A stretch of DNA of 64,000 nucleotides, taken from NCBI GenBank assembly GCA_947630135.1, contig CANRGH010000002.1, forward strand, positions 1 to 64,000, written 5' to 3'. The notes below the pieces were generated by a model that saw only the letters and a program-made list of their open reading frames with translations, was not told the origin of the DNA and made no database searches. Shown here in pieces: positions 1 through 64,000 of the stretch. A program made the position numbers and the translations under genes. How positions within the stretch are numbered: position 1 is the stretch's first letter; each line of letters begins with the position of its first letter. The DNA comes from an uncultured Monoglobus sp. Lineage in GTDB: Bacteria > Bacillota > Clostridia > Monoglobales > Monoglobaceae.

Positions 1-39
1 CGCGATAGCGGTGGAAGGAGTATTATTGGGCGAATATAT

Positions 40-133
40 GGTAAGTGCGCCGATCTCCCTCAGTCAGCGGACGAGCCGCTGCCAGCTCCCTCCCGGAGGG
101 AGCTGTAAAATAGCCGAATAAAAGGCACTTACC
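40..133. repeat. MITE-like palindromic element upstream of the giant gene
   Basis: The element is bounded by a perfect 9-bp terminal inverted repeat, GGTAAGTGC at 40-48 and GCACTTACC at 125-133. Inside, CTCCCTCAGTCAGCGG and GCCAGCTCCC followed by GGAGGGAGCTG form nested palindromes. The same GGGAGCTG...GACTGAGGG signature recurs at 306-350 and 39840-39886, so it belongs to a dispersed family. It carries no coding sequence. It could be a MITE or a REP/BIME-like element. I see no clear promoter for the downstream gene between it and the start at 196, only an AT-rich stretch at 150-175. Confidence 0.6.
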
Positions 134-195
134 CAATTCGTAGGGCCTCATAATATAGTATATTAATAAATCAAACATATAAGGAGAGATGACAT

Positions 196-3100
196 ATGTT
201 AAAAAAGGTTAATCGCGTATTAGCTTTAATGCTGGCTTTGATAATGGTGCTGGGCACGTTGCCGGGCATCGCGGTTTTTGCCGCCGAGCCGGACTCAAAT
301 ATTGGCGCCCCCTCGGGGGAGCTGTCCGCAGAGCGGACTGAGGGGGGACCCACCTCCGACGGACTGACGTCCGCCACCTCCTCCCGGGAGGAGGCAAATA
401 TGGGAGAACCTACCTCCGACGTCCCGCAAGAGGATGCTGATTTGCAAGGCGCGGACTCCGAAAATGAGATCATGCCTGTTGAGGCTCCGGGCGACCCCGA
501 GGCCCAAGCCGATGCCCCGACCGAGGTCAAGCTGGTCAGCAGTAACGGTAAGGCTTCAACTCGCGGCACAATTGATTACGCTCAGGACTTTGCCGCGCCG
601 TCAGTCTCAAAGGCGAGCCTTAACCCCGACGGCACTGTTACGATCGAGCGCTTCCGCTATATCGTGGGCACGTCCTCACAGAATATAAAGATCCCCTCGG
701 TTTATTATGATCAAGAAAATCAAACAGGAAATGCATATCCCGTAACCAAGATCGCGGCTGACGCTTTCGCGGGCGCCGATATACAGAGCATAAAATTTGT
801 CAGCGAAGCGGACGGAAAGGAGTGCAAAATCACCGAGATCGGCGCGGGCGCTCTGTCCTCGACCCAGATAAGCGCGATAACCATCCCCGCTTCCGTTAAG
901 GTTTTGGGCGACGGCTGTCTTAACGCGAACCCGAATCTTGAGACCGTCACATTTGAGGGCAGTTCGGATATCAAAGTGATCCCCGATAACTGCTTTAAAA
1001 ACTGCTCCGCTTTGAAAAAGGTTGAAAATCTTCCCAACATATCTTCAATAGGCGCGGGCGCTTTTGCGGGCTGCACAAGTCTCGGTTATTTCGAGGTTCC
1101 GGGCAGCGTTAATTCGATCGGCTATGACGCGTTTAATTATAACTTAGGTATAGGCACAAAACAAGCGTATATCGACCTGACCAAGCATAATCCCGGTTCG
1201 CTTTCCGGCGCGCCATGGGGCCAGACCCGTGGATTTATCGTGTGGAAAAGCGATGATAAAGCGGCTGCCTGCTATAATAATGACTCTCCTTTTATTATAG
1301 ATGAACAAGGCTATATTGTCGGCCTTAAGACAAATGTAAGTGTGGACACTAATGTAGACACCAATACTTTTGGCGGAAAAGAATCCACCGATAATGCGTC
1401 CGACAACCCAAACGATTACAGGTACTATTTGGATAATGGATCGGGCAGCTCCGGCGGCGGAGATGTTGATCTCAGTGACGCATTGGACGCAGACGTTGGG
1501 GGCGTAATTTTTGATGCTGCTAACGTTAATTCATTTGACAATAAAAGTGAACAAAATCAAAATGGGTTTAAATATCAGGGTGGTTCAGTTTCTTCGGGTG
1601 GAACCAATGGTTTTCCAAGTAGTATAACTTACAATGGTAAGAAAGCGGCCGATGTTACGAAAGGGCTAAAGCTTGATGGTGATGGATATGTTGAGTTTAA
1701 AACTCCAAAAGACGGAATTGCAACTATCTCATTTTCTTCAAGACTTAGTAATAGTTATAACAACTGTTCAGTTAAGGTTGTAGAGAATAATAGTAAAACT
1801 GTTTACAGCAGCGGTACGCTTAACCAAACAGATATGTATGTGGCTAACTTTAATATTAAATCTGGAAGCACATATAAAATAACCAGAGATGCGACAAGCA
1901 GTTCACAACCGGTTCTTTTCGCTGTCAATGTTATGTATGACATCCCGGTAGCATCGCCGTTTGAGAATTGGCGTCAGGGTCAGTCAAATTCGTATTCGTT
2001 TGACGGCACAAATAATGTTGAGGATACTTATCAAGATAAGGAAAACGTACTTCAAGTAGGCAGAAATGTTTTTGTTAATCTTGAAGATCCGGTATCGAGC
2101 GACACAGTTACATTTGAAACAGATGTGTATTTAGCAAATGGTGATCCCGGATTCAGAATATATTTTGAAAATGATAAGTCAAATATATATCAGGACGATA
2201 ATGGTGCAGGAACAATATCTCAACTTGTATACAGCGATAATTCAGGCACAGAACCTCAAAAAATTTATATTGGCGATGTCAGCAATGCATTTACTGATGG
2301 TTGGTATCATGTAAAGGCTACGGCAAACTATACAGAAGCAACTCCTAACATTAGTGTAACTGTGACACATGACGGCGGGGATGAGTTGATCTCCGGAACA
2401 GCAACACTGAAAGAAACGGCGAATAACAATAACATTTCCCGCATACGTCTCATAAGCAGAGGCAATCCCTCCAATGGCACTTACAGCTATTTCGCAAATA
2501 TGAAAGTAGACGGAGCGAGTTTTGCCGCGCCGCCGGCTACTCCCTCGCCGTCTCCCACGCCGGATCCGGATGCGGAGCCGGTGATCGATCTCGGATATAC
2601 AAGCTATAAAGATTATATTTATACCGAGGACGGAAAATACAACGGCCATGACGCAAAGGACGGCAGCAATGCGTTACTTAAACTCAAGGTACCGCGCTAT
2701 GTAAAAAGAAATGCGGATGATCCCGCGACAGAAGGCAATGTTATCACCATCAAGGGCATAAGGGACGGCGCGTTCACGGGCGGCGCGATAAGAGAAGAGC
2801 TGCTTTGGCTCGACCTTTCAGCCCTCGGCATGGAAAACGCCAAAAAGTCCGGCGCGCCTGATCCCGATAAATATTTGACGGTTATTCCCGAAAATATGTG
2901 CTCTGACGACCAGAGGGTCAAAAACGTGGTTATCCCCGAGGGCGTTGAAGTAATTGAGGACGAGGCCTTCCGCAGGTGCTATGTGCTTGAGGGAAGAGAT
3001 ATTAACAAGGAATTATATCCGGAAGATGCAATCATTAATGTAGACGGTTTGCCGGCGCAAAAAGTTTTCCATCTTCCGTCCACGCTTAAAAAAATCGGAA

Positions 3101-6100
3101 GCTATGCTTTCCGCGAGTGCAAAAACGACAGCGACCAAGGCGGATATAAAAGCGGATTGGTATGCGTGGTGTTTGACACCAAGGCCGAGGACGGAACAGA
3201 TTATTCCGATCCCGAAGCAATTGACGCGCCGATCGTAAATATCGAGACCGGCATTGATCACGCGTCATTCGCAAAAGACCTGTACCTTAAGAAAATATAT
3301 TTAAAGGGTTCGCATAAAGCTAATATCACGTCCGAAGATTCGGCGGACGCGTCATATCCCTACGGCGCGAACTTCGCGGATATATATTATAAGGATGAAA
3401 CAGAAGATATTGATGCGTATATCCAAATAGGTAAGGACGATAACAATGTTGAGTGGGAGTTTAACACAGTCACCCACGAGGTCACAAGATATAAAGGAAA
3501 AAAGCTCGGCACAAAAGGAAGCACCCAAACATTTATAGAACTTGTGATCCCGGATAGGTTATACTTGAAAACAGGCGAGGACAGTTATGATATGGATCAT
3601 CCATATAACATCACCGGAGTCGCCGAGGACGAGGGAAATATAAATCTGTTCTTTAAACTCGAAGAGTATAATAAGATCGAAAGGCTGGTCATTCCCCCGA
3701 CCATCGAGGCGATCAATGACTCCGCTTTCTTTAATATAAAGATAGATCAAATCGAGTTCGCGAGCGAAAGCAAGCACTTCCCCGAAGTCACCGAATCGCA
3801 GCTTAAATATATAAAATACCGCGCTTTCGGTATTGACAAAAGCGATTATCCGGAAGAAGACACCCGGACCATAACATCGGTTATAAATCTCCCAAGCAGT
3901 CTCAGGGAGATCGAAAACCGCGCGTTCTGGAACAGGATATTCAGCGGTGATTATCCCGAAACGAGTTTAAAAATCGGAACAGGATCCGATTTTCAAGCCA
4001 AGACATTTACTCTGCCCGGAAATCTTACTCTGGTAGACCCGAACGCTTTTGAGAACGTAGAGGGCATAGACAGAGTAATGGTGGACGAGTACCGTTACAG
4101 TGAGGGCGACGCATTCTATGACCCGGATTACAATATGTATCTCCGCTCGCAAAGCGATGTTTACGGCAGCGGAACATTCGGCTTTTTGATGGGTCAAGAT
4201 TTACAAGATGCCGGCGGAACCAACGTTCTGGTCGAGTACCGCGACGCCTCTTTCCCGCGCTATTCCGACTATATGCTCGCCGACACCGTGGAAAAAGCCA
4301 AGATCGCCGAGGATTATCAGGCAAAGGGCAAGCCGGTGACGGCCGATAAGCTCGAAAAGTTTAACGCGGCCGAGCAAGCCAAGCCCGAGCCCGAAGTCAA
4401 GGTCGATGTGACCGACAACACCGCGATGATCAACTTCCAGGCGATCATGGAGGGTGGAACAAGCAATATATACAATGTGGAGTATCAGAAGAACTTTGAA
4501 AGACCGGCCCCGACCCCCACGCCGCAGCCCACTTTTGCGCCCGAAGCCGCCAAAAACGGTACATATGACATGGCGAAGATGACAAGTGACGGCCGGCTTA
4601 ACGACAGCAATATAACCATAGTCGGTTATACGGATTTGAAAAACGATACAAGTGTAACATATAATAGCCAAAAATCCGACAAAGGCTTTGAGATCGGTTC
4701 CGATCAGCTTATCAAATTCCATGTTCCCAATGACGCGGCGATATACAACGGAACCTGCACTCTGGTGTTTGACAAGGAAAAGATTATTGCCGAAAATGGT
4801 TACGCCGTTGTAAAAGTGACGGAGTATGACAAAGATCCTTTCGACCCGGCTTCGGGAGAGGTCAATGCCACAGAGCGGAACTACTCCGCCAATACATACC
4901 TCACGAATGATGAACAAAACTCAAATTACGCCACGGTCGTGTTTGATCTCACACCCGGCTCGTATTATACCATAACGCGCGTGACCGGAAAGCTACTGCT
5001 GCATTTTATTGACATAAGCTATAACAATGTTTCGCAGCCTGAGGAGAAAACCAATAATGTCGTAGATAATACGATCAGCGGTTTTGATATAGTTGGCGCG
5101 GCATCGGGCACAGCTGAACAACAAGTTGAATATAGCGGACAAAGCTCAACAAACTATCTTACGCTCTCTTCCGATACGACGATCACCTTTACCGCCAAGG
5201 AAGACGGAAATGCGGTGTTTGTGTTTGGCGCCGATGCGGTCGGAAAAAACATAAATGTAAACGGCGAGGATCATAATATCAGCGCATACCCCGAGCCTGT
5301 TTCGGGCGCTTCGCTTCAAGGCAAAGAGGCTGTCGCCGCGGCCGAGGATCCGGATCCCACGGCCACGACCGACTCATCGACCGAACCCACTGCCACACCC
5401 GAAACATCGGCTGAACCCACGGCTGCGCCCGAACCGTCAGCCGCAACCGCGGGATTTGAGCTTAAAGCCGGCCAAAAGTATACCGTAAAGACGGGCGCCG
5501 AAACAAACAGCCTTTCGCTTTACTTCATTGATATAAAATACAATTCAGCGGCGTCGAGCATAATGACGGCCGCCGAGCTCGGCGCGTCCGCGATAGCGAA
5601 TATCGAGCCCTATTCGATACGGACCTACAGCATTAACGCAGCGGTTGCCGCCGCGGATAACCCGTATATGCTTAACAATGAGTGGTGGTCGGCGGACGCG
5701 ATACTCTCGGCCCCGCTTCAGACCCAGGTTCCGTATGATCCGGATGGAGACCTGCCGGAAGCTAAAAATACAGACCAAACCTATAAGATCGACTTATACA
5801 ATATCAAAGGCAACGGCGAATCGACCTTTACGGTGACATATCTGCCCGAGGGCCAAGGCAAGGAAAAAGCCAATGTCGCGAAGAACTACGCGGCGGTCAA
5901 TATCGACGTGTTCCACGAGGTATTTTATAACAACAGCGCGCATGTGCATACTGTTATGGGCGAGGTGCCGGCTTATACCGAAGAGCTAAAGGGCCAGCAC
6001 AACAGCCAAGGCGTCGCGGACACCTATAACTCGTTTGTCGAGGGCTATAAGGTCCCGGTCATGAGCGTAAACCCCACGGGCTTCTTTAAGCGCGACAATA

Positions 6101-9100
6101 CCGATCAGTCCAAGCTCTACGCGTTCGCGGGCTGGCTGGCTCTGCGCGGCGACAAGATCGACTCCGCAACCGGCGAGCATTCGATGCTGACTATGGCTGA
6201 TCTGTATGCTTCGCCCACTTGGGACAGCGTCGAAAAAATGCTTGACGAAGAATTGATACACAAGATCCACGGCTTTGACCCGCAGATCGAGGTCGATAAG
6301 ATCAATGAGACACTTAAGACCGAGGGCAAGGATCAGATCGAGTTTATCAGCTTTGACGAGCTGATGCACAGAGACGAGACAACCGACGTTTACACACAGA
6401 ACGATAACGACCACTTGCCCACCATCGCGATGGGCGGCGAGGATATCACCCTGTTCGCGATATGGGCCGAGGATGATGACAGAGACGGCATACCCGACTA
6501 CGAGACCACGACGCTTTATTATAACATGAACGGCGGAACGTGGCAGAGCGGCCCCGAGGCGACCTACGGTCCCAAGAACCGCGCTGACGCCATCGAGGAC
6601 AGAAACAACGCCTATCGTGAATATGTCGGCAAATATGCGGGTGAAGACTATGACCTTAACACCAATGTGCGGCCCACCCGCGAGACGGTCAAGGTCAAGG
6701 CCGACGCGGACGCGGCGGCCACAGAAGTGCCGCTGACATTTATGGGCGGCTGGAGCCGACTGCCCGGATTGCTGAGATCGGATTATGAATATCAAGTTGC
6801 ACTGGCGAAAGCAATTGCAGAAAGCAATCCTACGCCCACGCCACCGACTCCGCGCTTAGAGGCCAACGGATATGAGACCGACGGCGTGAACTATAATATA
6901 ATAAATGATAATTACCAGCTGATGTACAACGGCTATGTCAACAGCAAGGGCGATTATGTTACGCTCTCGAATGAGCCGGACGCAGAAGGCGCCTATACCG
7001 CGACCGTTTGGAATGGCGTCGATAGCGAACACCAACCGTTCTATATCCCCACAATAGGACGGGATATTAAAGATATCAAAGAAAACGAGACCTATGACGT
7101 GTTCGCGATTTACGCCGAGGACGACGACGAAAACAGCATACCCGACGCGATGGAAGTGGTCTATGACGGCAACGAGGAAAGCGTGAGCGAGACCGAAAAG
7201 AAGGCCGACCATATCCCGGTGGACACCAACGCCTACACCAGCGGCGGCATGTCACAGGACGCCGCGCCCGTGCCCGTGCTGCCCTCGGACAAAGACATGC
7301 GCCTGCCCTCTCTTGAAGGCTACACCTTCCTCGGCTGGAGCCTTGATGAGAATTTCAATAAGCATTTGGGTGATCTGGAAAAAGACGAGAACGGTTTGCA
7401 GTATTATACAGACGAGCACAGCAGCAATGTATATCTGTTCACCCCGTCTCAGGCGGTGGACGGCACATTTGCCGCCGACGGCAGTATCGACACGAAGAAA
7501 AACGAAAACCTGTCATGGTTCAGCAAACCCCCCGGCCGCACCACCCTCTATGCCGTATGGCAGAGCGATCAGTATGAGGTTCGCTATCATGCGAACGGCG
7601 GCGCGGGATCGGTTCCCGAAGACAAGACCGGCGAAAAATTCAACACATACGGCATTGGTGACGATGTAACTTTGCTGTGGCCTAAGGACGTCGGAACAGA
7701 GAATAAGCTGACGCTGACCGACGCGGTTTATTTGGGATGGACAAAGAACAAGACCCAGCCCGCGATCGACAGCCAGAAACTCTATAATGAGCTGCGCGGA
7801 ACCGACGAAAATGACAGAACGCTGTTTATCGAAAAAGCGTTTACGGTTCAAAGTGTGGAACCTGCTGAGACAGCCGACACCCAAACCAAAATGGTTCTTG
7901 ACGACAAGAGCACGGTCATGAACCTGCACGCGGCCTGGGCGGTTGACCGCTACGGCGCAACGGACAATATCACAAACAACCATAAGGGCGACGGAAAACC
8001 CGACTATTATCAGGTGATCTATGACGCAAACGCGGGCAGAGATAATCCGAGCGTCACGAATATGCCCACGCCTGATCCGACTCTTTACGCGGCGGAACAG
8101 ACCGTGGAAATCAGTGACAATGTGCCCACCAGAGAAGGCTATCAGTTCAAGGGCTGGAGCCTTAACCGCCCGGACGGAAACGGCAAAAAATCCGAAAGCG
8201 ATGACCTCTATCAGAGCACAGATACGATCGAAAAAGGCGATACCGTTGATATACTCTATGCCGTTTGGGAAGGCAATCCCACGGAATATGGTATTGTATA
8301 TAACGGCAACGGCGCCACAAGCGGCACCGAGCCGGTGGACGAAAATACATATCTGCCCAAGGCGACATTTACGCCCAAGAAGAATGATTCACCCGATACG
8401 GAAAATCCGCTCAAACGTGACGGCTACACCTTCCTCGGCTGGAGCGCGACACAAAAAGAGGCGATAACCAAGAAATCCGATATTCCCGGTGATTTGATCA
8501 CCTCGGACAAAACCGAAGCAAATATGCCCGAAAGACTCCCCAACAGCGGAGTATATATCCTCTACGCGGTATGGGCGCCCGACACCAACGGCGACGACAA
8601 GCCCGATTATGAGCAGATCATATATCTGCCCGGCATAGCCAATATTGAAAAGTTCAGCAGCGCTGACGGCGCAAAGCCGTTCCCCTATGGCGAGGATATT
8701 AAAGACAGTAATAACAAGGTCATAGACGACAAGCCCAAGTGGGACAAAGCGGAATTTACCGGCTGGTTGAGCTCCGCGGCGGTAACCGAAGGCTCGCCGA
8801 AGATTTATCAGCCCCGCGAGACGATCACCGATATACCGTCCGAGGGCCTGATACTCACGGCGCAGTGGGCAACTATCGCGTATATCGAGTATGACGCCAA
8901 CGGCGGACAGTGGGAACCCGAAACAACAACGAAGACATTTGAAAAGACGCCCGGTCAGGTCGTTGAGCTGGATGCGGATAAAACGGATGATATTGGCACT
9001 CTGCCGACCTACGAAAAGGACGGCAAGAATTATGTGCTTATCGGCTGGACCGACGATATTGCCGCCAAAGGCAAGATATACGGCACAAGCGATGTGCCTC

Positions 9101-12100
9101 TGCCCGTTGACTTGATCGACAGCTCGGTGACAGTCGGTGTGCACTCCGCAACGACCACAGTGTACGCGGTATGGGCCGTTGACGACGACAATAACAAGGA
9201 AGCCGATTTATACGACGTGCATTACGACCCGGGATATATACCCGGAACGGATACTTCGGTGAGCGAAGCTGCTAACATTCCCGACGATCAAAAGGATCAG
9301 AAAGTCGATTCGGATGTTGAGGTTCAGAATAAAGACGGTCTTGAGCCTACTTTGACGCATGATGGCAAGAAATACAACTTCTTGGGCTGGAACCTTAACA
9401 AGCCCAAGTATACTCAGGGCGACCTGCTTTACAAGTCCGGAAACACCTTCAAAAAGTCGGGCTTTAAAGACGTGCTCTACGCCGTATGGGTTGAGGACAC
9501 GACCTTGACCTTGACTTATAACGCAAACGGCGGAGAGATCAAGTCTTATGAAAGCGATAGTAAAGAAAAAGAGAGAGACGACTGGAACCCTGTCACGCGA
9601 AACGCGGGCGAAACTATCTCGCTTGAAAACAACGGCAAAAACGAGGCGGGATACTATAACGAGTTCACAGGCCCCACGACAAGCCCGGACGGAGGAAAAA
9701 CGATCTTTGTCGGCTGGACCGAGGAGACGCCCAAACCCGACGGAAAGCTTGAACCTTATTACGGCGACGGCGTTGACATGACCGGTGCGGTTTGGCCCGA
9801 TATTCTTCAGAGTGTAACTCTGATCAACAAGAATGTTGACGTCTACGCCGTATGGTCGACCGATAATTTCGGTCCGATACCCACGCCCGAGCCCGGCGGC
9901 CCGGGTGTTACGCCCGAGCCCGGTGCGACGCCGATGCCCGATAAGGTTCCGGACGTGTATCAAGTAAGATATGACGCGAACCTCGGGGGCACCGGGGACG
10001 CGAGCGTTAAGCACATACCAGAGGACACCCGGACATACGAGGTCGGACGCGAGGTGACGATCATGGGCGTTTCTGACGAAGTCCATTCCGAGCCTTGGGA
10101 GCCCACAAGAGACGGCTATGTGTTCAAGGGCTGGAGCCTGAACGATAAGAACGCAGCCGCTGATAGCGGCAACTTGCTCAGAATAGGCAGCACCTTCAAA
10201 AAGACCGCGACGCTCGACACCCTCTACGCCGTATGGGAGAATATCAACTACTATTCTCTGACTTATGAAGCGAATTATCCCGATGGGGCGAGCGGGTCAG
10301 GCACTGTTCCCGAAAATGAAAAGGATCTGCTTGACAAGCAGAGCGTGGAGCTTGACAAAGGCGCAGGAATGAAAGCGGACGGCTACACCTTTATGGGCTG
10401 GTCCACGGATTCCAGTGTGCAGCCGCTCAAGACGCACGCGGCCGAAGCGGCGGCGAAGAAGAATATAGTAACAAGTGTTACAATTAATAACAATAACGCC
10501 ACCGTTTACGCGGTATGGGCCGAGGATAGGAAAAAAGCCGCAGACGGCACGGAGACCGGCGACGGAGTGCCCGATTATAAGCAGGTATTCTATGACGCGG
10601 GCCTGGCAAAAGACAAAGAAAACTTAAAGGGCACCGTCCCGTTTGACCCCTCATCGTATGAGGACGGAGCCGAGGTAGTTGTAAAGGCTCCTGTAAAGCC
10701 TGCCGATGGTGAATTTTCGTGGACTGATGACAGCGGCGACACATACACCTTCCAAGGCTGGAGCCTCCACAAACAGACAGAAGATGAAGCGAACAGCGCA
10801 GGCGGTGTGAGCGGCGAGCATATTGTAATTCCGCCCGGCGGCAGCTTCATTATGGGCGATACGATCAGTTTTGGAGAAAGCCACAGCGAAAATAACGAAA
10901 ATGGCGTTGTTCTCTACGCCGTATGGGCGAAAAACGCGATCTATCATATTAAATATAATCTGAACGACAAGCAGGATGAAACTGATGCCCAGACTCACAC
11001 GTCCGATCCTTTGGCGGCCGGCAGGCACCGCCTTGTTTCAAAGCCGTTTGACGGTGAGTCGGAATGGAAGGAAAACGACAGAAATATCGGCGCTTTCGCG
11101 GGCTGGGTATCCGCGGACGACGCCGATGCGGTGAACATGGTGCGCAATAAAAGCGGCGCTCCTATTGTGCTCGAAAAAATTAACGCGACTCTCTTGAGCA
11201 AGATGATTGAAACCGTCAATATCACCGATAAAGACGTTGAGGTTATCGCGGTTTGGGCAAAAGATGATTACAATTATGAAAATCCCGGAGAAACCGGAGC
11301 AGACGACATTCCCGACTGCTATCAGGTTAAATATGATCCGGGCGAAGCTTCTACAAATGCTGAAAATATGCCGACTGAGGATCACAAGCACCCGGCCGGC
11401 GACACGGTCTATGTTCAAAGCGGCGAAAGTGGCAGCGATCCCACATGGGAAGATCATGTGTTCCTCGGTTGGAAGTGGGATAACAATACGGATGAATCAA
11501 CGTTGCTCCACGCCGGCGACCACTTCACCAAGAGCGAGAAGCTTGATACGCTCACCGCGCAGTGGGCTGTTGACTTGAGCCTGACATATGATTTGAATAT
11601 ACCGGATAAAGAAGGCAAAACTCAAACATTCTCGGGATACGCGGAAGGTCAGACAGTTAGATTGGTCGGCCTTGATGATTTGACCGAGATCATCGGTGAT
11701 GATAAAAAATACGAAGGCCATGCGTTTGTTGGCTGGTCGGAGAGCAAGGAGCCCGTAACGATTGAGGATATGTCCGGAGATCGTCTTAAAACCTCCGTTC
11801 AAATGGACAAATCCAAGACGGTCTACGGCGTATGGGCGAAAGATGAATTTAACGGCGGCACCGGTGGAACAGGCGAAGACGGTATAGCCGATCTGTTCCA
11901 GGTTAAGTATGAAAAAGGCGATGTTCCGGAAGGTTCGGAAATAACCGGAATGCCGCATGACGACGGAAAGTACGCTTATAATACAGACGTGACCGTCAAG
12001 CGCGAGGGCGAAAACCTTCCCGCGGGATATAACGGATACCATTTCAGTGGCTGGAAACTGAACAACGGAGATATATACTGGCCCGGTCAGAGCTTCACAA

Positions 12101-15100
12101 AGACCGGAACGCTTGACGTGCTTACGGCTCAGTGGACAAAAGACGACGCGGTATATTACGTTAAGTACGACACAAACGGCGGAGAGGGATCCGCGCCCGT
12201 TGACCAAAACGTTTACGGAGCCTCCGCACTCGGAGATAATAAGGCGGTTATTGCTGCAGGCGGCGAGGGCCTGACCAAAAACAATGCGGTATTTGTCGGC
12301 TGGTCCGTAAACACCGTGGAAAACGCAACCGTGAACAAAAAGCCCAACGGCATGATAGAGGCGGGCGGTCACACCAATTTGCAGCCGGAGCATGACACAA
12401 ACACCATGACTCTGTATGCGGTATGGGCGGCGGATACGCGAAACAATCCGGATCGCATTGCCGATTATCAGCAGATATTCTACGACCCCGGCACCGGAGC
12501 AGGGAATGTCACAAATATTCCCAAGACGCAGACTATCCTCGAGAGCGGCAACACAGTTTCATCGCTGACGCCGCAGTGGAAAAATCATAAGTTCAGCGGC
12601 TGGAAGATCTCGTCTTTGGATGATCCGAGCGTGACCGGAGAGGAGCTGCTCCAAAAGAAGGCGTCTATTGACGAGTGGATAGGAAATCATAAGGGTCAGG
12701 GCGTTGTGCTTACGGCTCAATGGGATGACGATAAGGTCACACTCACATATAACTTAAACGGCGGAAATATAAATAGTGAAACAAAAGACGTTGAAGTCAC
12801 CGTCAACAAGTCGGCGGAAGGCTTTAGCGAAGAGCATACGCTGGCGAAGGAAGGCAGTCTTGACACACTTGAAGATCTGCCCAAAATGACCGGCGCGGTA
12901 TTCGGAGGCTGGAGCCTGACCAAATACACACCCAAGTTGACATACAAGCCGACCGACATTATCAAAACCGTGAATATCGGAAGCGATAATATCACGGTCT
13001 ACGCGGTATGGCTGGCCGACGAGCAAGGCGGCAGCCCGAGTGGCGGCGACGGTATCGCCGACTGCTATCAGGTATTCTATCACGGCAATGGCAACACCGG
13101 CGGAACCGTGCCCGAGGCGAAAAATTCCAATAAGAGTGGCCAAAACGAGTTTGCCGAGGGTGACGAAGTAAAAGTTGAGGATAAGGGCAGCCTTGAAAGA
13201 ACCGGCGCGGTATTCCTCGGCTGGAGCATGGAGAACACGCATGAGGCGCTGATCACCACATCCAATGCGGCTCTCGACATCAAGTGTTATGTTCCCGGCA
13301 CAGATAATGATCACTTTACAATGCCCGCGTCCAAGGTTGACCTTTACGCGGTTTGGGCGGCCGACTCAAATAATGACGGTCATCCCGACTATAAGCAGGT
13401 TATCTACAATAACGGCGCGGCTCCCGATGATGTCGAGGTGCCGAGCGATACCGAAGTATATGAATTGGGCAGCAACGTGACAATAAGCGAGGAGGAGCCT
13501 AATTGGGCGAATCATAATTTCCTCGGTTGGAGCCTGAACGACCCGACTGCCCAAAGCAAAGTGGAAGGCGATGCATACAGCGACAGTGATCTTTATAAAC
13601 AAGGCAGAAATACGAACTTTAATATGCCCAATGAGGGCGCTGTGCTTTACGCGATATGGAGCGACGTACATGAGTTTGAGGTAAAGTACTATGAAAACGG
13701 TGCGACGAAAGGCGATGCTCCCGTTGACGAGCAAAAATACACCGTAGGTCAGACAGCGGTCGTTATGTTCGCGGACGGACTTGAAAGAACCGACGCGGTA
13801 TTCCTCGGCTGGAGCAAGAAGAATAATGCCGCAGAGCTTGTGAAAACACACGCGCAGGAAGCGGCGCTTGAACTGATACAGCCGAGCGGATCGGTTACAT
13901 TTGATAAGGAAGCCGACATCAATTTGTACGCGATCTGGGGCGCTGACAACGACGGGAACGGCAAGGCGGATTACAAGCAGATCAAGTATGATCTGAATCT
14001 TGGCTCGCTTTCCGGCGAAGGTTGGAACGAGCTTAAAGCTCCTGTGGACGATACCGCCTACAATAACGGAGATCAAGTGTCGATAATGAACGTGGTCGGA
14101 GAGATCCCTGCGGGTTATTCTCTGGCAGGCTGGAGACTCAAAGAAGGTGGCGAGCTGACCGGAGACCTTTACCTCGTTGGCACTCATGCGACAATGGACG
14201 ACACCCTCGGCGGCAAGACCTTGTACGCCGTATGGAGTACGCCTTATAAGGTTGAGTATCATTCAAACGGCGGAGGAACAGCGCCCACAGGCGGCGGCGC
14301 TTACGGCGCGAATGACAATATCATTCTCCAGAATAAGGGAACGATGACAAAAGAGAACGCGGCGTTTGTTGGCTGGACTATCAACACCAATCTTTGCGAA
14401 GATAATAGTACGCTTAACGATTTGAGCGGCAAGGGTGAAACGCAAATCTATCAGCCCGGCGCGAAAGTTCCATTTAAGGCGGATTTGTCGGGAGACGGAC
14501 ACACCATGAATGTTTACGCGGTATGGGCGACGGATACCGAGGGCGGCAGCGACGGCATTGCCGATTGTCAGCAGATAATTTATCTTCCCGGTGACGAGAA
14601 CGTGCCGGCGGAGAGCGTTTCCAACATGCCTCCCGCGCAGACGATTTTGAGAAGCGGCGAAAACAAGACCTCAAATCAGGTTCCCGTCCGCGCGAACTAC
14701 ACCTTTAACAATTGGAAGGTGAAGGACGGCGAGACGACATACGGTGCGGACGCTGATCTGAAAGGTGAGATCAAAGACGGCAAGGGTCTGGTTCTTGTGG
14801 CTCAGTGGAGCGGCGCGAAGATCAATCTGAAATATAACTTAAACGGCGGCACGGTCGGCGGAAGTGAAGCTGATATTGTTGTTGCTCTTGACAAATCAAT
14901 TGAGACAACGCATACGCTGGCGTCTGCGGCGGGCAACGAGGATAACAAGTTCAGCGCAATGCCCACAAAAGACAACGCGATTTTCGAGGGCTGGAGCATG
15001 ACGCTGTATCCCGGTTTGGTTACTGCACAGACCACCACAATAAAAGAGGTGACTGTGGGTGACAGTGACATCACAGTCTACGCGGTATGGAGCCAAGACG

Positions 15101-18100
15101 AGGGCGCGGATCCGACCCATCCCTCGCCCGACAAAACGCCCGACTATAATCAGGTATTCTATCACGGAAACGGCAATACCGGCGGAGAGGCGCCCGTTCA
15201 GGATACGCCGAATAAATTTGAGGCAAAAGCAGAAATTACCCTCAAAGATAAAGGCACTCTTGAGAGAGACGGTGCGATATTCCTCGGCTGGAGCGAGAAG
15301 AACAACTACGGCGCGGCGATCTCGACCCGCAGCGCGGAGGCCGAGATCAAGAAGGAAGGCTTCCACGCGGTAGGCGAAACAATGAAGATGTACGAGCCGC
15401 CTCACAGGATCGACCTCTACGCGGTATGGGCGCTTGACAGAAACGGCGACAACACAGCCGATTATTATCAGGTGATCTATGACAGCGGAGCAGCCCCGGA
15501 TAAGGAGGTTGAAGTTCCGAAAGATGAAAACAAATACGAGGAAGATCAAACCGTCACGGTTTACGGAAATGACCACGGAGAGGGAAAAGACGGCGAAAAG
15601 CCCGTATGGGAAAATCACGAGTTCTACGGCTACGGCCTGAACTCACAGGGCGACAGCGGAAAGAATCCGAGCAATTCCGAAAAATCCGAGAACGAACAGT
15701 GGTACCAGATAGGCGATAAGTTTGAGCTGCCCGACAGAGGCGCGATACTCTATGCGATGTGGAGCGGTCTCAGCGAGGCGACGATAACCTATAACAAATA
15801 CAACGGCGATACGGGAGAAGCGCCGGGCGCTGATACCTATCCCAAGGGATCCCGCATTGTTGTCAAAGACAAAGAAGGGCTCGGACACGAAAAAGCCGTA
15901 TTCCTCGGCTGGACAGAGCACAATGGCGGCGGCTTAGTGAACAGCGTCGCTGAATTGAGTGAGCTTGGCGAAATCAAAAAGCCGGGCAGCACACTTGTGC
16001 TTAACAATGATGTTGATTTGTACGCGGTATGGGCTGCTGACTCAAAGGGCGGCGGCGAAAAAGGAAACGGACCCGACAACGCCGCGGATTGTATGCAGGT
16101 ATTCTATGATAAAGGCGAATGCAGCAATTCTCAAATCAGCGTTCCGACCGACACGACCGAGTATAAGGAAGGCGACACGATCGTTCTCCGCGATCTGAGC
16201 GGCGAAGGATTTGTAAACGGAATGTGCAGCAAGGACCGCAGAACATTCCTCGGCTGGAAGCTGCAAGGCAGCGATGACAGTACATTATACAAGCCCGGAG
16301 ACACGATCAAGCTTGACAATGGCAACTACTCAAAATATGCCGGCAAGACATTTGAGGCTCAATGGGAAACCACATATAAGATAGTCTATAACGGCAATGA
16401 CAATACAGACGGCACCGCCCCGAATGGAGCGGGCGGATACGCCAAAGATCAGGAGTTCAACCTTCAGAACAGAAGCGGTCTCGTGAGAAACGGAGCCGTG
16501 TTCATGGGTTGGAGCCTGACCAAGACGGCGCTTCAAACAACCAAGCCCAAGGATATATACGCCGAGGGTGCGCATGTGAAGCTTGACGAAACATTTACAA
16601 ATAAGGCGAAATCCGACGATTCGGGCGCAAGCGGAGAAAAGGTGATCACCCTGTACGCGGTTTGGGCGCAGGATGAATACAGCGTTGACCCGAACGCGGA
16701 AAAAGTTGAAACGCCCGACAATATTCCCGATTACGAGCAGGTGATCTACTTTGTGAATGACACGGAGCATGAGGGAACTCAGCAGCTGACGCCTCCGCAT
16801 GACACCAATCGTTATGAACAGGGCGCGAGCGTAACCGTCAGAGGCATGTCCGACCACAGCAACGGCGACCATAAGGCGCATAAGTTTATTGGCTGGTCCG
16901 AAACGCCGGGCGCGACGACGAAAGATCAAGTGAATTATGATCCTAATGGCGCTGAAGATAAGCAAAAGTTCAATATGCCCGAGGGCGGCATGGTACTCTA
17001 TGCGGTATGGCAGGACGAAGATATAACGATCGCGACGCTGAAATACGACGGCAACGGAGCGACCGCGGGTTCAACGCCCGAGCCGAAGGTATACGATCTG
17101 AACTCCACGGCGGAAACGCTTGACCAGAACACCGGAAATCTCCAGAGAGACGGCGCGGTATGGGTCGGCTGGAGCATGGCTCAGCATGATCCGATCACCA
17201 CGTCAAAGGGCCTTGACTATAATGTGACCCCTCCGATCACAATGGATTCGGATAAGACGGTATTCGCTCTGTGGGCGGCCGATGAGTACGGCTCTGACAG
17301 TAACGACGACGGCAAGCCCGATCCGGATAAAATACCCGACTACTATCAGGTCAAGTATGACGGCAACGCGGGCGAAGATGAAGTTAAGGAGCTGCCAATT
17401 GACGGTGGAAAATATGATTTGTCGGATAATAAGACCGTAACGGTTCAGAGCGGCACACCGACTCGCGAGGGCTACAGATTCGATGGCTGGAGCCTGAACG
17501 CGCCCGACGGCAGCGGAACCAATCCGACGACCGATAACGCGCTCTATAAGGCGAGCGACGAATTTACAAAGAACGATAAGCTGGATGTGCTTTACGCGAT
17601 CTGGTCAAAGGGTTATACTCTGAGCTATGATTCCAACGGCGGCGAGGGCTCTATCGAATCCGTCACCGGAAAGTACTCCGGAGAGAGCGCGGATGTTAAT
17701 AAGAACGAAGGAGGAAAGATCCACAGAGACGATCATAAGTTCTTGGGCTGGTCCGAGACACAGACCGATGTCGTTAAAACCTATACCGACTATGTGAAGG
17801 TTCAGTTCGCGGGCGAAACAGTCAAGTTCACCGACGGCGACATTACACTGTACGCGGTATGGGCCGAGGATAGCCTCACGCCCGGCGATGACAGTAAAGG
17901 CGACGAGATCGCCGACTTCTATCAGTACGGCTATTTCCCGAACAAGCCGGACGGCGCTTCGGGAGATGTTAAAAACATGCCCGATCAGCCGACCGGAACA
18001 TTCGTGCCCGACAGCATGATACCGCTGAGCACAACGGTTCCCACCCTCGATGGCTACAACTTCGTGGGCTGGAGCCTGAACTCCGACGGCAAGGACGGAA

Positions 18101-21100
18101 AGCCGAACATCGTGACAGGCTCGTTCTCAAAGAACAACAGCTTTGACAAACTGTACGCGATCTGGGCAGGCTCGTTCAAGCTGACATACGATAAAAACGA
18201 CGGCATCGGCGGACCCGCGGATCGTGACCACATTGCGTCCGGTACCTATGTGACGTTTGACTCGGCAAAGCCGACCAAAAAAGACTGCGTCTTCCTTGGC
18301 TGGACAACGAACGAAAGCGCAAAAGGCGAGATCTACGGCGACGGAACAGCTCTGCCCGAAATGCCGAGCGGCCTGCGCATAGAACGTGACACCACGGTTT
18401 ACGCGGTATGGGCGAGCGACAGCTTCAATTCGGCGACGCCTGATCCCGGCACACCGGAGGTAACTCCCAAGCCGAATGACGATGTTGCCGACCTGTATCA
18501 GGTCCAGTACATCGCGAGCAAGCCCGATGGCGCGGAAGGGGATGTGCAAAATGTTCCGATCGACACGGATAAGCACGAACCGGGCGTTTCCGTCGCGGTC
18601 CGCAGCGCAAACGGCGCGGTTCCCACGCTCGAGCATTACACCTTCAAGGGCTGGTGCCTGAATGTTAATCCGTACGTCGAAAGAGCGGGCGATATTGAAA
18701 GTAATACATACCAGATAGGTCAGGTATTTTCAAAGAACGCGCAGCTCGATAAGCTGTACGCGGTATGGAGCAGCGATGACGAAGTGACGCTCGGCTACGA
18801 CGGAAACGGCAATACCGATGAAACATCAGGCCAAATTCCGCCCGAGGAAATTCACGTGAGAAACACAACGGCGCAGCTTAAAGACACGAGCGGCTTGGGC
18901 CTCAAGAGAGAGAACGCGGTGCTGCTCGGCTGGAGCAGTGAAAAGCATGAGCCGATCACGGATATGACCGGTCTTGATTATATCGTGCGCGCGGTTCTGA
19001 TGGATAAAGCCGCGACCGTTTACGCGCTGTGGGCGGAGGACAAGATAGGCGAAGACGGAGCCGACAATATCCCCGATTACTCGCAGTTCGTATACGCCGA
19101 GAACAAGCCGAGCGGCGCGGAGGGCACGGTAACGGGAATGCCCGAAAACGACTACACCGCGTATGAAAAAGACGCGTCGGTAAGCCTCAAGGCGATGAGC
19201 GAGACGCCGAAGCTCGAGAATTACACATTCGGCGGCTGGAGTCTCAATGACCCCGAAGGCGGAGCAATAATCGACGGTACCGATCAACCGTACGGTGACA
19301 GCGAAAAAAGCTTCACAAAGACGGGACATCTCGACACATTGTACGCGATCTGGCTCGGAGATTACAGTTTGAACTATGATTTGAACTATGCCGAAGCGGA
19401 AGGCTCGTCGAAAGTTGACAACAAAGGCGGAAGCTATTATCACGCGGGCGACAATGTGGAAAACGTTAACACACGCTACACGGAATTGTTCGGCGGCGCG
19501 AACCCGACCAGAGACGGTTACAAGTTCTTAGGCTGGTCGCGCGCACAGCACGATGACATCACAACCAACACCGAGCGCGCTCTTGTGACCGACATAGTTG
19601 AAAATCAGGTAACATTCAGAAACGGCGACATCAATCTGTACGCGGTATGGGCGCTTGATAAGGACGGCATGGGCCATAATTATCCCGAAAGCGGCGCTGA
19701 CACCGTTGAGGACTACACCCAGTATATCTATGTTGCCAACAAGCCGAGTGGCGCGGCGCCGGGAGCCGAAGTTCAAAACATGCCCGAGAACGATAAGGGC
19801 GGACACAAGACGGGCGATACCATAACGATCAACTCGTCGATCGCTCCCGAACTCGATGGATATGACTTTATCGGCTGGAAGCTCAACGGCGGCGCGATAA
19901 TTCCCGGAACCGAAAGCGGTGTATATGAAAACGTGACCTTCCCCAAGGGCGACGGCCTTGATGTGCTTGAAGCGCAGTGGGAAGGCTCGTACCGCTTGAC
20001 TTATAACTCAAATTATAAGTCAGGCGCTGAGGACACCGCGAAGGACGACAACGCGCACTATTATAAGGGCAACGATGCGGCTTTGGCGGAGAGCGCCAAA
20101 GGTCTGCCAGGTGAAAAGACTTTCACAAAGAACGGCGCGGTATTCCTGGGCTGGACCAAGACATCTCCCGCGCCCGATTTGGTCACATCTTACGCGGCCG
20201 AGGAAAACGCCGACATAGTCGGTTCCGTGACCTTTGACACCGACGACATAGACGTGTACGCGGTTTGGGGCAAGGATACCAAGGGTTATGACGGCAGCGG
20301 ATCCGACAATATACCCGACTACAAGCAGGTATTCTATGACAGGAACATATCCGAGGATGCTGCGGACGGCGCAACTGCCACGGCGCCGAGAGACAGCGCG
20401 CAGTACGCGCAAGGCTCGCAGGTAACGATCAAGAGTCTCACAGGCGAGTGGAAAAATCACACCTTCCTGGGATGGAGCACCAATAAAGATTTCGACCCGT
20501 ATGCTCCGGGCGAGGATACACTGTATCAGTCCGGCGGCGCGTTCAGAATGAATCAGGATATTAGATCAACTCAGGACGGTATCACGCTGTACGCGGTATG
20601 GCGCAGCAACAATAAGGTCGTATATGACGGCAACGGCGGCAGCGGCGAAGGCCCGCAGGGCGGAACCTCATACGGCCCCAATGATGATATTATTCTTCAG
20701 GGCCCCAATAAGCTTCAAAAAGAAGGAGCGGCATTCGTGGGCTGGAGCGACAGCAAACATGAGGAGAACGTCACCGAGGATCCCGCGGATCTGCATAAGG
20801 TCGGAGATAAGATCCCGTTTGATCCCGACGTAGAAAACGGCGACACCATGACGGTATACGCGGTATGGGCTGTTGACTCCAACGCTAACGGCATTGCGGA
20901 TTATAACGAGTATGTTGTTACATATAATATAAACAACAAGAACTCCGACAGTCCGACATACACCTCGGCGCCATACGAATCAGGCGCGGCAGTTTCTCTG
21001 GACAGCAAAGAAACCGCCGAGAGTCATCCCGAATTTACGCCGCCCACAGTCGGCAGTGACAAATATATTTTCCTCGGCTGGACGGATGAGAATATTGAGG

Positions 21101-24100
21101 GCAAATGGTACGCGAAAGATAACAGCTACGACTTCCCGAGCATTAAGACCGAGATCAAGATGGGCGAACATTCCGTTGTGTACGCGGTATGGGCGGAGGA
21201 TGATTACAATTATGAACATCCCGAAGCAACGGAAAGCGACGGCCACGCGGATCTTTATCAGGTAAAATATGAAAAGGGTGATATACAAGATCAATATCAG
21301 CCGAAGGATATTCCCGAGTGCCATGACGAGCATGTTCCGGGTACGGAGGTCACGGTTCTGGGCGTAAACGGCGCCGAGCCGACGCGCGATCACTATGTGT
21401 TCGCGGGCTGGAAGCTGAACGGCGGCGCAAAAGAGGACGGCAGTCTCTACAGAATAGGTGATACGTTCACAAAGAGCGCCAAGCTCGACATTCTGACGGC
21501 CGTATGGACACAGGATTATGCCGTGCTCTATCACAACAGCGCCGCGGATGACAAGACGGCTTACGACAGGACCACATATACCAAGGACGCGACGGCGGAG
21601 TTCTCAACTCTTGACAGGATCAAGACCGAAGGCTTTGACAGATCGGGCGAGGGCCTGGCGTTTGTCGGCTGGACGCTTGACAAAGAGGTCGGCGAGAGCG
21701 GCGTTGTGAGAAGTCTTGACGATCTTGAAAAGGACGGCGCGAATGTGCTGATAAACACCTTCACATTTGATACTGAGAATGTAGCAAAATACATAACCGA
21801 TGATAAGCTGATACTTGACGTATACGCTTTGTGGGCGGAGGATAAATTTAACGGCGGCACGGGCGATGAGACCCCCGACAAGATCCCCGACATGTATCAG
21901 GTGCGTTATATGCCGAACGTGGACGACGAAAGCAAAGTGAGCAACATGCCGCACGATCCCGGCAGATATGAAGCCGGAGTGGACGTGACTGTCGCGTCAA
22001 ACGCTAACGGAGTTCCGGTGCGCGATATAGAGAACGGCAACGCCTTTAGCTTTGCGGGATGGAGCAACAACGCGAAGTACGTTCCGAACGGTTCAAACGG
22101 ACCCGATGATTTGTTCCTGACTCCCGGTCAGACATTCAAAAAGAGCGCGGGGCTTGACACTCTCTACGCGATCTGGGTGCCCGACACCGGAGCGTATAAG
22201 GTCGAATACAATTACACCGAGACAGGAGGAAGGCTTATCGACGAAGAACAGCCCGGACCCGTTGATCCCTTGCCCTACGGAAAAGGCTACAGAATAACAA
22301 CTCTCGGTCCCGTGAATATCACCAAGGATAAAGCGGTGTTCGTGGGCTGGGCGCAGTCGCTAAGCGATTTGAAAAAGCAGCTCAACGACAGCAATAATAT
22401 CACCGAGCCTTACGCGGATTTGATCCCGCAGGGCGTGCTGCATCCGCTTACGCCCAACAGCGACGACGGTTTGTCCATGATACTGTACGCGGTATGGGCC
22501 GAGGACAGCAACGGCGACGGAGTCGCCGACTACGCGCAGATACTCTACGAGCCGGGCAATCTGCCGCAGGAGGATCTCGCGAGCGTAACGGGTATGCCGG
22601 CAAATCCGACTCTTGTGACCGATCACAAGGCAAAGCTGGCATACGCCCGTCCGTCCTGCAAGAACCATGTGTTCCACGGCTGGAAGATCAAGGGCGCGGA
22701 AGACCCGACAGTATACGCGTCCGGCGCGGAGCTGACGGATATACCCGACGAGGGATACGTTATGGAAGCGGTTTGGGACAGCACATACGTTTTGCGCTAT
22801 GACGCGAACACCGGAGCGTCTGATTCCGAGCCGATACAGAGCCTGGAGGACAGAGAACACAGCCCGAGCGACAGGGTAACGCTGAAGTCGATCCCGAACA
22901 GCTATATTGAGAGCCAAAGAGCAAAGGGCCTCGAGTTTATCGGCTGGACGACTACCGCTCCGGAAATTTCGGACAGAGGTTACGGCTACGGCGGCGAAAA
23001 CGACGCGAAGGCTCTGCCCGTAAGGACCTCCGAGGTAACATTCGGCGCGGCCGATATAACGGTTTATGCGGTATGGGGCAAAGACAACTATAACCATTCC
23101 GACCCCGAAAACGAGGGAGCGGACAACACGGCTGACCTGTATCAAGTCAAGTACGCGGCGAACGCGGACGGAGACAAAGTTGAGAATATTCCTGAATGTT
23201 CCGACGCGCATCAGCCGGGCACCGAAGTGACTGTCTTGGGAGTAAACGGCTCAGAGCCCGTCCGCGAACATTACGAGTTTATGGGCTGGAGCTTAAACGA
23301 TCCCGACGGACATGGTTATAAGCCCGGCGGAGGCCTCTACAGAGTGGGTGATATATTCACCAAATCAGAGAAGCTCGACGTGCTCTACGCGGTATGGAGC
23401 AGGCTTGACGAGGTAACTTTGTATTACGATAAGAACGGCGCTGACTCGGGAGCGACCCCCGAGCCCGAGATCCACACGCAGCTGAGTCTTGCGGCGCTCA
23501 AGGGCAACCCCGGCGGCCTCGCGAGAGATAAGGCGATGTTCAAGGGCTGGAGCGAGATACGCCATCAGCAGCCGATCACTTCAAGAGCGGCGGAAGAGCT
23601 TGCGGTAACTTCGGTATTGATCGGCAGGACCGACAAGACGGTGTACGCCCTGTGGGCGGCCGACAGCTTCGGCAGCGGCACAAACGACGATCCGCAGTCC
23701 GACGGAATCGAGGACTACTATCAGTACAGATTCGACGCCAATCTCGACAGCGTCGGCGGCAGCGGTACCGTTACCGGAATGCCGGGCGAGCCCGGAGGCA
23801 AATACGACGCGGGAACGCAGGTGAAACTGCCTTCAAGCGCCGCGGCGCCCGCACTCAACGGCTACACCTTCCGCGGTTGGAGCCTCAATGATCCAAGTGG
23901 AGGAAATATTATAACAGGAACCGAAACGGGAATTTACGACGAGATCGACAATGCGTTCACGAAGAGCGACGGTCTTGATGTACTCTATGCCGTATGGGAA
24001 GGCCAGTATAATCTGAAATACGAACTTACGTACGGGCTTGACGAATTGAGCGAAATCAGCGGCACAGTTAACGACGCGACGACATACTACCATAACAATT

Positions 24101-27100
24101 CCGTGACCCTTGACAAGACCGAGATCAAGGAGATCGACGAGAAGACGCCGAACCTCACGTTTGTCGGCTGGAGCACCAAAAAGCCCGTGAAGGTTTTAGA
24201 CAGCTATAACGATTTAAACGAGGTCAATTTGGTGACGGATATTGTGTTCGCTTACTCGAACGTAACGGTATACGCGGTATGGGCGAAAGATTCGATCACG
24301 CCCGCCGATCCTAGCGCTCAAGGCGGAGATAACAGACCCGACTACAGTCAGTACAGATACGATGACAACAGATCAAGCATACCCGCGGCGGAGGGAGAGG
24401 TTTCGCACATGCCCGTTGCGGGCAACGGATCCGTGGCTCCGGGAACAAGCGTGACGATCTCATCCGAAAGTCCCGAGTTCCCCGGTTACAGATTTGTGGG
24501 CTGGAGCCTTAACGCTGACGGACAGGACGAAGATCATACCCTCAATCTGAGAAGCGGAACATTTACCAAAACCGACAAGCTCGATGTTTTGTACGCCGTA
24601 TGGGAACTGATCCCCACATATAAGCTCGTCTACGATCCCAACGGAGAGAGCTATGAGATCACGGGAAGCATCCCCGATGTTAACGGCAATCCGATCGACG
24701 AGGGAAAACCGATCACACTTGAATCCAACGACGGCAATGCTCGTATCAAGAAACAGGGCAGGACCTGGATCGGTTGGACGCGCACAAAACACAACGATAT
24801 ATCAAATCTCGATGTTCTTGACGAGATCACGGATATTGTCACAACCGTGACATTCACATCGGCGGATGACATCACGGTATATGCTCTGTGGGCGGTCGAC
24901 GAGAACGGAGGCGCGGAGCTCGTGACACCCGCGACGCCCACGCCTGATCCGAACGTGTCTCCCGATCCCGATGCCACGCCCGCGCCAACGGCGGCTCCGA
25001 TAGCGCCCGACGGCGTTCCCGATTACTATCAGTTCAGATATGACGCAAACAAGCCGAGAAGAGCGGAGGGCGATGTTCTGAATATGCCCGAAAGAGACGC
25101 CGAGAGATACGAGCCCGGTAGCACCGTGACATTGGCTGCCAGCGGGACGGCGCCCACGCTCAGCGGATACACCTTTATGGGCTGGAGCCTTAACGATCCT
25201 GACGGCAAAAATATTTTAATCGGAACCGAAAGCGGAGAATACGGTGCGGATATCACATTCACCAAGAGCGGCGTCGAGGATGTTCTCTACGCGATTTGGT
25301 CGGGAGCTTACGGACTCCATTACAACAATAACGGGGGCACCGGAACGATCACCGACGACACGCCTTATAATAAGGATAACGAGGTAATTCTCAGTGACAA
25401 CAAGAACGCGGACGGCGGATCGATTATGAAACGCGGCGGCGCGGTATGGCTCGGATGGACCAGCAGAACGCCGGTCCGCGAGGTCATTGACGGATTTGCC
25501 GCCGAGAACGCGGTTTCGAACAGAGTGACCGAGATAACCTTCCCCAGCAACGACGTGTATGTATACGCGCTGTGGGCAAAGGATACGCTGAGCGCGCCGT
25601 ACGGTTCGGACGGCAGCGACGGAATACCCGATTACAGGCAGGTATTCTATAACAAAAACTTTGTTGACACCAACAGTTCGGTAGATGCGCCCAAGGACGG
25701 CAGAGAGCGCAGCTTGAACGAGAGAGTCGTTGTGCAGAGTCTCGACAAGAACGAGCGCACAGGCTACACCTTCCTCGGTTGGAGCATGAACGATCCATCG
25801 GGAACGGGCAGGCTGTATAATTCGGGAGATTGGTTCACAATGCCCGATAATCCGGACGGCGTAACGCTCTACGCGATATGGCGCGCGAATTACGGCGTTG
25901 TATATAACGGCAACGGAAACACCGACGGCGATGCGCCCGTAAGCGACGCGATTTACGGACCGGGCTCGGAGTTCAATCTGCAGGGTCAGGGAACGCTCAA
26001 GAAGTCCAAGGCCGTATTCGTCGGCTGGGTTGACAGCAACAGCGCCGGAAAATATATCGGAACGACCATCACCGAGGTTCCCGAAAGCGAAGTTTGGGCC
26101 CCGGGTTACCACACGGCGTTTATCGGTGACAGCGATAAGCCCGAGACCATGACGCTGTACGCGGTATGGGCGGCCGATGAAAATGAGGACGGCGTACCGG
26201 ATTACAGTCAGGTATTCTACGAGACCGGCGTGAGCGGCGAAACGATATACAATATGCCCGATACCCACACCGGCGTAAACGGCGAGACCGTTCAAGTTGC
26301 TTCGCAGAGACCTACAAGGACCGGCTACAGGTTCACGGGCTGGAAGACCAATGATCTTGAAACACCCGACACGGTTTACGGCAGAGGAGACGGTCAGACA
26401 AACAACTTCATCATGCCGAACCACAAGGTTATATTCACCGCTCAGTGGACTCCGGTCGATTTGCAGATCACTTATCATTCCGCGGGCGGCAAGATGATAC
26501 ACGCGGACGGTGAGCACGGCGACGAAGGCGATGTGGCGATAACCCATAGGCATATTTACGGCGATAACTCGCTTGACAATTCATACGGACAGACCGTTAA
26601 ACTCTATCCGCAGAGACCCGAGGACGCCTCGAAGATCCAAATGAAGCTTGACGGCGCGGTATTCGAGGGCTGGAGCCTTGTTGACACCATGACCGACGGA
26701 AAGGCTGTAGCGTACGCCAGAAAGACGGCTATGCCTCAGATCATAACCGAGGTTGAGAATTTGACCGGATTTGTAGACGTTTACGCGGTATGGGCGGCCG
26801 ACAGCTACGCGGGCGATCCCGATCCGAATAAGACTGGCAGCGATACTGTACCCGACTATAAGCAGGTTCGCTACGACGGAAACGGCAGCGGTGACACCGT
26901 CACCGGCGTTCCCGAGGACAGCGGTCAGTATGAGGTTGGCGCTGCGGTTAACCTGAAGGACGGCACGCCCATAAGAGACGGCTACGAGTTCATAGGCTGG
27001 AGCCTGAACGAGCCCAACGGAACAACGGCGGTTGATAAGAGCTTCACCAAGGGCGACGGACTTGACGTTCTGTACGCGATTTGGAGCAGCGGCGAGTATA

Positions 27101-30100
27101 AGATCAAGTACCACGCCAACACCAACGCGAGCGAAAACGCCGAGACGGATATTTACGAGTCCGAGGCGGCATATGGCTCCAACAGGAGCGTCGCGCTTGC
27201 CGAAAGCATCACATGGGCCGACAGCAAGACCGGATTTGCGGCGCCCGAGGGCTACGCGTTCGCGGGCTGGAGCACGACGAAGCCCGGCAAGCAGACCTAT
27301 AATGACGGCGATAAGCTGCCCGAGCTCAGCAAATACGTGACGTTCGGAACATCCGATATTGACGTATACGCGGTATGGGCCGAGGATAAGAGCGGCACCA
27401 ACAACGACGGAGGCGAGCCCGAAACGGAGCACGACAACATTCCCGACCGCTATCAGGTGCGCTATGTCGGCGGCCTGACTCCCGAGCAGATCGCGGCGGG
27501 TGAGACGGTAACGGGAATTCCCGTTGACAATAAGCCTTACAGCGCGAATGAAGCGGTTACGATAAAATCCGGCGAAAACGGAGTTCCGACGACCACGGCC
27601 AAGATCAACGGCGTTCCGTATGTGTTCAGCGGCTGGAAGCTCGCGGCTGACAATCAGATATATCAGCCCGGTCAAACCTTCACGAAGTCCGACGGACTTG
27701 ATGTCCTCACGGCTCAGTGGACGGCCGCGGAGAATATCTACAGTGTTGTCTACGAGGCCAACGGCGGAGTAAAGGTTGACCCGAGCAACGATATGCCTAA
27801 CGATCCGCTCAAGTACGCTTTGAATGAGCAGATCACAACGGCGGCGGGCGACAATCTCAAGAAGGACGGCGCGGTATTTATCGGCTGGGTAAAGAAGGCC
27901 GATTATGACGCGGACGCTGATTACTTCAAGAGCGTGATCGAGAAACAGCCCGACGATGAGATGCAGGCGAAGATCCACGGCGCCGGAACGTTGGTTGAGC
28001 TGGTTCCCGACGGCGGCGCGAGCGTGAGAATGACGCTGTACGCGGTATGGGCGGCTGACGTTGACGGCGACGGTTCCGCCGATTACCTCGAACACAGAGT
28101 CGTATACGACCCGAACCTGGGTGGCGCCGACGCGGCAGCGGCGAATGTTAAGCACATTCCGGTTGACAACAATCCGTACAGAGTGGGAGCTTACATTGAA
28201 GTTCTCGAGGCGGACCGCTCGGTTCCCACCCGCGAGGACGGAAACCACTTCGTCGGCTGGAGCCTGAACGATCCGAACGTTGAAGAGGCGGATTACGACA
28301 AGCTCTACGCGGCGGGCGACAGCTTCGCGAAGAACGAGGGCACCGACACGCTGTACGCGATCTGGACAACGGATTACACGCTCACATATGACAAGAACGA
28401 CAACGGCGAAGAGTCAAACGACTATCTGTCAAGGCTGATATTCTCACACAATGAGATGGCGACGCTTGCCGACATCTCGGCGATAGACAGCAGAGAGCCC
28501 GGATTTGCCTCAAGAGAGGGATACGCGTTCGTCGGCTGGACCCTTGACAAGAGCGTCGGAACAAACGGCGTTGTGGCAAGCCTTGATGAAATTAGCGGAA
28601 AGATAGTAACCGCGGTTACTTATGACGACGAGACAATAACAAATTATGTAGACCCGACGACCGGAAATCTGACGGTATACGCTCTGTGGGGCGAGGACAA
28701 CATTGGCGGCACGGGCGAGATCGAGCCGACGCCGACGGATGATCCGAGCATCACGCCGGATCCCGACGCGACAGAAAAGCCGACTCCGGATCCCGACGCG
28801 ACAGAGAAACCGACTCCGGATCCCGACGCGACGGAAGAACCCGCGCCCACGCCCGGCAAGCCGAGCAAACCCGACGGCATACCCGATATGTATCAGGTAA
28901 TGTATGACGCGAACCTGACCGAGGCGGAGATCGCCGCGGGCGCGACAGTCACGAACGTTCCGAACGACGGCGGCAGGTATGAGCTTGGCGTTTCGGTAGA
29001 CGTTCTGAACGCTCCCGAACGCACCGGCGACACGGGCATGACCTATCACTTCAAGGGTTGGAGCCTGAACAGCCCCGCCGAAACGGACGGCAGCCTCTAT
29101 CAGCCGGGCGAGACCTTCACAAAGACCGGCGGCCTTGATGTGCTTTACGCGATCTGGGAGCCCGACAGCAGAGTTTACAACGTTGTTTATAACGGCACGA
29201 CGGCAACCGAGGGCAAAGCGCCTGTCGATCCCGTGGCGTACGAGCTCACCGATGAGATCAACGCTTCCAACGAGGGCGAACTCAAGAAGAGCGGAGCGGC
29301 GTTCGTCGGCTGGACGGCCAACAAGGCGGTCGCGGACGATCTGCTGAACGCGAACGGCAATGTAACGCAGGCGCCGCAAGGTCTGATAAAGACAGGCGAT
29401 CTGGTTCCGTTCACGCTCGACGATCCCGAGGGTATGATAATGACAATGTACGCCGTATGGGCTGAGGACAGCAACGGCGACGGTATCGCGGATTATGCCC
29501 AGATCCTCTATGAGCCGGGCGTTCCCGCGGGAGAGGAAAGCTCTGTATCCGGCATGCCTCACAATTCCTCGCTTGTAACCGACGGCGTCGGAACGGTCGC
29601 CGGAGCGGTTCCGAGCAGAGAGGGCGGCTACAGCTTCATGGGCTGGAAGATCAAGGACGATCCCGCGAGCAAGCTGTATCAGCCCGACGAAGTGATCACC
29701 GACATTCCGCCCACAGGCCTTGTGCTTGTGGCGCAGTGGAGCGGCGCGGAGCTGTCGCTGACGTATCACGCTAACGAGGGCGCGATCACCTATAACGGCG
29801 ACAGCGGCGAGATCACCGTTGACTCGGTTGAGCACAGCGCGGTTTACGGAAACACATGGACATTCGGTGAAAAGGTAACGCTTGATCCCGACGGAAAGCT
29901 GAAGCTTACCAGAGACGGAGCGGCGTTCGCGGGCTGGAGCCTGACGCAGAATACAACGGTATTCTTAAGACAGGAAGCGATGCCCGAGATCATAACAGGC
30001 ATTGACTCGCTGACCGGCAGCGTTGACGTGTACGCGGTATGGGCGGCCGACAGCTACGGCGGAGACCCCGATCCGAGCGTGACCGATCCCGACGGCGTAC

Positions 30101-31986
30101 CCGATTACAAGCAGGTTCGCTACGACGGCAACAGCGGCGGAGAGCCGGTTGAAAACGTTCCCGTTGACAAGGGCGAGTATGTTCCGGGCGACGATGTTGA
30201 GGTAACAAGCGAGACCCCTGTTCGCGAGGGCCACGAGTTCCTCGGCTGGAGCCTGAACTATAACAACGGCTCCGGAACCAAATCCGACGGCAGCCTCTAT
30301 CAGGCGGGTGACTTCTTCACCAAGGGCGACGGACTTGATGTTCTGTATGCTATTTGGGATGCAGTCGAGGCGACACCTGCACCTTTGCCCGATGTAACTC
30401 CCGAGCCGGATGCGACTCCGACACCCACGGGCGAGCCGGTGCCCACGGCGGAGCCTACGGAAGAGCCGCTGCCCACGCAGGCGCCCGCGCTTAAGCTGAC
30501 ATATGACGGCAACGGCGCAGACGGCGGCGAAGTGCCGATTGACAATACCGATTACGGACCCGGCAGCGTGGCGGCTCTCGAAAACGGCAGCGTGACAAGG
30601 ACCGGCGCGATATTCCTCGGCTGGAGCCTTAAGAAGAGTGATAAGCTCATCACGAGCGGAACCGAACAGGCAGCCGCCGAGATAACGGACGAAGTAGTAT
30701 TCAGTGACAGCGACATTACGGTATACGCGGTATGGGCCGTAGACAGCAAGGGCGGAACAACGGCGGTAACGCCTCCTCCGGCGCCCACGGCCGACCCGAG
30801 CGTCACGCCCGATCCGAATGCGACCGCGGCGCCGGCGCCCACAGCGGGCCCGGCGGTATATCCCGACGGCATTCCGGATTACAAGCAGGTCATCTATGAC
30901 GTGAACGGCGCCGCAGGCATCAAAGCCCCCGTTGACAGCAATGCTTACGACGCGGGCGAGACCGTAACGGTAACAAGCGAGAAACTGACAAGAAGCGGCT
31001 ATAACTTCCTCGGCTGGAGCAAGAACGCGAAGGCGGCAGACGCGGATTATACCGCGGGAGACACCTTCCTGATGCCGACTGACGGAATTACGCTCTACGC
31101 GATATGGAAGCCCGTATCCACCGGCGGCGGAAGCGGCGGCGGTGGAGGCGGCGGAGGCGGATGGTATCCGTCACCGACAGCCACTCCGATGGCGACCCCC
31201 GAGCCGACACCCGCTCCGAGCACCGGAGGCGGCGGAAACGGCACAGGCGCCAACACGCCGCAGCTCAACCATGAGGATCACTTCGCCTACATTGTGGGCT
31301 ATCCCGAGGGCGACGTTCGTCCCGAGAACAACATAGCCCGCGACGAGGTGGCGACGATATTCTTCAGAATGTTGACCGACGAGTCACGCAGAACGTATTG
31401 GTCACAGACCAACGGCTACAGCGACGTTACGGCGGATCTGTGGTCCAACAACGCGGTTTCGACCATGAGCAATGCGGGTGTTCTGACCGGATATCCGGAC
31501 GGCAGCTTCATGCCCGACGCGTTCATCACAAGAGCCGAGTTCGCGGCGATAGCGGCGAGGTTCGACAGCGGCGAGTATGACGGAGTTGACATGTTCAGCG
31601 ACGTATCGGGCCACTGGGCCGAGGACTACATCAGAAGAGCCGCGGCGAGAGGCTGGATAAACGGCTATGAGGACGGAACCTTCAGACCCGACCAATACAT
31701 CACCAGAGCCGAGGCGATGACGCTTGTGAACAACATACTGAACAGGCATGTGACCGTCGAAGGTCTGCTCGCGGGAATGATAACATTCACCGACAACAGC
31801 GACCCGAGCGCGTGGTACTACACCGCGGTTCAGGAAGCGACGAACTCTCACTACTACGAGAGAGCGGCGGGCGAGACCAACGAGAAATGGACGGAGATCA
31901 GACAGCCGCGCGACTGGGCACAGCTTGAAAAAGAATGGTCCACATCGCGCAGCGCCGGAGTCCAAGGCTCAGTATACGCGCAATAA
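196..31986 (+). CDS. Giant SLH-anchored surface protein with LRR and InlB B-type repeats (10,596 aa)
   Basis: A secreted, S-layer-associated protein of roughly 1.1 MDa, probably an adhesin or stalk. Seen: a signal peptide (residues 1-29, basic start, hydrophobic core, VFA-A cleavage site); BspA-like LRR blocks at about 150-350 and 800-1370; beta-sandwich-like, AT-rich segments at about 435-775 and 1450-1780; Pro/Thr linkers. From about 1900 to 10300 there is an unbroken run of InlB-B/Flg_new-like units (pattern GY-F-GWS ... LYAVW). By my reading 41 linkers of the type AxDxxGDGxPDYxQV separate pairs of units. A Gly-rich stretch (about 10310-10355) precedes three SLH motifs (about 10358-10535) that should bind secondary cell-wall polymer. 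The start has a good RBS (AAGGAGAGATG) and the frame stays open for 31.8 kb. The ligand is unknown. A large antisense shadow of open frames reflects the repeat composition. Confidence 0.95.
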   Translation: MLKKVNRVLALMLALIMVLGTLPGIAVFAAEPDSNIGAPSGELSAERTEGGPTSDGLTSATSSREEANMGEPTSDVPQEDADLQGADSENEIMPVEAPGDPEAQADAPTEVKLVSSNGKASTRGTIDYAQDFAAPSVSKASLNPDGTVTIERFRYIVGTSSQNIKIPSVYYDQENQTGNAYPVTKIAADAFAGADIQSIKFVSEADGKECKITEIGAGALSSTQISAITIPASVKVLGDGCLNANPNLETVTFEGSSDIKVIPDNCFKNCSALKKVENLPNISSIGAGAFAGCTSLGYFEVPGSVNSIGYDAFNYNLGIGTKQAYIDLTKHNPGSLSGAPWGQTRGFIVWKSDDKAAACYNNDSPFIIDEQGYIVGLKTNVSVDTNVDTNTFGGKESTDNASDNPNDYRYYLDNGSGSSGGGDVDLSDALDADVGGVIFDAANVNSFDNKSEQNQNGFKYQGGSVSSGGTNGFPSSITYNGKKAADVTKGLKLDGDGYVEFKTPKDGIATISFSSRLSNSYNNCSVKVVENNSKTVYSSGTLNQTDMYVANFNIKSGSTYKITRDATSSSQPVLFAVNVMYDIPVASPFENWRQGQSNSYSFDGTNNVEDTYQDKENVLQVGRNVFVNLEDPVSSDTVTFETDVYLANGDPGFRIYFENDKSNIYQDDNGAGTISQLVYSDNSGTEPQKIYIGDVSNAFTDGWYHVKATANYTEATPNISVTVTHDGGDELISGTATLKETANNNNISRIRLISRGNPSNGTYSYFANMKVDGASFAAPPATPSPSPTPDPDAEPVIDLGYTSYKDYIYTEDGKYNGHDAKDGSNALLKLKVPRYVKRNADDPATEGNVITIKGIRDGAFTGGAIREELLWLDLSALGMENAKKSGAPDPDKYLTVIPENMCSDDQRVKNVVIPEGVEVIEDEAFRRCYVLEGRDINKELYPEDAIINVDGLPAQKVFHLPSTLKKIGSYAFRECKNDSDQGGYKSGLVCVVFDTKAEDGTDYSDPEAIDAPIVNIETGIDHASFAKDLYLKKIYLKGSHKANITSEDSADASYPYGANFADIYYKDETEDIDAYIQIGKDDNNVEWEFNTVTHEVTRYKGKKLGTKGSTQTFIELVIPDRLYLKTGEDSYDMDHPYNITGVAEDEGNINLFFKLEEYNKIERLVIPPTIEAINDSAFFNIKIDQIEFASESKHFPEVTESQLKYIKYRAFGIDKSDYPEEDTRTITSVINLPSSLREIENRAFWNRIFSGDYPETSLKIGTGSDFQAKTFTLPGNLTLVDPNAFENVEGIDRVMVDEYRYSEGDAFYDPDYNMYLRSQSDVYGSGTFGFLMGQDLQDAGGTNVLVEYRDASFPRYSDYMLADTVEKAKIAEDYQAKGKPVTADKLEKFNAAEQAKPEPEVKVDVTDNTAMINFQAIMEGGTSNIYNVEYQKNFERPAPTPTPQPTFAPEAAKNGTYDMAKMTSDGRLNDSNITIVGYTDLKNDTSVTYNSQKSDKGFEIGSDQLIKFHVPNDAAIYNGTCTLVFDKEKIIAENGYAVVKVTEYDKDPFDPASGEVNATERNYSANTYLTNDEQNSNYATVVFDLTPGSYYTITRVTGKLLLHFIDISYNNVSQPEEKTNNVVDNTISGFDIVGAASGTAEQQVEYSGQSSTNYLTLSSDTTITFTAKEDGNAVFVFGADAVGKNINVNGEDHNISAYPEPVSGASLQGKEAVAAAEDPDPTATTDSSTEPTATPETSAEPTAAPEPSAATAGFELKAGQKYTVKTGAETNSLSLYFIDIKYNSAASSIMTAAELGASAIANIEPYSIRTYSINAAVAAADNPYMLNNEWWSADAILSAPLQTQVPYDPDGDLPEAKNTDQTYKIDLYNIKGNGESTFTVTYLPEGQGKEKANVAKNYAAVNIDVFHEVFYNNSAHVHTVMGEVPAYTEELKGQHNSQGVADTYNSFVEGYKVPVMSVNPTGFFKRDNTDQSKLYAFAGWLALRGDKIDSATGEHSMLTMADLYASPTWDSVEKMLDEELIHKIHGFDPQIEVDKINETLKTEGKDQIEFISFDELMHRDETTDVYTQNDNDHLPTIAMGGEDITLFAIWAEDDDRDGIPDYETTTLYYNMNGGTWQSGPEATYGPKNRADAIEDRNNAYREYVGKYAGEDYDLNTNVRPTRETVKVKADADAAATEVPLTFMGGWSRLPGLLRSDYEYQVALAKAIAESNPTPTPPTPRLEANGYETDGVNYNIINDNYQLMYNGYVNSKGDYVTLSNEPDAEGAYTATVWNGVDSEHQPFYIPTIGRDIKDIKENETYDVFAIYAEDDDENSIPDAMEVVYDGNEESVSETEKKADHIPVDTNAYTSGGMSQDAAPVPVLPSDKDMRLPSLEGYTFLGWSLDENFNKHLGDLEKDENGLQYYTDEHSSNVYLFTPSQAVDGTFAADGSIDTKKNENLSWFSKPPGRTTLYAVWQSDQYEVRYHANGGAGSVPEDKTGEKFNTYGIGDDVTLLWPKDVGTENKLTLTDAVYLGWTKNKTQPAIDSQKLYNELRGTDENDRTLFIEKAFTVQSVEPAETADTQTKMVLDDKSTVMNLHAAWAVDRYGATDNITNNHKGDGKPDYYQVIYDANAGRDNPSVTNMPTPDPTLYAAEQTVEISDNVPTREGYQFKGWSLNRPDGNGKKSESDDLYQSTDTIEKGDTVDILYAVWEGNPTEYGIVYNGNGATSGTEPVDENTYLPKATFTPKKNDSPDTENPLKRDGYTFLGWSATQKEAITKKSDIPGDLITSDKTEANMPERLPNSGVYILYAVWAPDTNGDDKPDYEQIIYLPGIANIEKFSSADGAKPFPYGEDIKDSNNKVIDDKPKWDKAEFTGWLSSAAVTEGSPKIYQPRETITDIPSEGLILTAQWATIAYIEYDANGGQWEPETTTKTFEKTPGQVVELDADKTDDIGTLPTYEKDGKNYVLIGWTDDIAAKGKIYGTSDVPLPVDLIDSSVTVGVHSATTTVYAVWAVDDDNNKEADLYDVHYDPGYIPGTDTSVSEAANIPDDQKDQKVDSDVEVQNKDGLEPTLTHDGKKYNFLGWNLNKPKYTQGDLLYKSGNTFKKSGFKDVLYAVWVEDTTLTLTYNANGGEIKSYESDSKEKERDDWNPVTRNAGETISLENNGKNEAGYYNEFTGPTTSPDGGKTIFVGWTEETPKPDGKLEPYYGDGVDMTGAVWPDILQSVTLINKNVDVYAVWSTDNFGPIPTPEPGGPGVTPEPGATPMPDKVPDVYQVRYDANLGGTGDASVKHIPEDTRTYEVGREVTIMGVSDEVHSEPWEPTRDGYVFKGWSLNDKNAAADSGNLLRIGSTFKKTATLDTLYAVWENINYYSLTYEANYPDGASGSGTVPENEKDLLDKQSVELDKGAGMKADGYTFMGWSTDSSVQPLKTHAAEAAAKKNIVTSVTINNNNATVYAVWAEDRKKAADGTETGDGVPDYKQVFYDAGLAKDKENLKGTVPFDPSSYEDGAEVVVKAPVKPADGEFSWTDDSGDTYTFQGWSLHKQTEDEANSAGGVSGEHIVIPPGGSFIMGDTISFGESHSENNENGVVLYAVWAKNAIYHIKYNLNDKQDETDAQTHTSDPLAAGRHRLVSKPFDGESEWKENDRNIGAFAGWVSADDADAVNMVRNKSGAPIVLEKINATLLSKMIETVNITDKDVEVIAVWAKDDYNYENPGETGADDIPDCYQVKYDPGEASTNAENMPTEDHKHPAGDTVYVQSGESGSDPTWEDHVFLGWKWDNNTDESTLLHAGDHFTKSEKLDTLTAQWAVDLSLTYDLNIPDKEGKTQTFSGYAEGQTVRLVGLDDLTEIIGDDKKYEGHAFVGWSESKEPVTIEDMSGDRLKTSVQMDKSKTVYGVWAKDEFNGGTGGTGEDGIADLFQVKYEKGDVPEGSEITGMPHDDGKYAYNTDVTVKREGENLPAGYNGYHFSGWKLNNGDIYWPGQSFTKTGTLDVLTAQWTKDDAVYYVKYDTNGGEGSAPVDQNVYGASALGDNKAVIAAGGEGLTKNNAVFVGWSVNTVENATVNKKPNGMIEAGGHTNLQPEHDTNTMTLYAVWAADTRNNPDRIADYQQIFYDPGTGAGNVTNIPKTQTILESGNTVSSLTPQWKNHKFSGWKISSLDDPSVTGEELLQKKASIDEWIGNHKGQGVVLTAQWDDDKVTLTYNLNGGNINSETKDVEVTVNKSAEGFSEEHTLAKEGSLDTLEDLPKMTGAVFGGWSLTKYTPKLTYKPTDIIKTVNIGSDNITVYAVWLADEQGGSPSGGDGIADCYQVFYHGNGNTGGTVPEAKNSNKSGQNEFAEGDEVKVEDKGSLERTGAVFLGWSMENTHEALITTSNAALDIKCYVPGTDNDHFTMPASKVDLYAVWAADSNNDGHPDYKQVIYNNGAAPDDVEVPSDTEVYELGSNVTISEEEPNWANHNFLGWSLNDPTAQSKVEGDAYSDSDLYKQGRNTNFNMPNEGAVLYAIWSDVHEFEVKYYENGATKGDAPVDEQKYTVGQTAVVMFADGLERTDAVFLGWSKKNNAAELVKTHAQEAALELIQPSGSVTFDKEADINLYAIWGADNDGNGKADYKQIKYDLNLGSLSGEGWNELKAPVDDTAYNNGDQVSIMNVVGEIPAGYSLAGWRLKEGGELTGDLYLVGTHATMDDTLGGKTLYAVWSTPYKVEYHSNGGGTAPTGGGAYGANDNIILQNKGTMTKENAAFVGWTINTNLCEDNSTLNDLSGKGETQIYQPGAKVPFKADLSGDGHTMNVYAVWATDTEGGSDGIADCQQIIYLPGDENVPAESVSNMPPAQTILRSGENKTSNQVPVRANYTFNNWKVKDGETTYGADADLKGEIKDGKGLVLVAQWSGAKINLKYNLNGGTVGGSEADIVVALDKSIETTHTLASAAGNEDNKFSAMPTKDNAIFEGWSMTLYPGLVTAQTTTIKEVTVGDSDITVYAVWSQDEGADPTHPSPDKTPDYNQVFYHGNGNTGGEAPVQDTPNKFEAKAEITLKDKGTLERDGAIFLGWSEKNNYGAAISTRSAEAEIKKEGFHAVGETMKMYEPPHRIDLYAVWALDRNGDNTADYYQVIYDSGAAPDKEVEVPKDENKYEEDQTVTVYGNDHGEGKDGEKPVWENHEFYGYGLNSQGDSGKNPSNSEKSENEQWYQIGDKFELPDRGAILYAMWSGLSEATITYNKYNGDTGEAPGADTYPKGSRIVVKDKEGLGHEKAVFLGWTEHNGGGLVNSVAELSELGEIKKPGSTLVLNNDVDLYAVWAADSKGGGEKGNGPDNAADCMQVFYDKGECSNSQISVPTDTTEYKEGDTIVLRDLSGEGFVNGMCSKDRRTFLGWKLQGSDDSTLYKPGDTIKLDNGNYSKYAGKTFEAQWETTYKIVYNGNDNTDGTAPNGAGGYAKDQEFNLQNRSGLVRNGAVFMGWSLTKTALQTTKPKDIYAEGAHVKLDETFTNKAKSDDSGASGEKVITLYAVWAQDEYSVDPNAEKVETPDNIPDYEQVIYFVNDTEHEGTQQLTPPHDTNRYEQGASVTVRGMSDHSNGDHKAHKFIGWSETPGATTKDQVNYDPNGAEDKQKFNMPEGGMVLYAVWQDEDITIATLKYDGNGATAGSTPEPKVYDLNSTAETLDQNTGNLQRDGAVWVGWSMAQHDPITTSKGLDYNVTPPITMDSDKTVFALWAADEYGSDSNDDGKPDPDKIPDYYQVKYDGNAGEDEVKELPIDGGKYDLSDNKTVTVQSGTPTREGYRFDGWSLNAPDGSGTNPTTDNALYKASDEFTKNDKLDVLYAIWSKGYTLSYDSNGGEGSIESVTGKYSGESADVNKNEGGKIHRDDHKFLGWSETQTDVVKTYTDYVKVQFAGETVKFTDGDITLYAVWAEDSLTPGDDSKGDEIADFYQYGYFPNKPDGASGDVKNMPDQPTGTFVPDSMIPLSTTVPTLDGYNFVGWSLNSDGKDGKPNIVTGSFSKNNSFDKLYAIWAGSFKLTYDKNDGIGGPADRDHIASGTYVTFDSAKPTKKDCVFLGWTTNESAKGEIYGDGTALPEMPSGLRIERDTTVYAVWASDSFNSATPDPGTPEVTPKPNDDVADLYQVQYIASKPDGAEGDVQNVPIDTDKHEPGVSVAVRSANGAVPTLEHYTFKGWCLNVNPYVERAGDIESNTYQIGQVFSKNAQLDKLYAVWSSDDEVTLGYDGNGNTDETSGQIPPEEIHVRNTTAQLKDTSGLGLKRENAVLLGWSSEKHEPITDMTGLDYIVRAVLMDKAATVYALWAEDKIGEDGADNIPDYSQFVYAENKPSGAEGTVTGMPENDYTAYEKDASVSLKAMSETPKLENYTFGGWSLNDPEGGAIIDGTDQPYGDSEKSFTKTGHLDTLYAIWLGDYSLNYDLNYAEAEGSSKVDNKGGSYYHAGDNVENVNTRYTELFGGANPTRDGYKFLGWSRAQHDDITTNTERALVTDIVENQVTFRNGDINLYAVWALDKDGMGHNYPESGADTVEDYTQYIYVANKPSGAAPGAEVQNMPENDKGGHKTGDTITINSSIAPELDGYDFIGWKLNGGAIIPGTESGVYENVTFPKGDGLDVLEAQWEGSYRLTYNSNYKSGAEDTAKDDNAHYYKGNDAALAESAKGLPGEKTFTKNGAVFLGWTKTSPAPDLVTSYAAEENADIVGSVTFDTDDIDVYAVWGKDTKGYDGSGSDNIPDYKQVFYDRNISEDAADGATATAPRDSAQYAQGSQVTIKSLTGEWKNHTFLGWSTNKDFDPYAPGEDTLYQSGGAFRMNQDIRSTQDGITLYAVWRSNNKVVYDGNGGSGEGPQGGTSYGPNDDIILQGPNKLQKEGAAFVGWSDSKHEENVTEDPADLHKVGDKIPFDPDVENGDTMTVYAVWAVDSNANGIADYNEYVVTYNINNKNSDSPTYTSAPYESGAAVSLDSKETAESHPEFTPPTVGSDKYIFLGWTDENIEGKWYAKDNSYDFPSIKTEIKMGEHSVVYAVWAEDDYNYEHPEATESDGHADLYQVKYEKGDIQDQYQPKDIPECHDEHVPGTEVTVLGVNGAEPTRDHYVFAGWKLNGGAKEDGSLYRIGDTFTKSAKLDILTAVWTQDYAVLYHNSAADDKTAYDRTTYTKDATAEFSTLDRIKTEGFDRSGEGLAFVGWTLDKEVGESGVVRSLDDLEKDGANVLINTFTFDTENVAKYITDDKLILDVYALWAEDKFNGGTGDETPDKIPDMYQVRYMPNVDDESKVSNMPHDPGRYEAGVDVTVASNANGVPVRDIENGNAFSFAGWSNNAKYVPNGSNGPDDLFLTPGQTFKKSAGLDTLYAIWVPDTGAYKVEYNYTETGGRLIDEEQPGPVDPLPYGKGYRITTLGPVNITKDKAVFVGWAQSLSDLKKQLNDSNNITEPYADLIPQGVLHPLTPNSDDGLSMILYAVWAEDSNGDGVADYAQILYEPGNLPQEDLASVTGMPANPTLVTDHKAKLAYARPSCKNHVFHGWKIKGAEDPTVYASGAELTDIPDEGYVMEAVWDSTYVLRYDANTGASDSEPIQSLEDREHSPSDRVTLKSIPNSYIESQRAKGLEFIGWTTTAPEISDRGYGYGGENDAKALPVRTSEVTFGAADITVYAVWGKDNYNHSDPENEGADNTADLYQVKYAANADGDKVENIPECSDAHQPGTEVTVLGVNGSEPVREHYEFMGWSLNDPDGHGYKPGGGLYRVGDIFTKSEKLDVLYAVWSRLDEVTLYYDKNGADSGATPEPEIHTQLSLAALKGNPGGLARDKAMFKGWSEIRHQQPITSRAAEELAVTSVLIGRTDKTVYALWAADSFGSGTNDDPQSDGIEDYYQYRFDANLDSVGGSGTVTGMPGEPGGKYDAGTQVKLPSSAAAPALNGYTFRGWSLNDPSGGNIITGTETGIYDEIDNAFTKSDGLDVLYAVWEGQYNLKYELTYGLDELSEISGTVNDATTYYHNNSVTLDKTEIKEIDEKTPNLTFVGWSTKKPVKVLDSYNDLNEVNLVTDIVFAYSNVTVYAVWAKDSITPADPSAQGGDNRPDYSQYRYDDNRSSIPAAEGEVSHMPVAGNGSVAPGTSVTISSESPEFPGYRFVGWSLNADGQDEDHTLNLRSGTFTKTDKLDVLYAVWELIPTYKLVYDPNGESYEITGSIPDVNGNPIDEGKPITLESNDGNARIKKQGRTWIGWTRTKHNDISNLDVLDEITDIVTTVTFTSADDITVYALWAVDENGGAELVTPATPTPDPNVSPDPDATPAPTAAPIAPDGVPDYYQFRYDANKPRRAEGDVLNMPERDAERYEPGSTVTLAASGTAPTLSGYTFMGWSLNDPDGKNILIGTESGEYGADITFTKSGVEDVLYAIWSGAYGLHYNNNGGTGTITDDTPYNKDNEVILSDNKNADGGSIMKRGGAVWLGWTSRTPVREVIDGFAAENAVSNRVTEITFPSNDVYVYALWAKDTLSAPYGSDGSDGIPDYRQVFYNKNFVDTNSSVDAPKDGRERSLNERVVVQSLDKNERTGYTFLGWSMNDPSGTGRLYNSGDWFTMPDNPDGVTLYAIWRANYGVVYNGNGNTDGDAPVSDAIYGPGSEFNLQGQGTLKKSKAVFVGWVDSNSAGKYIGTTITEVPESEVWAPGYHTAFIGDSDKPETMTLYAVWAADENEDGVPDYSQVFYETGVSGETIYNMPDTHTGVNGETVQVASQRPTRTGYRFTGWKTNDLETPDTVYGRGDGQTNNFIMPNHKVIFTAQWTPVDLQITYHSAGGKMIHADGEHGDEGDVAITHRHIYGDNSLDNSYGQTVKLYPQRPEDASKIQMKLDGAVFEGWSLVDTMTDGKAVAYARKTAMPQIITEVENLTGFVDVYAVWAADSYAGDPDPNKTGSDTVPDYKQVRYDGNGSGDTVTGVPEDSGQYEVGAAVNLKDGTPIRDGYEFIGWSLNEPNGTTAVDKSFTKGDGLDVLYAIWSSGEYKIKYHANTNASENAETDIYESEAAYGSNRSVALAESITWADSKTGFAAPEGYAFAGWSTTKPGKQTYNDGDKLPELSKYVTFGTSDIDVYAVWAEDKSGTNNDGGEPETEHDNIPDRYQVRYVGGLTPEQIAAGETVTGIPVDNKPYSANEAVTIKSGENGVPTTTAKINGVPYVFSGWKLAADNQIYQPGQTFTKSDGLDVLTAQWTAAENIYSVVYEANGGVKVDPSNDMPNDPLKYALNEQITTAAGDNLKKDGAVFIGWVKKADYDADADYFKSVIEKQPDDEMQAKIHGAGTLVELVPDGGASVRMTLYAVWAADVDGDGSADYLEHRVVYDPNLGGADAAAANVKHIPVDNNPYRVGAYIEVLEADRSVPTREDGNHFVGWSLNDPNVEEADYDKLYAAGDSFAKNEGTDTLYAIWTTDYTLTYDKNDNGEESNDYLSRLIFSHNEMATLADISAIDSREPGFASREGYAFVGWTLDKSVGTNGVVASLDEISGKIVTAVTYDDETITNYVDPTTGNLTVYALWGEDNIGGTGEIEPTPTDDPSITPDPDATEKPTPDPDATEKPTPDPDATEEPAPTPGKPSKPDGIPDMYQVMYDANLTEAEIAAGATVTNVPNDGGRYELGVSVDVLNAPERTGDTGMTYHFKGWSLNSPAETDGSLYQPGETFTKTGGLDVLYAIWEPDSRVYNVVYNGTTATEGKAPVDPVAYELTDEINASNEGELKKSGAAFVGWTANKAVADDLLNANGNVTQAPQGLIKTGDLVPFTLDDPEGMIMTMYAVWAEDSNGDGIADYAQILYEPGVPAGEESSVSGMPHNSSLVTDGVGTVAGAVPSREGGYSFMGWKIKDDPASKLYQPDEVITDIPPTGLVLVAQWSGAELSLTYHANEGAITYNGDSGEITVDSVEHSAVYGNTWTFGEKVTLDPDGKLKLTRDGAAFAGWSLTQNTTVFLRQEAMPEIITGIDSLTGSVDVYAVWAADSYGGDPDPSVTDPDGVPDYKQVRYDGNSGGEPVENVPVDKGEYVPGDDVEVTSETPVREGHEFLGWSLNYNNGSGTKSDGSLYQAGDFFTKGDGLDVLYAIWDAVEATPAPLPDVTPEPDATPTPTGEPVPTAEPTEEPLPTQAPALKLTYDGNGADGGEVPIDNTDYGPGSVAALENGSVTRTGAIFLGWSLKKSDKLITSGTEQAAAEITDEVVFSDSDITVYAVWAVDSKGGTTAVTPPPAPTADPSVTPDPNATAAPAPTAGPAVYPDGIPDYKQVIYDVNGAAGIKAPVDSNAYDAGETVTVTSEKLTRSGYNFLGWSKNAKAADADYTAGDTFLMPTDGITLYAIWKPVSTGGGSGGGGGGGGGWYPSPTATPMATPEPTPAPSTGGGGNGTGANTPQLNHEDHFAYIVGYPEGDVRPENNIARDEVATIFFRMLTDESRRTYWSQTNGYSDVTADLWSNNAVSTMSNAGVLTGYPDGSFMPDAFITRAEFAAIAARFDSGEYDGVDMFSDVSGHWAEDYIRRAAARGWINGYEDGTFRPDQYITRAEAMTLVNNILNRHVTVEGLLAGMITFTDNSDPSAWYYTAVQEATNSHYYERAAGETNEKWTEIRQPRDWAQLEKEWSTSRSAGVQGSVYAQ
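306..350 (+). repeat. Dispersed palindromic repeat remnant inside the coding sequence
   Basis: CCCTCGGGGGAGCTG, then GCAGAGCGG and ACTGAGGGGGG, reproduce the signature of the intergenic repeats at 40-133 and 39840-39886. Here they lie in frame just after the signal peptide and encode a Gly/Ser/Glu-rich stretch (residues about 37-52). The paralogue starting at 32794 lacks this segment. A second palindromic stretch (CCTCCTCCCGGGAGGAGG, about 377-394) follows. This looks like repeat-derived protein sequence in a region tolerant of insertion. Confidence 0.5.
28756..28845 (+). repeat. Three 30-bp tandem repeats coding PTPDPDATEK linkers
   Basis: Three units of 30 bp start at 28756, 28786 and 28816, each with CCGGATCCCGACGCGAC. 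The first two are nearly identical and the third diverges at its end. They encode a flexible Pro/Asp/Thr spacer between two B-type repeat domains of the giant protein. Because the unit is a multiple of three, expansion or contraction keeps the frame. Confidence 0.85.
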
Positions 31987-31995
31987 AACAAAAGT

Positions 31996-32025
31996 GGGCG
32001 TTCCCCAACGGGAGCGCCCTTTTTT
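31996..32025 (+). terminator. Intrinsic terminator of the giant gene
   Basis: GGGCGTTCCC (31996-32005), loop CAAC, GGGAGCGCCC (32010-32019), then six T. It starts 10 bases after the stop codon. The stem is nearly the same as the one that follows the second giant gene. Confidence 0.9.
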
Positions 32026-32056
32026 CGCGGAATGAGGCGAGAAAATCAAAAAACAC

Positions 32057-32085
32057 TTGACAAAAACTCAAAACAGTAATATAAT
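32057..32085 (+). promoter_or_regulatory. Perfect consensus sigma-A promoter for a small RNA
   Basis: TTGACA (32057-32062), a 17-base spacer and TATAAT (32080-32085). It is one of two exact consensus matches I found in the window, the other being at 49626-49654. No plausible protein gene with an RBS follows it before the terminator at 32147-32193, so it should drive a short non-coding transcript. Confidence 0.8.
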
Positions 32086-32091
32086 ATTCAT

Positions 32092-32194
32092 AGAAAGAGA
32101 AACGGCAGAGCGTAAAAACGGTTTGGCCGCTTCGGAATGGTATATTAACAGCCGATCCTCTGTGGCTAAACTTCGGATCGGTTGTTATTTTTTA
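32092..32194 (+). ncRNA. Candidate antisense small RNA, about 100 nt
   Basis: The transcript is predicted from the consensus promoter just upstream (start about 32092) and from a terminator hairpin: AACAGCCGATCC (32147-32158) pairs with GGATCGGTTGTT (32175-32186), followed by A and six T (32188-32193). No ORF with an RBS lies inside. The 3' end runs into the stop codon of the minus-strand 27-residue peptide gene (32192-32275), so its RNA would pair with the 3' part of that gene's mRNA. This is the arrangement known from txpA/RatA-like type I systems. The regulatory role is inferred. It could also be an independent small RNA. Confidence 0.55.
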
Positions 32195-32275
32195 TTGCAC
32201 CGCGGATGCAAAAATCGCGAATAACACGATAATTATGAGCAATGCAGCTAAAATTTTGAAAGCAAAATCTTTCAT
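32192..32275 (-). CDS. 27-residue single-pass membrane peptide, candidate type I toxin
   Basis: The ATG at 32275 has a good RBS (GGAGTGA, about 8 bases away) and the frame ends at TAA. The peptide has a short charged start (MKDFAFK) and then a continuous hydrophobic stretch of about 19 residues (LAALLIIIVLFAIFASAV), enough to span the membrane once. A good promoter (TTGAAA-17-TATAAT at 32544-32572, minus strand) lies about 270 bases upstream. The long 5' leader contains several stem-loops, for example CCCACAAAG/CTTTGTGGG at 32363-32395 and a GTTTCTC/GAGAAAC stem near 32500. Small size, one membrane helix, a structured leader and a convergent small RNA together fit a type I toxin. I do not recognise the family by sequence. 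Alternatives are a small membrane regulator or a chance ORF. Confidence 0.55.
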   Translation of the reverse strand: MKDFAFKILAALLIIIVLFAIFASAVQ

Positions 32276-32398
32276 AAGCATCACTCCTGCGTCACAATGC
32301 GCGCCGCTTATCAAAAAAATCGCAGGCGATTTTTTCTCATCGCTCTGCGATTGTTCCTTTTTCCCACAAAGTGCATTTCGTTGGCGCTTTGTGGGAGC

Positions 32399-32434
32399 CC
32401 TATTCGCTATTCACTAATTACTAGTCGCTACGTT
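32399..32434. repeat. Dispersed 36-bp repeat copy
   Basis: The minus strand of this stretch matches 53517-53552 at 30 of 36 positions (shared core AATAGCGAATA). A shorter relative forms the 3' end of nth at 39893-39907. It lies in the structured leader of the small membrane peptide gene. Confidence 0.7.
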
Positions 32435-32543
32435 AACCGTCCTTACGTTTTCATGTCTGCCTTTTACTTTAATATATTTTATTTACACCAAAGTGTTTCT
32501 CCGCCCGAGAAACCCGGACTTGTGATTATGTATCACCACTTGA

Positions 32544-32572
32544 ATTATACCACGTCCCGACAATTTTTTCAA
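32544..32572 (-). promoter_or_regulatory. Promoter for the small membrane peptide transcript
   Basis: Read on the minus strand: TTGAAA (32572-32567), 17-base spacer, TATAAT (32549-32544). Transcription should start near 32537 and give a leader of about 260 bases before the ATG at 32275. No other minus-strand gene lies between. Confidence 0.65.
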
Positions 32573-32708
32573 CTTACAATTTTATTACATCAACACCACA
32601 TCAAATATATTTTTAGCTCATGCAATATCAAATTACATATATTTTGCTCTTTAATTCTCAAAATCGGTAAAATTTTATCTAAATTATACAAAATCCTTGA
32701 ATTTGTAT

Positions 32709-32760
32709 TATAATAGTGTTAAACTAATTAATAGTTATGTAACATAGTGGTATGCTATGT
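32709..32760 (+). promoter_or_regulatory. Possible -10 box and leader hairpin of the second giant gene
   Basis: TATAAT lies at 32709-32714, without a convincing -35 at the right distance. ACATAG (32742-32747) and CTATGT (32755-32760) form a small stem in the leader, just before the RBS (GAGGAGAGATG) of the gene at 32794. Confidence 0.35.
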
Positions 32761-32793
32761 ATTAAAAAATATTCAGATGAGGAGAGATGATTT

Positions 32794-35700
32794 ATGAAGA
32801 AAAAGACAAGACGGCTTTTGTCCATGCTGCTGGCGCTTATGCTTGTGGCGACCACTCTTCCCGGAATGACGATTTTTGCGTCGGGGGGGGGTCAGCTTAA
32901 TGACGGCATCGCCCTGACGGCGGAGACGCCGGGCAGTGTTACCTTCACCGGCAGCAACGGCGAGGCAACAAAGGCAGACGGTACGGGTGAACCCGATAAT
33001 ATTCTGAACTGGCTCACCGCGGAACTTGACAGTGACGGCAATGCTATAATAACCGGTTATAATTATGTTCAAGGCGCGAACGGATCGCCCCTTATCATAA
33101 CTATCCCTTCGTATCTTCAGACTGAAGATGGAACAAAGCATAAAGTTACAGCAATTGCGGACGATGTCTTTTCAGGCTGCGAACTGACAAGTGTTAAGTT
33201 TGCCGATACCGAGACAGATCCATGCGCGATCACGAGAATCGGCGCGAGAGCTTTTGCATCAAACGCTTTTTCGGAAATAACTTTGCCAGATTCGGTTACA
33301 GAAATGGGCTTCGGCTGCTTTACCGGCAACGACACCGAGCTCACAACCGTTAAGCTTCCCGCTAATTTGACGTCTGTTCCCGAGAACTGTTTCTATAACT
33401 GCGTTAAGCTGGCGAATATCACTCTGCCTACAAGCGGAACGCTCACGAGCATCGGTGCGAGAGCTTTTTACGAGTGCGACGCTTTAAGATATATAAAGAT
33501 CCCCGCGAGTGTTCAAACGATCGGAACACAGGCGTTCTCGAACATTGACGCGGATATGCTTATCGACTGTACGGCTTTTGATCCCGATGAGATAGCCGAC
33601 GCGCCTTGGGGAAATGCCGACGGTTATGTTGAGTGGGACCCCAACAGTGATTTTTATAAAAACGACTCGCCGTTTATAATTGATCCGGCGACAGGCAAAA
33701 TTCATGGTCTTAAGTCAAACGTTACATATCAAGACGGAAAACTTGTGACCGATAAGGATTACACAAATGATAAGAACGACTATAGATATTATGTAAACAA
33801 GGCGCTTGGCGGCGGCAGCACATCTCCCACATCTACGCCCAAGCCGACTGCGACAACCGCGCCGGCTCCGACAATTGACCCGAACGCGCCTGTTGTGCCT
33901 TACAGCTTTAACAACAGCAATACTTCGGGTATCTCCGGCTTGATTGAACTTACCGGTTCTGCTAAAGGTTTTAACACATCAATTTCGCCTGAAACAATGT
34001 ATAAGGGTGAGAACTTTACAACCGCTCTTAAAATGGAAAGTAACACCGAGATCACGATCACGCCGAGTAAATCCGGAAACTGTGTTCTTGTCTTTAAAAA
34101 GGATATAGATGCAACAGTAAAGATCTATGAGGACGGAACCGAAATCAGCGGTCTTGGTTACACGGATATTACGGATAGTGATCAGAATAAAAATGTTAAA
34201 ACCATAACCTTCCCAATTGCCGCCGGTAAAACATATACGGTTAAAAAGGGTGATCATCAAGCAAATCTGCTTTGCATTGAATTGGTATATGACGGCGGAA
34301 GCGTTGAACCTTCGACTCCTACGCAGACACCCGAGGCGGGCGGCGACGTTGAAACGCCCTCTCCGTCCCCGACAGCGGAAGCGAGCACGCCCACAGATGA
34401 GCCTTCTCCCACACCCGCCTCCGGCGGCGATACAACGGACGAAACCTTTGATTTTGAAAATGGTGTTCTTCCTCAAAACGGCCCGTTCACATTTAGCAGT
34501 GCTTGTGAGATAAAATCATTAAGCTCACCTGTAACAAGAACGTTTGGTAATCCTGCAACCGAACATACCTATAATTATTATCTTGATGTTGTAAATGATG
34601 TTACTATTGAATTTACAGCTACGGATAGTGGTAAATGTTATTTGGTTACCGATTCCGGGAAAAAATACAATGTAACCGTCGGATCAGGTAGGAGTCAGGG
34701 TTTATCTGCCGACAGCAATGGCATTATTACATTTGATTATGCAAATGGAGATAAATGCGTTATAACTAAAAATAATCCTACAAAATTATATGCTATTGTT
34801 TTAGAGAACGACGGCGCGGCCGGCGCATCATTGTCGCTTGAGCCTTTGGCGGCTGACAACTCCGAGCCGGAGATTGTTCCTCTGGCGGAAGCGGCTTCGG
34901 CGGGCGAATACGGTTATCTTTCCGTTGACGGCAACAAAGCGGATAACATAGGCAAGCAAGGCTCTCTTAACATAGATGTTCCCGTAAGTGTTCCAAAGCT
35001 GAACGCCGAAGGAGCGGCAACAGGCGAGTCGATAACCATAACCGGCATAGCGGACGGCGCCTTTGGATCGCGCCCCATGAACTATGTGCTGAAATCTATT
35101 GATTTCACCGATATAAATATGACCGAAGTTCCCTCAAGCGCGTTCTGGAACGCTCAGTACATGACGAGCGTGACCCTGCCCGAGGGAGTTGAGACAATAG
35201 GAAAGTATGCGTTCCGTAAGTGTCAGGACCTGACAGAGCTGACTCTGCCTTCAACTCTCACTCGGATCGATTACTGGGCTTTCCGTCAGTGCGACAAGAT
35301 GAAAACCGTGACGTTTAACACTGTCACGAAAAACGGAACCGATTATTCCGATCCCGACGCTGATAACGCGCCTTTGACGCGCATTGACCGCGGCGCTTTC
35401 TCACGCTGCAACGCTCTTACGGAAATTAACATGAAGGGCACTGTGATGGGCTCTATTCAAGGCGTTGTAACAGCCGGCGACACCGTCGTTAACGAGGAGT
35501 CGATCGCAACCCATCCTTACGGCGCGTATTACGCCACGATCAATTACAAAAACGGAGCAAATGACACTCCATATACTGTGACCGACACAACCGGAGAGTG
35601 GCAGTTTAACAGAGTTAGCGGAGATATTGTATATTATTTGGGTAAAAACGTTGGTGAAAACGCTACGCTTACCATTCCCACCAAGCTCACTTACACGCTG

Positions 35701-38700
35701 AACGGTGAGAATAAAGATGTTACGATCACAGGCATAGCGCAGCCCGAGGAGAACACTCCAATATTGGACAGTGACGTCAACAAAAATCTTGACAAGTCAA
35801 AAACGTCAAACGCTCACGGCATAGGAACTCTCGTAATTCCCCCGGGAATAAAGAATATTAACGATTCCGCGTTCTATGGCTTGTATGTCGGAAAGATCGA
35901 GTTCGGAGATGCTTCCACCGTTGAAAAGATCGGATACCGCGCGTTTGGCTGCGCGATAAACTCCAAGACAAGAGAATACGAAAAGCAGTTTGAAATGACT
36001 GATCTTGTTCTGCCCGAGTCGCTGCTCACTATTGAGGATATAGCGTTTGAGGGACGCATACTCAAGCAAAGCAGAAAAGAAAAAGTTACAAGCGTCAAAG
36101 AAGGCGTTGCTGATCCGGAAGTCGGAGTCCTTGAAATACCGAAGGATGTGACCAGAGTTTCATCCTCCGCTTTCCATAATGCACAGGGCGTCGGCAAGAT
36201 CGTTATTGACCAGTATCTCTATAACGAGGATGACGAAAACTATCATCGCTCGCCTCCCGGAGTTTCTTCGTACACGCCGTTCGGATTTGAGGTTCCGACA
36301 GAACTTACAAATGCGGGGATATCGCAGCTCGTGTCCGAATATATGGACAGCGGCGAGCCGATGTTCTCGGATTATAAGCTCGACGAAAATCCCGCGAAAC
36401 CGACGCACCCGATCGCAGCAAAGCCGGCCGGCGCTGTCGGACAGGAGGGCTACAGCAGTGTAAACGCAGCTGTTATAAATATCGGCGCGATTATGCCCGA
36501 AATGCTCACAGAAATAAGAAAATTTGAATATACAGCGAACGGAACAAAGAAGGATACTGCTTCTACGCCGATCAACACCATATGGTGGTCGAAGTATGCG
36601 CATGTTGAGAATGAGAGCAGTCAGGAAATTGAAGAGACTAATCCGGTTGAATACAAAAAGGATAAGGCGTATACCCTTGATTTGACCAATATCTTAGGCA
36701 ACGGTACCGCGACCTTCCATGCGGAATACATACCGACCGGACAACCGGACCCCGCTGACAGTTACAGGAATGTCAGTGTAAACATCTTCCACAAGCATTT
36801 GTATGACGCAAACGATGGAGACGGCACTGTTCCGATTGCGGATGACGGAATTGCACAGAACAACAACGACTATCAAAACGAGGAAAATGTCGGCACACCC
36901 GGCGATAATGAGGCGTTTGTCGAGACATACGGTGTTTCGGTTGACAACAATAAAAAAGCTGACGGCACAGATAATCTCACTAAGACCGGTGCGGTATTTG
37001 TTGGCTGGTATGTAGTTGAGGCCGACGAAACCGGCGCTATGGCGAAGCCCGAGGAAATAACGAATTCACTCACCGAGGCCCCGAATTTTGGAGATAAGTT
37101 TATTGATATGACAAACTCCGCGGACAATGTAAAGCTCGCCATGGGCACCAAGGACAGAACGCTCTTTGCGGTATGGGCCGTTGACGAAAACGAAAACGGT
37201 ATTCCCGATTACAACGAGGCCAAGCTTGTGTATGATATGAACGGCGGTACATATAGCGTCCCGGCCGCTTCTCAAACAACGAGTCAGTATGAGACTATAG
37301 TTCCGCGTCAGTCGGATTATGAACTTGATGAAAGCATTAACCCCACTCGCAGCGGCTTTGTGTTCCTCGGCTGGACGGAAGATAAGAAGAATGATATTAT
37401 GACCGACGGAACAAACGCCGAGGCTGCGGATAGTATTGTGGCAACGGTTGACACAAGTGAAGCGACAACAACCGATCCGAAGACGGTATACGCGCTCTGG
37501 GCGGAGGATAATTTTGATTATGAAAATCCTCCCGAAAACGATACCGACGAGACTAAGAAGGGTCCCGATGGTACCGCCGACTATCAGCAGGTAGTATACT
37601 TCGGCAACGAGCCCGATGGAGTTACAACCAAGGCGAAAAATATTCCGCAGGATAATAAATCTTACGAAGCCGGAGATCCGGTAACAGTCCTGCCCACAGC
37701 CGATGATGATCCGACGCTTGAGGGTTATACCTTCCAAGGCTGGGCAAAAACGTCCGGAAGCGCAACAGCGGACTATCAGCCCAATGCAACATTTAATAAA
37801 GAAAACGGTTTGACAAGATTGTACGCGGTATGGGCACCCGAGGCAACACCCGAGCCTCCGACACCGTCGCCCGAGCCTCCGACACCGTCGCCCGAGCCTC
37901 CGACACCGTCACCTGAGCCTCCGACACCGTCGCCCGAGCCTCCGACACCGTCACCTGAGCCTCCGACACCGTCGCCCGAGCCTCCGACACCGTCGCCCGA
38001 GCCTCCGACACCGTCGCCTGAGCCTCCGACACCGTCGCCCGAGCCTCCGACACCGTCGCCTGTACCTCCGACAGAGGCACCTACGATAGCTCCCACAGAA
38101 GCACCGACAGAAGCACCTACAATAGCTCCCACAGAGGCACCTACGGAAGCACCTACAATAGCTCCTACAGAGGCACCTACGGCAGCACCCACGGAAGCAC
38201 CTACGGCAGCTCCCACGGAAGCGCCTACATTCGCTCCCACAAATCCGCCCGCGCCTATATTCAGGCTGTTCTACAACGGCAACGGCGCCACGGGCGGCGC
38301 GGTTCCGACTGACGCGGCCGAGTATCTCGACGGCAGCGCCGCGGAACTTCAGGGCCCCGGAAGCCTTGCGAGATACGGCGCGACATTCCTCGGCTGGAGC
38401 CTTACTCCGGTAAGCTCGCTCATTATCAACGCCGAGGAGGAAGCGGCGGCGAACATAATCGACAGCGTGACATTTGTCGACAGCGACATCACGGTATACG
38501 CAGTATGGGCCGTTGACATAATCGGCGGCGGAACGGCGGTAACGCCGCCCGCAGAGCCGAGCGCGGAGCCAGGCGAGACCGCCGGTCCCGACGCGACAGC
38601 CGGCCCCACAGAGGAGCCCGCTCCCGAGACCTATCCGGACAACATTCCGGACTACAAGCAGGTTCTCTATGACCTTAACTATAACACGACTGAAAAACCG

Positions 38701-39720
38701 CCTGTTGACAGCCACGAGTATTCAAGAGGCGAGACCGTAACCGTTACGAGCGACAGACCGCTGAGAAGCGGCTACACCTTCCTCGGCTGGGCGACAGAAC
38801 CCGGCGCGACGGCTCCCGATTATTCGGCGGGCGACACGTTCGCGATCCCGGACGACGGCGAGATACTCTACGCGTTATGGAGAATGAACGCCCCGACCGG
38901 CGGAGGCGGAGGAGGCGGCGGATGGTTCATCACGCCGACAGCCACTCCCGCGCCCACGGCGGCTCCCGCGGCAACTGCCGCGCCGGCCGCGCCGCAGCTC
39001 AACCATGAGGATCACTTTGCCTACATCGTGGGCTATCCCGAGGGCGACGTTCGTCCCGAGAACAACATAGCCCGTGACGAGGTTGCGACGATATTCTTCA
39101 GAATGTTGACCGACGACTCAAGAGCGGCCTACTGGACGAAGAACAACAGCTACAGCGACGTTCCTGCGGATATGTGGTCCAACAACGCGGTATCGACGAT
39201 GAGCAACGCCGGAATTCTGACCGGCTATCCGGACGGCAGCTTCATGCCCGACGCGTTCATCACAAGAGCCGAGTTCGCGGCGATAGCGGCGAGGTTCGAC
39301 ACGGCCGGCGGCTCCGGAGCCGATATGTTCACCGACATTGACGGCCACTGGGCAGCCGATTACATCAAGAGAGCGGCCGAGAGAGGCTGGATCAACGGTT
39401 ACGGCGACGGAACCTTCAGACCCGATCAATACATCACGAGAGCCGAGGCAATGACGCTTGTGAACAACATGCTGAACAGACATGTCGCGGCGAATGCTCT
39501 GCTTGCGGGAATGATAACATTCACCGACAACAGCGACCCGAGCGCGTGGTACTACACCGCGGTTCAGGAAGCGACGAACTCTCACTACTATGAGAGAGCG
39601 GCGGGCGAGACCAACGAGACATGGACAGAGATCAGACAGCCGCGCGACTGGGCAGAGCTTGAAAAACAGTACTCAACGGCCCAAAGCGCCGGCTCCGAAG
39701 GCTCGGTATACTCGAGGTAA
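32794..39720 (+). CDS. SLH-anchored surface protein with LRR and InlB B-type repeats (2,308 aa)
   Basis: A smaller paralogue of the giant gene upstream. Order seen: signal peptide (residues 1-29); BspA-like LRRs at about 83-270 and 696-1203; two beta-sandwich-like segments at about 366-503 and 550-670, the second very AT-rich in DNA; B-type repeats at about 1330-1683; a PEPPTPS x10 and PTEAP-rich stalk at about 1687-1820; two more B-type repeats to about 2033; a Gly-rich hinge; three SLH motifs (about 2068-2250). The last 240 residues or so are almost identical to the giant protein, so both should anchor to the same cell-wall polymer. Three Asp-rich NGIPDY-type linkers are present. The start has RBS GAGGAGAGATGATTT. 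Likely role: surface adhesion or binding of host or plant polymers; the ligand is not visible. Confidence 0.94.
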   Translation: MKKKTRRLLSMLLALMLVATTLPGMTIFASGGGQLNDGIALTAETPGSVTFTGSNGEATKADGTGEPDNILNWLTAELDSDGNAIITGYNYVQGANGSPLIITIPSYLQTEDGTKHKVTAIADDVFSGCELTSVKFADTETDPCAITRIGARAFASNAFSEITLPDSVTEMGFGCFTGNDTELTTVKLPANLTSVPENCFYNCVKLANITLPTSGTLTSIGARAFYECDALRYIKIPASVQTIGTQAFSNIDADMLIDCTAFDPDEIADAPWGNADGYVEWDPNSDFYKNDSPFIIDPATGKIHGLKSNVTYQDGKLVTDKDYTNDKNDYRYYVNKALGGGSTSPTSTPKPTATTAPAPTIDPNAPVVPYSFNNSNTSGISGLIELTGSAKGFNTSISPETMYKGENFTTALKMESNTEITITPSKSGNCVLVFKKDIDATVKIYEDGTEISGLGYTDITDSDQNKNVKTITFPIAAGKTYTVKKGDHQANLLCIELVYDGGSVEPSTPTQTPEAGGDVETPSPSPTAEASTPTDEPSPTPASGGDTTDETFDFENGVLPQNGPFTFSSACEIKSLSSPVTRTFGNPATEHTYNYYLDVVNDVTIEFTATDSGKCYLVTDSGKKYNVTVGSGRSQGLSADSNGIITFDYANGDKCVITKNNPTKLYAIVLENDGAAGASLSLEPLAADNSEPEIVPLAEAASAGEYGYLSVDGNKADNIGKQGSLNIDVPVSVPKLNAEGAATGESITITGIADGAFGSRPMNYVLKSIDFTDINMTEVPSSAFWNAQYMTSVTLPEGVETIGKYAFRKCQDLTELTLPSTLTRIDYWAFRQCDKMKTVTFNTVTKNGTDYSDPDADNAPLTRIDRGAFSRCNALTEINMKGTVMGSIQGVVTAGDTVVNEESIATHPYGAYYATINYKNGANDTPYTVTDTTGEWQFNRVSGDIVYYLGKNVGENATLTIPTKLTYTLNGENKDVTITGIAQPEENTPILDSDVNKNLDKSKTSNAHGIGTLVIPPGIKNINDSAFYGLYVGKIEFGDASTVEKIGYRAFGCAINSKTREYEKQFEMTDLVLPESLLTIEDIAFEGRILKQSRKEKVTSVKEGVADPEVGVLEIPKDVTRVSSSAFHNAQGVGKIVIDQYLYNEDDENYHRSPPGVSSYTPFGFEVPTELTNAGISQLVSEYMDSGEPMFSDYKLDENPAKPTHPIAAKPAGAVGQEGYSSVNAAVINIGAIMPEMLTEIRKFEYTANGTKKDTASTPINTIWWSKYAHVENESSQEIEETNPVEYKKDKAYTLDLTNILGNGTATFHAEYIPTGQPDPADSYRNVSVNIFHKHLYDANDGDGTVPIADDGIAQNNNDYQNEENVGTPGDNEAFVETYGVSVDNNKKADGTDNLTKTGAVFVGWYVVEADETGAMAKPEEITNSLTEAPNFGDKFIDMTNSADNVKLAMGTKDRTLFAVWAVDENENGIPDYNEAKLVYDMNGGTYSVPAASQTTSQYETIVPRQSDYELDESINPTRSGFVFLGWTEDKKNDIMTDGTNAEAADSIVATVDTSEATTTDPKTVYALWAEDNFDYENPPENDTDETKKGPDGTADYQQVVYFGNEPDGVTTKAKNIPQDNKSYEAGDPVTVLPTADDDPTLEGYTFQGWAKTSGSATADYQPNATFNKENGLTRLYAVWAPEATPEPPTPSPEPPTPSPEPPTPSPEPPTPSPEPPTPSPEPPTPSPEPPTPSPEPPTPSPEPPTPSPEPPTPSPVPPTEAPTIAPTEAPTEAPTIAPTEAPTEAPTIAPTEAPTAAPTEAPTAAPTEAPTFAPTNPPAPIFRLFYNGNGATGGAVPTDAAEYLDGSAAELQGPGSLARYGATFLGWSLTPVSSLIINAEEEAAANIIDSVTFVDSDITVYAVWAVDIIGGGTAVTPPAEPSAEPGETAGPDATAGPTEEPAPETYPDNIPDYKQVLYDLNYNTTEKPPVDSHEYSRGETVTVTSDRPLRSGYTFLGWATEPGATAPDYSAGDTFAIPDDGEILYALWRMNAPTGGGGGGGGWFITPTATPAPTAAPAATAAPAAPQLNHEDHFAYIVGYPEGDVRPENNIARDEVATIFFRMLTDDSRAAYWTKNNSYSDVPADMWSNNAVSTMSNAGILTGYPDGSFMPDAFITRAEFAAIAARFDTAGGSGADMFTDIDGHWAADYIKRAAERGWINGYGDGTFRPDQYITRAEAMTLVNNMLNRHVAANALLAGMITFTDNSDPSAWYYTAVQEATNSHYYERAAGETNETWTEIRQPRDWAELEKQYSTAQSAGSEGSVYSR
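37852..38061 (+). repeat. Ten 21-bp tandem repeats (PEPPTPS stalk)
   Basis: Ten perfect-length units of 21 bp (GAGCCTCCGACACCGTCGCC plus one base) run from 37852 to 38061 and differ only at a few third positions. A looser array coding PTEAPT(I/A)AP follows to about 38247. The unit length keeps frame, so copy number can vary by strand slippage and change the length of the wall-spanning stalk. Confidence 0.95.
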
Positions 39721-39729
39721 AACAAAAAA

Positions 39730-39757
39730 ACGGGCGTTCCCATTCGGGAACGCCCGT
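39730..39757. terminator. Hairpin terminator between the second giant gene and nth
   Basis: A perfect 12-bp stem: ACGGGCGTTCCC (39730-39741), ATTC loop, GGGAACGCCCGT (39746-39757). On the + strand only TCCTATT follows, a poor U-tract. On the minus strand it is followed by seven T, so it is a better terminator for nth read-through. It probably works in both directions. Confidence 0.8.
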
Positions 39758-39839
39758 TCCTATTCACTTGTTAGGTCCGCCCAAAGGGAGGCAAAACGCG
39801 CCCAAATCCGTAGGGGACGGCGCCCTCGACGTCCCGGCT

Positions 39840-39907
39840 CCCCTTGGGGGAGCTGGATTTCCGCCGTAAGGCGGAAAGACTGAGAGGGGTTCCTAATCCC
39901 TATTCGC
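39840..39907. repeat. Dispersed palindromic repeat overlapping the 3' end of nth
   Basis: CCCCTTGGGGGAGCTG, a CCGCCGTAAGGCGG stem, GACTGAGAGGGG and CTAATCCCTATTCGCTAA follow in order. The first parts share the signature of 40-133 and 306-350. The last part, read on the minus strand, supplies the final codons (LANRD) and the stop of nth. The rest of the 39758-39892 gap holds only further low-information repeat sequence. Confidence 0.6.
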
Positions 39908-40561
39908 TAACCGCTTTTCCACGCCGATTTTCGGGCACAGATGAGCGATCGGGCACTCGCCGCAGCGCGGCCTGCCCGCGGGGCAGTATTCGCGCCCGTG
40001 ATACACCAGACGGTGGCAGAACGCGGTCTGATGCTCCTCGGGTACGATCTTGAGCAGATCGAACTCGATCTTGGTCGGGTCGCTGTTTGTCGTCAGTCCC
40101 ATTCGATTTGACAGCCGTTTGGCGTGGGTGTCGACCACGATCCCGGGGATCTTGAAAAAGTCGCCCCGCACCAAATTCGCGGTCTTTCTGCCAACGCCCG
40201 GCAGACGCAGCAGATCGTCCATTGCCTCGGGAACCTCGCCGCCGTAGTCGCTTATCAGCATTTTGCAGCAGCCTATGATGTTTTTGGCCTTGTTTCTGAA
40301 AAATCCGGTGGAGCGTATGTCCTCGCGCAGCTCGAGCTCGTCGGCGTTCGCGAAGGCGTAGACATCGGGATATTTTTTGTAAAGGTCCTTGGCGACTATG
40401 TTGACACGCTTGTCGGTGCACTGCGCGGCGAGCTGGGTCGAGATCAGAAGCTGCAGCGGATTTGTGTAATCCAGTGTGCAGTCCGCGTCCGCGTAAACCT
40501 CGTCAAAAATATCAATAATTTCCAAAACTCGCGCTTTTTTATCAGCAATTTTCTCTCTCAT
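39893..40561 (-). CDS. nth: Endonuclease III (DNA glycosylase/AP lyase)
   Basis: Base-excision repair enzyme removing oxidised pyrimidines and cutting the abasic site. At 222 residues it has the usual family length. Seen: the helix-hairpin-helix LPGVGRKTANLV with the catalytic Lys, the catalytic Asp in VVDTHAKRLSNRMGL, and the C-terminal [4Fe-4S] loop with spacing Cys-x6-Cys-x2-Cys-x5-Cys (CPAGRPRCGECPIAHLC). The start at 40561 has a GAGGT RBS and its own promoter, divergent from glyA. The last residues LANRD and the stop codon come from a dispersed repeat rather than from the conserved family tail. Transcription is likely to end at the hairpin at 39730-39757. Confidence 0.95.
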   Translation of the reverse strand: MREKIADKKARVLEIIDIFDEVYADADCTLDYTNPLQLLISTQLAAQCTDKRVNIVAKDLYKKYPDVYAFANADELELREDIRSTGFFRNKAKNIIGCCKMLISDYGGEVPEAMDDLLRLPGVGRKTANLVRGDFFKIPGIVVDTHAKRLSNRMGLTTNSDPTKIEFDLLKIVPEEHQTAFCHRLVYHGREYCPAGRPRCGECPIAHLCPKIGVEKRLANRD

Positions 40562-40576
40562 AACTTAAAATACCTC

Positions 40577-40626
40577 TTGCAAAATTTTATATTTAACATT
40601 ATAATAGATTTGTATAAAATTTTCAA
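40577..40626. promoter_or_regulatory. Overlapping divergent promoters of nth and glyA
   Basis: On the + strand TTGCAA (40577-40582), 17 bases, TATAAT (40600-40605) points to glyA. On the minus strand TTGAAA (40626-40621), 17 bases, TATAAT (40603-40598) points to nth. The two -10 boxes overlap in one ATTATAAT sequence, so RNA polymerase can probably serve only one direction at a time. Confidence 0.75.
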
Positions 40627-40663
40627 CAAAAATTTATCAAAATTTTATCCGGAGGAATGATTA

Positions 40664-41902
40664 ATGTTTGAATTTGAAAACCTGAGCAAGACCGACCCCG
40701 AGGTAAAGGCGGCGATCGAGAAGGAGATCGGCAGACAGCGCGGAAAAATCGAGCTTATCGCGTCCGAGAACTTCGTCAGCCCCGCGGTTATGGAAGCCAT
40801 GGGAACGCCCCTTACCAACAAGTACGCCGAGGGTTATCCCGGCAAGCGCTATTACGGCGGCTGCGAGTATGTTGACATCGTTGAGGATCTGGCCCGTGAC
40901 CGCGCCAAAGAGCTGTTCGGCGCCGAGTTTGCGAACGTTCAGCCCCATTCGGGCGCGAGCGCGAACTTAGCCGTTTTCTTTGCGGCCATGGAGCCCGGCG
41001 ACACATATCTCGGCATGAACCTTTCCGAGGGCGGACACTTGAGCCACGGCTCGCCCGTGAATATTTCGGGCAAATACTTTAACGTTGTGCCATACGGCGT
41101 TGACCCCGTGACCCACAGGATCGACTATGACAAGGTTCGCGAGCTTGCTCTTGAGCATAAACCCAAGCTGATCTTGGCGGGCGCGAGCGCCTACGCGAGA
41201 GAGATCGACTTTAAGCGTTTCCGCGAGATCGCCGACGAGGTCGGCGCGTATCTCATGGTCGACATGGCCCACATCGCCGGTCTGGTCGCGGCGGGATTGC
41301 ATCCCAGCCCGGTTCCGTATGCCGACTTTGTGACAACCACCACCCACAAGACCCTGCGCGGCCCGCGCGGCGGACTTATCCTCTGCAAGGAGGAGTACGG
41401 CCCGATGATCAACAAGGCTGTGTTCCCCGGAAGCCAGGGCGGCCCGCTGATGCACGTTATCGCGGCCAAGGCGGTCTGCCTCAAAGAGGCACTGAGCGAC
41501 GACTTCAAGGCCTATCAGATGCAGGTCAAGAAAAACGCGGCGGCTCTGGCCGAGGCGCTTATGGAAAGAGGAATTGAGATCGTGTCCGGCGGAACGGACA
41601 ACCACCTGATGCTCGTCAGCCTGATAAAGCAGGGGCTGACCGGCAAAGAGGTCGAGCATATGCTCGACGAGGTCGGCATCACCTGCAACAAGAACACCAT
41701 TCCGGGCGATCCCAAGAGCCCGTTCGTGACAAGCGGCATTAGACTCGGCACCCCCGCGGTAACGACCCGCGGCTTTAAGGAAGAGGACATGGTTGAGGTC
41801 GCAGAGCTTATCTCAATGATAATTAAGGACTTTGAGAGCAATAAGAGCGAGGTTGCGGACCGTGTTCAGGCTCTCTGCAAAAAGCATCCGCTTTACGAAT
41901 AA
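40664..41902 (+). CDS. glyA: Serine hydroxymethyltransferase
   Basis: PLP-dependent interconversion of serine plus tetrahydrofolate and glycine plus methylene-tetrahydrofolate, the main source of one-carbon units. It is cytosolic and 412 residues long, the usual length. Seen: [11 protein letters not shown] near the N-terminus, the [11 protein letters not shown] substrate loop, [11 protein letters not shown], and the PLP Schiff-base lysine in [13 protein letters not shown] (Lys229). RBS GGAGGAATGATT and the promoter above support the start. It is followed by rarA after a repeat-filled 122-base gap. There is no sign of a glycine or purine riboswitch in the leader. Confidence 0.97.
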
Positions 41903-41903
41903 T

Positions 41904-42075
41904 AAAAACAATAACGACAGCGCACGGTGGACAGAGTGCGTTTCGTAAGCGTTTTATGAATAAGAAACAATAAAAACAATAACGACAGCGCACGGCGGAC
42001 AGACTGTGCCCGGTAACCATTTTTATGAATAACATGAATAAAAATAATTACAACAAAACACCGCTGGCGGACAGA
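41904..42075 (+). repeat. Three decaying tandem copies around the rarA start
   Basis: Units begin near 41904, 41969 and 42039. The first two share AATAAAAACAATAACGACAG and then GCGCACGG-GGACAGA-TG almost exactly. The third lies inside rarA and is more diverged (CGCTGGCGGACAGACTGCG). The leader therefore appears to contain tandem duplications of the rarA 5' coding end. Copies 1 and 2 are out of use, being closed by stops after a few codons. Confidence 0.7.
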
Positions 42076-43329
42076 CTGCGTCCCGCGACCCTTGATGAGG
42101 TTGTGGGACAGCGGCATATTTTAGGCAAAAACCGTATTCTGCGCAACATTATCGAGAGCGGGAATATCCCCAACATGATATTCTACGGCCTCTCGGGAAC
42201 AGGAAAGACCACGGTCGCAAACATCGCGGCCAAGGCTTCAAACAAGACTTTGTACCGACTCAACGCGACAAACGCCTCTGTTGCCGACATCAAAAGCATC
42301 GTCAAAGAGAGCGACGGGCTTTTCGGGCAGAACGGAATTTTGCTTTATCTGGACGAAATTCAGAATTTCAACAAAAAACAGCAGCAGTCGCTGCTGGAAT
42401 ACACGGAAAACGGGAAAATAACGCTGATCGCCAGCACCACCGAAAACCCGTATTTCTATATCTACAACGCGATATTGAGCCGCTGCACGGTGTTTGAGTT
42501 TAAGCCCCTCACCGTGGATGACATTGAATGTGCCCTTAAACGGGCGGTCAAATGGGTCGGGGAGCACGATTTCCCCAATTCAAAGATCACCTGCGGCGAG
42601 GAGGTCTTAAGGCACCTCGCCGAAAAATCGGGCGGAGACGTGCGGAAGGGCCTGAACGCCCTTGAGCTTGCTGTCATGTATTCAAAGCCGAACGAGAGCG
42701 GCGATATCGAGATAACGCTTGAGCTCGCCGAGCAGTGCACGCAGAAGAAAGCGTTCCAATTTGACAAAAAGGGCGACAATCAATACGACGTGATGAGCGC
42801 CCTGCAAAAGTCTATCCGCGGCAGTGATCCGAACGCGGCTGTCCACTATTTGGCGAGACTGGTCGAGGCTGACGACATTCAGTCGATCTGTCGCCGCCTT
42901 ATGGTCATCGCGTGCGAGGACATCGGCCTTGCCTATCCGCAGGCGATCTCGATCGTGAAATCCTGTGTTGACAGCGCGCTGATGCTCGGCTTTCCCGAGG
43001 CGCGTATCCCGCTTGCCCACGCGGCGATCCTGCTGGCGACCGCGCCAAAGTCTAACTCGGCGATCATGGCGATCGACGCGGCGATCAAAGATATTGAGAC
43101 GATAGACACGGGCGAGATCCCGCGTCAGCTCCAGAACAAGCACTACGATGGCGAGGGCAACACGGTAAAAGGCCAGAACTATCTGTATCCGCACAGCTAT
43201 CCCAACCATTATGTCGAGCAGCAGTATCTGCCCGACAACATAAAGGACAGGGTCTATTACGAGTACGGTGAAAATAAAAACGAACAGGCGGCGAAGGAAT
43301 ATTGGAAAAGAATAAAAGGAGAGAAATAA
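42025..43329 (+). CDS. rarA: Replication-associated recombination protein RarA (MgsA/WRNIP1 family AAA+ ATPase)
   Basis: AAA+ ATPase acting at stalled replication forks with SSB. At 434 residues it is close to family length. Seen: PLADRLRPATLDEVVGQ at the N-terminus, Walker A GLSGTGKTT (about residues 54-62), Walker B LLYLDEIQNF (about 106-115), sensor 1 IASTTENP, and the C-terminal tetramerisation region with GSDPNAAVHYLARL and YLYPHSYPNHYVEQQYLP. The start is uncertain: ATGs at 42025 and 42034 lack a strong RBS and the leader is filled with partial copies of the gene start. Its 3' end overlaps ogt, so the two are probably co-transcribed. Confidence 0.93.
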   Translation: MNNMNKNNYNKTPLADRLRPATLDEVVGQRHILGKNRILRNIIESGNIPNMIFYGLSGTGKTTVANIAAKASNKTLYRLNATNASVADIKSIVKESDGLFGQNGILLYLDEIQNFNKKQQQSLLEYTENGKITLIASTTENPYFYIYNAILSRCTVFEFKPLTVDDIECALKRAVKWVGEHDFPNSKITCGEEVLRHLAEKSGGDVRKGLNALELAVMYSKPNESGDIEITLELAEQCTQKKAFQFDKKGDNQYDVMSALQKSIRGSDPNAAVHYLARLVEADDIQSICRRLMVIACEDIGLAYPQAISIVKSCVDSALMLGFPEARIPLAHAAILLATAPKSNSAIMAIDAAIKDIETIDTGEIPRQLQNKHYDGEGNTVKGQNYLYPHSYPNHYVEQQYLPDNIKDRVYYEYGENKNEQAAKEYWKRIKGEK

Positions 43330-43820
43330 CGGCGGCTCGGGTTATCGACTCGCCGATAGGAAAGCTTTATATAGCGGAAAACGGCGCGGGGCTTTGCGCC
43401 GTCAGAATGTTTTTCATGCTTTCGGGAAGCGAGCCGATAACGCAGGAAAAAGCGTCGCCGCTGCTTGACGAGACCGAGAGGCAGCTCGGCGCGTACTTCC
43501 GCGGCGAACTTAAGGAATTTGATTTGCCGCTTGCTCCCGAGGGGACCGAGTTCCAGAAAAAGGTGTGGAGCGCCCTCTGCGAGATTCCCTACGGCGCGAC
43601 CGACACCTACGGCGGGATCGCGAAAAAAACTGGAAATCCCAAGGCCTGCCGCGCCGTCGGCATGGCCAACAACAAAAACCCGATCATGATAATCGTTCCG
43701 TGCCACAGGGTGATAGGCGCGGACGGCTCACTTGTGGGCTACGGCTGCGGGCTCGACACAAAGCGGTTTTTGCTTGATCTTGAGCGCAGCGCGCGGAGCG
43801 CGGAGTTGAACGGATTTTGA
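43302..43820 (+). CDS. ogt: Methylated-DNA--protein-cysteine methyltransferase
   Basis: Suicide repair enzyme that takes methyl groups from O6-methylguanine. 172 residues. Seen: IDSPIGKLYIAE at the N-terminus, FQKKVWSALCEIPYG, the winged-helix segment TYGGIAKKTGNPKACRAVGMANNKNP, and the active-site Cys134 in PCHRVIG. The best start I can find is TTG at 43302, 28 bases inside rarA, preceded by AAGGAAT with short spacing. No ATG or GTG fits between it and the conserved IDSPIGKL, so a weak, coupled start is likely. A strong terminator follows at 43832. Confidence 0.93.
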   Translation: MEKNKRREITAARVIDSPIGKLYIAENGAGLCAVRMFFMLSGSEPITQEKASPLLDETERQLGAYFRGELKEFDLPLAPEGTEFQKKVWSALCEIPYGATDTYGGIAKKTGNPKACRAVGMANNKNPIMIIVPCHRVIGADGSLVGYGCGLDTKRFLLDLERSARSAELNGF

Positions 43821-43831
43821 TATAAAAAAGT

Positions 43832-43857
43832 TCCCCCGGCTGTTTACAGCCGGGGGA
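43832..43857. terminator. Bidirectional terminator between ogt and the thi operon
   Basis: A perfect 11-bp stem, TCCCCCGGCTG (43832-43842) and CAGCCGGGGGA (43847-43857), with a TTTA loop. It has T-rich sequence on the + side and an A-tract upstream (43823-43829) that gives T on the minus strand. It serves the two convergent transcripts. Confidence 0.92.
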
Positions 43858-43865
43858 TTTTAAGA

Positions 43866-44537
43866 TTAAATTTTGATCAATTCTCTGAAATCCTTAATAT
43901 AAATATCCGCTTCGGATTTAAGGCGCTCGCGGTCCGACTCGGAGGCCGCGTCCTCGGCGATAACCACGCTGAGGCCTATTTTTTTCGCGGTTTTAAGCGC
44001 CTCGTATATATCCTCAAACAGCACGGTGCTTTCGGGCTTCGCGCCCATTTGTGAGAGAGTCTTCAAATATATGTCGGGGCTTGATTTTCCGCTGCCCACA
44101 TCGTCGGCAAACACAAGAACGTCAAAATAATCGAGCATGCCGTTGTTTTTGAGGCAGACCTCGGTCAGCTCCCGTGAGTTCGCGGTCGCCATGGCAATTG
44201 AGGCGCCGCTTTTTTTTACGCGCTCAAGAAACTCTTTCGCGCCCGGTTTGGGCTTGATCGAATGGGCGTAGCCGTCATAGATCATGCTCCGCCACTCGTC
44301 ATAGATCTCCTCGGCGCTGAGACCGAGATCATACATTTCGCTGACGAGCGCCGAGCTCTGCAGCAGCGACATACAAGCCACGTCGCGGAGCAGGTCGGGC
44401 GGTGTCTCGTGGCCGTACTTTGCCAGAAAGTCGATCAGGAGGTTGTCCCAGACATACATTGAGTCAACCAGCGTTCCGTCCATGTCGAATATGTAATTCC
44501 GCATTTTTTTAAAATCAATGCCGTTGTTTATTATCAT
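43866..44537 (-). CDS. HAD-family phosphatase, last gene of the thi operon
   Basis: A Mg-dependent HAD phosphatase of the beta-phosphoglucomutase/phosphoglycolate-phosphatase type, 223 residues. Seen: motif I DMDGTLVDS, motif II MATANSRE, the motif III Lys in GSGKSSPDIY, motif IV FEDIYEALKTA, and a helical cap between. Its start overlaps the stop of thiE in an ATGA, so translation is coupled; an internal Met at 44504 is a possible shorter start. Family membership does not fix the substrate. From its place in a TPP-controlled operon I infer a thiamine-related phosphate ester (thiamine monophosphate, HMP-phosphate or a damaged product). A general sugar-phosphate phosphatase is the alternative. 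Confidence 0.85.
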   Translation of the reverse strand: MIINNGIDFKKMRNYIFDMDGTLVDSMYVWDNLLIDFLAKYGHETPPDLLRDVACMSLLQSSALVSEMYDLGLSAEEIYDEWRSMIYDGYAHSIKPKPGAKEFLERVKKSGASIAMATANSRELTEVCLKNNGMLDYFDVLVFADDVGSGKSSPDIYLKTLSQMGAKPESTVLFEDIYEALKTAKKIGLSVVIAEDAASESDRERLKSEADIYIKDFRELIKI

Positions 44538-45160
44538 AAGTTACGCACCTTTTCCTTAAGCGCCGCGGCCGCGGCTTCGGGATCGCGCGAGGCCATTATG
44601 CATGACACGACCGCCACGCCGTCAATGCCTGTGCCGCGCAGCTTTTCAATGTTTTCGGCGTTGATCCCGCCTATTCCGACGATAGGGATTTTAACCGCTT
44701 CGCGGACGGCTTTCAGCATGTCGATCCCCACGTTTTCCGCGTCGTCCTTGGTGGAGGTGGGGAACACCGCCCCGACGCCGAGGTAGTCGGCACCGCCTTG
44801 CTCGGCCTCGACAGCCTCGGCCACCGAACCTGCCGAAACGCCGATTATTTTGTCTTTTCCGAGCAGCCTTCGCGCCGCCTCGAGCGGTATGTCGCTCTGG
44901 CCGATGTGGATCCCGTCGGCGCCTGCCGCCAGGGCGATATCAACTCGGTCGTTGATCAAAAGCGGCACAGCGCGTCTTGCGCAGAGCGCTTTAAGCGCCA
45001 GCGCCTCCTCGTAAAACGCGCGCGACGAGATGTCCTTTTCGCGGAGCTGGATCAATGTCGCGCCGCCGTCTATCGCCTTTCCGCACACGTCGATAAGGTT
45101 CTCGCGGGGGCACATTCCGGTGTCGGTCACCAAATAAACGCTGTAATCCGTTTTACTCAT
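44534..45160 (-). CDS. thiE: Thiamine-phosphate synthase
   Basis: Joins HMP pyrophosphate with thiazole phosphate (HET-P) to give thiamine monophosphate. A TIM barrel of 208 residues, standard length. Seen: QLREKD (pyrimidine and pyrophosphate binding), LLINDRVDIAL, GIHIGQSDI, GVGAVFPTSTK and PIVGIGGI, in the expected order. The start overlaps the stop of thiM in an ATGA and the stop overlaps the HAD gene, so the three are translationally coupled. Expression is set by the TPP riboswitch ahead of thiC. Confidence 0.96.
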   Translation of the reverse strand: MSKTDYSVYLVTDTGMCPRENLIDVCGKAIDGGATLIQLREKDISSRAFYEEALALKALCARRAVPLLINDRVDIALAAGADGIHIGQSDIPLEAARRLLGKDKIIGVSAGSVAEAVEAEQGGADYLGVGAVFPTSTKDDAENVGIDMLKAVREAVKIPIVGIGGINAENIEKLRGTGIDGVAVVSCIMASRDPEAAAAALKEKVRNL

Positions 45161-46011
45161 ATTAACCGATCCTCCTCGATTTTGGCCCGCTTGATGAAGT
45201 CCTCGTCGCTCATCAGGTAAATATAGTCGAACAGCTTTACCTTGAAGGTGCCTATGCCGCTCTCGTTTTCGCTCGCGTACTCATGGGCCTGATCGCCCGC
45301 GATGCCCAGCATGACGACCGCCGCCGCGGCAGCGGTGAACGGGTCGCCCGCCGCGGCCATGGCTCCGGTCATTGCGGAGCACATGCAGCCCGTTCCGGTG
45401 ACTCCGCAGAGCATTTCATGTCCGTTTTTGATATAGCAAACCCTGCCGTCGGGCGCGGCGATTATGTCGATCGCTCCGGTGGCGCAAACGACGCTGCCCG
45501 TCTTTTGGGCGAAGCCTTTCACAAGCTCGCCGAACTTTGCTTTGCTGCTCTCGGTCACGGCGTCGTCGCTTGAGGCGTCAACGCCGCGGCTCGATACCGA
45601 GGCGCCGCACAGCGCGCGGATCTCCGACATGTTGCCGCGGATGATGTCAGGCCTTGCCAGCTCGATCATCTCGGTACACACGCTGTCGCGGAGCTTTGAC
45701 GCTCCCGCGCCGACGGGGTCAAGGATTATCGGCTTGCCCTGTTCCTTCGCGGCCTTCGCCGCCGCTTTCATCGCGGCGAGATACGGCTCGTCGAGCAGTC
45801 CGAGATTGATCACCAGCGCGCTTGACACGCCCATTATTTCCGCCATTTCGCACTCGATCTCCGCCATGATCGGCGACGCGCCCATAGCCAGCAGCATGTT
45901 GGCGCAGTCGTTGATCGTAACGCGGTTTGTCAGACATTCGACAATGGGCTTTGTCCGTTTCATGTTATTCACAAGATCAATTATTGATTTTAATATTTGA
46001 TTATTATTCAT
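45157..46011 (-). CDS. thiM: Hydroxyethylthiazole kinase
   Basis: Phosphorylates salvaged 4-methyl-5-hydroxyethylthiazole for ThiE. A ribokinase-fold protein of 284 residues, slightly longer than the common 265-275. Seen: TNRVTINDCANMLLAMGASP at the N-terminus, KPIILDPVGAGAS, and the anion hole GVTGTGCMCSAM with the conserved catalytic Cys. The start lies two bases after the thiD stop and the RBS AAAAGGAG overlaps the thiD end. No thiazole synthesis genes (thiG, thiH, thiS, thiF) are present here, which fits a thiazole-salvaging organism. Confidence 0.95.
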   Translation of the reverse strand: MNNNQILKSIIDLVNNMKRTKPIVECLTNRVTINDCANMLLAMGASPIMAEIECEMAEIMGVSSALVINLGLLDEPYLAAMKAAAKAAKEQGKPIILDPVGAGASKLRDSVCTEMIELARPDIIRGNMSEIRALCGASVSSRGVDASSDDAVTESSKAKFGELVKGFAQKTGSVVCATGAIDIIAAPDGRVCYIKNGHEMLCGVTGTGCMCSAMTGAMAAAGDPFTAAAAAVVMLGIAGDQAHEYASENESGIGTFKVKLFDYIYLMSDEDFIKRAKIEEDRLI

Positions 46012-46013
46012 AT

Positions 46014-46847
46014 TTACTCCTTTTCAACGCATTTATATTCGGTTTCAACATTGGGGTCCGACGTTCTCCACAAATCGTAAAAATGGTGGAGCGGGCCGTT
46101 TCCGCCGCCTATGCGCGGCGCGTTTGTTATTCCGGTCTCTATGTATTTTTTCGCCTCACTTACGGCCAGGGCAACGTCCATTCCGCGGGCAATATTGGCG
46201 CAGATAGCAGACGACATGGTGCAGCCCGTGCCGTGGGTGCTGGTCGACATTATGCGGCTTCCCTCAAAGATCGTCATGGTCCTGCCGTTATAAAGCAGGT
46301 CGTCGGCGCCCGAGCGCAGGTGCCCGCCCTTTATGAGGACATATCCGCAGCCTGCCGCGCCGATTATCTGGGCGGCCTTTCCCATGTCGTGAATGTCGTT
46401 GATCTTTATTCCGCTCATGTTCTCGGCCTCGGGAATATTGGGCGTCACCATTTTCGCGAGAGGCAGCAGGCGCTCGGTTATAACACCCGATACGCCGTCC
46501 GCCGCCAGCTCCGAGCCGCTGGTCGAAACCATGACCGGATCGACTATAAGCAGCTTGGGGCGGTAAAGCTCCATCATTTCAGCCACGGCTTCGGCGGCTT
46601 CGACGCTGCCGAGCATGCCGATCTTCACGCCGTCGATCTTAAAATCGTCAAACACGGCTTTTATCTGCGCCTTGATGATCTCGGGGCTGATCTCGGCAAT
46701 TCCGTAAACGCCTTTGGTGTTCTGGGCGGTGACAGCGGTTATTGCGCTCATGCCGAAGCAGCCGTGCGCCGCGAAGGTTTTAAGATCGGCCTGAATACCC
46801 GCGCCACCTCCCGAGTCCGAACCGGCAATAGTCAGTAAGTTTTTCAT
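46014..46847 (-). CDS. thiD: Hydroxymethylpyrimidine/phosphomethylpyrimidine kinase
   Basis: Converts HMP and HMP-phosphate to HMP pyrophosphate. Ribokinase family; 277 residues from the start chosen here. Seen: TIAGSDSGGGAGIQADLKTF at the N-terminus, AITAVTAQNT, LIVDPVMVSTSG, and the catalytic STHGTGCTMSSAI. I start it at the ATG at 46847 (MKNLLTIAG), which has RBS GGAGGGAG at good spacing. A longer frame to 46868 would overlap thiC and lacks an RBS. The gap to thiC is 10 bases. The product feeds ThiE. Confidence 0.95.
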   Translation of the reverse strand: MKNLLTIAGSDSGGGAGIQADLKTFAAHGCFGMSAITAVTAQNTKGVYGIAEISPEIIKAQIKAVFDDFKIDGVKIGMLGSVEAAEAVAEMMELYRPKLLIVDPVMVSTSGSELAADGVSGVITERLLPLAKMVTPNIPEAENMSGIKINDIHDMGKAAQIIGAAGCGYVLIKGGHLRSGADDLLYNGRTMTIFEGSRIMSTSTHGTGCTMSSAICANIARGMDVALAVSEAKKYIETGITNAPRIGGGNGPLHHFYDLWRTSDPNVETEYKCVEKE

Positions 46848-46857
46848 GCGCTCCCTC

Positions 46858-48162
46858 CTAAATTCCAATGTCCTCGCCGCCGAGGATCTTGTTCATATTC
46901 TTGACGGCGCACTGCTCGCCGCACATGGTGCAGGTGTTTTCCTCGCGGGGCTTTGAGCTCGCCCGATAAGCCTTGGGCTTCTCGGGGTCAAGCGCAAGCT
47001 CAAACATTTTGTCCCAATCTATCTCGCGGCGCGCGTCCGCCATTTTATTGTCCCAGTCGATCGCGCCCTTGACGCCTTTGGCAATGTCGGCGGCGTGGGC
47101 AGCTATGCGCGACGCGATTATGCCCTCGCGCATGTCGTCAAGGTCGGGCAGGCGCAGATGCTCGGCCGGAGTGACATAGCACAAAAAGTCGGCTCCGTTC
47201 GCCGCGGCTATCGCGCCGCCGATCGCCGAGGTTATGTGGTCATATCCCGGCGCGACGTCGGTCACGAGCGGGCCCAGCACATAGAACGGCGCGCCGTGGC
47301 ACAGCTGTTTTTCCATGATCATATTGGCCGCGATCTGGTTCATCGCCATGTGGCCCGGGCCCTCGACCATTACCTGAACGTCATGCTCCCACGCGCGCTT
47401 TGTCAGCTCGCCAAGCACGATCAGCTCCGAGATCTGCGCGGGGTCGCTGGCGTCGTCAAGACAGCCGGGGCGGCAGGCGTCGCCGAGGCTTATCGTAACG
47501 TCGTGCTCGCGGAAGATCTCCATGACGTCGTCGTAGTATTCAAAAAACGGGTTCTCGTTGCCGGTCATCTCCATCCACGCGAACAGCAGAGCGCCGCCGC
47601 GCGAGACGATGTTCATTCTGCGCCGGTTGGCCTTGACCTTTTCGGCGGTCGCGCGGTTGATGCCCGCGTGGATCGTCATAAAGTCAACGCCGTCCTCAGC
47701 GTGCTGGCGGACCACCCTCATAAAGTCGTCCTTGGTGATGTCCTTAAGCTTTTTCTCGCAGTAGCCGATCGCGTCATAAACCGGGACCGTGCCCAGCATC
47801 GCGGTCGATATGTCGAGTATCCTGCGGCGCATCTCGCGGGTCTTGCCGTAGTTTGAAAGGTCCATTATCGCCTCGGCCTTCATGTCGATAGCGGTGCGGA
47901 CCTTGTTGAGCTCAAGTTCAACGTCCGCCGCGTCGCGCGATATTCCGAGGTTGACGTTGATCTTGGTCCTGAGGCCCTCACCTATGCCCTCGGGCGAGAG
48001 CGTGTCGTGGTGCTTGTTGGCGGGGATAACCACCGTTCCGGCGGCGATCTTCTCCGCGAGCTCGTTGATGTCAATATCCTCTTTCGCGGCGACGATCTCC
48101 ATTTCGGACGTGATTATGCCTTTTTTTGCCGCGTCCATTTGCGTTGTGTAAGTTTGACTCAT
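46858..48162 (-). CDS. thiC: Phosphomethylpyrimidine synthase
   Basis: Radical SAM enzyme making HMP phosphate from the purine intermediate AIR. About 434 residues from the start used here, the short clostridial form without the long N-terminal domain of the E. coli protein. Seen: the C-terminal cluster motif [11 protein letters not shown] (Cys-x2-Cys-x4-Cys) for [4Fe-4S], [11 protein letters not shown], and [16 protein letters not shown]. The start is the ATG at 48162 with RBS AAAAGGAGAATT; a longer frame to 48201 runs into the riboswitch terminator. First gene of the operon thiC-thiD-thiM-thiE-HAD. Confidence 0.97.
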
Positions 48163-48180
48163 AAAAATTCTCCTTTTCAC

Positions 48181-48216
48181 AAAAAATAATGCGCTTGCCA
48201 AAGCGGGGCAAGCACA
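48181..48216 (-). terminator. Riboswitch expression platform terminator
   Basis: On the minus strand TGTGCTTGCC (48216-48207), loop CCGCTTT, GGCAAGCGCA (48199-48190) forms a 10-bp stem with one wobble, followed by TTATTTTTT. It sits between the TPP aptamer and the thiC RBS, so TPP binding most likely works by early termination rather than by hiding the RBS. Confidence 0.85.
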
Positions 48217-48239
48217 AATAAATTATCTGAAATATTCAT

Positions 48240-48324
48240 GCTTTCCTACGCCGGTGTTAGCCGTCAGGTTCAAAGGGTCAGGCCGTGCCTATCTCAACCG
48301 CCTCCGGCGGTTCCCCCAGCAGCT
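48240..48324 (-). ncRNA. TPP riboswitch (THI element)
   Basis: The minus strand carries the conserved THI core in order: CTGGGGG, GGTTGAGAT, the ACCCTTTGAACCTGA box, then CTAACACCGGCGTAGGAAAG. The pyrimidine-sensing (TGAGA) and pyrophosphate-sensing (GCGTAGGRAA) elements are both intact. It lies between a strong promoter and the thiC terminator, so it should switch off the whole thi operon when TPP is plentiful. Confidence 0.97.
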
Positions 48325-48326
48325 AT

Positions 48327-48355
48327 ATTATAACCCAAGCCGCGCAGCATTGCAA
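48327..48355 (-). promoter_or_regulatory. Promoter of the thi operon
   Basis: Minus strand: TTGCAA (48355-48350), 17-base spacer, TATAAT (48332-48327). Transcription would start just ahead of the riboswitch aptamer. Confidence 0.8.
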
Positions 48356-48416
48356 GAGTTTTGTTGATAATTTTTTTATATTTTACGGCGCGGTCAAAGA
48401 TAACGAACAAAAATAA

Positions 48417-48444
48417 AAGAGCCGCTGCAAATGTAACGGCTCTT
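48417..48444 (-). terminator. Terminator after the DUF2442 gene
   Basis: On the minus strand AAGAGCCG and CGGCTCTT form an 8-bp stem with a 12-base loop, followed by TTTATTTTTG. It lies 13 bases beyond the DUF2442 stop. Confidence 0.8.
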
Positions 48445-48456
48445 ATGCTTTGATTT

Positions 48457-48723
48457 TTATGCTACTAATACGCTTTGCTCATACAGCGTATCCGGACAAT
48501 AATCAATATCATCCGACCACACTATTGTTCCGAAATCCACTTTTACACTTTTAAAAAAGTCAATATCCTTAAGCGGTGAAAAAATTTTGTATTCAAGCAG
48601 CGGACGCGCGTCAAATTTTCTATGTTCTCCATTATTGAACGTAAGAAAGATTTCATAATTATCGTTTGCAACCGCCTCAACAACACGCGGTCCCAACGGT
48701 GCGCCATAGATAATATCATCCAT
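48457..48723 (-). CDS. DUF2442 domain protein
   Basis: 88 residues. The pattern of a short beta-rich domain ending in FKSVKVDFGTIVWSDDIDYCPDTLYE is typical of DUF2442 (GTIxWxNGxDxxPxxLY). The biochemical function is unknown; members often sit beside DUF4160 genes and have been suggested to be antitoxin-like. No DUF4160 is left here. RBS GGAGGATTATATT supports the start. A 24-codon ORF and a decayed gene end lie directly upstream on the same strand. Confidence 0.85.
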   Translation of the reverse strand: MDDIIYGAPLGPRVVEAVANDNYEIFLTFNNGEHRKFDARPLLEYKIFSPLKDIDFFKSVKVDFGTIVWSDDIDYCPDTLYEQSVLVA

Positions 48724-48735
48724 AATATAATCCTC

Positions 48736-48810
48736 CTATCTTAACGGATCAATACGATAAGTTTCTTCTTTGCCAGTTTTTCGATATTCAATCAAATTTT
48801 GAGTAAACAT
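48736..48810 (-). CDS. 24-residue peptide ORF upstream of DUF2442
   Basis: An ATG at 48810 with RBS GAGGTG runs to TAG at 48736 and encodes a short charged peptide (begins MFTQNLIEYRKTGKEETY). The start overlaps the stop of the upstream gene remnant in TAATG, and the DUF2442 RBS begins at its own stop. The spacing suggests a coupled small operon. I do not recognise it. It may be a leader peptide or a shortened gene. Confidence 0.4.
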   Translation of the reverse strand: MFTQNLIEYRKTGKEETYRIDPLR

Positions 48811-48811
48811 T

Positions 48812-48925
48812 ACCAAACACCTCGCTTTTTAAGTATTTCGATAAACTCGTTTTCTAATTCATATGCCTTATCTTCATATTGTTTTGGTTGTTTTGAACCT
48901 CAACAACTTCAAGATGTGCTTATAA
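48812..48925 (-). pseudogene. Frameshifted 3' remnant of a small gene
   Basis: Minus-strand translation gives HLEVVEVQNNQ in one frame and QYEDKAYELENEFIEILKK followed by RGVW and stop in another. The two pieces join smoothly if one base is restored near 48880. No start codon or N-terminal part is left before the neighbouring gene at 48944. This reads as the decayed end of a gene that once belonged to the DUF2442 operon. The family is not recognised. Confidence 0.45.
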
Positions 48926-48943
48926 AGAGCGTATAATGTTTTA

Positions 48944-49135
48944 TTAATTCAATTTGCTAATATAATCTAATATACTTTCGCATATCAAACCGTCTTCATT
49001 TGGCATATAATTTTCGTCCAAACAATGAAGATTAAGATAATCACCGATTTTTTCTTCAATTATTTCTAAATCGTCATTCGCATTTATATCCAATTTCTTT
49101 AAAAGATTTAATTGTTCCTCATTCATTTTTATCAT
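48944..49135 (-). CDS. Small acidic hypothetical protein (63 aa)
   Basis: 63 residues, rich in Asp, Glu and Leu, predicted helical, no membrane segment or signal. I do not recognise the family. No strong RBS is visible at either possible start (49135 or 49126), so the exact N-terminus is open. It is in line with small minus-strand genes on both sides, which together resemble a patch of orphan immunity or accessory genes. AT-rich compared with the flanking housekeeping genes. Confidence 0.5.
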   Translation of the reverse strand: MIKMNEEQLNLLKKLDINANDDLEIIEEKIGDYLNLHCLDENYMPNEDGLICESILDYISKLN

Positions 49136-49151
49136 TCTTTTTTATTGTTTC

Positions 49152-49412
49152 TCACATAGAGTAAATTTCAATATCCTGCCAAAGATCACGCAGCGGCTTG
49201 CCGTTTATTTTATATCCGTCAAGCAGATCGTCAGCGTTTTCAAAAAATACAGCGTCACCGTCGGGGCAAGTACATATAAACGGCTTATAATCTCTCCATG
49301 ATATATTATATCGCACACCATACAAGAAAAACTCTATATCAAGAGCCATTTCGATTGCATTATGAAGTTCATCAATGCTTTCAAAAATGCCATAATTAGG
49401 AGTTTCTATCAT
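49152..49412 (-). CDS. Conserved-looking hypothetical protein (86 aa)
   Basis: 86 residues, soluble, with a mixed alpha/beta pattern and a conserved-looking segment YNISWRDYKPFICTCPDGDA followed by an acidic helix (NADDLLDGYKINGKPLRDLW). RBS AAGGAAG supports the start at 49412. Function not known. The composition resembles small immunity-type proteins, but no partner toxin is present in the window. Confidence 0.6.
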   Translation of the reverse strand: MIETPNYGIFESIDELHNAIEMALDIEFFLYGVRYNISWRDYKPFICTCPDGDAVFFENADDLLDGYKINGKPLRDLWQDIEIYSM

Positions 49413-49432
49413 TGTTTATCTTCCTTTCCATA

Positions 49433-49627
49433 TTATTTAACTATATCAGGAGTTAGGCACTTCTGTTTTTCACATTTACGGCAAACTTCCCATTCACTGT
49501 CTGAAATGTGCCGTTCTTCATCTGTCGGCTTTACTTCTTTATTTGCGATCATCTGCAACTCAATACAATATGCGATATCAACAATCCTTTCTAACATCGG
49601 ACATTTTACAAGTTCTGTTTCAGACAT
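49433..49627 (-). CDS. Small Cys-containing hypothetical protein, start uncertain
   Basis: About 64 residues from the ATG at 49627 (MSETELVKCPML). Conserved-looking cysteines occur as CPM near the start, a Cys in AYCIELQ and a C-terminal CRKCEKQKC, which could bind zinc; I infer this only from spacing. The open frame continues to a TTG at 49654, but that stretch is itself an exact TTGACA-17-TATAAT promoter whose -10 box overlaps the ATG at 49627. Either the promoter match is used for the downstream genes, or translation starts later. Confidence 0.55.
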   Translation of the reverse strand: MSETELVKCPMLERIVDIAYCIELQMIANKEVKPTDEERHISDSEWEVCRKCEKQKCLTPDIVK

Positions 49628-49654
49628 TATACTGCATGTCAACATATTTGTCAA
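49626..49654 (-). promoter_or_regulatory. Consensus promoter embedded in the 5' end of a small gene
   Basis: Minus strand TTGACA (49654-49649), 17-base spacer, TATAAT (49631-49626). It would start transcription near 49619 and serve the small-gene cluster down to DUF2442. Confidence 0.6.
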
Positions 49655-49717
49655 AGGATTTTGGAATATCTTCCTGTACGGAACCTTTTTGTATCATTCG
49701 TATTGTTCCGTTTATCG

Positions 49718-49739
49718 GCCCGCGATCTGCGGGCTTTTT
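49718..49739 (+). terminator. Orphan + strand terminator
   Basis: GCCCGC, GATCT loop, GCGGGC, then five T (49735-49739). No + strand gene precedes it, so it is probably left over from a lost gene. Its sequence could also act in a leader of unknown function. The rest of the 49655-49811 gap shows nothing else I can support. Confidence 0.5.
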
Positions 49740-49811
49740 CCGTATGTATTTTAACAAAATAATAAGGCAATACTAATATTTGGTTAATTCAATATTACAA
49801 ATCAGTCAAAT

Positions 49812-49841
49812 TTAACACAAATTAAAAAATCGTGCTATAAT
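49812..49841 (+). promoter_or_regulatory. Promoter of the ymfF-ymfH-lgt operon
   Basis: TTAACA (49812-49817), 18-base spacer, TATAAT (49836-49841), followed by the RBS AAAGGAT of the first gene. Confidence 0.65.
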
Positions 49842-49877
49842 ATTATAATGAAATTATTTATGTAAAGGATGAAACAA

Positions 49878-51155
49878 ATGACCGAGCAAATTAAAAACGG
49901 CGTGGACTTTCATTATTTAAACGCCGAAAAGTTTAAAACGAACACGATAAGCGTGTTTTTCAACATACCGTTAAAGCGCGAAACCGTGACCAAGGCGGCG
50001 CTGCTCCCCGCGGTCATGAAGCGCGGCACCGAAAAGCACAGGACCATGCTTGAGATCTCAAAATATCTTGACGAGCTTTACAGCGCGACGCTGCACGCGG
50101 GAATACGCGTAAAGGGCGACGGCGAGGTTCTGTATTTCACGATCGAGTATATCCGCGACGAGTTTATCGGCGAGAGCCTGACCGAAAAGATCACGGCGCT
50201 TCTGAAAGAGTTTTTGTTCGAGCCCCTTTGCGACGAGGGCGGCTTTAACGAGGAGTACCTGACCGGCGAGAAGCGGAACCTTAAAAACGCGATAGAGGGC
50301 CTTATCAACGACAAGCGCGAATATGTTGAGTTTAAGTGCCGCGAGGCCATGTTCGGCGGCGAGGGCTACGGAATGTTCGAGGCGGGCCGCGTTGAGGATC
50401 TTCCGGGCATCACCCGCGGGAACCTTTACGAGTTCTATAACGAGATAATAAACGGCGCCAAGGTGGACGTGTTCGTCAGCGGCAGCTTTTCGGAGGCGGC
50501 ACTTGACATGATCAAAGACAGTCTGTGCGGCGCGTTCCCCGAAAGAGACGCGGATTACGTCAAGACTGAGGCGGCAGCGCCTCGCGAGGGCGGTGAGGAA
50601 TATATAACCGAGGAGATCCCGGTGGTGCAGAGCAAGCTCTGCATAGGCTTAAAATGCGGAATCGAGCCGACCTCGAAGATGTACTACGCGCTGATGCTGG
50701 GCGGATGCGTGTTCGGCGGCAGCCCGTTCTCAAAGCTCTTCAACAACGTGCGCGAGAAGTTGAGCCTCGCCTATTACGCGGCGTCGCGGACCGAGCGTTT
50801 CAAAAGCACAATGTTCATAAGCTGCGGAATTGAAACCGAAAAATACCAGGCCGCCTATGACGAGATAATTGCGCAGTTTGAAAAAATGAAAAACGGCGAG
50901 ATCGAGGACAGCGAGATCGAAAATTCAAAGCTCTACATGAGCAGCCGCTTCACGTCCATGAAGGACAGCCTCAGGACTATGGAGGATTACTATCTTTCGC
51001 AGGCGATAATGGGCAACGACGGCGGCATAGATCAGCTTATCGAGCGGACAAACGAGGTAACAAAAGAGGAGATCGTCGAGGCGTTTAACAGGATAAAGCT
51101 TGACGTGGTTTACTTCCTCAAGGGAAACATGGAGCCGGAAGGAGGCGAGGAGTAA
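49878..51155 (+). CDS. ymfF: M16-family protein without the zinc motif, YmfF-like
   Basis: 425 residues. Two-domain M16 (insulinase/pitrilysin) fold of the kind that lacks the HxxEH zinc site and pairs with an active subunit. The C-terminal half has the recognisable NNVREKLSLAYYAASR segment. In Bacillus the YmfF/YmfH pair is linked to 5-aminopentanol modification of elongation factor P; I rely on family knowledge for that. I take the ATG at 49878 (MTEQIKNG) as start because AAAGGAT lies 9 bases before it; the ATG at 49869 is too close to the RBS. Its stop overlaps the start of the next gene by one base. Confidence 0.85.
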   Translation: MTEQIKNGVDFHYLNAEKFKTNTISVFFNIPLKRETVTKAALLPAVMKRGTEKHRTMLEISKYLDELYSATLHAGIRVKGDGEVLYFTIEYIRDEFIGESLTEKITALLKEFLFEPLCDEGGFNEEYLTGEKRNLKNAIEGLINDKREYVEFKCREAMFGGEGYGMFEAGRVEDLPGITRGNLYEFYNEIINGAKVDVFVSGSFSEAALDMIKDSLCGAFPERDADYVKTEAAAPREGGEEYITEEIPVVQSKLCIGLKCGIEPTSKMYYALMLGGCVFGGSPFSKLFNNVREKLSLAYYAASRTERFKSTMFISCGIETEKYQAAYDEIIAQFEKMKNGEIEDSEIENSKLYMSSRFTSMKDSLRTMEDYYLSQAIMGNDGGIDQLIERTNEVTKEEIVEAFNRIKLDVVYFLKGNMEPEGGEE

Positions 51156-52471
51156 TGAGCCGGAATATACAGGAATTTGCGAGCGAAAAGCTCGGTGAAA
51201 AAATGCTTTTCGCCGTTCACGAGAGCGGACTTAGGGTGTATGTGTTCCCCAAAAAGGGGTTCAGCAAATATTACGCCATATACGGAACGGACTACGGCTC
51301 GACCGACCGCGAGTTCATTGTTCCCGGCGAGACCGAAAAGACGGTCGTGCCCGACGGCATAGCGCATTTTCTCGAGCATAAAATGTTTGAGCAGCCCGAC
51401 GGCAGCAACGCCTTTGACAGCTTCGCGCTGACCGGCGCGTCAAGCAACGCGTTCACAAGCTTTGATTTGACGGCCTATCTTTTCACCTGCACCGACAGGT
51501 TTTACGAGAACCTCGACATTTTGGTCGATTTTGTAAACAGCCCGCATTTCACCGACGAGAACGTGAACAAGGAAATGGGCATAATCGGTCAGGAAATAAA
51601 AATGTATGACGACGATCCCGGCTGGCGCGTGTTTTTCAACGCGCTGCGCGGAATGTTCAAAAACAATCCGGTCAAAATAGACATAGCGGGCACGGTTGAG
51701 AGCATAGCGCAAATAGATAAGGATATACTCTATAAGTGCTATAATACGTTCTATAACCCCGGCAATATGATGCTCGTGCTGGTGGGCGACATTGACATGA
51801 ACGAGGTCTTAAACCGCCTGGATAAGCGCATGAGCGGCGGCAAAAACTTGGGCGAGATCGACCGCCCCGAGATAAGCGAGCCGCGGGAGCGCGTTCGCGA
51901 GTTCGTCGAGCAGCGCCTTGTTGTGTCTCAGCCCATGTTCAATGTGGGATTTAAGGACATAACCCCGTTCACGAGCGGCGAGGAGCTCGCGCGCCGTGAG
52001 GTGGCGACCGAGATAATTCTTGACGCGCTTTTCGGCAAGAGCAGCGAGTTCTATATGAAGCTCTATAACGACGGTCTGATCGACAGCAGCTTCAGCGCCG
52101 AGACCGAGCTTGAGAAGCGTTACGGCTTTTCGCTTATCGGCGGCGAGTCCAAAGACCCGACGGCGGTGTATTCCGCGATCAAGGAGCGGATCGAAAGGGC
52201 GCGGGCCGAGGGCATAGACAAAAACGACATAGAGCGCACCAAAAAGGTGATGAAGGCCTCGGGCATAAAGATGTTCAACTATATCGAGGGCATGGGCAAC
52301 GCGTATATCAGAATGTTGATGAAGGGAATTAACCCGCTTGAGTATAACAGGATAATTGACAGTCTTAGCTATGAGGACATTATGGAGCGGCTCAGGGCCC
52401 ACTTTGACACCGAAAACTGCGTGTTATCGACGATCCTGCCTGCCGAGACGGGCGGAGCGGAGGCGGTCTGA
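51155..52471 (+). CDS. ymfH: M16 zinc metallopeptidase, YmfH-like
   Basis: 438 residues. Carries the inverted zinc motif HFLEH at residues 71-75 (in GIAHFLEHKMF) and the downstream acidic ligand region in NKEMGIIGQEIKMYDDDP, so it should be the catalytic partner of the preceding zinc-less protein. Also seen: ALTGASSNAFTSFDLTAYLF and YNPGNMMLVLVGDID, typical of the family. Cytosolic, no signal peptide. The probable role is peptide processing or EF-P-modification support by analogy with B. subtilis; the substrate is unproven. The overlap with the upstream gene and the TGATG overlap with lgt mark one operon. Confidence 0.88.
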   Translation: MSRNIQEFASEKLGEKMLFAVHESGLRVYVFPKKGFSKYYAIYGTDYGSTDREFIVPGETEKTVVPDGIAHFLEHKMFEQPDGSNAFDSFALTGASSNAFTSFDLTAYLFTCTDRFYENLDILVDFVNSPHFTDENVNKEMGIIGQEIKMYDDDPGWRVFFNALRGMFKNNPVKIDIAGTVESIAQIDKDILYKCYNTFYNPGNMMLVLVGDIDMNEVLNRLDKRMSGGKNLGEIDRPEISEPRERVREFVEQRLVVSQPMFNVGFKDITPFTSGEELARREVATEIILDALFGKSSEFYMKLYNDGLIDSSFSAETELEKRYGFSLIGGESKDPTAVYSAIKERIERARAEGIDKNDIERTKKVMKASGIKMFNYIEGMGNAYIRMLMKGINPLEYNRIIDSLSYEDIMERLRAHFDTENCVLSTILPAETGGAEAV

Positions 52472-53277
52472 TGGTCAACGTCATTTCTTTTCCAAATTTG
52501 GGGCTGAGCTTTAAGATCAGCCGAACGGCCTTCACTGTCGGCGGGATAAACATCTATTGGTACGGCATAATCCTCGCCTGCGGCATGATAGCGGGCCTGC
52601 TCTACGCCTTCCGCGAGGCGAAAAAGCAGGATATAAAACAGGACGACGCGCTCAATATGTTTCTGATTGCGGTGCCCGTGGCAATAATCTGCGCGCGGCT
52701 TTACTATGTGATATTCAGCTTTGACATGTATCGGGATAATCTTCTTGAGATATTCGACATCCGCGGCGGCGGCATCGCGGTCTACGGCAGCTTTATCGGC
52801 GCGGCGCTTGTGGTGTTTTTCTACTGCCGCGCGAAAAAGATAAGCCTCGGCAAGGTGCTTGACATTTTGGCCGTGGGATTTCTGATAGGCCAGGCGATAG
52901 GCCGCTGGGGAAATTTTGTCAACGGCGAGGCCTACGGCGGTCCGACCGCGCTCCCGTGGGCGATGTCGATAACCGCCGAGGGCGGGAGCCATGTCGATAT
53001 GGTGCACCCGACGTTTTTGTACGAGAGCTTGTGGGACGCGCTGGGCGTCGCGCTGCTGCTGCTTTTCAAAAAGCATAAAAAATTTGATGGCGAGGTGTTC
53101 TGCCTCTACATACTCTGGTACGGAGCGGGCAGATTTTGGATCGAGGGCCTGCGCACCGACTCGCTTTACCTCGGCTCTGTGAGGATCTCGCAAATCGTGG
53201 CGCTGCTTTCGGCGGTTGTCGGAGCGGTTGTGATCATAATAAAACGGATAAAAATAAAAAACAAAGGTAATGTCTGA
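52471..53277 (+). CDS. lgt: Prolipoprotein diacylglyceryl transferase
   Basis: Integral membrane enzyme that attaches diacylglycerol to the lipobox Cys of prelipoproteins. 268 residues with about seven hydrophobic segments. Seen: INIYWYGIILACGMIAG, the GGGIAVYGSFIG region (corresponding to HGGLIGG), the Lgt signature GRWGNFVNGEAYG, and HPTFLYESLWDALG near the C-terminus. The start ATG overlaps the ymfH stop (TGATG). It is followed 12 bases later by a Spo0E-like small gene. Confidence 0.96.
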   Translation: MVNVISFPNLGLSFKISRTAFTVGGINIYWYGIILACGMIAGLLYAFREAKKQDIKQDDALNMFLIAVPVAIICARLYYVIFSFDMYRDNLLEIFDIRGGGIAVYGSFIGAALVVFFYCRAKKISLGKVLDILAVGFLIGQAIGRWGNFVNGEAYGGPTALPWAMSITAEGGSHVDMVHPTFLYESLWDALGVALLLLFKKHKKFDGEVFCLYILWYGAGRFWIEGLRTDSLYLGSVRISQIVALLSAVVGAVVIIIKRIKIKNKGNV

Positions 53278-53289
53278 CAGGAGGGCAAT

Positions 53290-53427
53290 ATGGAGCAGGA
53301 TATTCAGATCTTAAAACAGCGTATGGCGGAGCTTGTCAACTCCGACGAACTGAAATATGAGGATATTTACAAAATGAAACTGGAAATGGACGCCCTGATC
53401 GACAAGTATTACTTTGAGCAAATGTAA
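53290..53427 (+). CDS. Spo0E-like small protein (45 aa)
   Basis: Too short for most gene callers but has a strong RBS (AGGAGGG) 5 bases from the ATG. Two short helices, with the second ending MKLEMDALIDKYY, match the Spo0E-like aspartyl-phosphate phosphatase pattern (SQELDxLIxxYY). The usual Ser is Lys and the first Leu is Met, while the key Asp is kept. If active it would dephosphorylate Spo0A-like response regulators and delay sporulation. Co-transcribed after lgt. It could alternatively be a Spo0E-fold protein with a different partner. Confidence 0.6.
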   Translation: MEQDIQILKQRMAELVNSDELKYEDIYKMKLEMDALIDKYYFEQM

Positions 53428-53445
53428 AATAACTTAAATTGACTG

Positions 53446-53474
53446 TTGACTTGCGCGCCCTTTGGTGCTAAAAT
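53446..53474 (+). promoter_or_regulatory. Promoter ahead of the TM1266-like/hydG operon
   Basis: TTGACT (53446-53451), 17-base spacer, TAAAAT (53469-53474). The predicted leader is about 290 bases long because a MITE-like element is inserted before the first gene. Confidence 0.7.
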
Positions 53475-53502
53475 AAATACGGCCTGACACTGAGGGTAAG
53501 TC

Positions 53503-53757
53503 CCGAGGGGGAAGGCAACGTAGTGATTAGGGATTAGCGAATAGCGAATACGCGGAGATAAATAGCTGAAAACTTTGGTTTGTCCCCGCGGGATTTACTT
53601 GCTGTAAGCCTCTCCCAAAGGGAGAATTGTAGGGGCGGATATTATCCGCCCGCGCTTGCCGTAAAGCCTCTCCCCCAAGGGGAGAGCCATGCGTTCGCAA
53701 AACAGTGCCTAGTATCCGGTACCTATTCCCTAGTACCTACGTTGCTCCCTCGCTCGG
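53503..53757. repeat. MITE-like element in the hydG-operon leader
   Basis: 21-base terminal inverted repeats at 53503-53523 and 53737-53757 match at 16 of 21 positions (shared ends CCGAG and CAACGTAG). Inside are a copy of the 36-bp dispersed repeat (53517-53552), two CTCTCCC...GGGAGA palindromes and GTAGGGGCGGATATTATCCG. No coding sequence is evident. It lies between the promoter and the RBS of the first gene, so it is transcribed and may fold into a long hairpin. Confidence 0.55.
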
Positions 53758-53774
53758 CGAAGGGAGGTTTTTTT

Positions 53775-54023
53775 ATGGAGCAAAATCGTGTCGCCCTGAT
53801 CGGGATTATCGTTGAGGATCTGTCCGTGACAGACAGGATCAACGAGGTCATCCATGAGTACAATTCATACATAGTCGGCAGGATGGGCATTCCCTACCGC
53901 AGCCGCGGAGTTGCGATAATCAGTCTGGTGATCGACGCGCCCGGGAATGTTATTTCCGGCCTTTCCGGCAGGCTGGGCATGATCGAGAATGTGCAGGTTA
54001 AAGCGCAGTATACCAAAATTTAA
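53775..54023 (+). CDS. TM1266-type iron-only hydrogenase system regulator
   Basis: 82 residues with an ACT/NikR-C-like alpha/beta pattern: VALIGIIVEDLSVTDRINEV, then GRMGIPYRSRGVAIISLVID and a C-terminal SGLSGRLGMIENVQVK. This is the small protein family repeatedly found beside [FeFe]-hydrogenase maturation genes and predicted to be a regulator. The start ATG at 53775 has RBS GGGAGG. hydG begins 21 bases after its stop, so the two are co-expressed. It has no separate DNA-binding domain, so how it acts is unclear. Confidence 0.85.
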   Translation: MEQNRVALIGIIVEDLSVTDRINEVIHEYNSYIVGRMGIPYRSRGVAIISLVIDAPGNVISGLSGRLGMIENVQVKAQYTKI

Positions 54024-54044
54024 TGACGCAAAGGAGATAAAACA

Positions 54045-55478
54045 ATGGAAAAATCGTATAAGTATGACGTGAAATCCCCCAAAGCGGAGGAATTTATCAA
54101 CGATGAGGAAATCAAGGCGACCTTAAAATACGCCGAGGAAAACAAAAATAACCGCGAGCTTATCGAATCGATAATCGAGAAGGCGCGGGAGTATAAGGGC
54201 CTCAGTCACCGCGAGGCGGCTGTGCTTCTCGACTGCGAGCTTGACGATCTTAACGAGAAAATGTTCGCCTTGGCTAAGGAAATAAAAGAAAAAATATACG
54301 GTAGGCGCATAGTGCTTTTCGCGCCGCTGTATCTCTCGAATTACTGCGTGAACGGCTGCGTTTACTGCCCGTATCACGCGAAAAACAAGAACATCTGCCG
54401 CAAAAAGCTCACTCAGGACGATGTGCGCCGCGAGACGATCGCGCTTCAGGACATGGGACACAAGCGTCTCGCTCTTGAGGCGGGCGAGGATCCGGTCAAC
54501 AATCCGCTTGAGTATATTTTAGAGTGCATAAACACGGTCTACGGCATAAAGCACAAGAACGGCGCGATCCGCCGCGTGAACGTGAATATCGCCGCGACCA
54601 CGGTTGAGAATTACAAGCGCCTCAAGGACGCGGGCATAGGAACATACATATTGTTCCAGGAGACTTACAATAAGGAAAATTACCTGAGCCTTCACCCCGC
54701 GGGCCCCAAGCACGACTACGCCTACCATACCGAGGCGATGGACAGGGCTATGACCGCGGGCATCGACGATGTCGGCTGCGGAGTGCTGTTCGGCCTGAAC
54801 CTTTACCGCTATGACTTAGCGGGCCTTCTGATGCACGCCGAGCATCTTGAGGCCGCGTTCGGAGTAGGCCCCCACACCATAAGCGTGCCGAGGATCTGTC
54901 CCGCCGACGACATTGACGTGAACGACTTTTCAAACGCGGTGTCCGACGAGATATTCCACAAGATAATCGCGGTGATAAGGATCGCCGTGCCGTACACGGG
55001 AATGATAATCTCCACTCGCGAGAGCGAAAAGAGCCGCGAAAGGGCGCTTGAGCTCGGTATCTCGCAGATAAGCGGCGGCTCGCGCACCAGCGTCGGAGGC
55101 TACGCCGACGAGGAGCCCGAGGAGGAAAACTCGGCGCAGTTCGACACCAGCGACCGCAGGACTCTCGACGAGGTAATAAACTGGCTCGTTTCGCTCGGCT
55201 ATATTCCGAGCTTCTGCACTGCCTGCTACCGCGAGGGCAGAACGGGCGACCGCTTTATGCCGCTCGCCAAGTCGGGCGCGATACAGAACTGCTGCCAGCC
55301 CAACGCGATTATCACGCTCAAGGAATACCTTGAGGACTACGCCTCGCCCGAAACCAAACTAAACGGCGAAAGGCTGATAGAGGAGGAAATAAAAAAGATC
55401 CCCAACCCCAAGGTATACAACACCACGAAGGAATACCTGAAAAAAATCGAACAGGGCGCCCGCGATTTCAGGTTTTAA
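54045..55478 (+). CDS. hydG: [FeFe] hydrogenase H-cluster radical SAM maturase HydG
   Basis: Radical SAM tyrosine lyase that makes CO and cyanide ligands for the H-cluster. 477 residues, full length. Seen: the SAM-cluster motif CVNGCVYC (Cys101, Cys105, Cys108) followed by PYHAKN, EAGEDP, the barrel segments, and the C-terminal cluster motif CTACYREGRTGDRF ... CCQPN (Cys-x2-Cys-x22-Cys) that holds the auxiliary cluster with the dangler iron. RBS AAAGGAGAT supports the start. HydE, HydF and the hydrogenase itself are not in this window. The organism should therefore make H2 by fermentation or take it up elsewhere in its genome. Confidence 0.97.
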   Translation: MEKSYKYDVKSPKAEEFINDEEIKATLKYAEENKNNRELIESIIEKAREYKGLSHREAAVLLDCELDDLNEKMFALAKEIKEKIYGRRIVLFAPLYLSNYCVNGCVYCPYHAKNKNICRKKLTQDDVRRETIALQDMGHKRLALEAGEDPVNNPLEYILECINTVYGIKHKNGAIRRVNVNIAATTVENYKRLKDAGIGTYILFQETYNKENYLSLHPAGPKHDYAYHTEAMDRAMTAGIDDVGCGVLFGLNLYRYDLAGLLMHAEHLEAAFGVGPHTISVPRICPADDIDVNDFSNAVSDEIFHKIIAVIRIAVPYTGMIISTRESEKSRERALELGISQISGGSRTSVGGYADEEPEEENSAQFDTSDRRTLDEVINWLVSLGYIPSFCTACYREGRTGDRFMPLAKSGAIQNCCQPNAIITLKEYLEDYASPETKLNGERLIEEEIKKIPNPKVYNTTKEYLKKIEQGARDFRF

Positions 55479-55515
55479 AAAAAGTCTGCCGCAAAACGCT
55501 GCGGCAGACTTTTTT
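55478..55515. terminator. Bidirectional terminator between hydG and the hydrolase gene
   Basis: A 16-bp stem (55478-55493 with 55500-55515) built on GTCTGCCGCA/TGCGGCAGAC, with A-tract and T-tract on its flanks. It serves both convergent genes. Confidence 0.92.
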
Positions 55516-55518
55516 GGT

Positions 55519-56514
55519 TTATTTTAAATATTCGTTAAAGAAGCTTTCGAGCTTGTCGAACGGGATGGCGTTTTTGCCGCCGCCGTCATAAAGATCGGTG
55601 TGGACGGCGTCGGGGATTATCAGCAGCTCCTTGTTGTCGGGGCATGGATTTCCGTTTATCATATCCGCGTATGCGTCGCGGCTGAAATAGCACGAGTGCG
55701 CCTTTTCGCCGTGCATAACAAGCGCCGCGCCGCGTATCTCGCAGCTGTATTTCAGTATCGGCTGATTGATGAACGACATGCAGCCGATCTTGTTCCAGCC
55801 GCCGTTAGAGTTCAGCGAGCGTTTGTGATAGCCGCGCCCGGTCTTGTAATAATCATAATAATCCTTGACGAAGAACGGCGCGTCCTCCGGCAGCGGGTCA
55901 ACAACACCGCCGCCCAATTCATAGCTCCCGTTTTTATAGTCGGTCACGCGCTGCGCGTTCAGCGCCCTTTTGAGTTCGTAACGCTTTTCCTCGCTGTTGT
56001 CGGCGTCAAAATAGCCGTTGGCGTTGACCCTAGTCATGTCATACATGGTCGAGGCGACGGTCGCCTTGATCCTCGTGTCGAGCGCCGCGGCGTTCAGCGC
56101 CATGCCGCCCCAGCCGCAGATGCCTATTATGCCGATCCTTTCCGGATCGACGTCGTCATTGACCGAAAGAAAATCAACAGCGGCCTGAAAATCCTCGGTG
56201 TTGATGTCGGGCGAGGCCATATACCGCGGCTGTCCGCCGCTCTCGCCCGTAAATGACGGGTCAAAGGCTATGGTCAGAAATCCGCGCTCCGCCATTGTCT
56301 GGGCGTATAAGCCCGACGCCTGCTCCTTGACCGCGCCGAACGGGCCGCACACCGCGATCGCCGCGAGCTTTCCGCTGTGGCCTTTTGGCTTGTATAAGTC
56401 CGCCGCGAGGGTTATTCCGTAGCGGTTGCGGAAGGTTACTTTTTTGTGATCGACCTTTTTGCTTTTGGGGAAGGTCTTGTCCCATTCGCTTGTGAGTTTC
56501 AATGTCTCTGCCAT
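55519..56514 (-). CDS. Alpha/beta hydrolase with Cys-type nucleophile elbow
   Basis: 331 residues from the ATG at 56514, which has RBS AAAGGAA; a longer frame to 56574 has none. Alpha/beta-hydrolase fold related to the YcjY/dienelactone-hydrolase group. Seen: the N-terminal TFRNRYGITLAADLYKP, VCGPFGAVKEQASG, PSFTGESGG, and the elbow IGICGWGGMALNAA where Cys takes the place of Ser, as in dienelactone hydrolases. The C-terminal PDAVHTDLYDGG supplies the His. Soluble, no signal. The substrate is unknown: esters or small peptides. Own promoter TTGATA-17-TATAAT lies upstream. Confidence 0.85.
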   Translation of the reverse strand: MAETLKLTSEWDKTFPKSKKVDHKKVTFRNRYGITLAADLYKPKGHSGKLAAIAVCGPFGAVKEQASGLYAQTMAERGFLTIAFDPSFTGESGGQPRYMASPDINTEDFQAAVDFLSVNDDVDPERIGIIGICGWGGMALNAAALDTRIKATVASTMYDMTRVNANGYFDADNSEEKRYELKRALNAQRVTDYKNGSYELGGGVVDPLPEDAPFFVKDYYDYYKTGRGYHKRSLNSNGGWNKIGCMSFINQPILKYSCEIRGAALVMHGEKAHSCYFSRDAYADMINGNPCPDNKELLIIPDAVHTDLYDGGGKNAIPFDKLESFFNEYLK

Positions 56515-56559
56515 GATAACACATTCCTTTCCGTGATATTTTTGGAATTTTATGTAATT

Positions 56560-56588
56560 ATTATACCGTATCAATTCAAAAATATCAA
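56560..56588 (-). promoter_or_regulatory. Promoter of the alpha/beta hydrolase gene
   Basis: Minus strand TTGATA (56588-56583), 17-base spacer, TATAAT (56565-56560), about 45 bases before the start codon. Confidence 0.7.
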
Positions 56589-56622
56589 ATACCTATATCG
56601 AATGAAGAAAAATGCCTTTCGG

Positions 56623-56949
56623 TTATGACAAAGACTTATAGCCCTCGCCCCACGCCTTCATCGCGTCCAAAATCGGTTTCAGCGTCGCGCCGAGCTCCGA
56701 CAGGGCATATTCCACCCGCGGCGGGACCTCCGCGTAAACGGTGCGCGTGATCAGCCCGTCGGCTTCCATTTGACGCAGATTGTCGGTCAAAACCTTTTGG
56801 CTGATGCCTTCTAAGTTTTTATGAAGCTCGTTGAACCGCCACGGGCGCTCGAGCAGATTTCGTATGATAAGCAGCTTCCATTTGCTGCCTATCAATTGTA
56901 CGGTCACGGCGACCGGACATTCCGGTATAAGCTCATCCTTGGTTTTCAT
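56623..56949 (-). CDS. HxlR-family transcriptional regulator
   Basis: 108 residues from the ATG at 56949, RBS GGAGGAAACAG. MarR-like winged helix of the HxlR group: the early Cys in ECPVAVTVQLIGSKWKLLIIRNLL, WRFNELHKNLEGISQKVLTDNLRQ (recognition helix) and the wing VPPRVEYALSELG. Such proteins often sense redox or reactive electrophiles through the N-terminal Cys and usually control a divergent gene; here that is the Cys-rich peptide operon. The frame extends upstream to 57006 but without an RBS. Its own promoter overlaps a TGAATGTTACATTCA palindrome. The 3' end has a near-identical copy at 59728-59754. Confidence 0.93.
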   Translation of the reverse strand: MKTKDELIPECPVAVTVQLIGSKWKLLIIRNLLERPWRFNELHKNLEGISQKVLTDNLRQMEADGLITRTVYAEVPPRVEYALSELGATLKPILDAMKAWGEGYKSLS

Positions 56950-56975
56950 GCCTGTTTCCTCCAATACTTCAAATT

Positions 56976-57020
56976 TGAATGTTACATTCAGATTATAACA
57001 TAACATTCAATAAAACGCAA
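56976..57020 (-). promoter_or_regulatory. HxlR promoter with palindromic operator
   Basis: Minus strand TTGCGT (57020-57015), 17 bases, TATAAT (56997-56992). The 15-bp perfect palindrome TGAATGTTACATTCA (56976-56990) lies right after the -10 box, and an extra half site TAACATTCA (57001-57009) lies between the boxes. This fits autorepression by the HxlR protein. Confidence 0.65.
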
Positions 57021-57073
57021 TAGAAAAAATTTTTTATTCAAAAGGCCCGCAAACACGCGATAGTTACAAAATG

Positions 57074-57104
57074 GTAAGTACCGCACAAAAAAGTGCGTAC
57101 TTGC
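57074..57104 (+). promoter_or_regulatory. Inverted repeat upstream of the Cys-rich peptide operon
   Basis: GTAAGTACCGCAC (57074-57086), AAAAAA, GTGCGTACTTGC (57093-57104). The GTAAGTAC/GTACTTGC arms look like the operator type seen before genes controlled by HxlR or other MarR-like factors. It could also fold as an RNA stem. I could not place convincing promoter boxes for the operon. Confidence 0.5.
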
Positions 57105-57171
57105 GCGGGAGGAAAATATGTGCAAAAATAAAAATACGGGAAAACCCGAATACTTGCAAGGAGGTTATGTT

Positions 57172-57357
57172 ATGGCACTTTCAAATCTTTCCGACTGGAC
57201 GGATAAAAAGGCGGCTTCGGCCTGCGGCGCCGCCTGCGGAGCGGCTGACAAGCCCGAGGAAAAGCCAGCGGCCTGCGGCAGTGCATGCGGCGCGGCTGAT
57301 AAGCCCGAAGAAAAACCCGCGGCTTGCGGCAGCGCATGCGGAGCGGCGGATAAATAA
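57172..57357 (+). CDS. ACGX-repeat cysteine-rich RiPP precursor peptide
   Basis: 61 residues: a 16-residue leader (MALSNLSDWTDKKAAS), then a 17-residue unit ACGxACGAADKPEEKPA repeated from residues 17, 34 and 51, the last cut short. Six Cys at 18, 22, 35, 39, 52 and 56, each in ACG. It is followed by a radical SAM/SPASM gene, as in the system I remember as ACGX-repeat peptide, so it is probably modified at Cys or neighbouring residues (for example thioether links) and cut. RBS AAGGAGG is 6 bases from the ATG; a start at 57118 lacks such a site. No transporter or protease is adjacent, so it may act inside the cell or use distant export. A metal-binding peptide is the alternative. Confidence 0.88.
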   Translation: MALSNLSDWTDKKAASACGAACGAADKPEEKPAACGSACGAADKPEEKPAACGSACGAADK

Positions 57358-57379
57358 CTTGTCCGTTCTTAAAATCATC

Positions 57380-57403
57380 TCCGACGGGAGCGATCCCGTC
57401 GGA
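57380..57403 (+). promoter_or_regulatory. Perfect GNRA-capped hairpin between precursor and maturase
   Basis: TCCGACGGGA, GCGA tetraloop, TCCCGTCGGA: 10 perfect base pairs, with further pairing AAATC/GATTT outside a small internal loop. It lacks a U-tract, so it is more likely an mRNA stabiliser or attenuator than a full terminator. It sits 22 bases after the peptide stop and would let the peptide be made in excess over the enzyme. Confidence 0.7.
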
Positions 57404-57453
57404 AGATTTCGATCATTATTCGGTAAAACGATTATAGATAGAGAGGCAACAAT

Positions 57454-58485
57454 ATGAAACAATATTTTTCTTTTCAGTTGCATATCACCGATGAGTGCGA
57501 TCAGCGGTGCAAGCATTGCTATATTTTTTCAGGCGGCAGCGGCAAGCCGCTTAGCTCAATGACATGGGAGCAAATGAATGACGCGTTTTATAACTGTCTT
57601 GATTTTTGCGAGATGTATGACAGGCAGCCGTATTTTTATATCACGGGCGGCGACCCGATCCTGCATCCCGATTTTTGGCGGCTGCTGAAGCTGATGCGCG
57701 AGCGTGATATTCCGTTTACGGTCATGGGAAATCCGTTTCACCTCGACGACGAGGTGTGCCGAAAGCTGAGATCATATGGCTGTGAGAAATATCAGCTTTC
57801 CCTTGACGGGCTTCGCGAGACGCACGATTGGTTCAGGAAACCCGGATCGTTCGACTGCACGATCGAAAAGATCGGCTGCGTCAACCGCGCGGGTATCCGC
57901 AGCGTTGTAATGACCACGGTTTCGGCCGATAATATGGCGGAGGTGCCGGGTATTATTGACGCTGTTGTAAAAGCCGGAGTAAATGTGTTCGCCTTCTCGC
58001 GCTATGTTCCGAGCGGCGGCGAGCTTGACGCGAACATGTCTCCGCGGGATTATCGCGCTCTTTTAGAGACATGCGACAGAAAATTCAAGGAATACGAAGC
58101 CGCGGGCTGCGGGACTTATTTCAACAAAAAAGACCACCTCTGGACGCTTTACGAATACGAAACCGGGGAATTTAAAATTCCCGGGGCGGCAAAGGAGGGA
58201 ATGATTTACGGCGGCTGCAACTGCGGTAACTGCCACATAACGATTTTGCCGACAGGCGACATTTATGGCTGCCGTCGGGCGGCGAACAGCAAGGTCGGCA
58301 ATGTGTTTGAGGATAGGCTTGCGGACGTTTGGGTATGCGAAATGGAGCAGTACCGCGAATATGATAAATTTGAGAAGTGCGGAAAATGCGAACTGCTGCC
58401 CTACTGCCGCGGCTGCCCCGCGGTCGCCAAGGGCACAAGCGGCAGCTTTTACGCCGCCGACCCGCAATGCTGGAAAGAGTTGTAA
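57454..58485 (+). CDS. Radical SAM/SPASM peptide maturase for the ACGX peptide
   Basis: 343 residues. N-terminal radical SAM core with Cys15-x3-Cys19-x2-Cys22 (ITDECDQRCKHCY) and the GGDPILHPDF segment. The C-terminal SPASM domain has Cys motifs CNCGNCHITILPTGDIYGC and CGKCELLPYCRGCPAVAKG ... PQC for auxiliary [4Fe-4S] clusters. Enzymes of this type make thioether or C-C links on ribosomal peptides. RBS AGAGAGGC supports the start. It lies 96 bases after the precursor gene, separated by a strong hairpin, and ahead of two redox-enzyme genes. The exact modification cannot be read from sequence. Confidence 0.93.
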   Translation: MKQYFSFQLHITDECDQRCKHCYIFSGGSGKPLSSMTWEQMNDAFYNCLDFCEMYDRQPYFYITGGDPILHPDFWRLLKLMRERDIPFTVMGNPFHLDDEVCRKLRSYGCEKYQLSLDGLRETHDWFRKPGSFDCTIEKIGCVNRAGIRSVVMTTVSADNMAEVPGIIDAVVKAGVNVFAFSRYVPSGGELDANMSPRDYRALLETCDRKFKEYEAAGCGTYFNKKDHLWTLYEYETGEFKIPGAAKEGMIYGGCNCGNCHITILPTGDIYGCRRAANSKVGNVFEDRLADVWVCEMEQYREYDKFEKCGKCELLPYCRGCPAVAKGTSGSFYAADPQCWKEL

Positions 58486-58506
58486 TTTGTTTAAGGATGT
58501 GATATT

Positions 58507-59085
58507 ATGGAACTGATAAACGCGATAAAGGCGCGGCGGTCTGTTCGCAAATATACGGACATGCAAATCCCGCGCGCGGATCTGGAAAAAATAATCGAGG
58601 CGGGAACATACGCCTCAAACGCGGGCAGCGGTCAGCGGAGCATGATCGTCGGAATACATAACGCGGATATGGTTGAAAAGCTCGGCAGAATGAATATGGC
58701 AAAGTTTGACCGAAGCCGCCTTATAGGCTCGTATGTTTCCAAAGAGCAGCCGAGCGTTATTGACGACCCGAATATAAAAAGCGGCTTTTACGGCGCGCCC
58801 TCATTGTGCATTGTGTTCGCGCAGAAAAATTTCATGTTCGGTATTTCGGACGCGTTCTGCTGTGCGGAGACCATGCTTATGGAGGCTTTTGACCTCGGCA
58901 TATCATCATGTATTGTCTCGCGCGCCGAGGAAACCTTTGACAGCGAGATCGGCGCGGCGCTGTTAAAGGAGTGGGGAGTGCCGGAGAACTATATCGCGCG
59001 CTGCTTCGTAACTCTCGGCTATTGTGACGGCGAATATCCGAAAGCAAAGCCGCGCCGCGCGGGCAGAAGCAAAATAATCGAATGA
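58507..59085 (+). CDS. Nitroreductase-family flavoprotein in the RiPP operon
   Basis: 192 residues. FMN-binding nitroreductase fold: NAIKARRSVRKYTDMQIP at the N-terminus, YASNAGSGQRSMIVGIHN, GISDAFCCAETMLMEAFDLG and WGVPENYIARCFVTLGYCDG. Simple family members reduce nitro or quinone compounds; others act as peptide dehydrogenases in RiPP pathways. Starts 21 bases after the maturase stop with RBS AAGGATG and overlaps the next gene. From context it may be a redox step in peptide maturation or part of an HxlR-controlled electrophile response. I cannot choose between the two. Confidence 0.88.
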   Translation: MELINAIKARRSVRKYTDMQIPRADLEKIIEAGTYASNAGSGQRSMIVGIHNADMVEKLGRMNMAKFDRSRLIGSYVSKEQPSVIDDPNIKSGFYGAPSLCIVFAQKNFMFGISDAFCCAETMLMEAFDLGISSCIVSRAEETFDSEIGAALLKEWGVPENYIARCFVTLGYCDGEYPKAKPRRAGRSKIIE

Positions 59086-59717
59086 CGGAGGGAAATATAT
59101 TGGACGCACAAACTTGTTTAAAAAAATTGGAATATGTCGGAGTGCTTGCGTTCGCGACAGTTGACGAAAACGGCGCGCCGCAGATACGCAATATAAGCGC
59201 CATACACTATGAGTCGGACGGCATGTATTTTTTTACCGCCAAGGGAAAGGCGTTTTGCAGAGAGCTGATGACGGACGGGCGCGTTCAGGTTCTCGGATAT
59301 ACTAAATATAAAGAGATGATACGCCTGTCGGCAAAAGCCACACCCGCACCCGAGGCGGAGCAAAAGAAACTGATCGACACCATATTTGATGAACAGCCGT
59401 ATCTCGCGAACGTATATCCGGGCGGCACGCGTTATCTCGCGGGGATCGTGTTTGAGATAAAGGACGCGGAAATAGAATACTTCAACCTCGGAGTCAGCCC
59501 GATTTTCCGGGAAAAATATGTTATCGGAAACGGTCGGATAACCTTTAAGGGATACGCGATCACGGATGCTTGCATAGGCTGCGGAAAATGCGCGGAAAGC
59601 TGCCCGCAAAGGTGCATAACCCCGGGAGATCCGTATCAAATACAGCAAGAGCACTGCCTGCACTGCGGCAACTGTTATGAGGCTTGCCCGGTGCGCGCAG
59701 TTGAAAAGAGAGGATAA
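59082..59717 (+). CDS. PNPOx-like flavin domain fused to a 2x[4Fe-4S] ferredoxin
   Basis: Up to 211 residues. The N-terminal split-barrel domain of the pyridoxamine 5'-phosphate oxidase type (EYVGVLAFATVDENGAPQIR, FTAKGKAFCRELMTDGRVQV) should bind flavin. The C-terminal ferredoxin part has CIGCGKCAESCPQRC and CLHCGNCYEACP for two clusters. A likely electron carrier or small reductase, which could supply electrons to the radical SAM enzyme or the nitroreductase. The ATG at 59082 overlaps the previous stop (ATGA), but a TTG at 59100 has a good RBS (GGAGGG, 7 bases) and is the more probable start, giving 205 residues. Parts of a second copy remain at 61098-61148. Confidence 0.85.
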   Translation: MTEGNILDAQTCLKKLEYVGVLAFATVDENGAPQIRNISAIHYESDGMYFFTAKGKAFCRELMTDGRVQVLGYTKYKEMIRLSAKATPAPEAEQKKLIDTIFDEQPYLANVYPGGTRYLAGIVFEIKDAEIEYFNLGVSPIFREKYVIGNGRITFKGYAITDACIGCGKCAESCPQRCITPGDPYQIQQEHCLHCGNCYEACPVRAVEKRG

Positions 59718-59728
59718 TATGACGCAAA
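59703..59728 (+). repeat. 26-bp direct repeat, left copy
   Basis: Identical over 26 bases to 61145-61170. It contains the RBS AGAGAGGAT and the first codons ATGACGCAAA of the macrodomain gene. Here the short frame runs into unrelated sequence and stops after 19 codons. Confidence 0.9.
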
Positions 59729-59754
59729 TAGCTCTCGCCCCACGCCTTCATCGC
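59728..59754 (-). pseudogene. 3'-end fragment of an HxlR gene
   Basis: 27 bases match the end of the HxlR gene (56638-56664) with one mismatch and encode the same C-terminal AMKAWGE residues on the minus strand. Nothing else of the gene remains. Confidence 0.65.
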
Positions 59755-59770
59755 AATATTTTAAATAATG

Positions 59771-59801
59771 TATTGTAATTAGTGATACAATATGATATAA
59801 T
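59771..59801 (+). promoter_or_regulatory. Promoter and operator of the RelB/RelE-type pair
   Basis: TTGTAA (59773-59778), 17 bases, TATAAT (59796-59801). An inverted repeat, TATTGTA (59771-59777) and TACAATA (59786-59792), overlaps the -35 box and spacer. This fits autorepression by the ribbon-helix-helix antitoxin. Confidence 0.75.
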
Positions 59802-59827
59802 CAATGACAGAAAGGAAGGTGCTTATT

Positions 59828-60124
59828 ATGGCAACAAAAAGCGCGAATGTGACGGCTCGCATACAACCCGAGATCAAAAGGCAGGCAGAGGCGGTTTTAA
59901 ACAGGATCGGATTGCCGGTTTCGGTTCTGATTGATACATTATACAGACAAATCATTATGACCGGCGGAGTTCCGTATTCCCTTGCTGTGCCGAAGCTGTC
60001 TGCGAGAGACGGCTTGACCGACGAGCAGTTTAACGCAATGATGGAAAATGGATACGATCAGGCGAATACCGGCGAAGGATTGCCCATTGACGAGGCTTTT
60101 TCCAAAATCCGCGAGGGAATTTAA
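59828..60124 (+). CDS. RelB/DinJ-family antitoxin
   Basis: 98 residues from the ATG at 59828, RBS GAAAGGAAGG; a frame start at 59804 lies before the RBS. The N-terminal ribbon-helix-helix MATKSANVTARIQPEIKRQA continues into VLNRIGLPVSVLIDTLYRQI, typical of RelB/DinJ. The flexible C-terminal half (LTDEQFNAMMENGYDQANTG) should wrap the toxin. It should bind the inverted repeat in its own promoter. The toxin gene starts 2 bases after its stop. Confidence 0.92.
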   Translation: MATKSANVTARIQPEIKRQAEAVLNRIGLPVSVLIDTLYRQIIMTGGVPYSLAVPKLSARDGLTDEQFNAMMENGYDQANTGEGLPIDEAFSKIREGI

Positions 60125-60126
60125 GC

Positions 60127-60468
60127 ATGCGGTATGAAGTGAAATTGACCGCGCAGGCGATCGGGCAAATTGAAGAAACTGTGCAATATATATCCAAAAT
60201 CATGTCAGAGCCGGAAATTGCTCTAAAATGGGCGAATATTCTTCAATCTGAAATCGGAAAGTTGAGTTTCATGCCTTTAAAATATGCTCTCACTGAGGAA
60301 GAACCGTGGCGTGAAAAAGGAATTCGTAAAATGCCCGTTAAGAATTTTCTTGTTTATTATTTGATTGACAATGAAAATAAGACTGTATGGGTCATGGCGG
60401 TAATTTACGGACGGAGAGATCAGAGCGCGGCATTGACGGATATACAGCAAATTGATACGGAAAGCTAA
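60127..60468 (+). CDS. RelE/ParE-superfamily toxin
   Basis: 113 residues. Small alpha/beta toxin fold: YEVKLTAQAIGQIEETVQYI, the Trp/Ile-rich helix EIALKWANILQSEIGKL, then the C-terminal sheet RKMPVKNFLVYYLIDNENKTVWVMAVIYGRRDQ. Family members either cut mRNA at the ribosome (RelE) or poison gyrase (ParE). The target cannot be settled from sequence, though the VYGRRDQ-like end is common in the RelE/YoeB-like side. RBS GAGGGAA, 2-base gap to the antitoxin: a standard co-transcribed type II pair. Confidence 0.9.
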   Translation: MRYEVKLTAQAIGQIEETVQYISKIMSEPEIALKWANILQSEIGKLSFMPLKYALTEEEPWREKGIRKMPVKNFLVYYLIDNENKTVWVMAVIYGRRDQSAALTDIQQIDTES

Positions 60469-60493
60469 ATCAAGATTTGGAGATGAGTTATAT

Positions 60494-61087
60494 ATGGATG
60501 AACGGCTAAAGAAGCAGCTTAACTTTTCTTTGGAAATAGATAAGGAAAAAACCATTGTCAGACAGACGCATATATCGGGCAGCTCGCGCAAAGAAAATGA
60601 TGCAGAACACGCTTGGCATATGGCGATTATGGCGTATTTGCTGCGGGAATATGCTAACGAAGAGGTGGATATTACAAAAGTTATATTGATGTGCCTTATC
60701 CATGACATTGTGGAAATTGATGCCGGTGATACATATGCTTATGATGAAGAAGGTCTGAAATCTCAGAAATTAAGAGAGGAGCGGGCAAAAAATAGAATTT
60801 TTTCTCTGCTTCCCGAGGATCAAAAATCGGAAATGATCGCGCTGTTTGATGAGTTTGAGGACTGTCAGACGCCGGAAGCCGGATTTGCTCATGCAATGGA
60901 TAATTTGCAGCCGTTGATTTTAAACAACAGCAACAACGGCGGTGATTGGAAGGAACACAACGTATCGGCAGACGCGGTTTACAATCGGCAGAAAATGACG
61001 CGCCTTGGCTCGGAAAAATTGTTTGAAGTCGCGAATTTGATCATAAAAGAGAATGTCCGAAAAGGAAATTTGCGACAGGAAAAATAA
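60494..61087 (+). CDS. HD-domain hydrolase, YfbR/5'-deoxynucleotidase-like
   Basis: 197 residues from the ATG at 60494, RBS GGAGATGAG; an upstream frame start at 60452 would overlap the toxin. Metal-dependent HD phosphohydrolase: the first His in NDAEHAWHMAIMAYLL, the His-Asp pair in LIHDIVEIDAGDT, and a later Asp in AMDNLQPLILN. Close relatives remove phosphate from deoxynucleoside monophosphates; I infer that substrate only from fold. It lies 25 bases behind the toxin and may be carried as cargo of the same mobile or recombined segment. Confidence 0.85.
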   Translation: MDERLKKQLNFSLEIDKEKTIVRQTHISGSSRKENDAEHAWHMAIMAYLLREYANEEVDITKVILMCLIHDIVEIDAGDTYAYDEEGLKSQKLREERAKNRIFSLLPEDQKSEMIALFDEFEDCQTPEAGFAHAMDNLQPLILNNSNNGGDWKEHNVSADAVYNRQKMTRLGSEKLFEVANLIIKENVRKGNLRQEK

Positions 61088-61097
61088 AAATCCGGGC

Positions 61098-61148
61098 GCG
61101 GAAACAGAGTGTTTCAACCTCGGAGCCAACCCGGTTTTCAGTGAGAAA
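61098..61148 (+). pseudogene. Fragment of a second PNPOx/ferredoxin gene
   Basis: 41 of 51 bases match 59466-59516 of the intact gene without gaps, and the translation keeps the pattern AETECFNLGANPVFSEK against AEIEYFNLGVSPIFREK. The ferredoxin half is missing. The fragment runs straight into the right 26-bp repeat and the macrodomain start. Confidence 0.6.
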
Positions 61149-61170
61149 AGAGAGGATAATATGACGCAAA
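61145..61170 (+). repeat. 26-bp direct repeat, right copy
   Basis: Identical to 59703-59728. This copy is functional: it holds the RBS and the ATG (61161) of the macrodomain gene. Confidence 0.9.
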
Positions 61171-61940
61171 GTGAAAGACAGATTTATTTGATTGAGCGGC
61201 TTATCGCCGAGCAGCCGCGGTATAACGGTTTAGCGGTGCCGCGGGATGAAGCGGAACGGAAAAACCTGCTCCGCTCGCTTTTTAACGTCCGTATGCCTAA
61301 AGAGACCGACGAGGACTTTCTTAAAATTCAGGACGAATACCTGCGTGAGGAAACCGCGCGAAAGGGCGTGACCGACATTGCGGAGCTGACCCCCGTGAAG
61401 GACGGAATTTATCTGTGGCGGGGCGATATTACGACGCTGCGCTGCGGAGCGGTTGTGAACGCCGCCAACAGCGGCATGACCGGCTGTTATGTTCCGTGCC
61501 ACGCCTGCATTGACAACTGTATCCACACTTACGCCGGAGTGCAGCTCCGTCTCGAGTGCGCGCGGATCATTAATGAGCAGGGCTGCGAGGAGAAAACGGG
61601 CGGCGCGAAGATCACGCCCGCTTATAATCTGCCTTGCGAATACGTCATTCACACAGTGGGGCCGATAGTGCGCGGCGCGCTGACCAAAACGGACAAAAAT
61701 TTGCTCGCGTCATGCTACCGCTCGTGTCTTAATATCGCCGACAAAAACAGCGTGAAAAGCGTCGCGTTTTGCTGCATATCCACGGGCGAATTTCATTTTC
61801 CGAACGACAAGGCGGCGGAGATCGCGGTAAAGACCGTAAAGGAATATAAAGAGCGGACAGAAAGCGAAATTGAGGTGATATTTAATGTTTTCAAGAATGT
61901 CGATCACGAGATCTACCGGAGCTTACTCGGAAAATATTAA
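61161..61940 (+). CDS. Zinc-type macrodomain protein-ADP-ribose hydrolase
   Basis: 259 residues. Removes ADP-ribose from modified protein. Seen: the N-terminal helical extension of the Zn-macro group (AERKNLLRSLFNVRMPKETD, FLKIQDEYL), then the macro fold: LWRGDITTLRCGAVVNAANS, the loop GCYVPCHACIDNCIHTYAG whose Cys and His residues fit the catalytic zinc site, GGAKITPAYNLPCEYVIHTVGP, and AFCCISTGEFHFPND. I start at the ATG at 61161 with RBS AGAGAGGAT inside the direct repeat; a frame start at 61053 is in sequence overlapping the previous gene. Its end overlaps the sirtuin gene by 56 bases, so the pair is tightly coupled. Confidence 0.93.
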   Translation: MTQSERQIYLIERLIAEQPRYNGLAVPRDEAERKNLLRSLFNVRMPKETDEDFLKIQDEYLREETARKGVTDIAELTPVKDGIYLWRGDITTLRCGAVVNAANSGMTGCYVPCHACIDNCIHTYAGVQLRLECARIINEQGCEEKTGGAKITPAYNLPCEYVIHTVGPIVRGALTKTDKNLLASCYRSCLNIADKNSVKSVAFCCISTGEFHFPNDKAAEIAVKTVKEYKERTESEIEVIFNVFKNVDHEIYRSLLGKY

Positions 61941-62751
61941 GCGCCTGAAAAACGCGCTCGATGCCGCGGAAGCGGTCGTTATCGGCGCGGGCGCGGGACT
62001 TTCGACCGCGGCGGGCTTCACCTATTCGGGCGAGAGGTTCAAGAAATATTTTTCGGATTTTATAGAAAAATACGGCTTTTCCGATATGTATTCCGGCGGC
62101 TTTTATCGGTTTGAAACTCCCGAGGAGCGCTGGGCCTATTGGTCGCGATATATCTTCATAAACCGCTATGCCGACGCGCCGAAGCCTGTCTATGATAAGC
62201 TGTTTGAATTGGTGAAAGACAAGGATTATTTTGTGATCACAACAAATGTTGACCACTGTTTCCAAAAAACGGGATTTGATAAAAAGCGTCTGTTTTACAC
62301 GCAGGGCGATTACGGGCTTTTCCAATGCTCCGTGCCGTGCTGTGAGGAGACTTTTGACAATGAGGAAATCATACGCGAAATGGTTGACGCTCAAAAAAAT
62401 ATGCGCGTACCGTCCGGGCTGCTGCCCGTCTGTCCGCGCTGCGGCAGTCCGCTTGTGATGAATTTGCGCGCCGATGATAAATTCGTCGAGGACGAAGGCT
62501 GGCGCGAAGCGGCGAAGCGATATGAAAATTTCCTGCAAACTCGGCGGCAGCGGCGGGTCTTATACCTTGAGCTCGGAGTCGGCTTCAATACTCCCGTCAT
62601 CATTAAATACCCGTTTTGGCGCATGACGGCGCAAAACCCCAACGCGGTTTACGCATGCGTAAATTACGGAGAGGCCGCCTGCCCGACCGAAATTGAAAAA
62701 CGGTCGGTTTGTATTAACGGCGATATCGGTGATGTGCTCGAGAAACTGTGA
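61885..62751 (+). CDS. SirTM (class M sirtuin), probable protein ADP-ribosyltransferase
   Basis: 288 residues. NAD-dependent sirtuin fold: AVVIGAGAGLSTAAGFTYSG (NAD site), TTNVDHCFQKTGF in place of the common TQNxDxLH, YTQGDYG, and four Cys for zinc (CSVPC ... CPRCG). These deviations are those of the macrodomain-linked SirTM group, which transfers ADP-ribose to a lipoylated carrier protein rather than deacylating. Start 61885 has RBS GAGGTGA and lies inside the macrodomain gene. The usual partners (GcvH-like carrier and lipoate ligase LplA2) are absent on either side here, so the target must be encoded elsewhere or differ. Confidence 0.92.
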   Translation: MFSRMSITRSTGAYSENIKRLKNALDAAEAVVIGAGAGLSTAAGFTYSGERFKKYFSDFIEKYGFSDMYSGGFYRFETPEERWAYWSRYIFINRYADAPKPVYDKLFELVKDKDYFVITTNVDHCFQKTGFDKKRLFYTQGDYGLFQCSVPCCEETFDNEEIIREMVDAQKNMRVPSGLLPVCPRCGSPLVMNLRADDKFVEDEGWREAAKRYENFLQTRRQRRVLYLELGVGFNTPVIIKYPFWRMTAQNPNAVYACVNYGEAACPTEIEKRSVCINGDIGDVLEKL

Positions 62752-62759
62752 TGAGTTTC

Positions 62760-62780
62760 ACAGCGCTACCGCCGCGCTGT
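62760..62780. terminator. Weak hairpin between convergent sirM and nitroreductase genes
   Basis: ACAGCGC (62760-62766) and GCGCTGT (62774-62780), a 7-bp stem in the 30-base gap. Poor U-tracts on both sides, so termination is only plausible. Confidence 0.4.
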
Positions 62781-62781
62781 T

Positions 62782-63330
62782 TCAGTTTTCGAGGACCTCG
62801 TCAAGCGAGCGCTTGGGAACGTTGATCACGTCGTTTTCGTCCTCGTAATATTTAACGCTGCCGTCCTTCATTTCGACCACGCGGCTCTCCTGCGCGGGAT
62901 AGCCCACGGCCAGCAGATACAGAACCTCGCGCTCGGTGCCGAGCATTTCCTTGATTGCCTTTTTGTCAATGGCGCCCAGCCAGCAGGTGGCAAGACCCAT
63001 TTCCTCGGCAAGCAGCATCATGGTGGTGACTGCCGCGCCCGCGTCGGGCTCAAAGCTGTTTTTAACGGCGGTGTCGCCGAGGATAGCTATATAGGTCAGG
63101 GGCCGTTCGTTCTCGGCGGGCTCCCACTCGGTGAGATAACCGGCCCATTTGGTGAGGGGATAAACCTCCGCGCCGTTTTCCATGATCGCGTATTTGATCG
63201 GCTGCATGTTCGCGCCGCTCGCGGCGTACCGGGCCGCGTCGATCAGCGTCTCGATATCCTTACGCGGAACGCGGGTTTGTTTGAATTTTCGGATACTTCT
63301 GCGGTTTTTGATCGCCTCGATAACTGTCAT
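62782..63330 (-). CDS. Nitroreductase-family protein
   Basis: 182 residues from the ATG at 63330; AAGGAGAT lies 9 bases upstream, whereas the ATG at 63339 would overlap that RBS. FMN-binding fold: IEAIKNRRSIRKFKQTRVP, YAASGANMQPIKYAIMENG, DAGAAVTTMMLLAEEMGLATCWLGAI and LLAVGYPAQE. Only distantly similar to the nitroreductase at 58507, so it is a separate subfamily. It follows the M24 peptidase with a 22-base gap and is probably co-transcribed with it. Substrate unknown. Confidence 0.9.
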   Translation of the reverse strand: MTVIEAIKNRRSIRKFKQTRVPRKDIETLIDAARYAASGANMQPIKYAIMENGAEVYPLTKWAGYLTEWEPAENERPLTYIAILGDTAVKNSFEPDAGAAVTTMMLLAEEMGLATCWLGAIDKKAIKEMLGTEREVLYLLAVGYPAQESRVVEMKDGSVKYYEDENDVINVPKRSLDEVLEN

Positions 63331-63352
63331 AAATAACATCTCCTTGTATATT

Positions 63353-64000
63353 TTAAAGTATAATAAGCTCTTTTGTCAGGTTTGTCAGGTTCCGCGCGCC
63401 GTCCTCGGTGACGCACACCAAGTCTTCTATTCTGACGCCGCCTGTGCCGTAGATATATATCCCCGGCTCGCACGACACGACCATGCCGGGTTCAAGAATT
63501 ATCTCGCTCTTCGGCGACAGGTTCGGCAGCTCGTGAATGAGCAGGCCCACGCCGTGGCCCAGCGAATGGCCGAAATATTTGCCGTATCCGGCTTTTTCGA
63601 TAACCGACCTCGCCGCCGCGTCGGGCTCTTTCCCGGGGATCCCCGGGCGGATCGCCTCAAAGCCCGCGCGCTGCGCGTCCTTGACTATCTCATAGATTTT
63701 TTTAAGCTCCGGGTCGGGCTCGCCCACGGCCACGGTCCTTGTCATGTCGGAACAATAGCCCTTATACACGCAGCCGAAGTCCATAAGCACCAGATCGCCT
63801 TTTTTGACCTTATTGTCCCCGGGGACCCCGTGGGGCAGCGCGCACCTCGCGCCGCTTAAAACGATCGTGTCAAATGAGGTCTTTTGCGCGCCCCGCTTTT
63901 TCATAAAATACTCGAGCTCCGCCGCGATCTCCGACTCGGTGACGCCGGGCTTTATCATGCCGAGGACATGGTTGAACGCCTCGACTCCGATCTGCTCCGC
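63353..64000 (-). CDS. M24-family metallopeptidase (Xaa-Pro peptidase type), N-terminus cut by the window end
   Basis: The C-terminal catalytic pita-bread domain only: 215 codons, open at 64000 (it reads AEQIGVEAFNHVLG before MIKPGVTESEIA). All five metal ligands are visible: the two Asp in LMDFGCVYKGYCSDMTRT, His in HSLGHGVGLLIHE, Glu in VVSCEPGIYI and Glu in GGVRIEDLVCV. The GTGGVRIED end and the spacing favour an aminopeptidase P or prolidase over a methionine aminopeptidase. It removes N-terminal residues before proline or splits Xaa-Pro dipeptides in the cytosol. The full length and N-terminal domain lie outside the window. Confidence 0.93.
   Translation of the reverse strand, partial: AEQIGVEAFNHVLGMIKPGVTESEIAAELEYFMKKRGAQKTSFDTIVLSGARCALPHGVPGDNKVKKGDLVLMDFGCVYKGYCSDMTRTVAVGEPDPELKKIYEIVKDAQRAGFEAIRPGIPGKEPDAAARSVIEKAGYGKYFGHSLGHGVGLLIHELPNLSPKSEIILEPGMVVSCEPGIYIYGTGGVRIEDLVCVTEDGARNLTNLTKELIIL

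Follow-up and report, generated by a model that had tools for sequence, protein, structure and literature searches.

What would a Cys-rich peptide of the ACGX type, paired with a radical SAM/SPASM maturase, be doing beside an HxlR regulator and flavin/Fe-S enzymes? ACGX peptides are an orphan RiPP family common in gut Clostridia, and a literature search found no paper on their neighborhood or chemistry. The locus examined here lies in a 64,000-nt stretch of DNA, the whole of which is referred to as the window. The host of the operon is a gut Monoglobus-type bacterium.

We favor, with a probability of roughly 45%, a redox/electrophile-stress operon under a one-Cys HxlR regulator, in which an intracellular thioether peptide would act together with flavin/Fe-S reductases and which may be tuned by ADP-ribosylation. 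A role of the peptide in the stress response is suggested because the conserved operon joins it to a redox-type regulator, flavin/Fe-S enzymes, and an ADP-ribosylation pair. What the sequence shows is the order of the genes, a conserved element in the promoter, the residues for catalysis, the pattern within the peptide, and the co-occurrence of the genes; the steps of the mechanism are inferred. The family thereby gains a first functional context, a regulator, and a candidate operator.

Extent of the operon

A first-pass annotation had described an HxlR-controlled operon of precursor, maturase, nitroreductase, and flavin/ferredoxin protein. Profile matches recovered all of these genes where it had placed them, with coordinates confirmed. 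The operon end that it set at 59717 proved too short, since a zinc macrodomain gene and a SirTM gene also belong; it had included neither this ADP-ribosylation pair nor two further features described below, a promoter element that is conserved and a Cys-X3-Asp/Glu pattern in the peptide. The features are as follows.

56623-56949, minus strand: regulator of the HxlR/DUF24 family, 108 aa when counted from its conserved start (the longer ORF extends to 57006); PF01638, 1.5e-31
56977-56989, no strand: palindrome GAATGTTACATTC within the promoter region of HxlR, where it is a candidate site for autoregulation; recurs in divergent regions
57063-57103, plus strand: composite promoter element GTTACAAAATGGTAAGTACCGCACAAAAAAGTGCGTACTTG, conserved and a candidate operator for HxlR; core GTGCGTACTT conserved
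57172-57357, plus strand: ACGX precursor peptide, 61 aa; TIGR04341, E=1.8e-16
57454-58485, plus strand: rSAM_ACGX radical SAM/SPASM maturase, 343 aa; TIGR04340, 607.7 bits
58507-59085, plus strand: FMN-type nitroreductase, 192 aa; PF00881, 5e-18
59082-59717, plus strand: PNPOx-like flavin domain plus 2x[4Fe-4S] ferredoxin domain (PNPOx-Fd); PF01243, Fer4
59729-61143, plus strand: operon-splitting insert; gene order of relatives and junction alignment
59804-60468: RelB/ParE-type toxin-antitoxin pair inside the insert; domain matches
60485-61087: HD_3 protein inside the insert; domain matches
61161-61940, plus strand: zinc macrodomain, predicted protein-ADP-ribose hydrolase; PRK04143 family, 360 bits
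61885-62751, plus strand: SirTM, class M sirtuin, predicted protein ADP-ribosyltransferase; 5a3a, E=8.5e-72

The insert, 1.4 kb long and flanked at its junction by a repeat of ~27 bp on both sides (junction alignment), pushes the macrodomain-SirTM pair downstream in the window; in relatives L035 to L040, which are without it, the macrodomain gene lies immediately 3′ of PNPOx-Fd. The identical gene set recurs in the same order in ~80 nonredundant loci, which excludes chance. The components are of known kinds, and no published report was found of the ACGX pair in combination with HxlR, flavin/Fe-S, and ADP-ribosylation genes. Nor did the literature searched yield a relevant paper that joins HxlR to a radical SAM enzyme or to a sirtuin and macrodomain, or a RiPP to a macrodomain. 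Against the PADLOC models, the radical SAM core gave a partial match to viperin (41 bits) and the other operon proteins gave none.

The absence of an adjacent exporter, noted at first pass, holds for the window, where none was seen beside the operon, and no exporter gene recurs within 6 kb of the operon in relatives. RiPP maturases frequently yield antimicrobials, and a secreted antimicrobial or signaling product would fit that general pattern; however, no recurring exporter, peptidase, or immunity gene stands beside the ~80 loci, and a redox-type regulator is in control with stress enzymes alongside, making this the least probable of the readings considered. Because no exporter or protease is at hand, the favored stress-operon reading has the peptide retained in the cell, where it would be a thiol-bearing redox carrier or scavenger. 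Such a thiol/redox role, one of the options raised at first pass, is plausible for what is still a putative function.

The ACGX pair and its predicted cross-link

That the peptide and the adjoining maturase are an ACGX RiPP pair was borne out, both proteins lying far above the NCBIfam cutoffs (target_ACGX TIGR04341, 60.5 bits with a cutoff of 28; rSAM_ACGX TIGR04340, 607.7 bits with a cutoff of 400). These families cover the peptide-maturase pair only, whereas here the pair is part of an HxlR-flavin/Fe-S-ADP-ribosylation operon. The precursor consists of a MALSNL..W leader followed by three ACGxACGA..DK units with 6 Cys, and homologues of it are present in 65 of the 69 nonredundant loci with complete upstream DNA. 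Each precursor has 3 to 12 Cys in regular CGxACG doublets, and His is nearly absent from the core (1 in 72 distinct precursors).

The residue at +4 from the Cys is Asp or Glu for 305 of 523 precursor Cys, Cys for 193, and another residue for 25; where no second CG unit follows the Cys, Cys-X3-Asp/Glu holds in 305/330 cases. This is the motif that PapB, a ranthipeptide maturase, cross-links (PMC9413430). From the spacing we infer a Cys-Asp cross-link in the ACGX peptide, itself a low-complexity sequence: the SPASM maturase would link a Cys to the Asp/Glu at +4, forming a ranthipeptide-like thioether. In each CGxACG doublet the first Cys, with Cys at +4, may remain a free thiol or have another use. 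A definite cross-link prediction is thus now available for ACGX peptides.

The system resembles the PapA/PapB ranthipeptides (PMC9413430) in its Cys-X3-Asp/Glu repeats along the precursor and in a SPASM maturase with a thioether-enzyme fold. It differs in that the maturase has no N-terminal RRE and for about one-third of the Cys the +4 position holds another Cys in place of an acid; the maturase scored 72.3 bits with the PapB model NF047865, below the cutoff of 340. Its radical SAM CX3CX2C and SPASM Cys are invariant. In the AF2 model (pLDDT 81.7), the fold is nearest to the thioether-forming enzymes CteB (5wgg; Z 25.2, 308 residues, 3.2 Å) and SkfB (6efn; Z 24.9), a ranking to be read as a tie because the SPASM part is modeled only moderately well (blocks at pLDDT 52 to 73). 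Selenocysteine, hinted at by an SbtM-like secondary score of the maturase, was rejected for the precursors read, in which Cys is encoded by ordinary Cys codons and reading through an in-frame TGA was unnecessary.

The same Cys content, together with the Fe-S proteins within the operon, could also point to a metal or cluster binder, i.e., a metallothionein-like buffer in an operon answering metal or cluster damage. We consider this very unlikely: most Cys stand at the cross-link spacing, which would use up their thiols, and the core is nearly devoid of His.

HxlR regulator and promoter elements

The regulator is divergent from the operon in 60/69 loci. Its start, M20 of the long ORF, is conserved in 77/78 homologues, and a single invariant Cys, residue 11, is found in all 78. 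The best solved relative is HypR/YybR (4a5m), with whose redox Cys14 this Cys11 aligns, so that the redox type assigned to the regulator at first pass is supported as a prediction from family and Cys position. HypR relies on Cys14 plus a second Cys, unlike the operon's HxlR, which has one only. In Bacillus, the regulators HypR, YodB, and CatR use a conserved Cys near the N terminus to detect HOCl, quinones, and diamide, and hypO and yodC, the latter encoding a nitroreductase, are among the genes of their regulons (PMC6943732); shared with these regulators are the HxlR/DUF24 family, the position of the N-terminal redox Cys, and divergent control of a nitroreductase gene. Oxidation or alkylation of the Cys11 thiol would turn on the divergent promoter.

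The core of the candidate operator, GTGCGTACTT, occurs with at most one mismatch in 65 of 66 nonredundant divergent regions, exactly in 61 (0.1 exact in shuffled sequence), and mostly 69 to 83 nt upstream of the precursor start. The 14-nt pattern has a single match in this genome (pattern search). The palindrome GAATGTTACATTC was found with at most one mismatch in 28/66 and at most two in 47/66 divergent regions (shuffled, 0.0 and 0.8).

Flavin and Fe-S partner enzymes

The nitroreductase model matches the FMN nitroreductase 3ek3 (Z 20.6 over 178 residues). In PNPOx-Fd the eight cluster Cys are conserved, and alignment places the likely start at TTG 59100. The first-pass annotation had regarded these two enzymes as extras and proposed a neighborhood survey of redox genes; in the 56 nonredundant loci with enough downstream sequence they turn out to be regular, systematic ACGX neighbors, a nitroreductase or quinone-oxidoreductase-type ADH (QOR) being present in 55 and PNPOx-Fd in 45. 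The refuting condition set at first pass, precursor homologues that never co-occur with these redox genes, therefore did not hold. Downstream content varies, with a nitroreductase, a ferredoxin-nitroreductase fusion, a QOR, or a combination of these. The nitroreductase (or QOR) and PNPOx-Fd may be flavin/Fe-S reductase partners of the peptide or parallel electrophile reductases.

The annotation had also suggested an electron chain, in which PNPOx-Fd and the nitroreductase would feed the maturase clusters or perform a second oxidation of the peptide. A ferredoxin-type domain does adjoin a radical SAM enzyme, a nitroreductase or QOR nearly always adjoins the maturase, and in G012, a natural deletion within the same genus, most of the nitroreductase is gone along with the 3′ end of the peptide gene and the maturase. 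Yet that deletion keeps HxlR-PNPOx-Fd-macrodomain-SirTM, HxlR and PNPOx-Fd also precede macrodomain-SirTM pairs in genomes with neither ACGX peptide nor maturase, and PNPOx-Fd is absent downstream in 11/56 loci. A dedicated maturase electron chain is therefore unlikely as the main role of PNPOx-Fd. Anaerobes moreover possess general ferredoxins and flavodoxins, and the electron-chain explanation as a whole appears improbable. What stood of the first-pass reading is thus the ACGX pair, the co-occurrence with redox genes, and the redox-type regulator, but not the maturase electron chain.

The ADP-ribosylation pair and its candidate targets

The macrodomain protein (360 bits with PRK04143, cutoff 272; nearest solved structures 8rsi, 5kiv, and 8rsl) has an extension of ~80 residues before the macro core and carries NAAN, the zinc loop Cx4HxC (CYVPCHAC), and D-x3-H, motifs as in PMC11490716. 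SirTM, whose best solved relative is SpySirTM (5a3a), has QG in place of HG and matches SpySirTM N118, D120, Q137, and R192 in the alignment, of which N118, Q137, and R192 are catalytic residues named in PMC4518038. The two genes overlap, which gives the genetic link to a macrodomain of the same subclass expected of a class M sirtuin; the same pair occurs in relatives, and one or both are downstream in 41/56 nonredundant loci.

The pair recalls the extended SirTM operon of Lactobacillales and Staphylococcaceae, made up of GcvH-L, LplA2, Zn-Macro, SirTM, OYE, and LLM (PMC4518038, PMC11490716). Shared are Zn-macrodomain and SirTM with all named catalytic residues, flavin oxidoreductases, a small carrier-like protein modified by a neighboring enzyme, and a link to thiol/redox stress. 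Here, in contrast, the Cys-rich peptide and radical SAM maturase replace GcvH-L and LplA2, nitroreductase/QOR and PNPOx-ferredoxin stand in for OYE/LLM, and the regulator is HxlR. In outline, the operon would do what has been proposed for lipoyl-GcvH-L and its flavin oxidoreductases in the staphylococcal/streptococcal operon, using other parts.

Among SirTM/Zn-Macro systems, GcvH-L alone has been identified as a target of SirTM, those of the other systems being unknown (PMC11490716). A profile search of this genome found no GcvH (PF01597) and no TIGR00545 lipoate ligase, and the absence of GcvH excludes its lipoylated form, GcvH-L, as the target in this genome. GcvH is likewise missing from 18 of 22 other ACGX genomes tested; loss of GcvH does not single out ACGX genomes, since 46 of 50 control SirTM genomes without ACGX also lack it. 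Most clostridial SirTM genomes tested are thus without GcvH. SirTM would add, and the Zn-macrodomain remove, ADP-ribose on an acidic residue of an operon member, tuning its activity. The operon gives a short list of candidate substrates, namely, the ACGX peptide, the nitroreductase, and the PNPOx-ferredoxin protein, and may help find the target of such ADP-ribosylation systems. One version, which we hold to be unlikely, makes the mature peptide the putative SirTM substrate, modified at the conserved CGA-x-D Asp/Glu or linker, as a ribosomal stand-in for the lipoyl-GcvH-L thiol carrier with thioethers and remaining thiols switched by ADP-ribosylation.

Co-occurrence of ACGX with SirTM

In a class sample of 391 genomes, SirTM was present in all 16 with ACGX versus 50 of the 375 without; by genus, the figures were 9/9 and 35/210. 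A phylum sample added seven ACGX genomes, five with SirTM and two (G448 and G681) without. SirTM must have some peptide-independent use because 50 genomes without ACGX carry it and the G012 deletion keeps the pair.

This bears on whether HxlR simply gathers independent stress genes into a shared regulon, with peptide, reductases, and ADP-ribosylation pair acting on separate targets and having no direct biochemical link. The existence of the SirTM core without ACGX, the variable downstream content, and a related promoter element beside HxlR in several SirTM-only loci all agree with this. Against it are the strong asymmetry, ACGX almost never occurring without SirTM even where the two are unlinked (3/16 genomes: G325, G344, and G359), and the joint loss of peptide, maturase, and nitroreductase in G012. 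A shared regulon alone is possible but, we think, somewhat unlikely. Under the favored reading of a stress operon built around the peptide, the peptide module would have joined an HxlR-PNPOx-macrodomain-SirTM core that exists without it too. On the SirTM tree, ACGX presence switches no fewer than 7 times (best, 11) versus 26 in shuffles, and the association has therefore been repeatedly gained or lost.

Gene content and conservation of the operon

All five genes reported in the first-pass annotation were found where it had placed them, and we regard the anatomy of the operon as near certain. In profile searches the precursor peptide fell in TIGR04341 (E = 1.8e-16), and the maturase scored 607.7 bits against TIGR04340, whose cut-off is 400; Pfam confirmed the nitroreductase, the PNPOx-2x[4Fe-4S] protein (PNPOx-Fd) and the HxlR regulator. 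The predicted nitroreductase model resembles FMN nitroreductases (3ek3, Z 20.6), a fold match that gives no information on substrate. The source genome (2.35 Mb, 99.5% complete) has as its closest public relatives uncultured Monoglobus of the "Lapin" metagenome series. Further genes lie downstream:

59729-61143: insert, RelB/ParE-type toxin-antitoxin pair plus HD_3 protein
61161-61940, same direction as the operon: macrodomain (Zn-Macro), nearest solved relatives 8rsi, 5kiv and 8rsl
61885-62751, same direction as the operon: sirtuin (SirTM), best solved relative 5a3a

Aligned to 5a3a, the Streptococcus pyogenes SirTM (E = 8.5e-72), the sirtuin has QG for the catalytic HG and matches at all of the N118, D120, Q137 and R192 positions; it is a class M sirtuin. 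The macrodomain carries NAAN, a Cx4HxC zinc loop and an Asp/His dyad and is a Zn-Macro. Both genes are displaced 1.4 kb downstream because a block was inserted at the PNPOx-Fd/macrodomain junction, ~27 bp of which is duplicated on both sides of the insert in the junction alignment; gene order is uninterrupted in close relatives (loci L035-L040). Repeats of the 3′ part of PNPOx-Fd (55 nt, 80%) flank the insert, which contains, at about 59730-59755, a short stretch similar to the 3′ terminus of the HxlR gene. The insert resembles the remains of a second cassette copy.

For the neighborhood survey, rSAM_ACGX (TIGR04340) loci from the GTDB contig collection (80 kept) were combined with family-, class- and phylum-level samples of whole genomes. 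The GTDB-collection set is biased because it comprises the closest matches (77-95% identical); removing loci with maturases ≥95% identical left 82 ACGX-type loci. Among the 69 non-redundant loci with complete upstream DNA, the precursor was present in 65 and HxlR was divergently encoded in 60. The co-occurrence of redox genes with ACGX that the first-pass annotation had set as a check was borne out in the 56 loci with at least 5 kb of downstream DNA: 55 had a nitroreductase or quinone-oxidoreductase (QOR)-type zinc dehydrogenase and 45 a PNPOx-Fd gene, and a macrodomain and/or sirtuin followed in the same direction in 41. The operon is thus conserved and longer than first read.

In many relatives a QOR-type dehydrogenase (PF08240/PF13602) and a ferredoxin-nitroreductase fusion (~293 aa), as in loci L073, L093, L096 and L101, replace or join the nitroreductase.

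The peptide module as an add-on to a SirTM core

In one class sample of 391 genomes, SirTM was present in all 16 with an ACGX maturase above cut-off versus 50 of the 375 others, and by genus in 9/9 versus 35/210; p-values for this co-occurrence ignore kinship. The two were non-adjacent in 3 of the 16. Seven further ACGX genomes came from the phylum sample: SirTM was absent in two and present in five, with weak or broken matches in two of the latter (G734 and G646). The converse fails: many genomes have SirTM but no ACGX, often in the arrangement HxlR-(PNPOx)-macrodomain-SirTM. In a genome of the same genus (G012), deletions eliminated the entire maturase, along with most of the nitroreductase and the 3′-terminal part of the peptide gene, leaving regulator, promoter, PNPOx-Fd, macrodomain and SirTM. 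Counting only well-supported branches of the SirTM tree, the ACGX label changes at least 7 times; the best tree gives 11 changes and shuffles give 26. From the SirTM-only loci, G012 and the tree changes, we therefore conclude that the peptide module is an add-on, repeatedly gained or lost, in nearly every case where the genome has the SirTM core.

The SirTM/Zn-Macro pair of the published extended operon has lipoylated GcvH-L as its target; flavin oxidoreductases are encoded close by, and the system has been linked to oxidative stress. The authors describe SirTM targets other than GcvH-L as unknown (PMC4518038, PMC11490716). Lipoyl-GcvH was ruled out as the target in the window's genome, where neither GcvH nor a TIGR00545 lipoate ligase was found. 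Including this genome, GcvH was missing from 19 and the ligase from 20 of 23 ACGX genomes. As a control, GcvH was also missing from 46 of 50 SirTM genomes without ACGX, which argues that clostridial SirTMs generally have another target; ACGX can at most be one among these. In one clostridial genome (G409, locus L229), a GcvH-domain gene lies ~1.1 kb upstream of SirTM; this appears to be a SirTM linked to GcvH in a lineage other than Lactobacillales and Staphylococcaceae.

Peptide chemistry and maturase

In the maturase the SPASM Cys set is present, and no N-terminal recognition domain was found. Its predicted fold is closest to CteB (Z 25.2, 308 residues, 3.2 Å) and SkfB (Z 24.9), both of them thioether-forming. 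Across 85 distinct precursors, all 523 CG-type Cys were scored with their surrounding residues: position +4 was acidic in 305 (Asp 289, Glu 16), Cys in 193 and another residue in 25. A CGxACG doublet ended the precursor in 70/85. PapB cross-links a Cys-X3-Asp/Glu motif (PMC9413430). The ACGX maturase scores under the PapB cut-off and is therefore termed ranthipeptide-like rather than a PapB family member. We consider the proposed peptide chemistry likely.

Regulator and proposed role

A single Cys is conserved in the HxlR protein (78/78 homologues) and corresponds to HypR Cys14, a position occupied by Ser in 4a5n. A Cys of this kind lets HypR, YodB and CatR detect HOCl, quinones and diamide; among the genes that these regulators control are hypO and yodC, the latter encoding a nitroreductase (PMC6943732). 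Within the divergent region lies an element (consensus GTTACAAAAAGGTAAC...ATAAAAAAGTGCGTACTTG) whose core occurs in 65 of 66 such regions that otherwise have little sequence in common, mostly 69-83 nt upstream of the peptide start. The genome holds a single match to the 14-nt core pattern; this pattern or a one-base variant recurs in many SirTM-only loci, in several beside an HxlR gene. We regard the element as a candidate HxlR operator.

At slightly less than even odds (roughly 0.45), we favor a whole reading in which the operon would be a thiol-stress unit: an intracellular, partly cross-linked Cys peptide would work together with the flavin and Fe-S reductases, and ADP-ribosylation, perhaps of an operon member, would form a control layer. 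The strongest rival is a shared regulon, HxlR only gathering independent stress genes. An electron chain serving the maturase alone, as the first-pass annotation had considered, is less likely because PNPOx-Fd occurs elsewhere without a maturase.

Each part of the operon belongs to a known kind. The literature searched, which covered few subscription papers or preprints, contained no report of an orphan RiPP family associated with SirTM/Zn-Macro, nor of the regulator and candidate promoter element of that association.

Flanking genes and related loci

An alpha/beta hydrolase gene (Peptidase_S15-like; 55519-56574, reverse strand) adjoins HxlR. Among relatives, just the closest have it at this place; homologues occur near L074, L084 and L092. 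Before the hydrolase gene lie a putative TM1266-type hydrogenase regulator (about 53775-54023) and the [FeFe]-hydrogenase maturase HydG (54045-55478, 917 bits). Just past SirTM, on the opposite strand, is a second small nitroreductase (PF00881; 62782-63339, reverse strand), likewise present in L033 and L034. Five loci (L145-L147 of f57 genomes, L155 and L156) encode rSAM proteins at 228-308 bits, under the TIGR04340 cut-off, and no ACGX-like peptide was found beside these genes; they are possibly a sister RiPP system. In L145-L147 the rSAM gene is followed by one for a ~200-aa protein.
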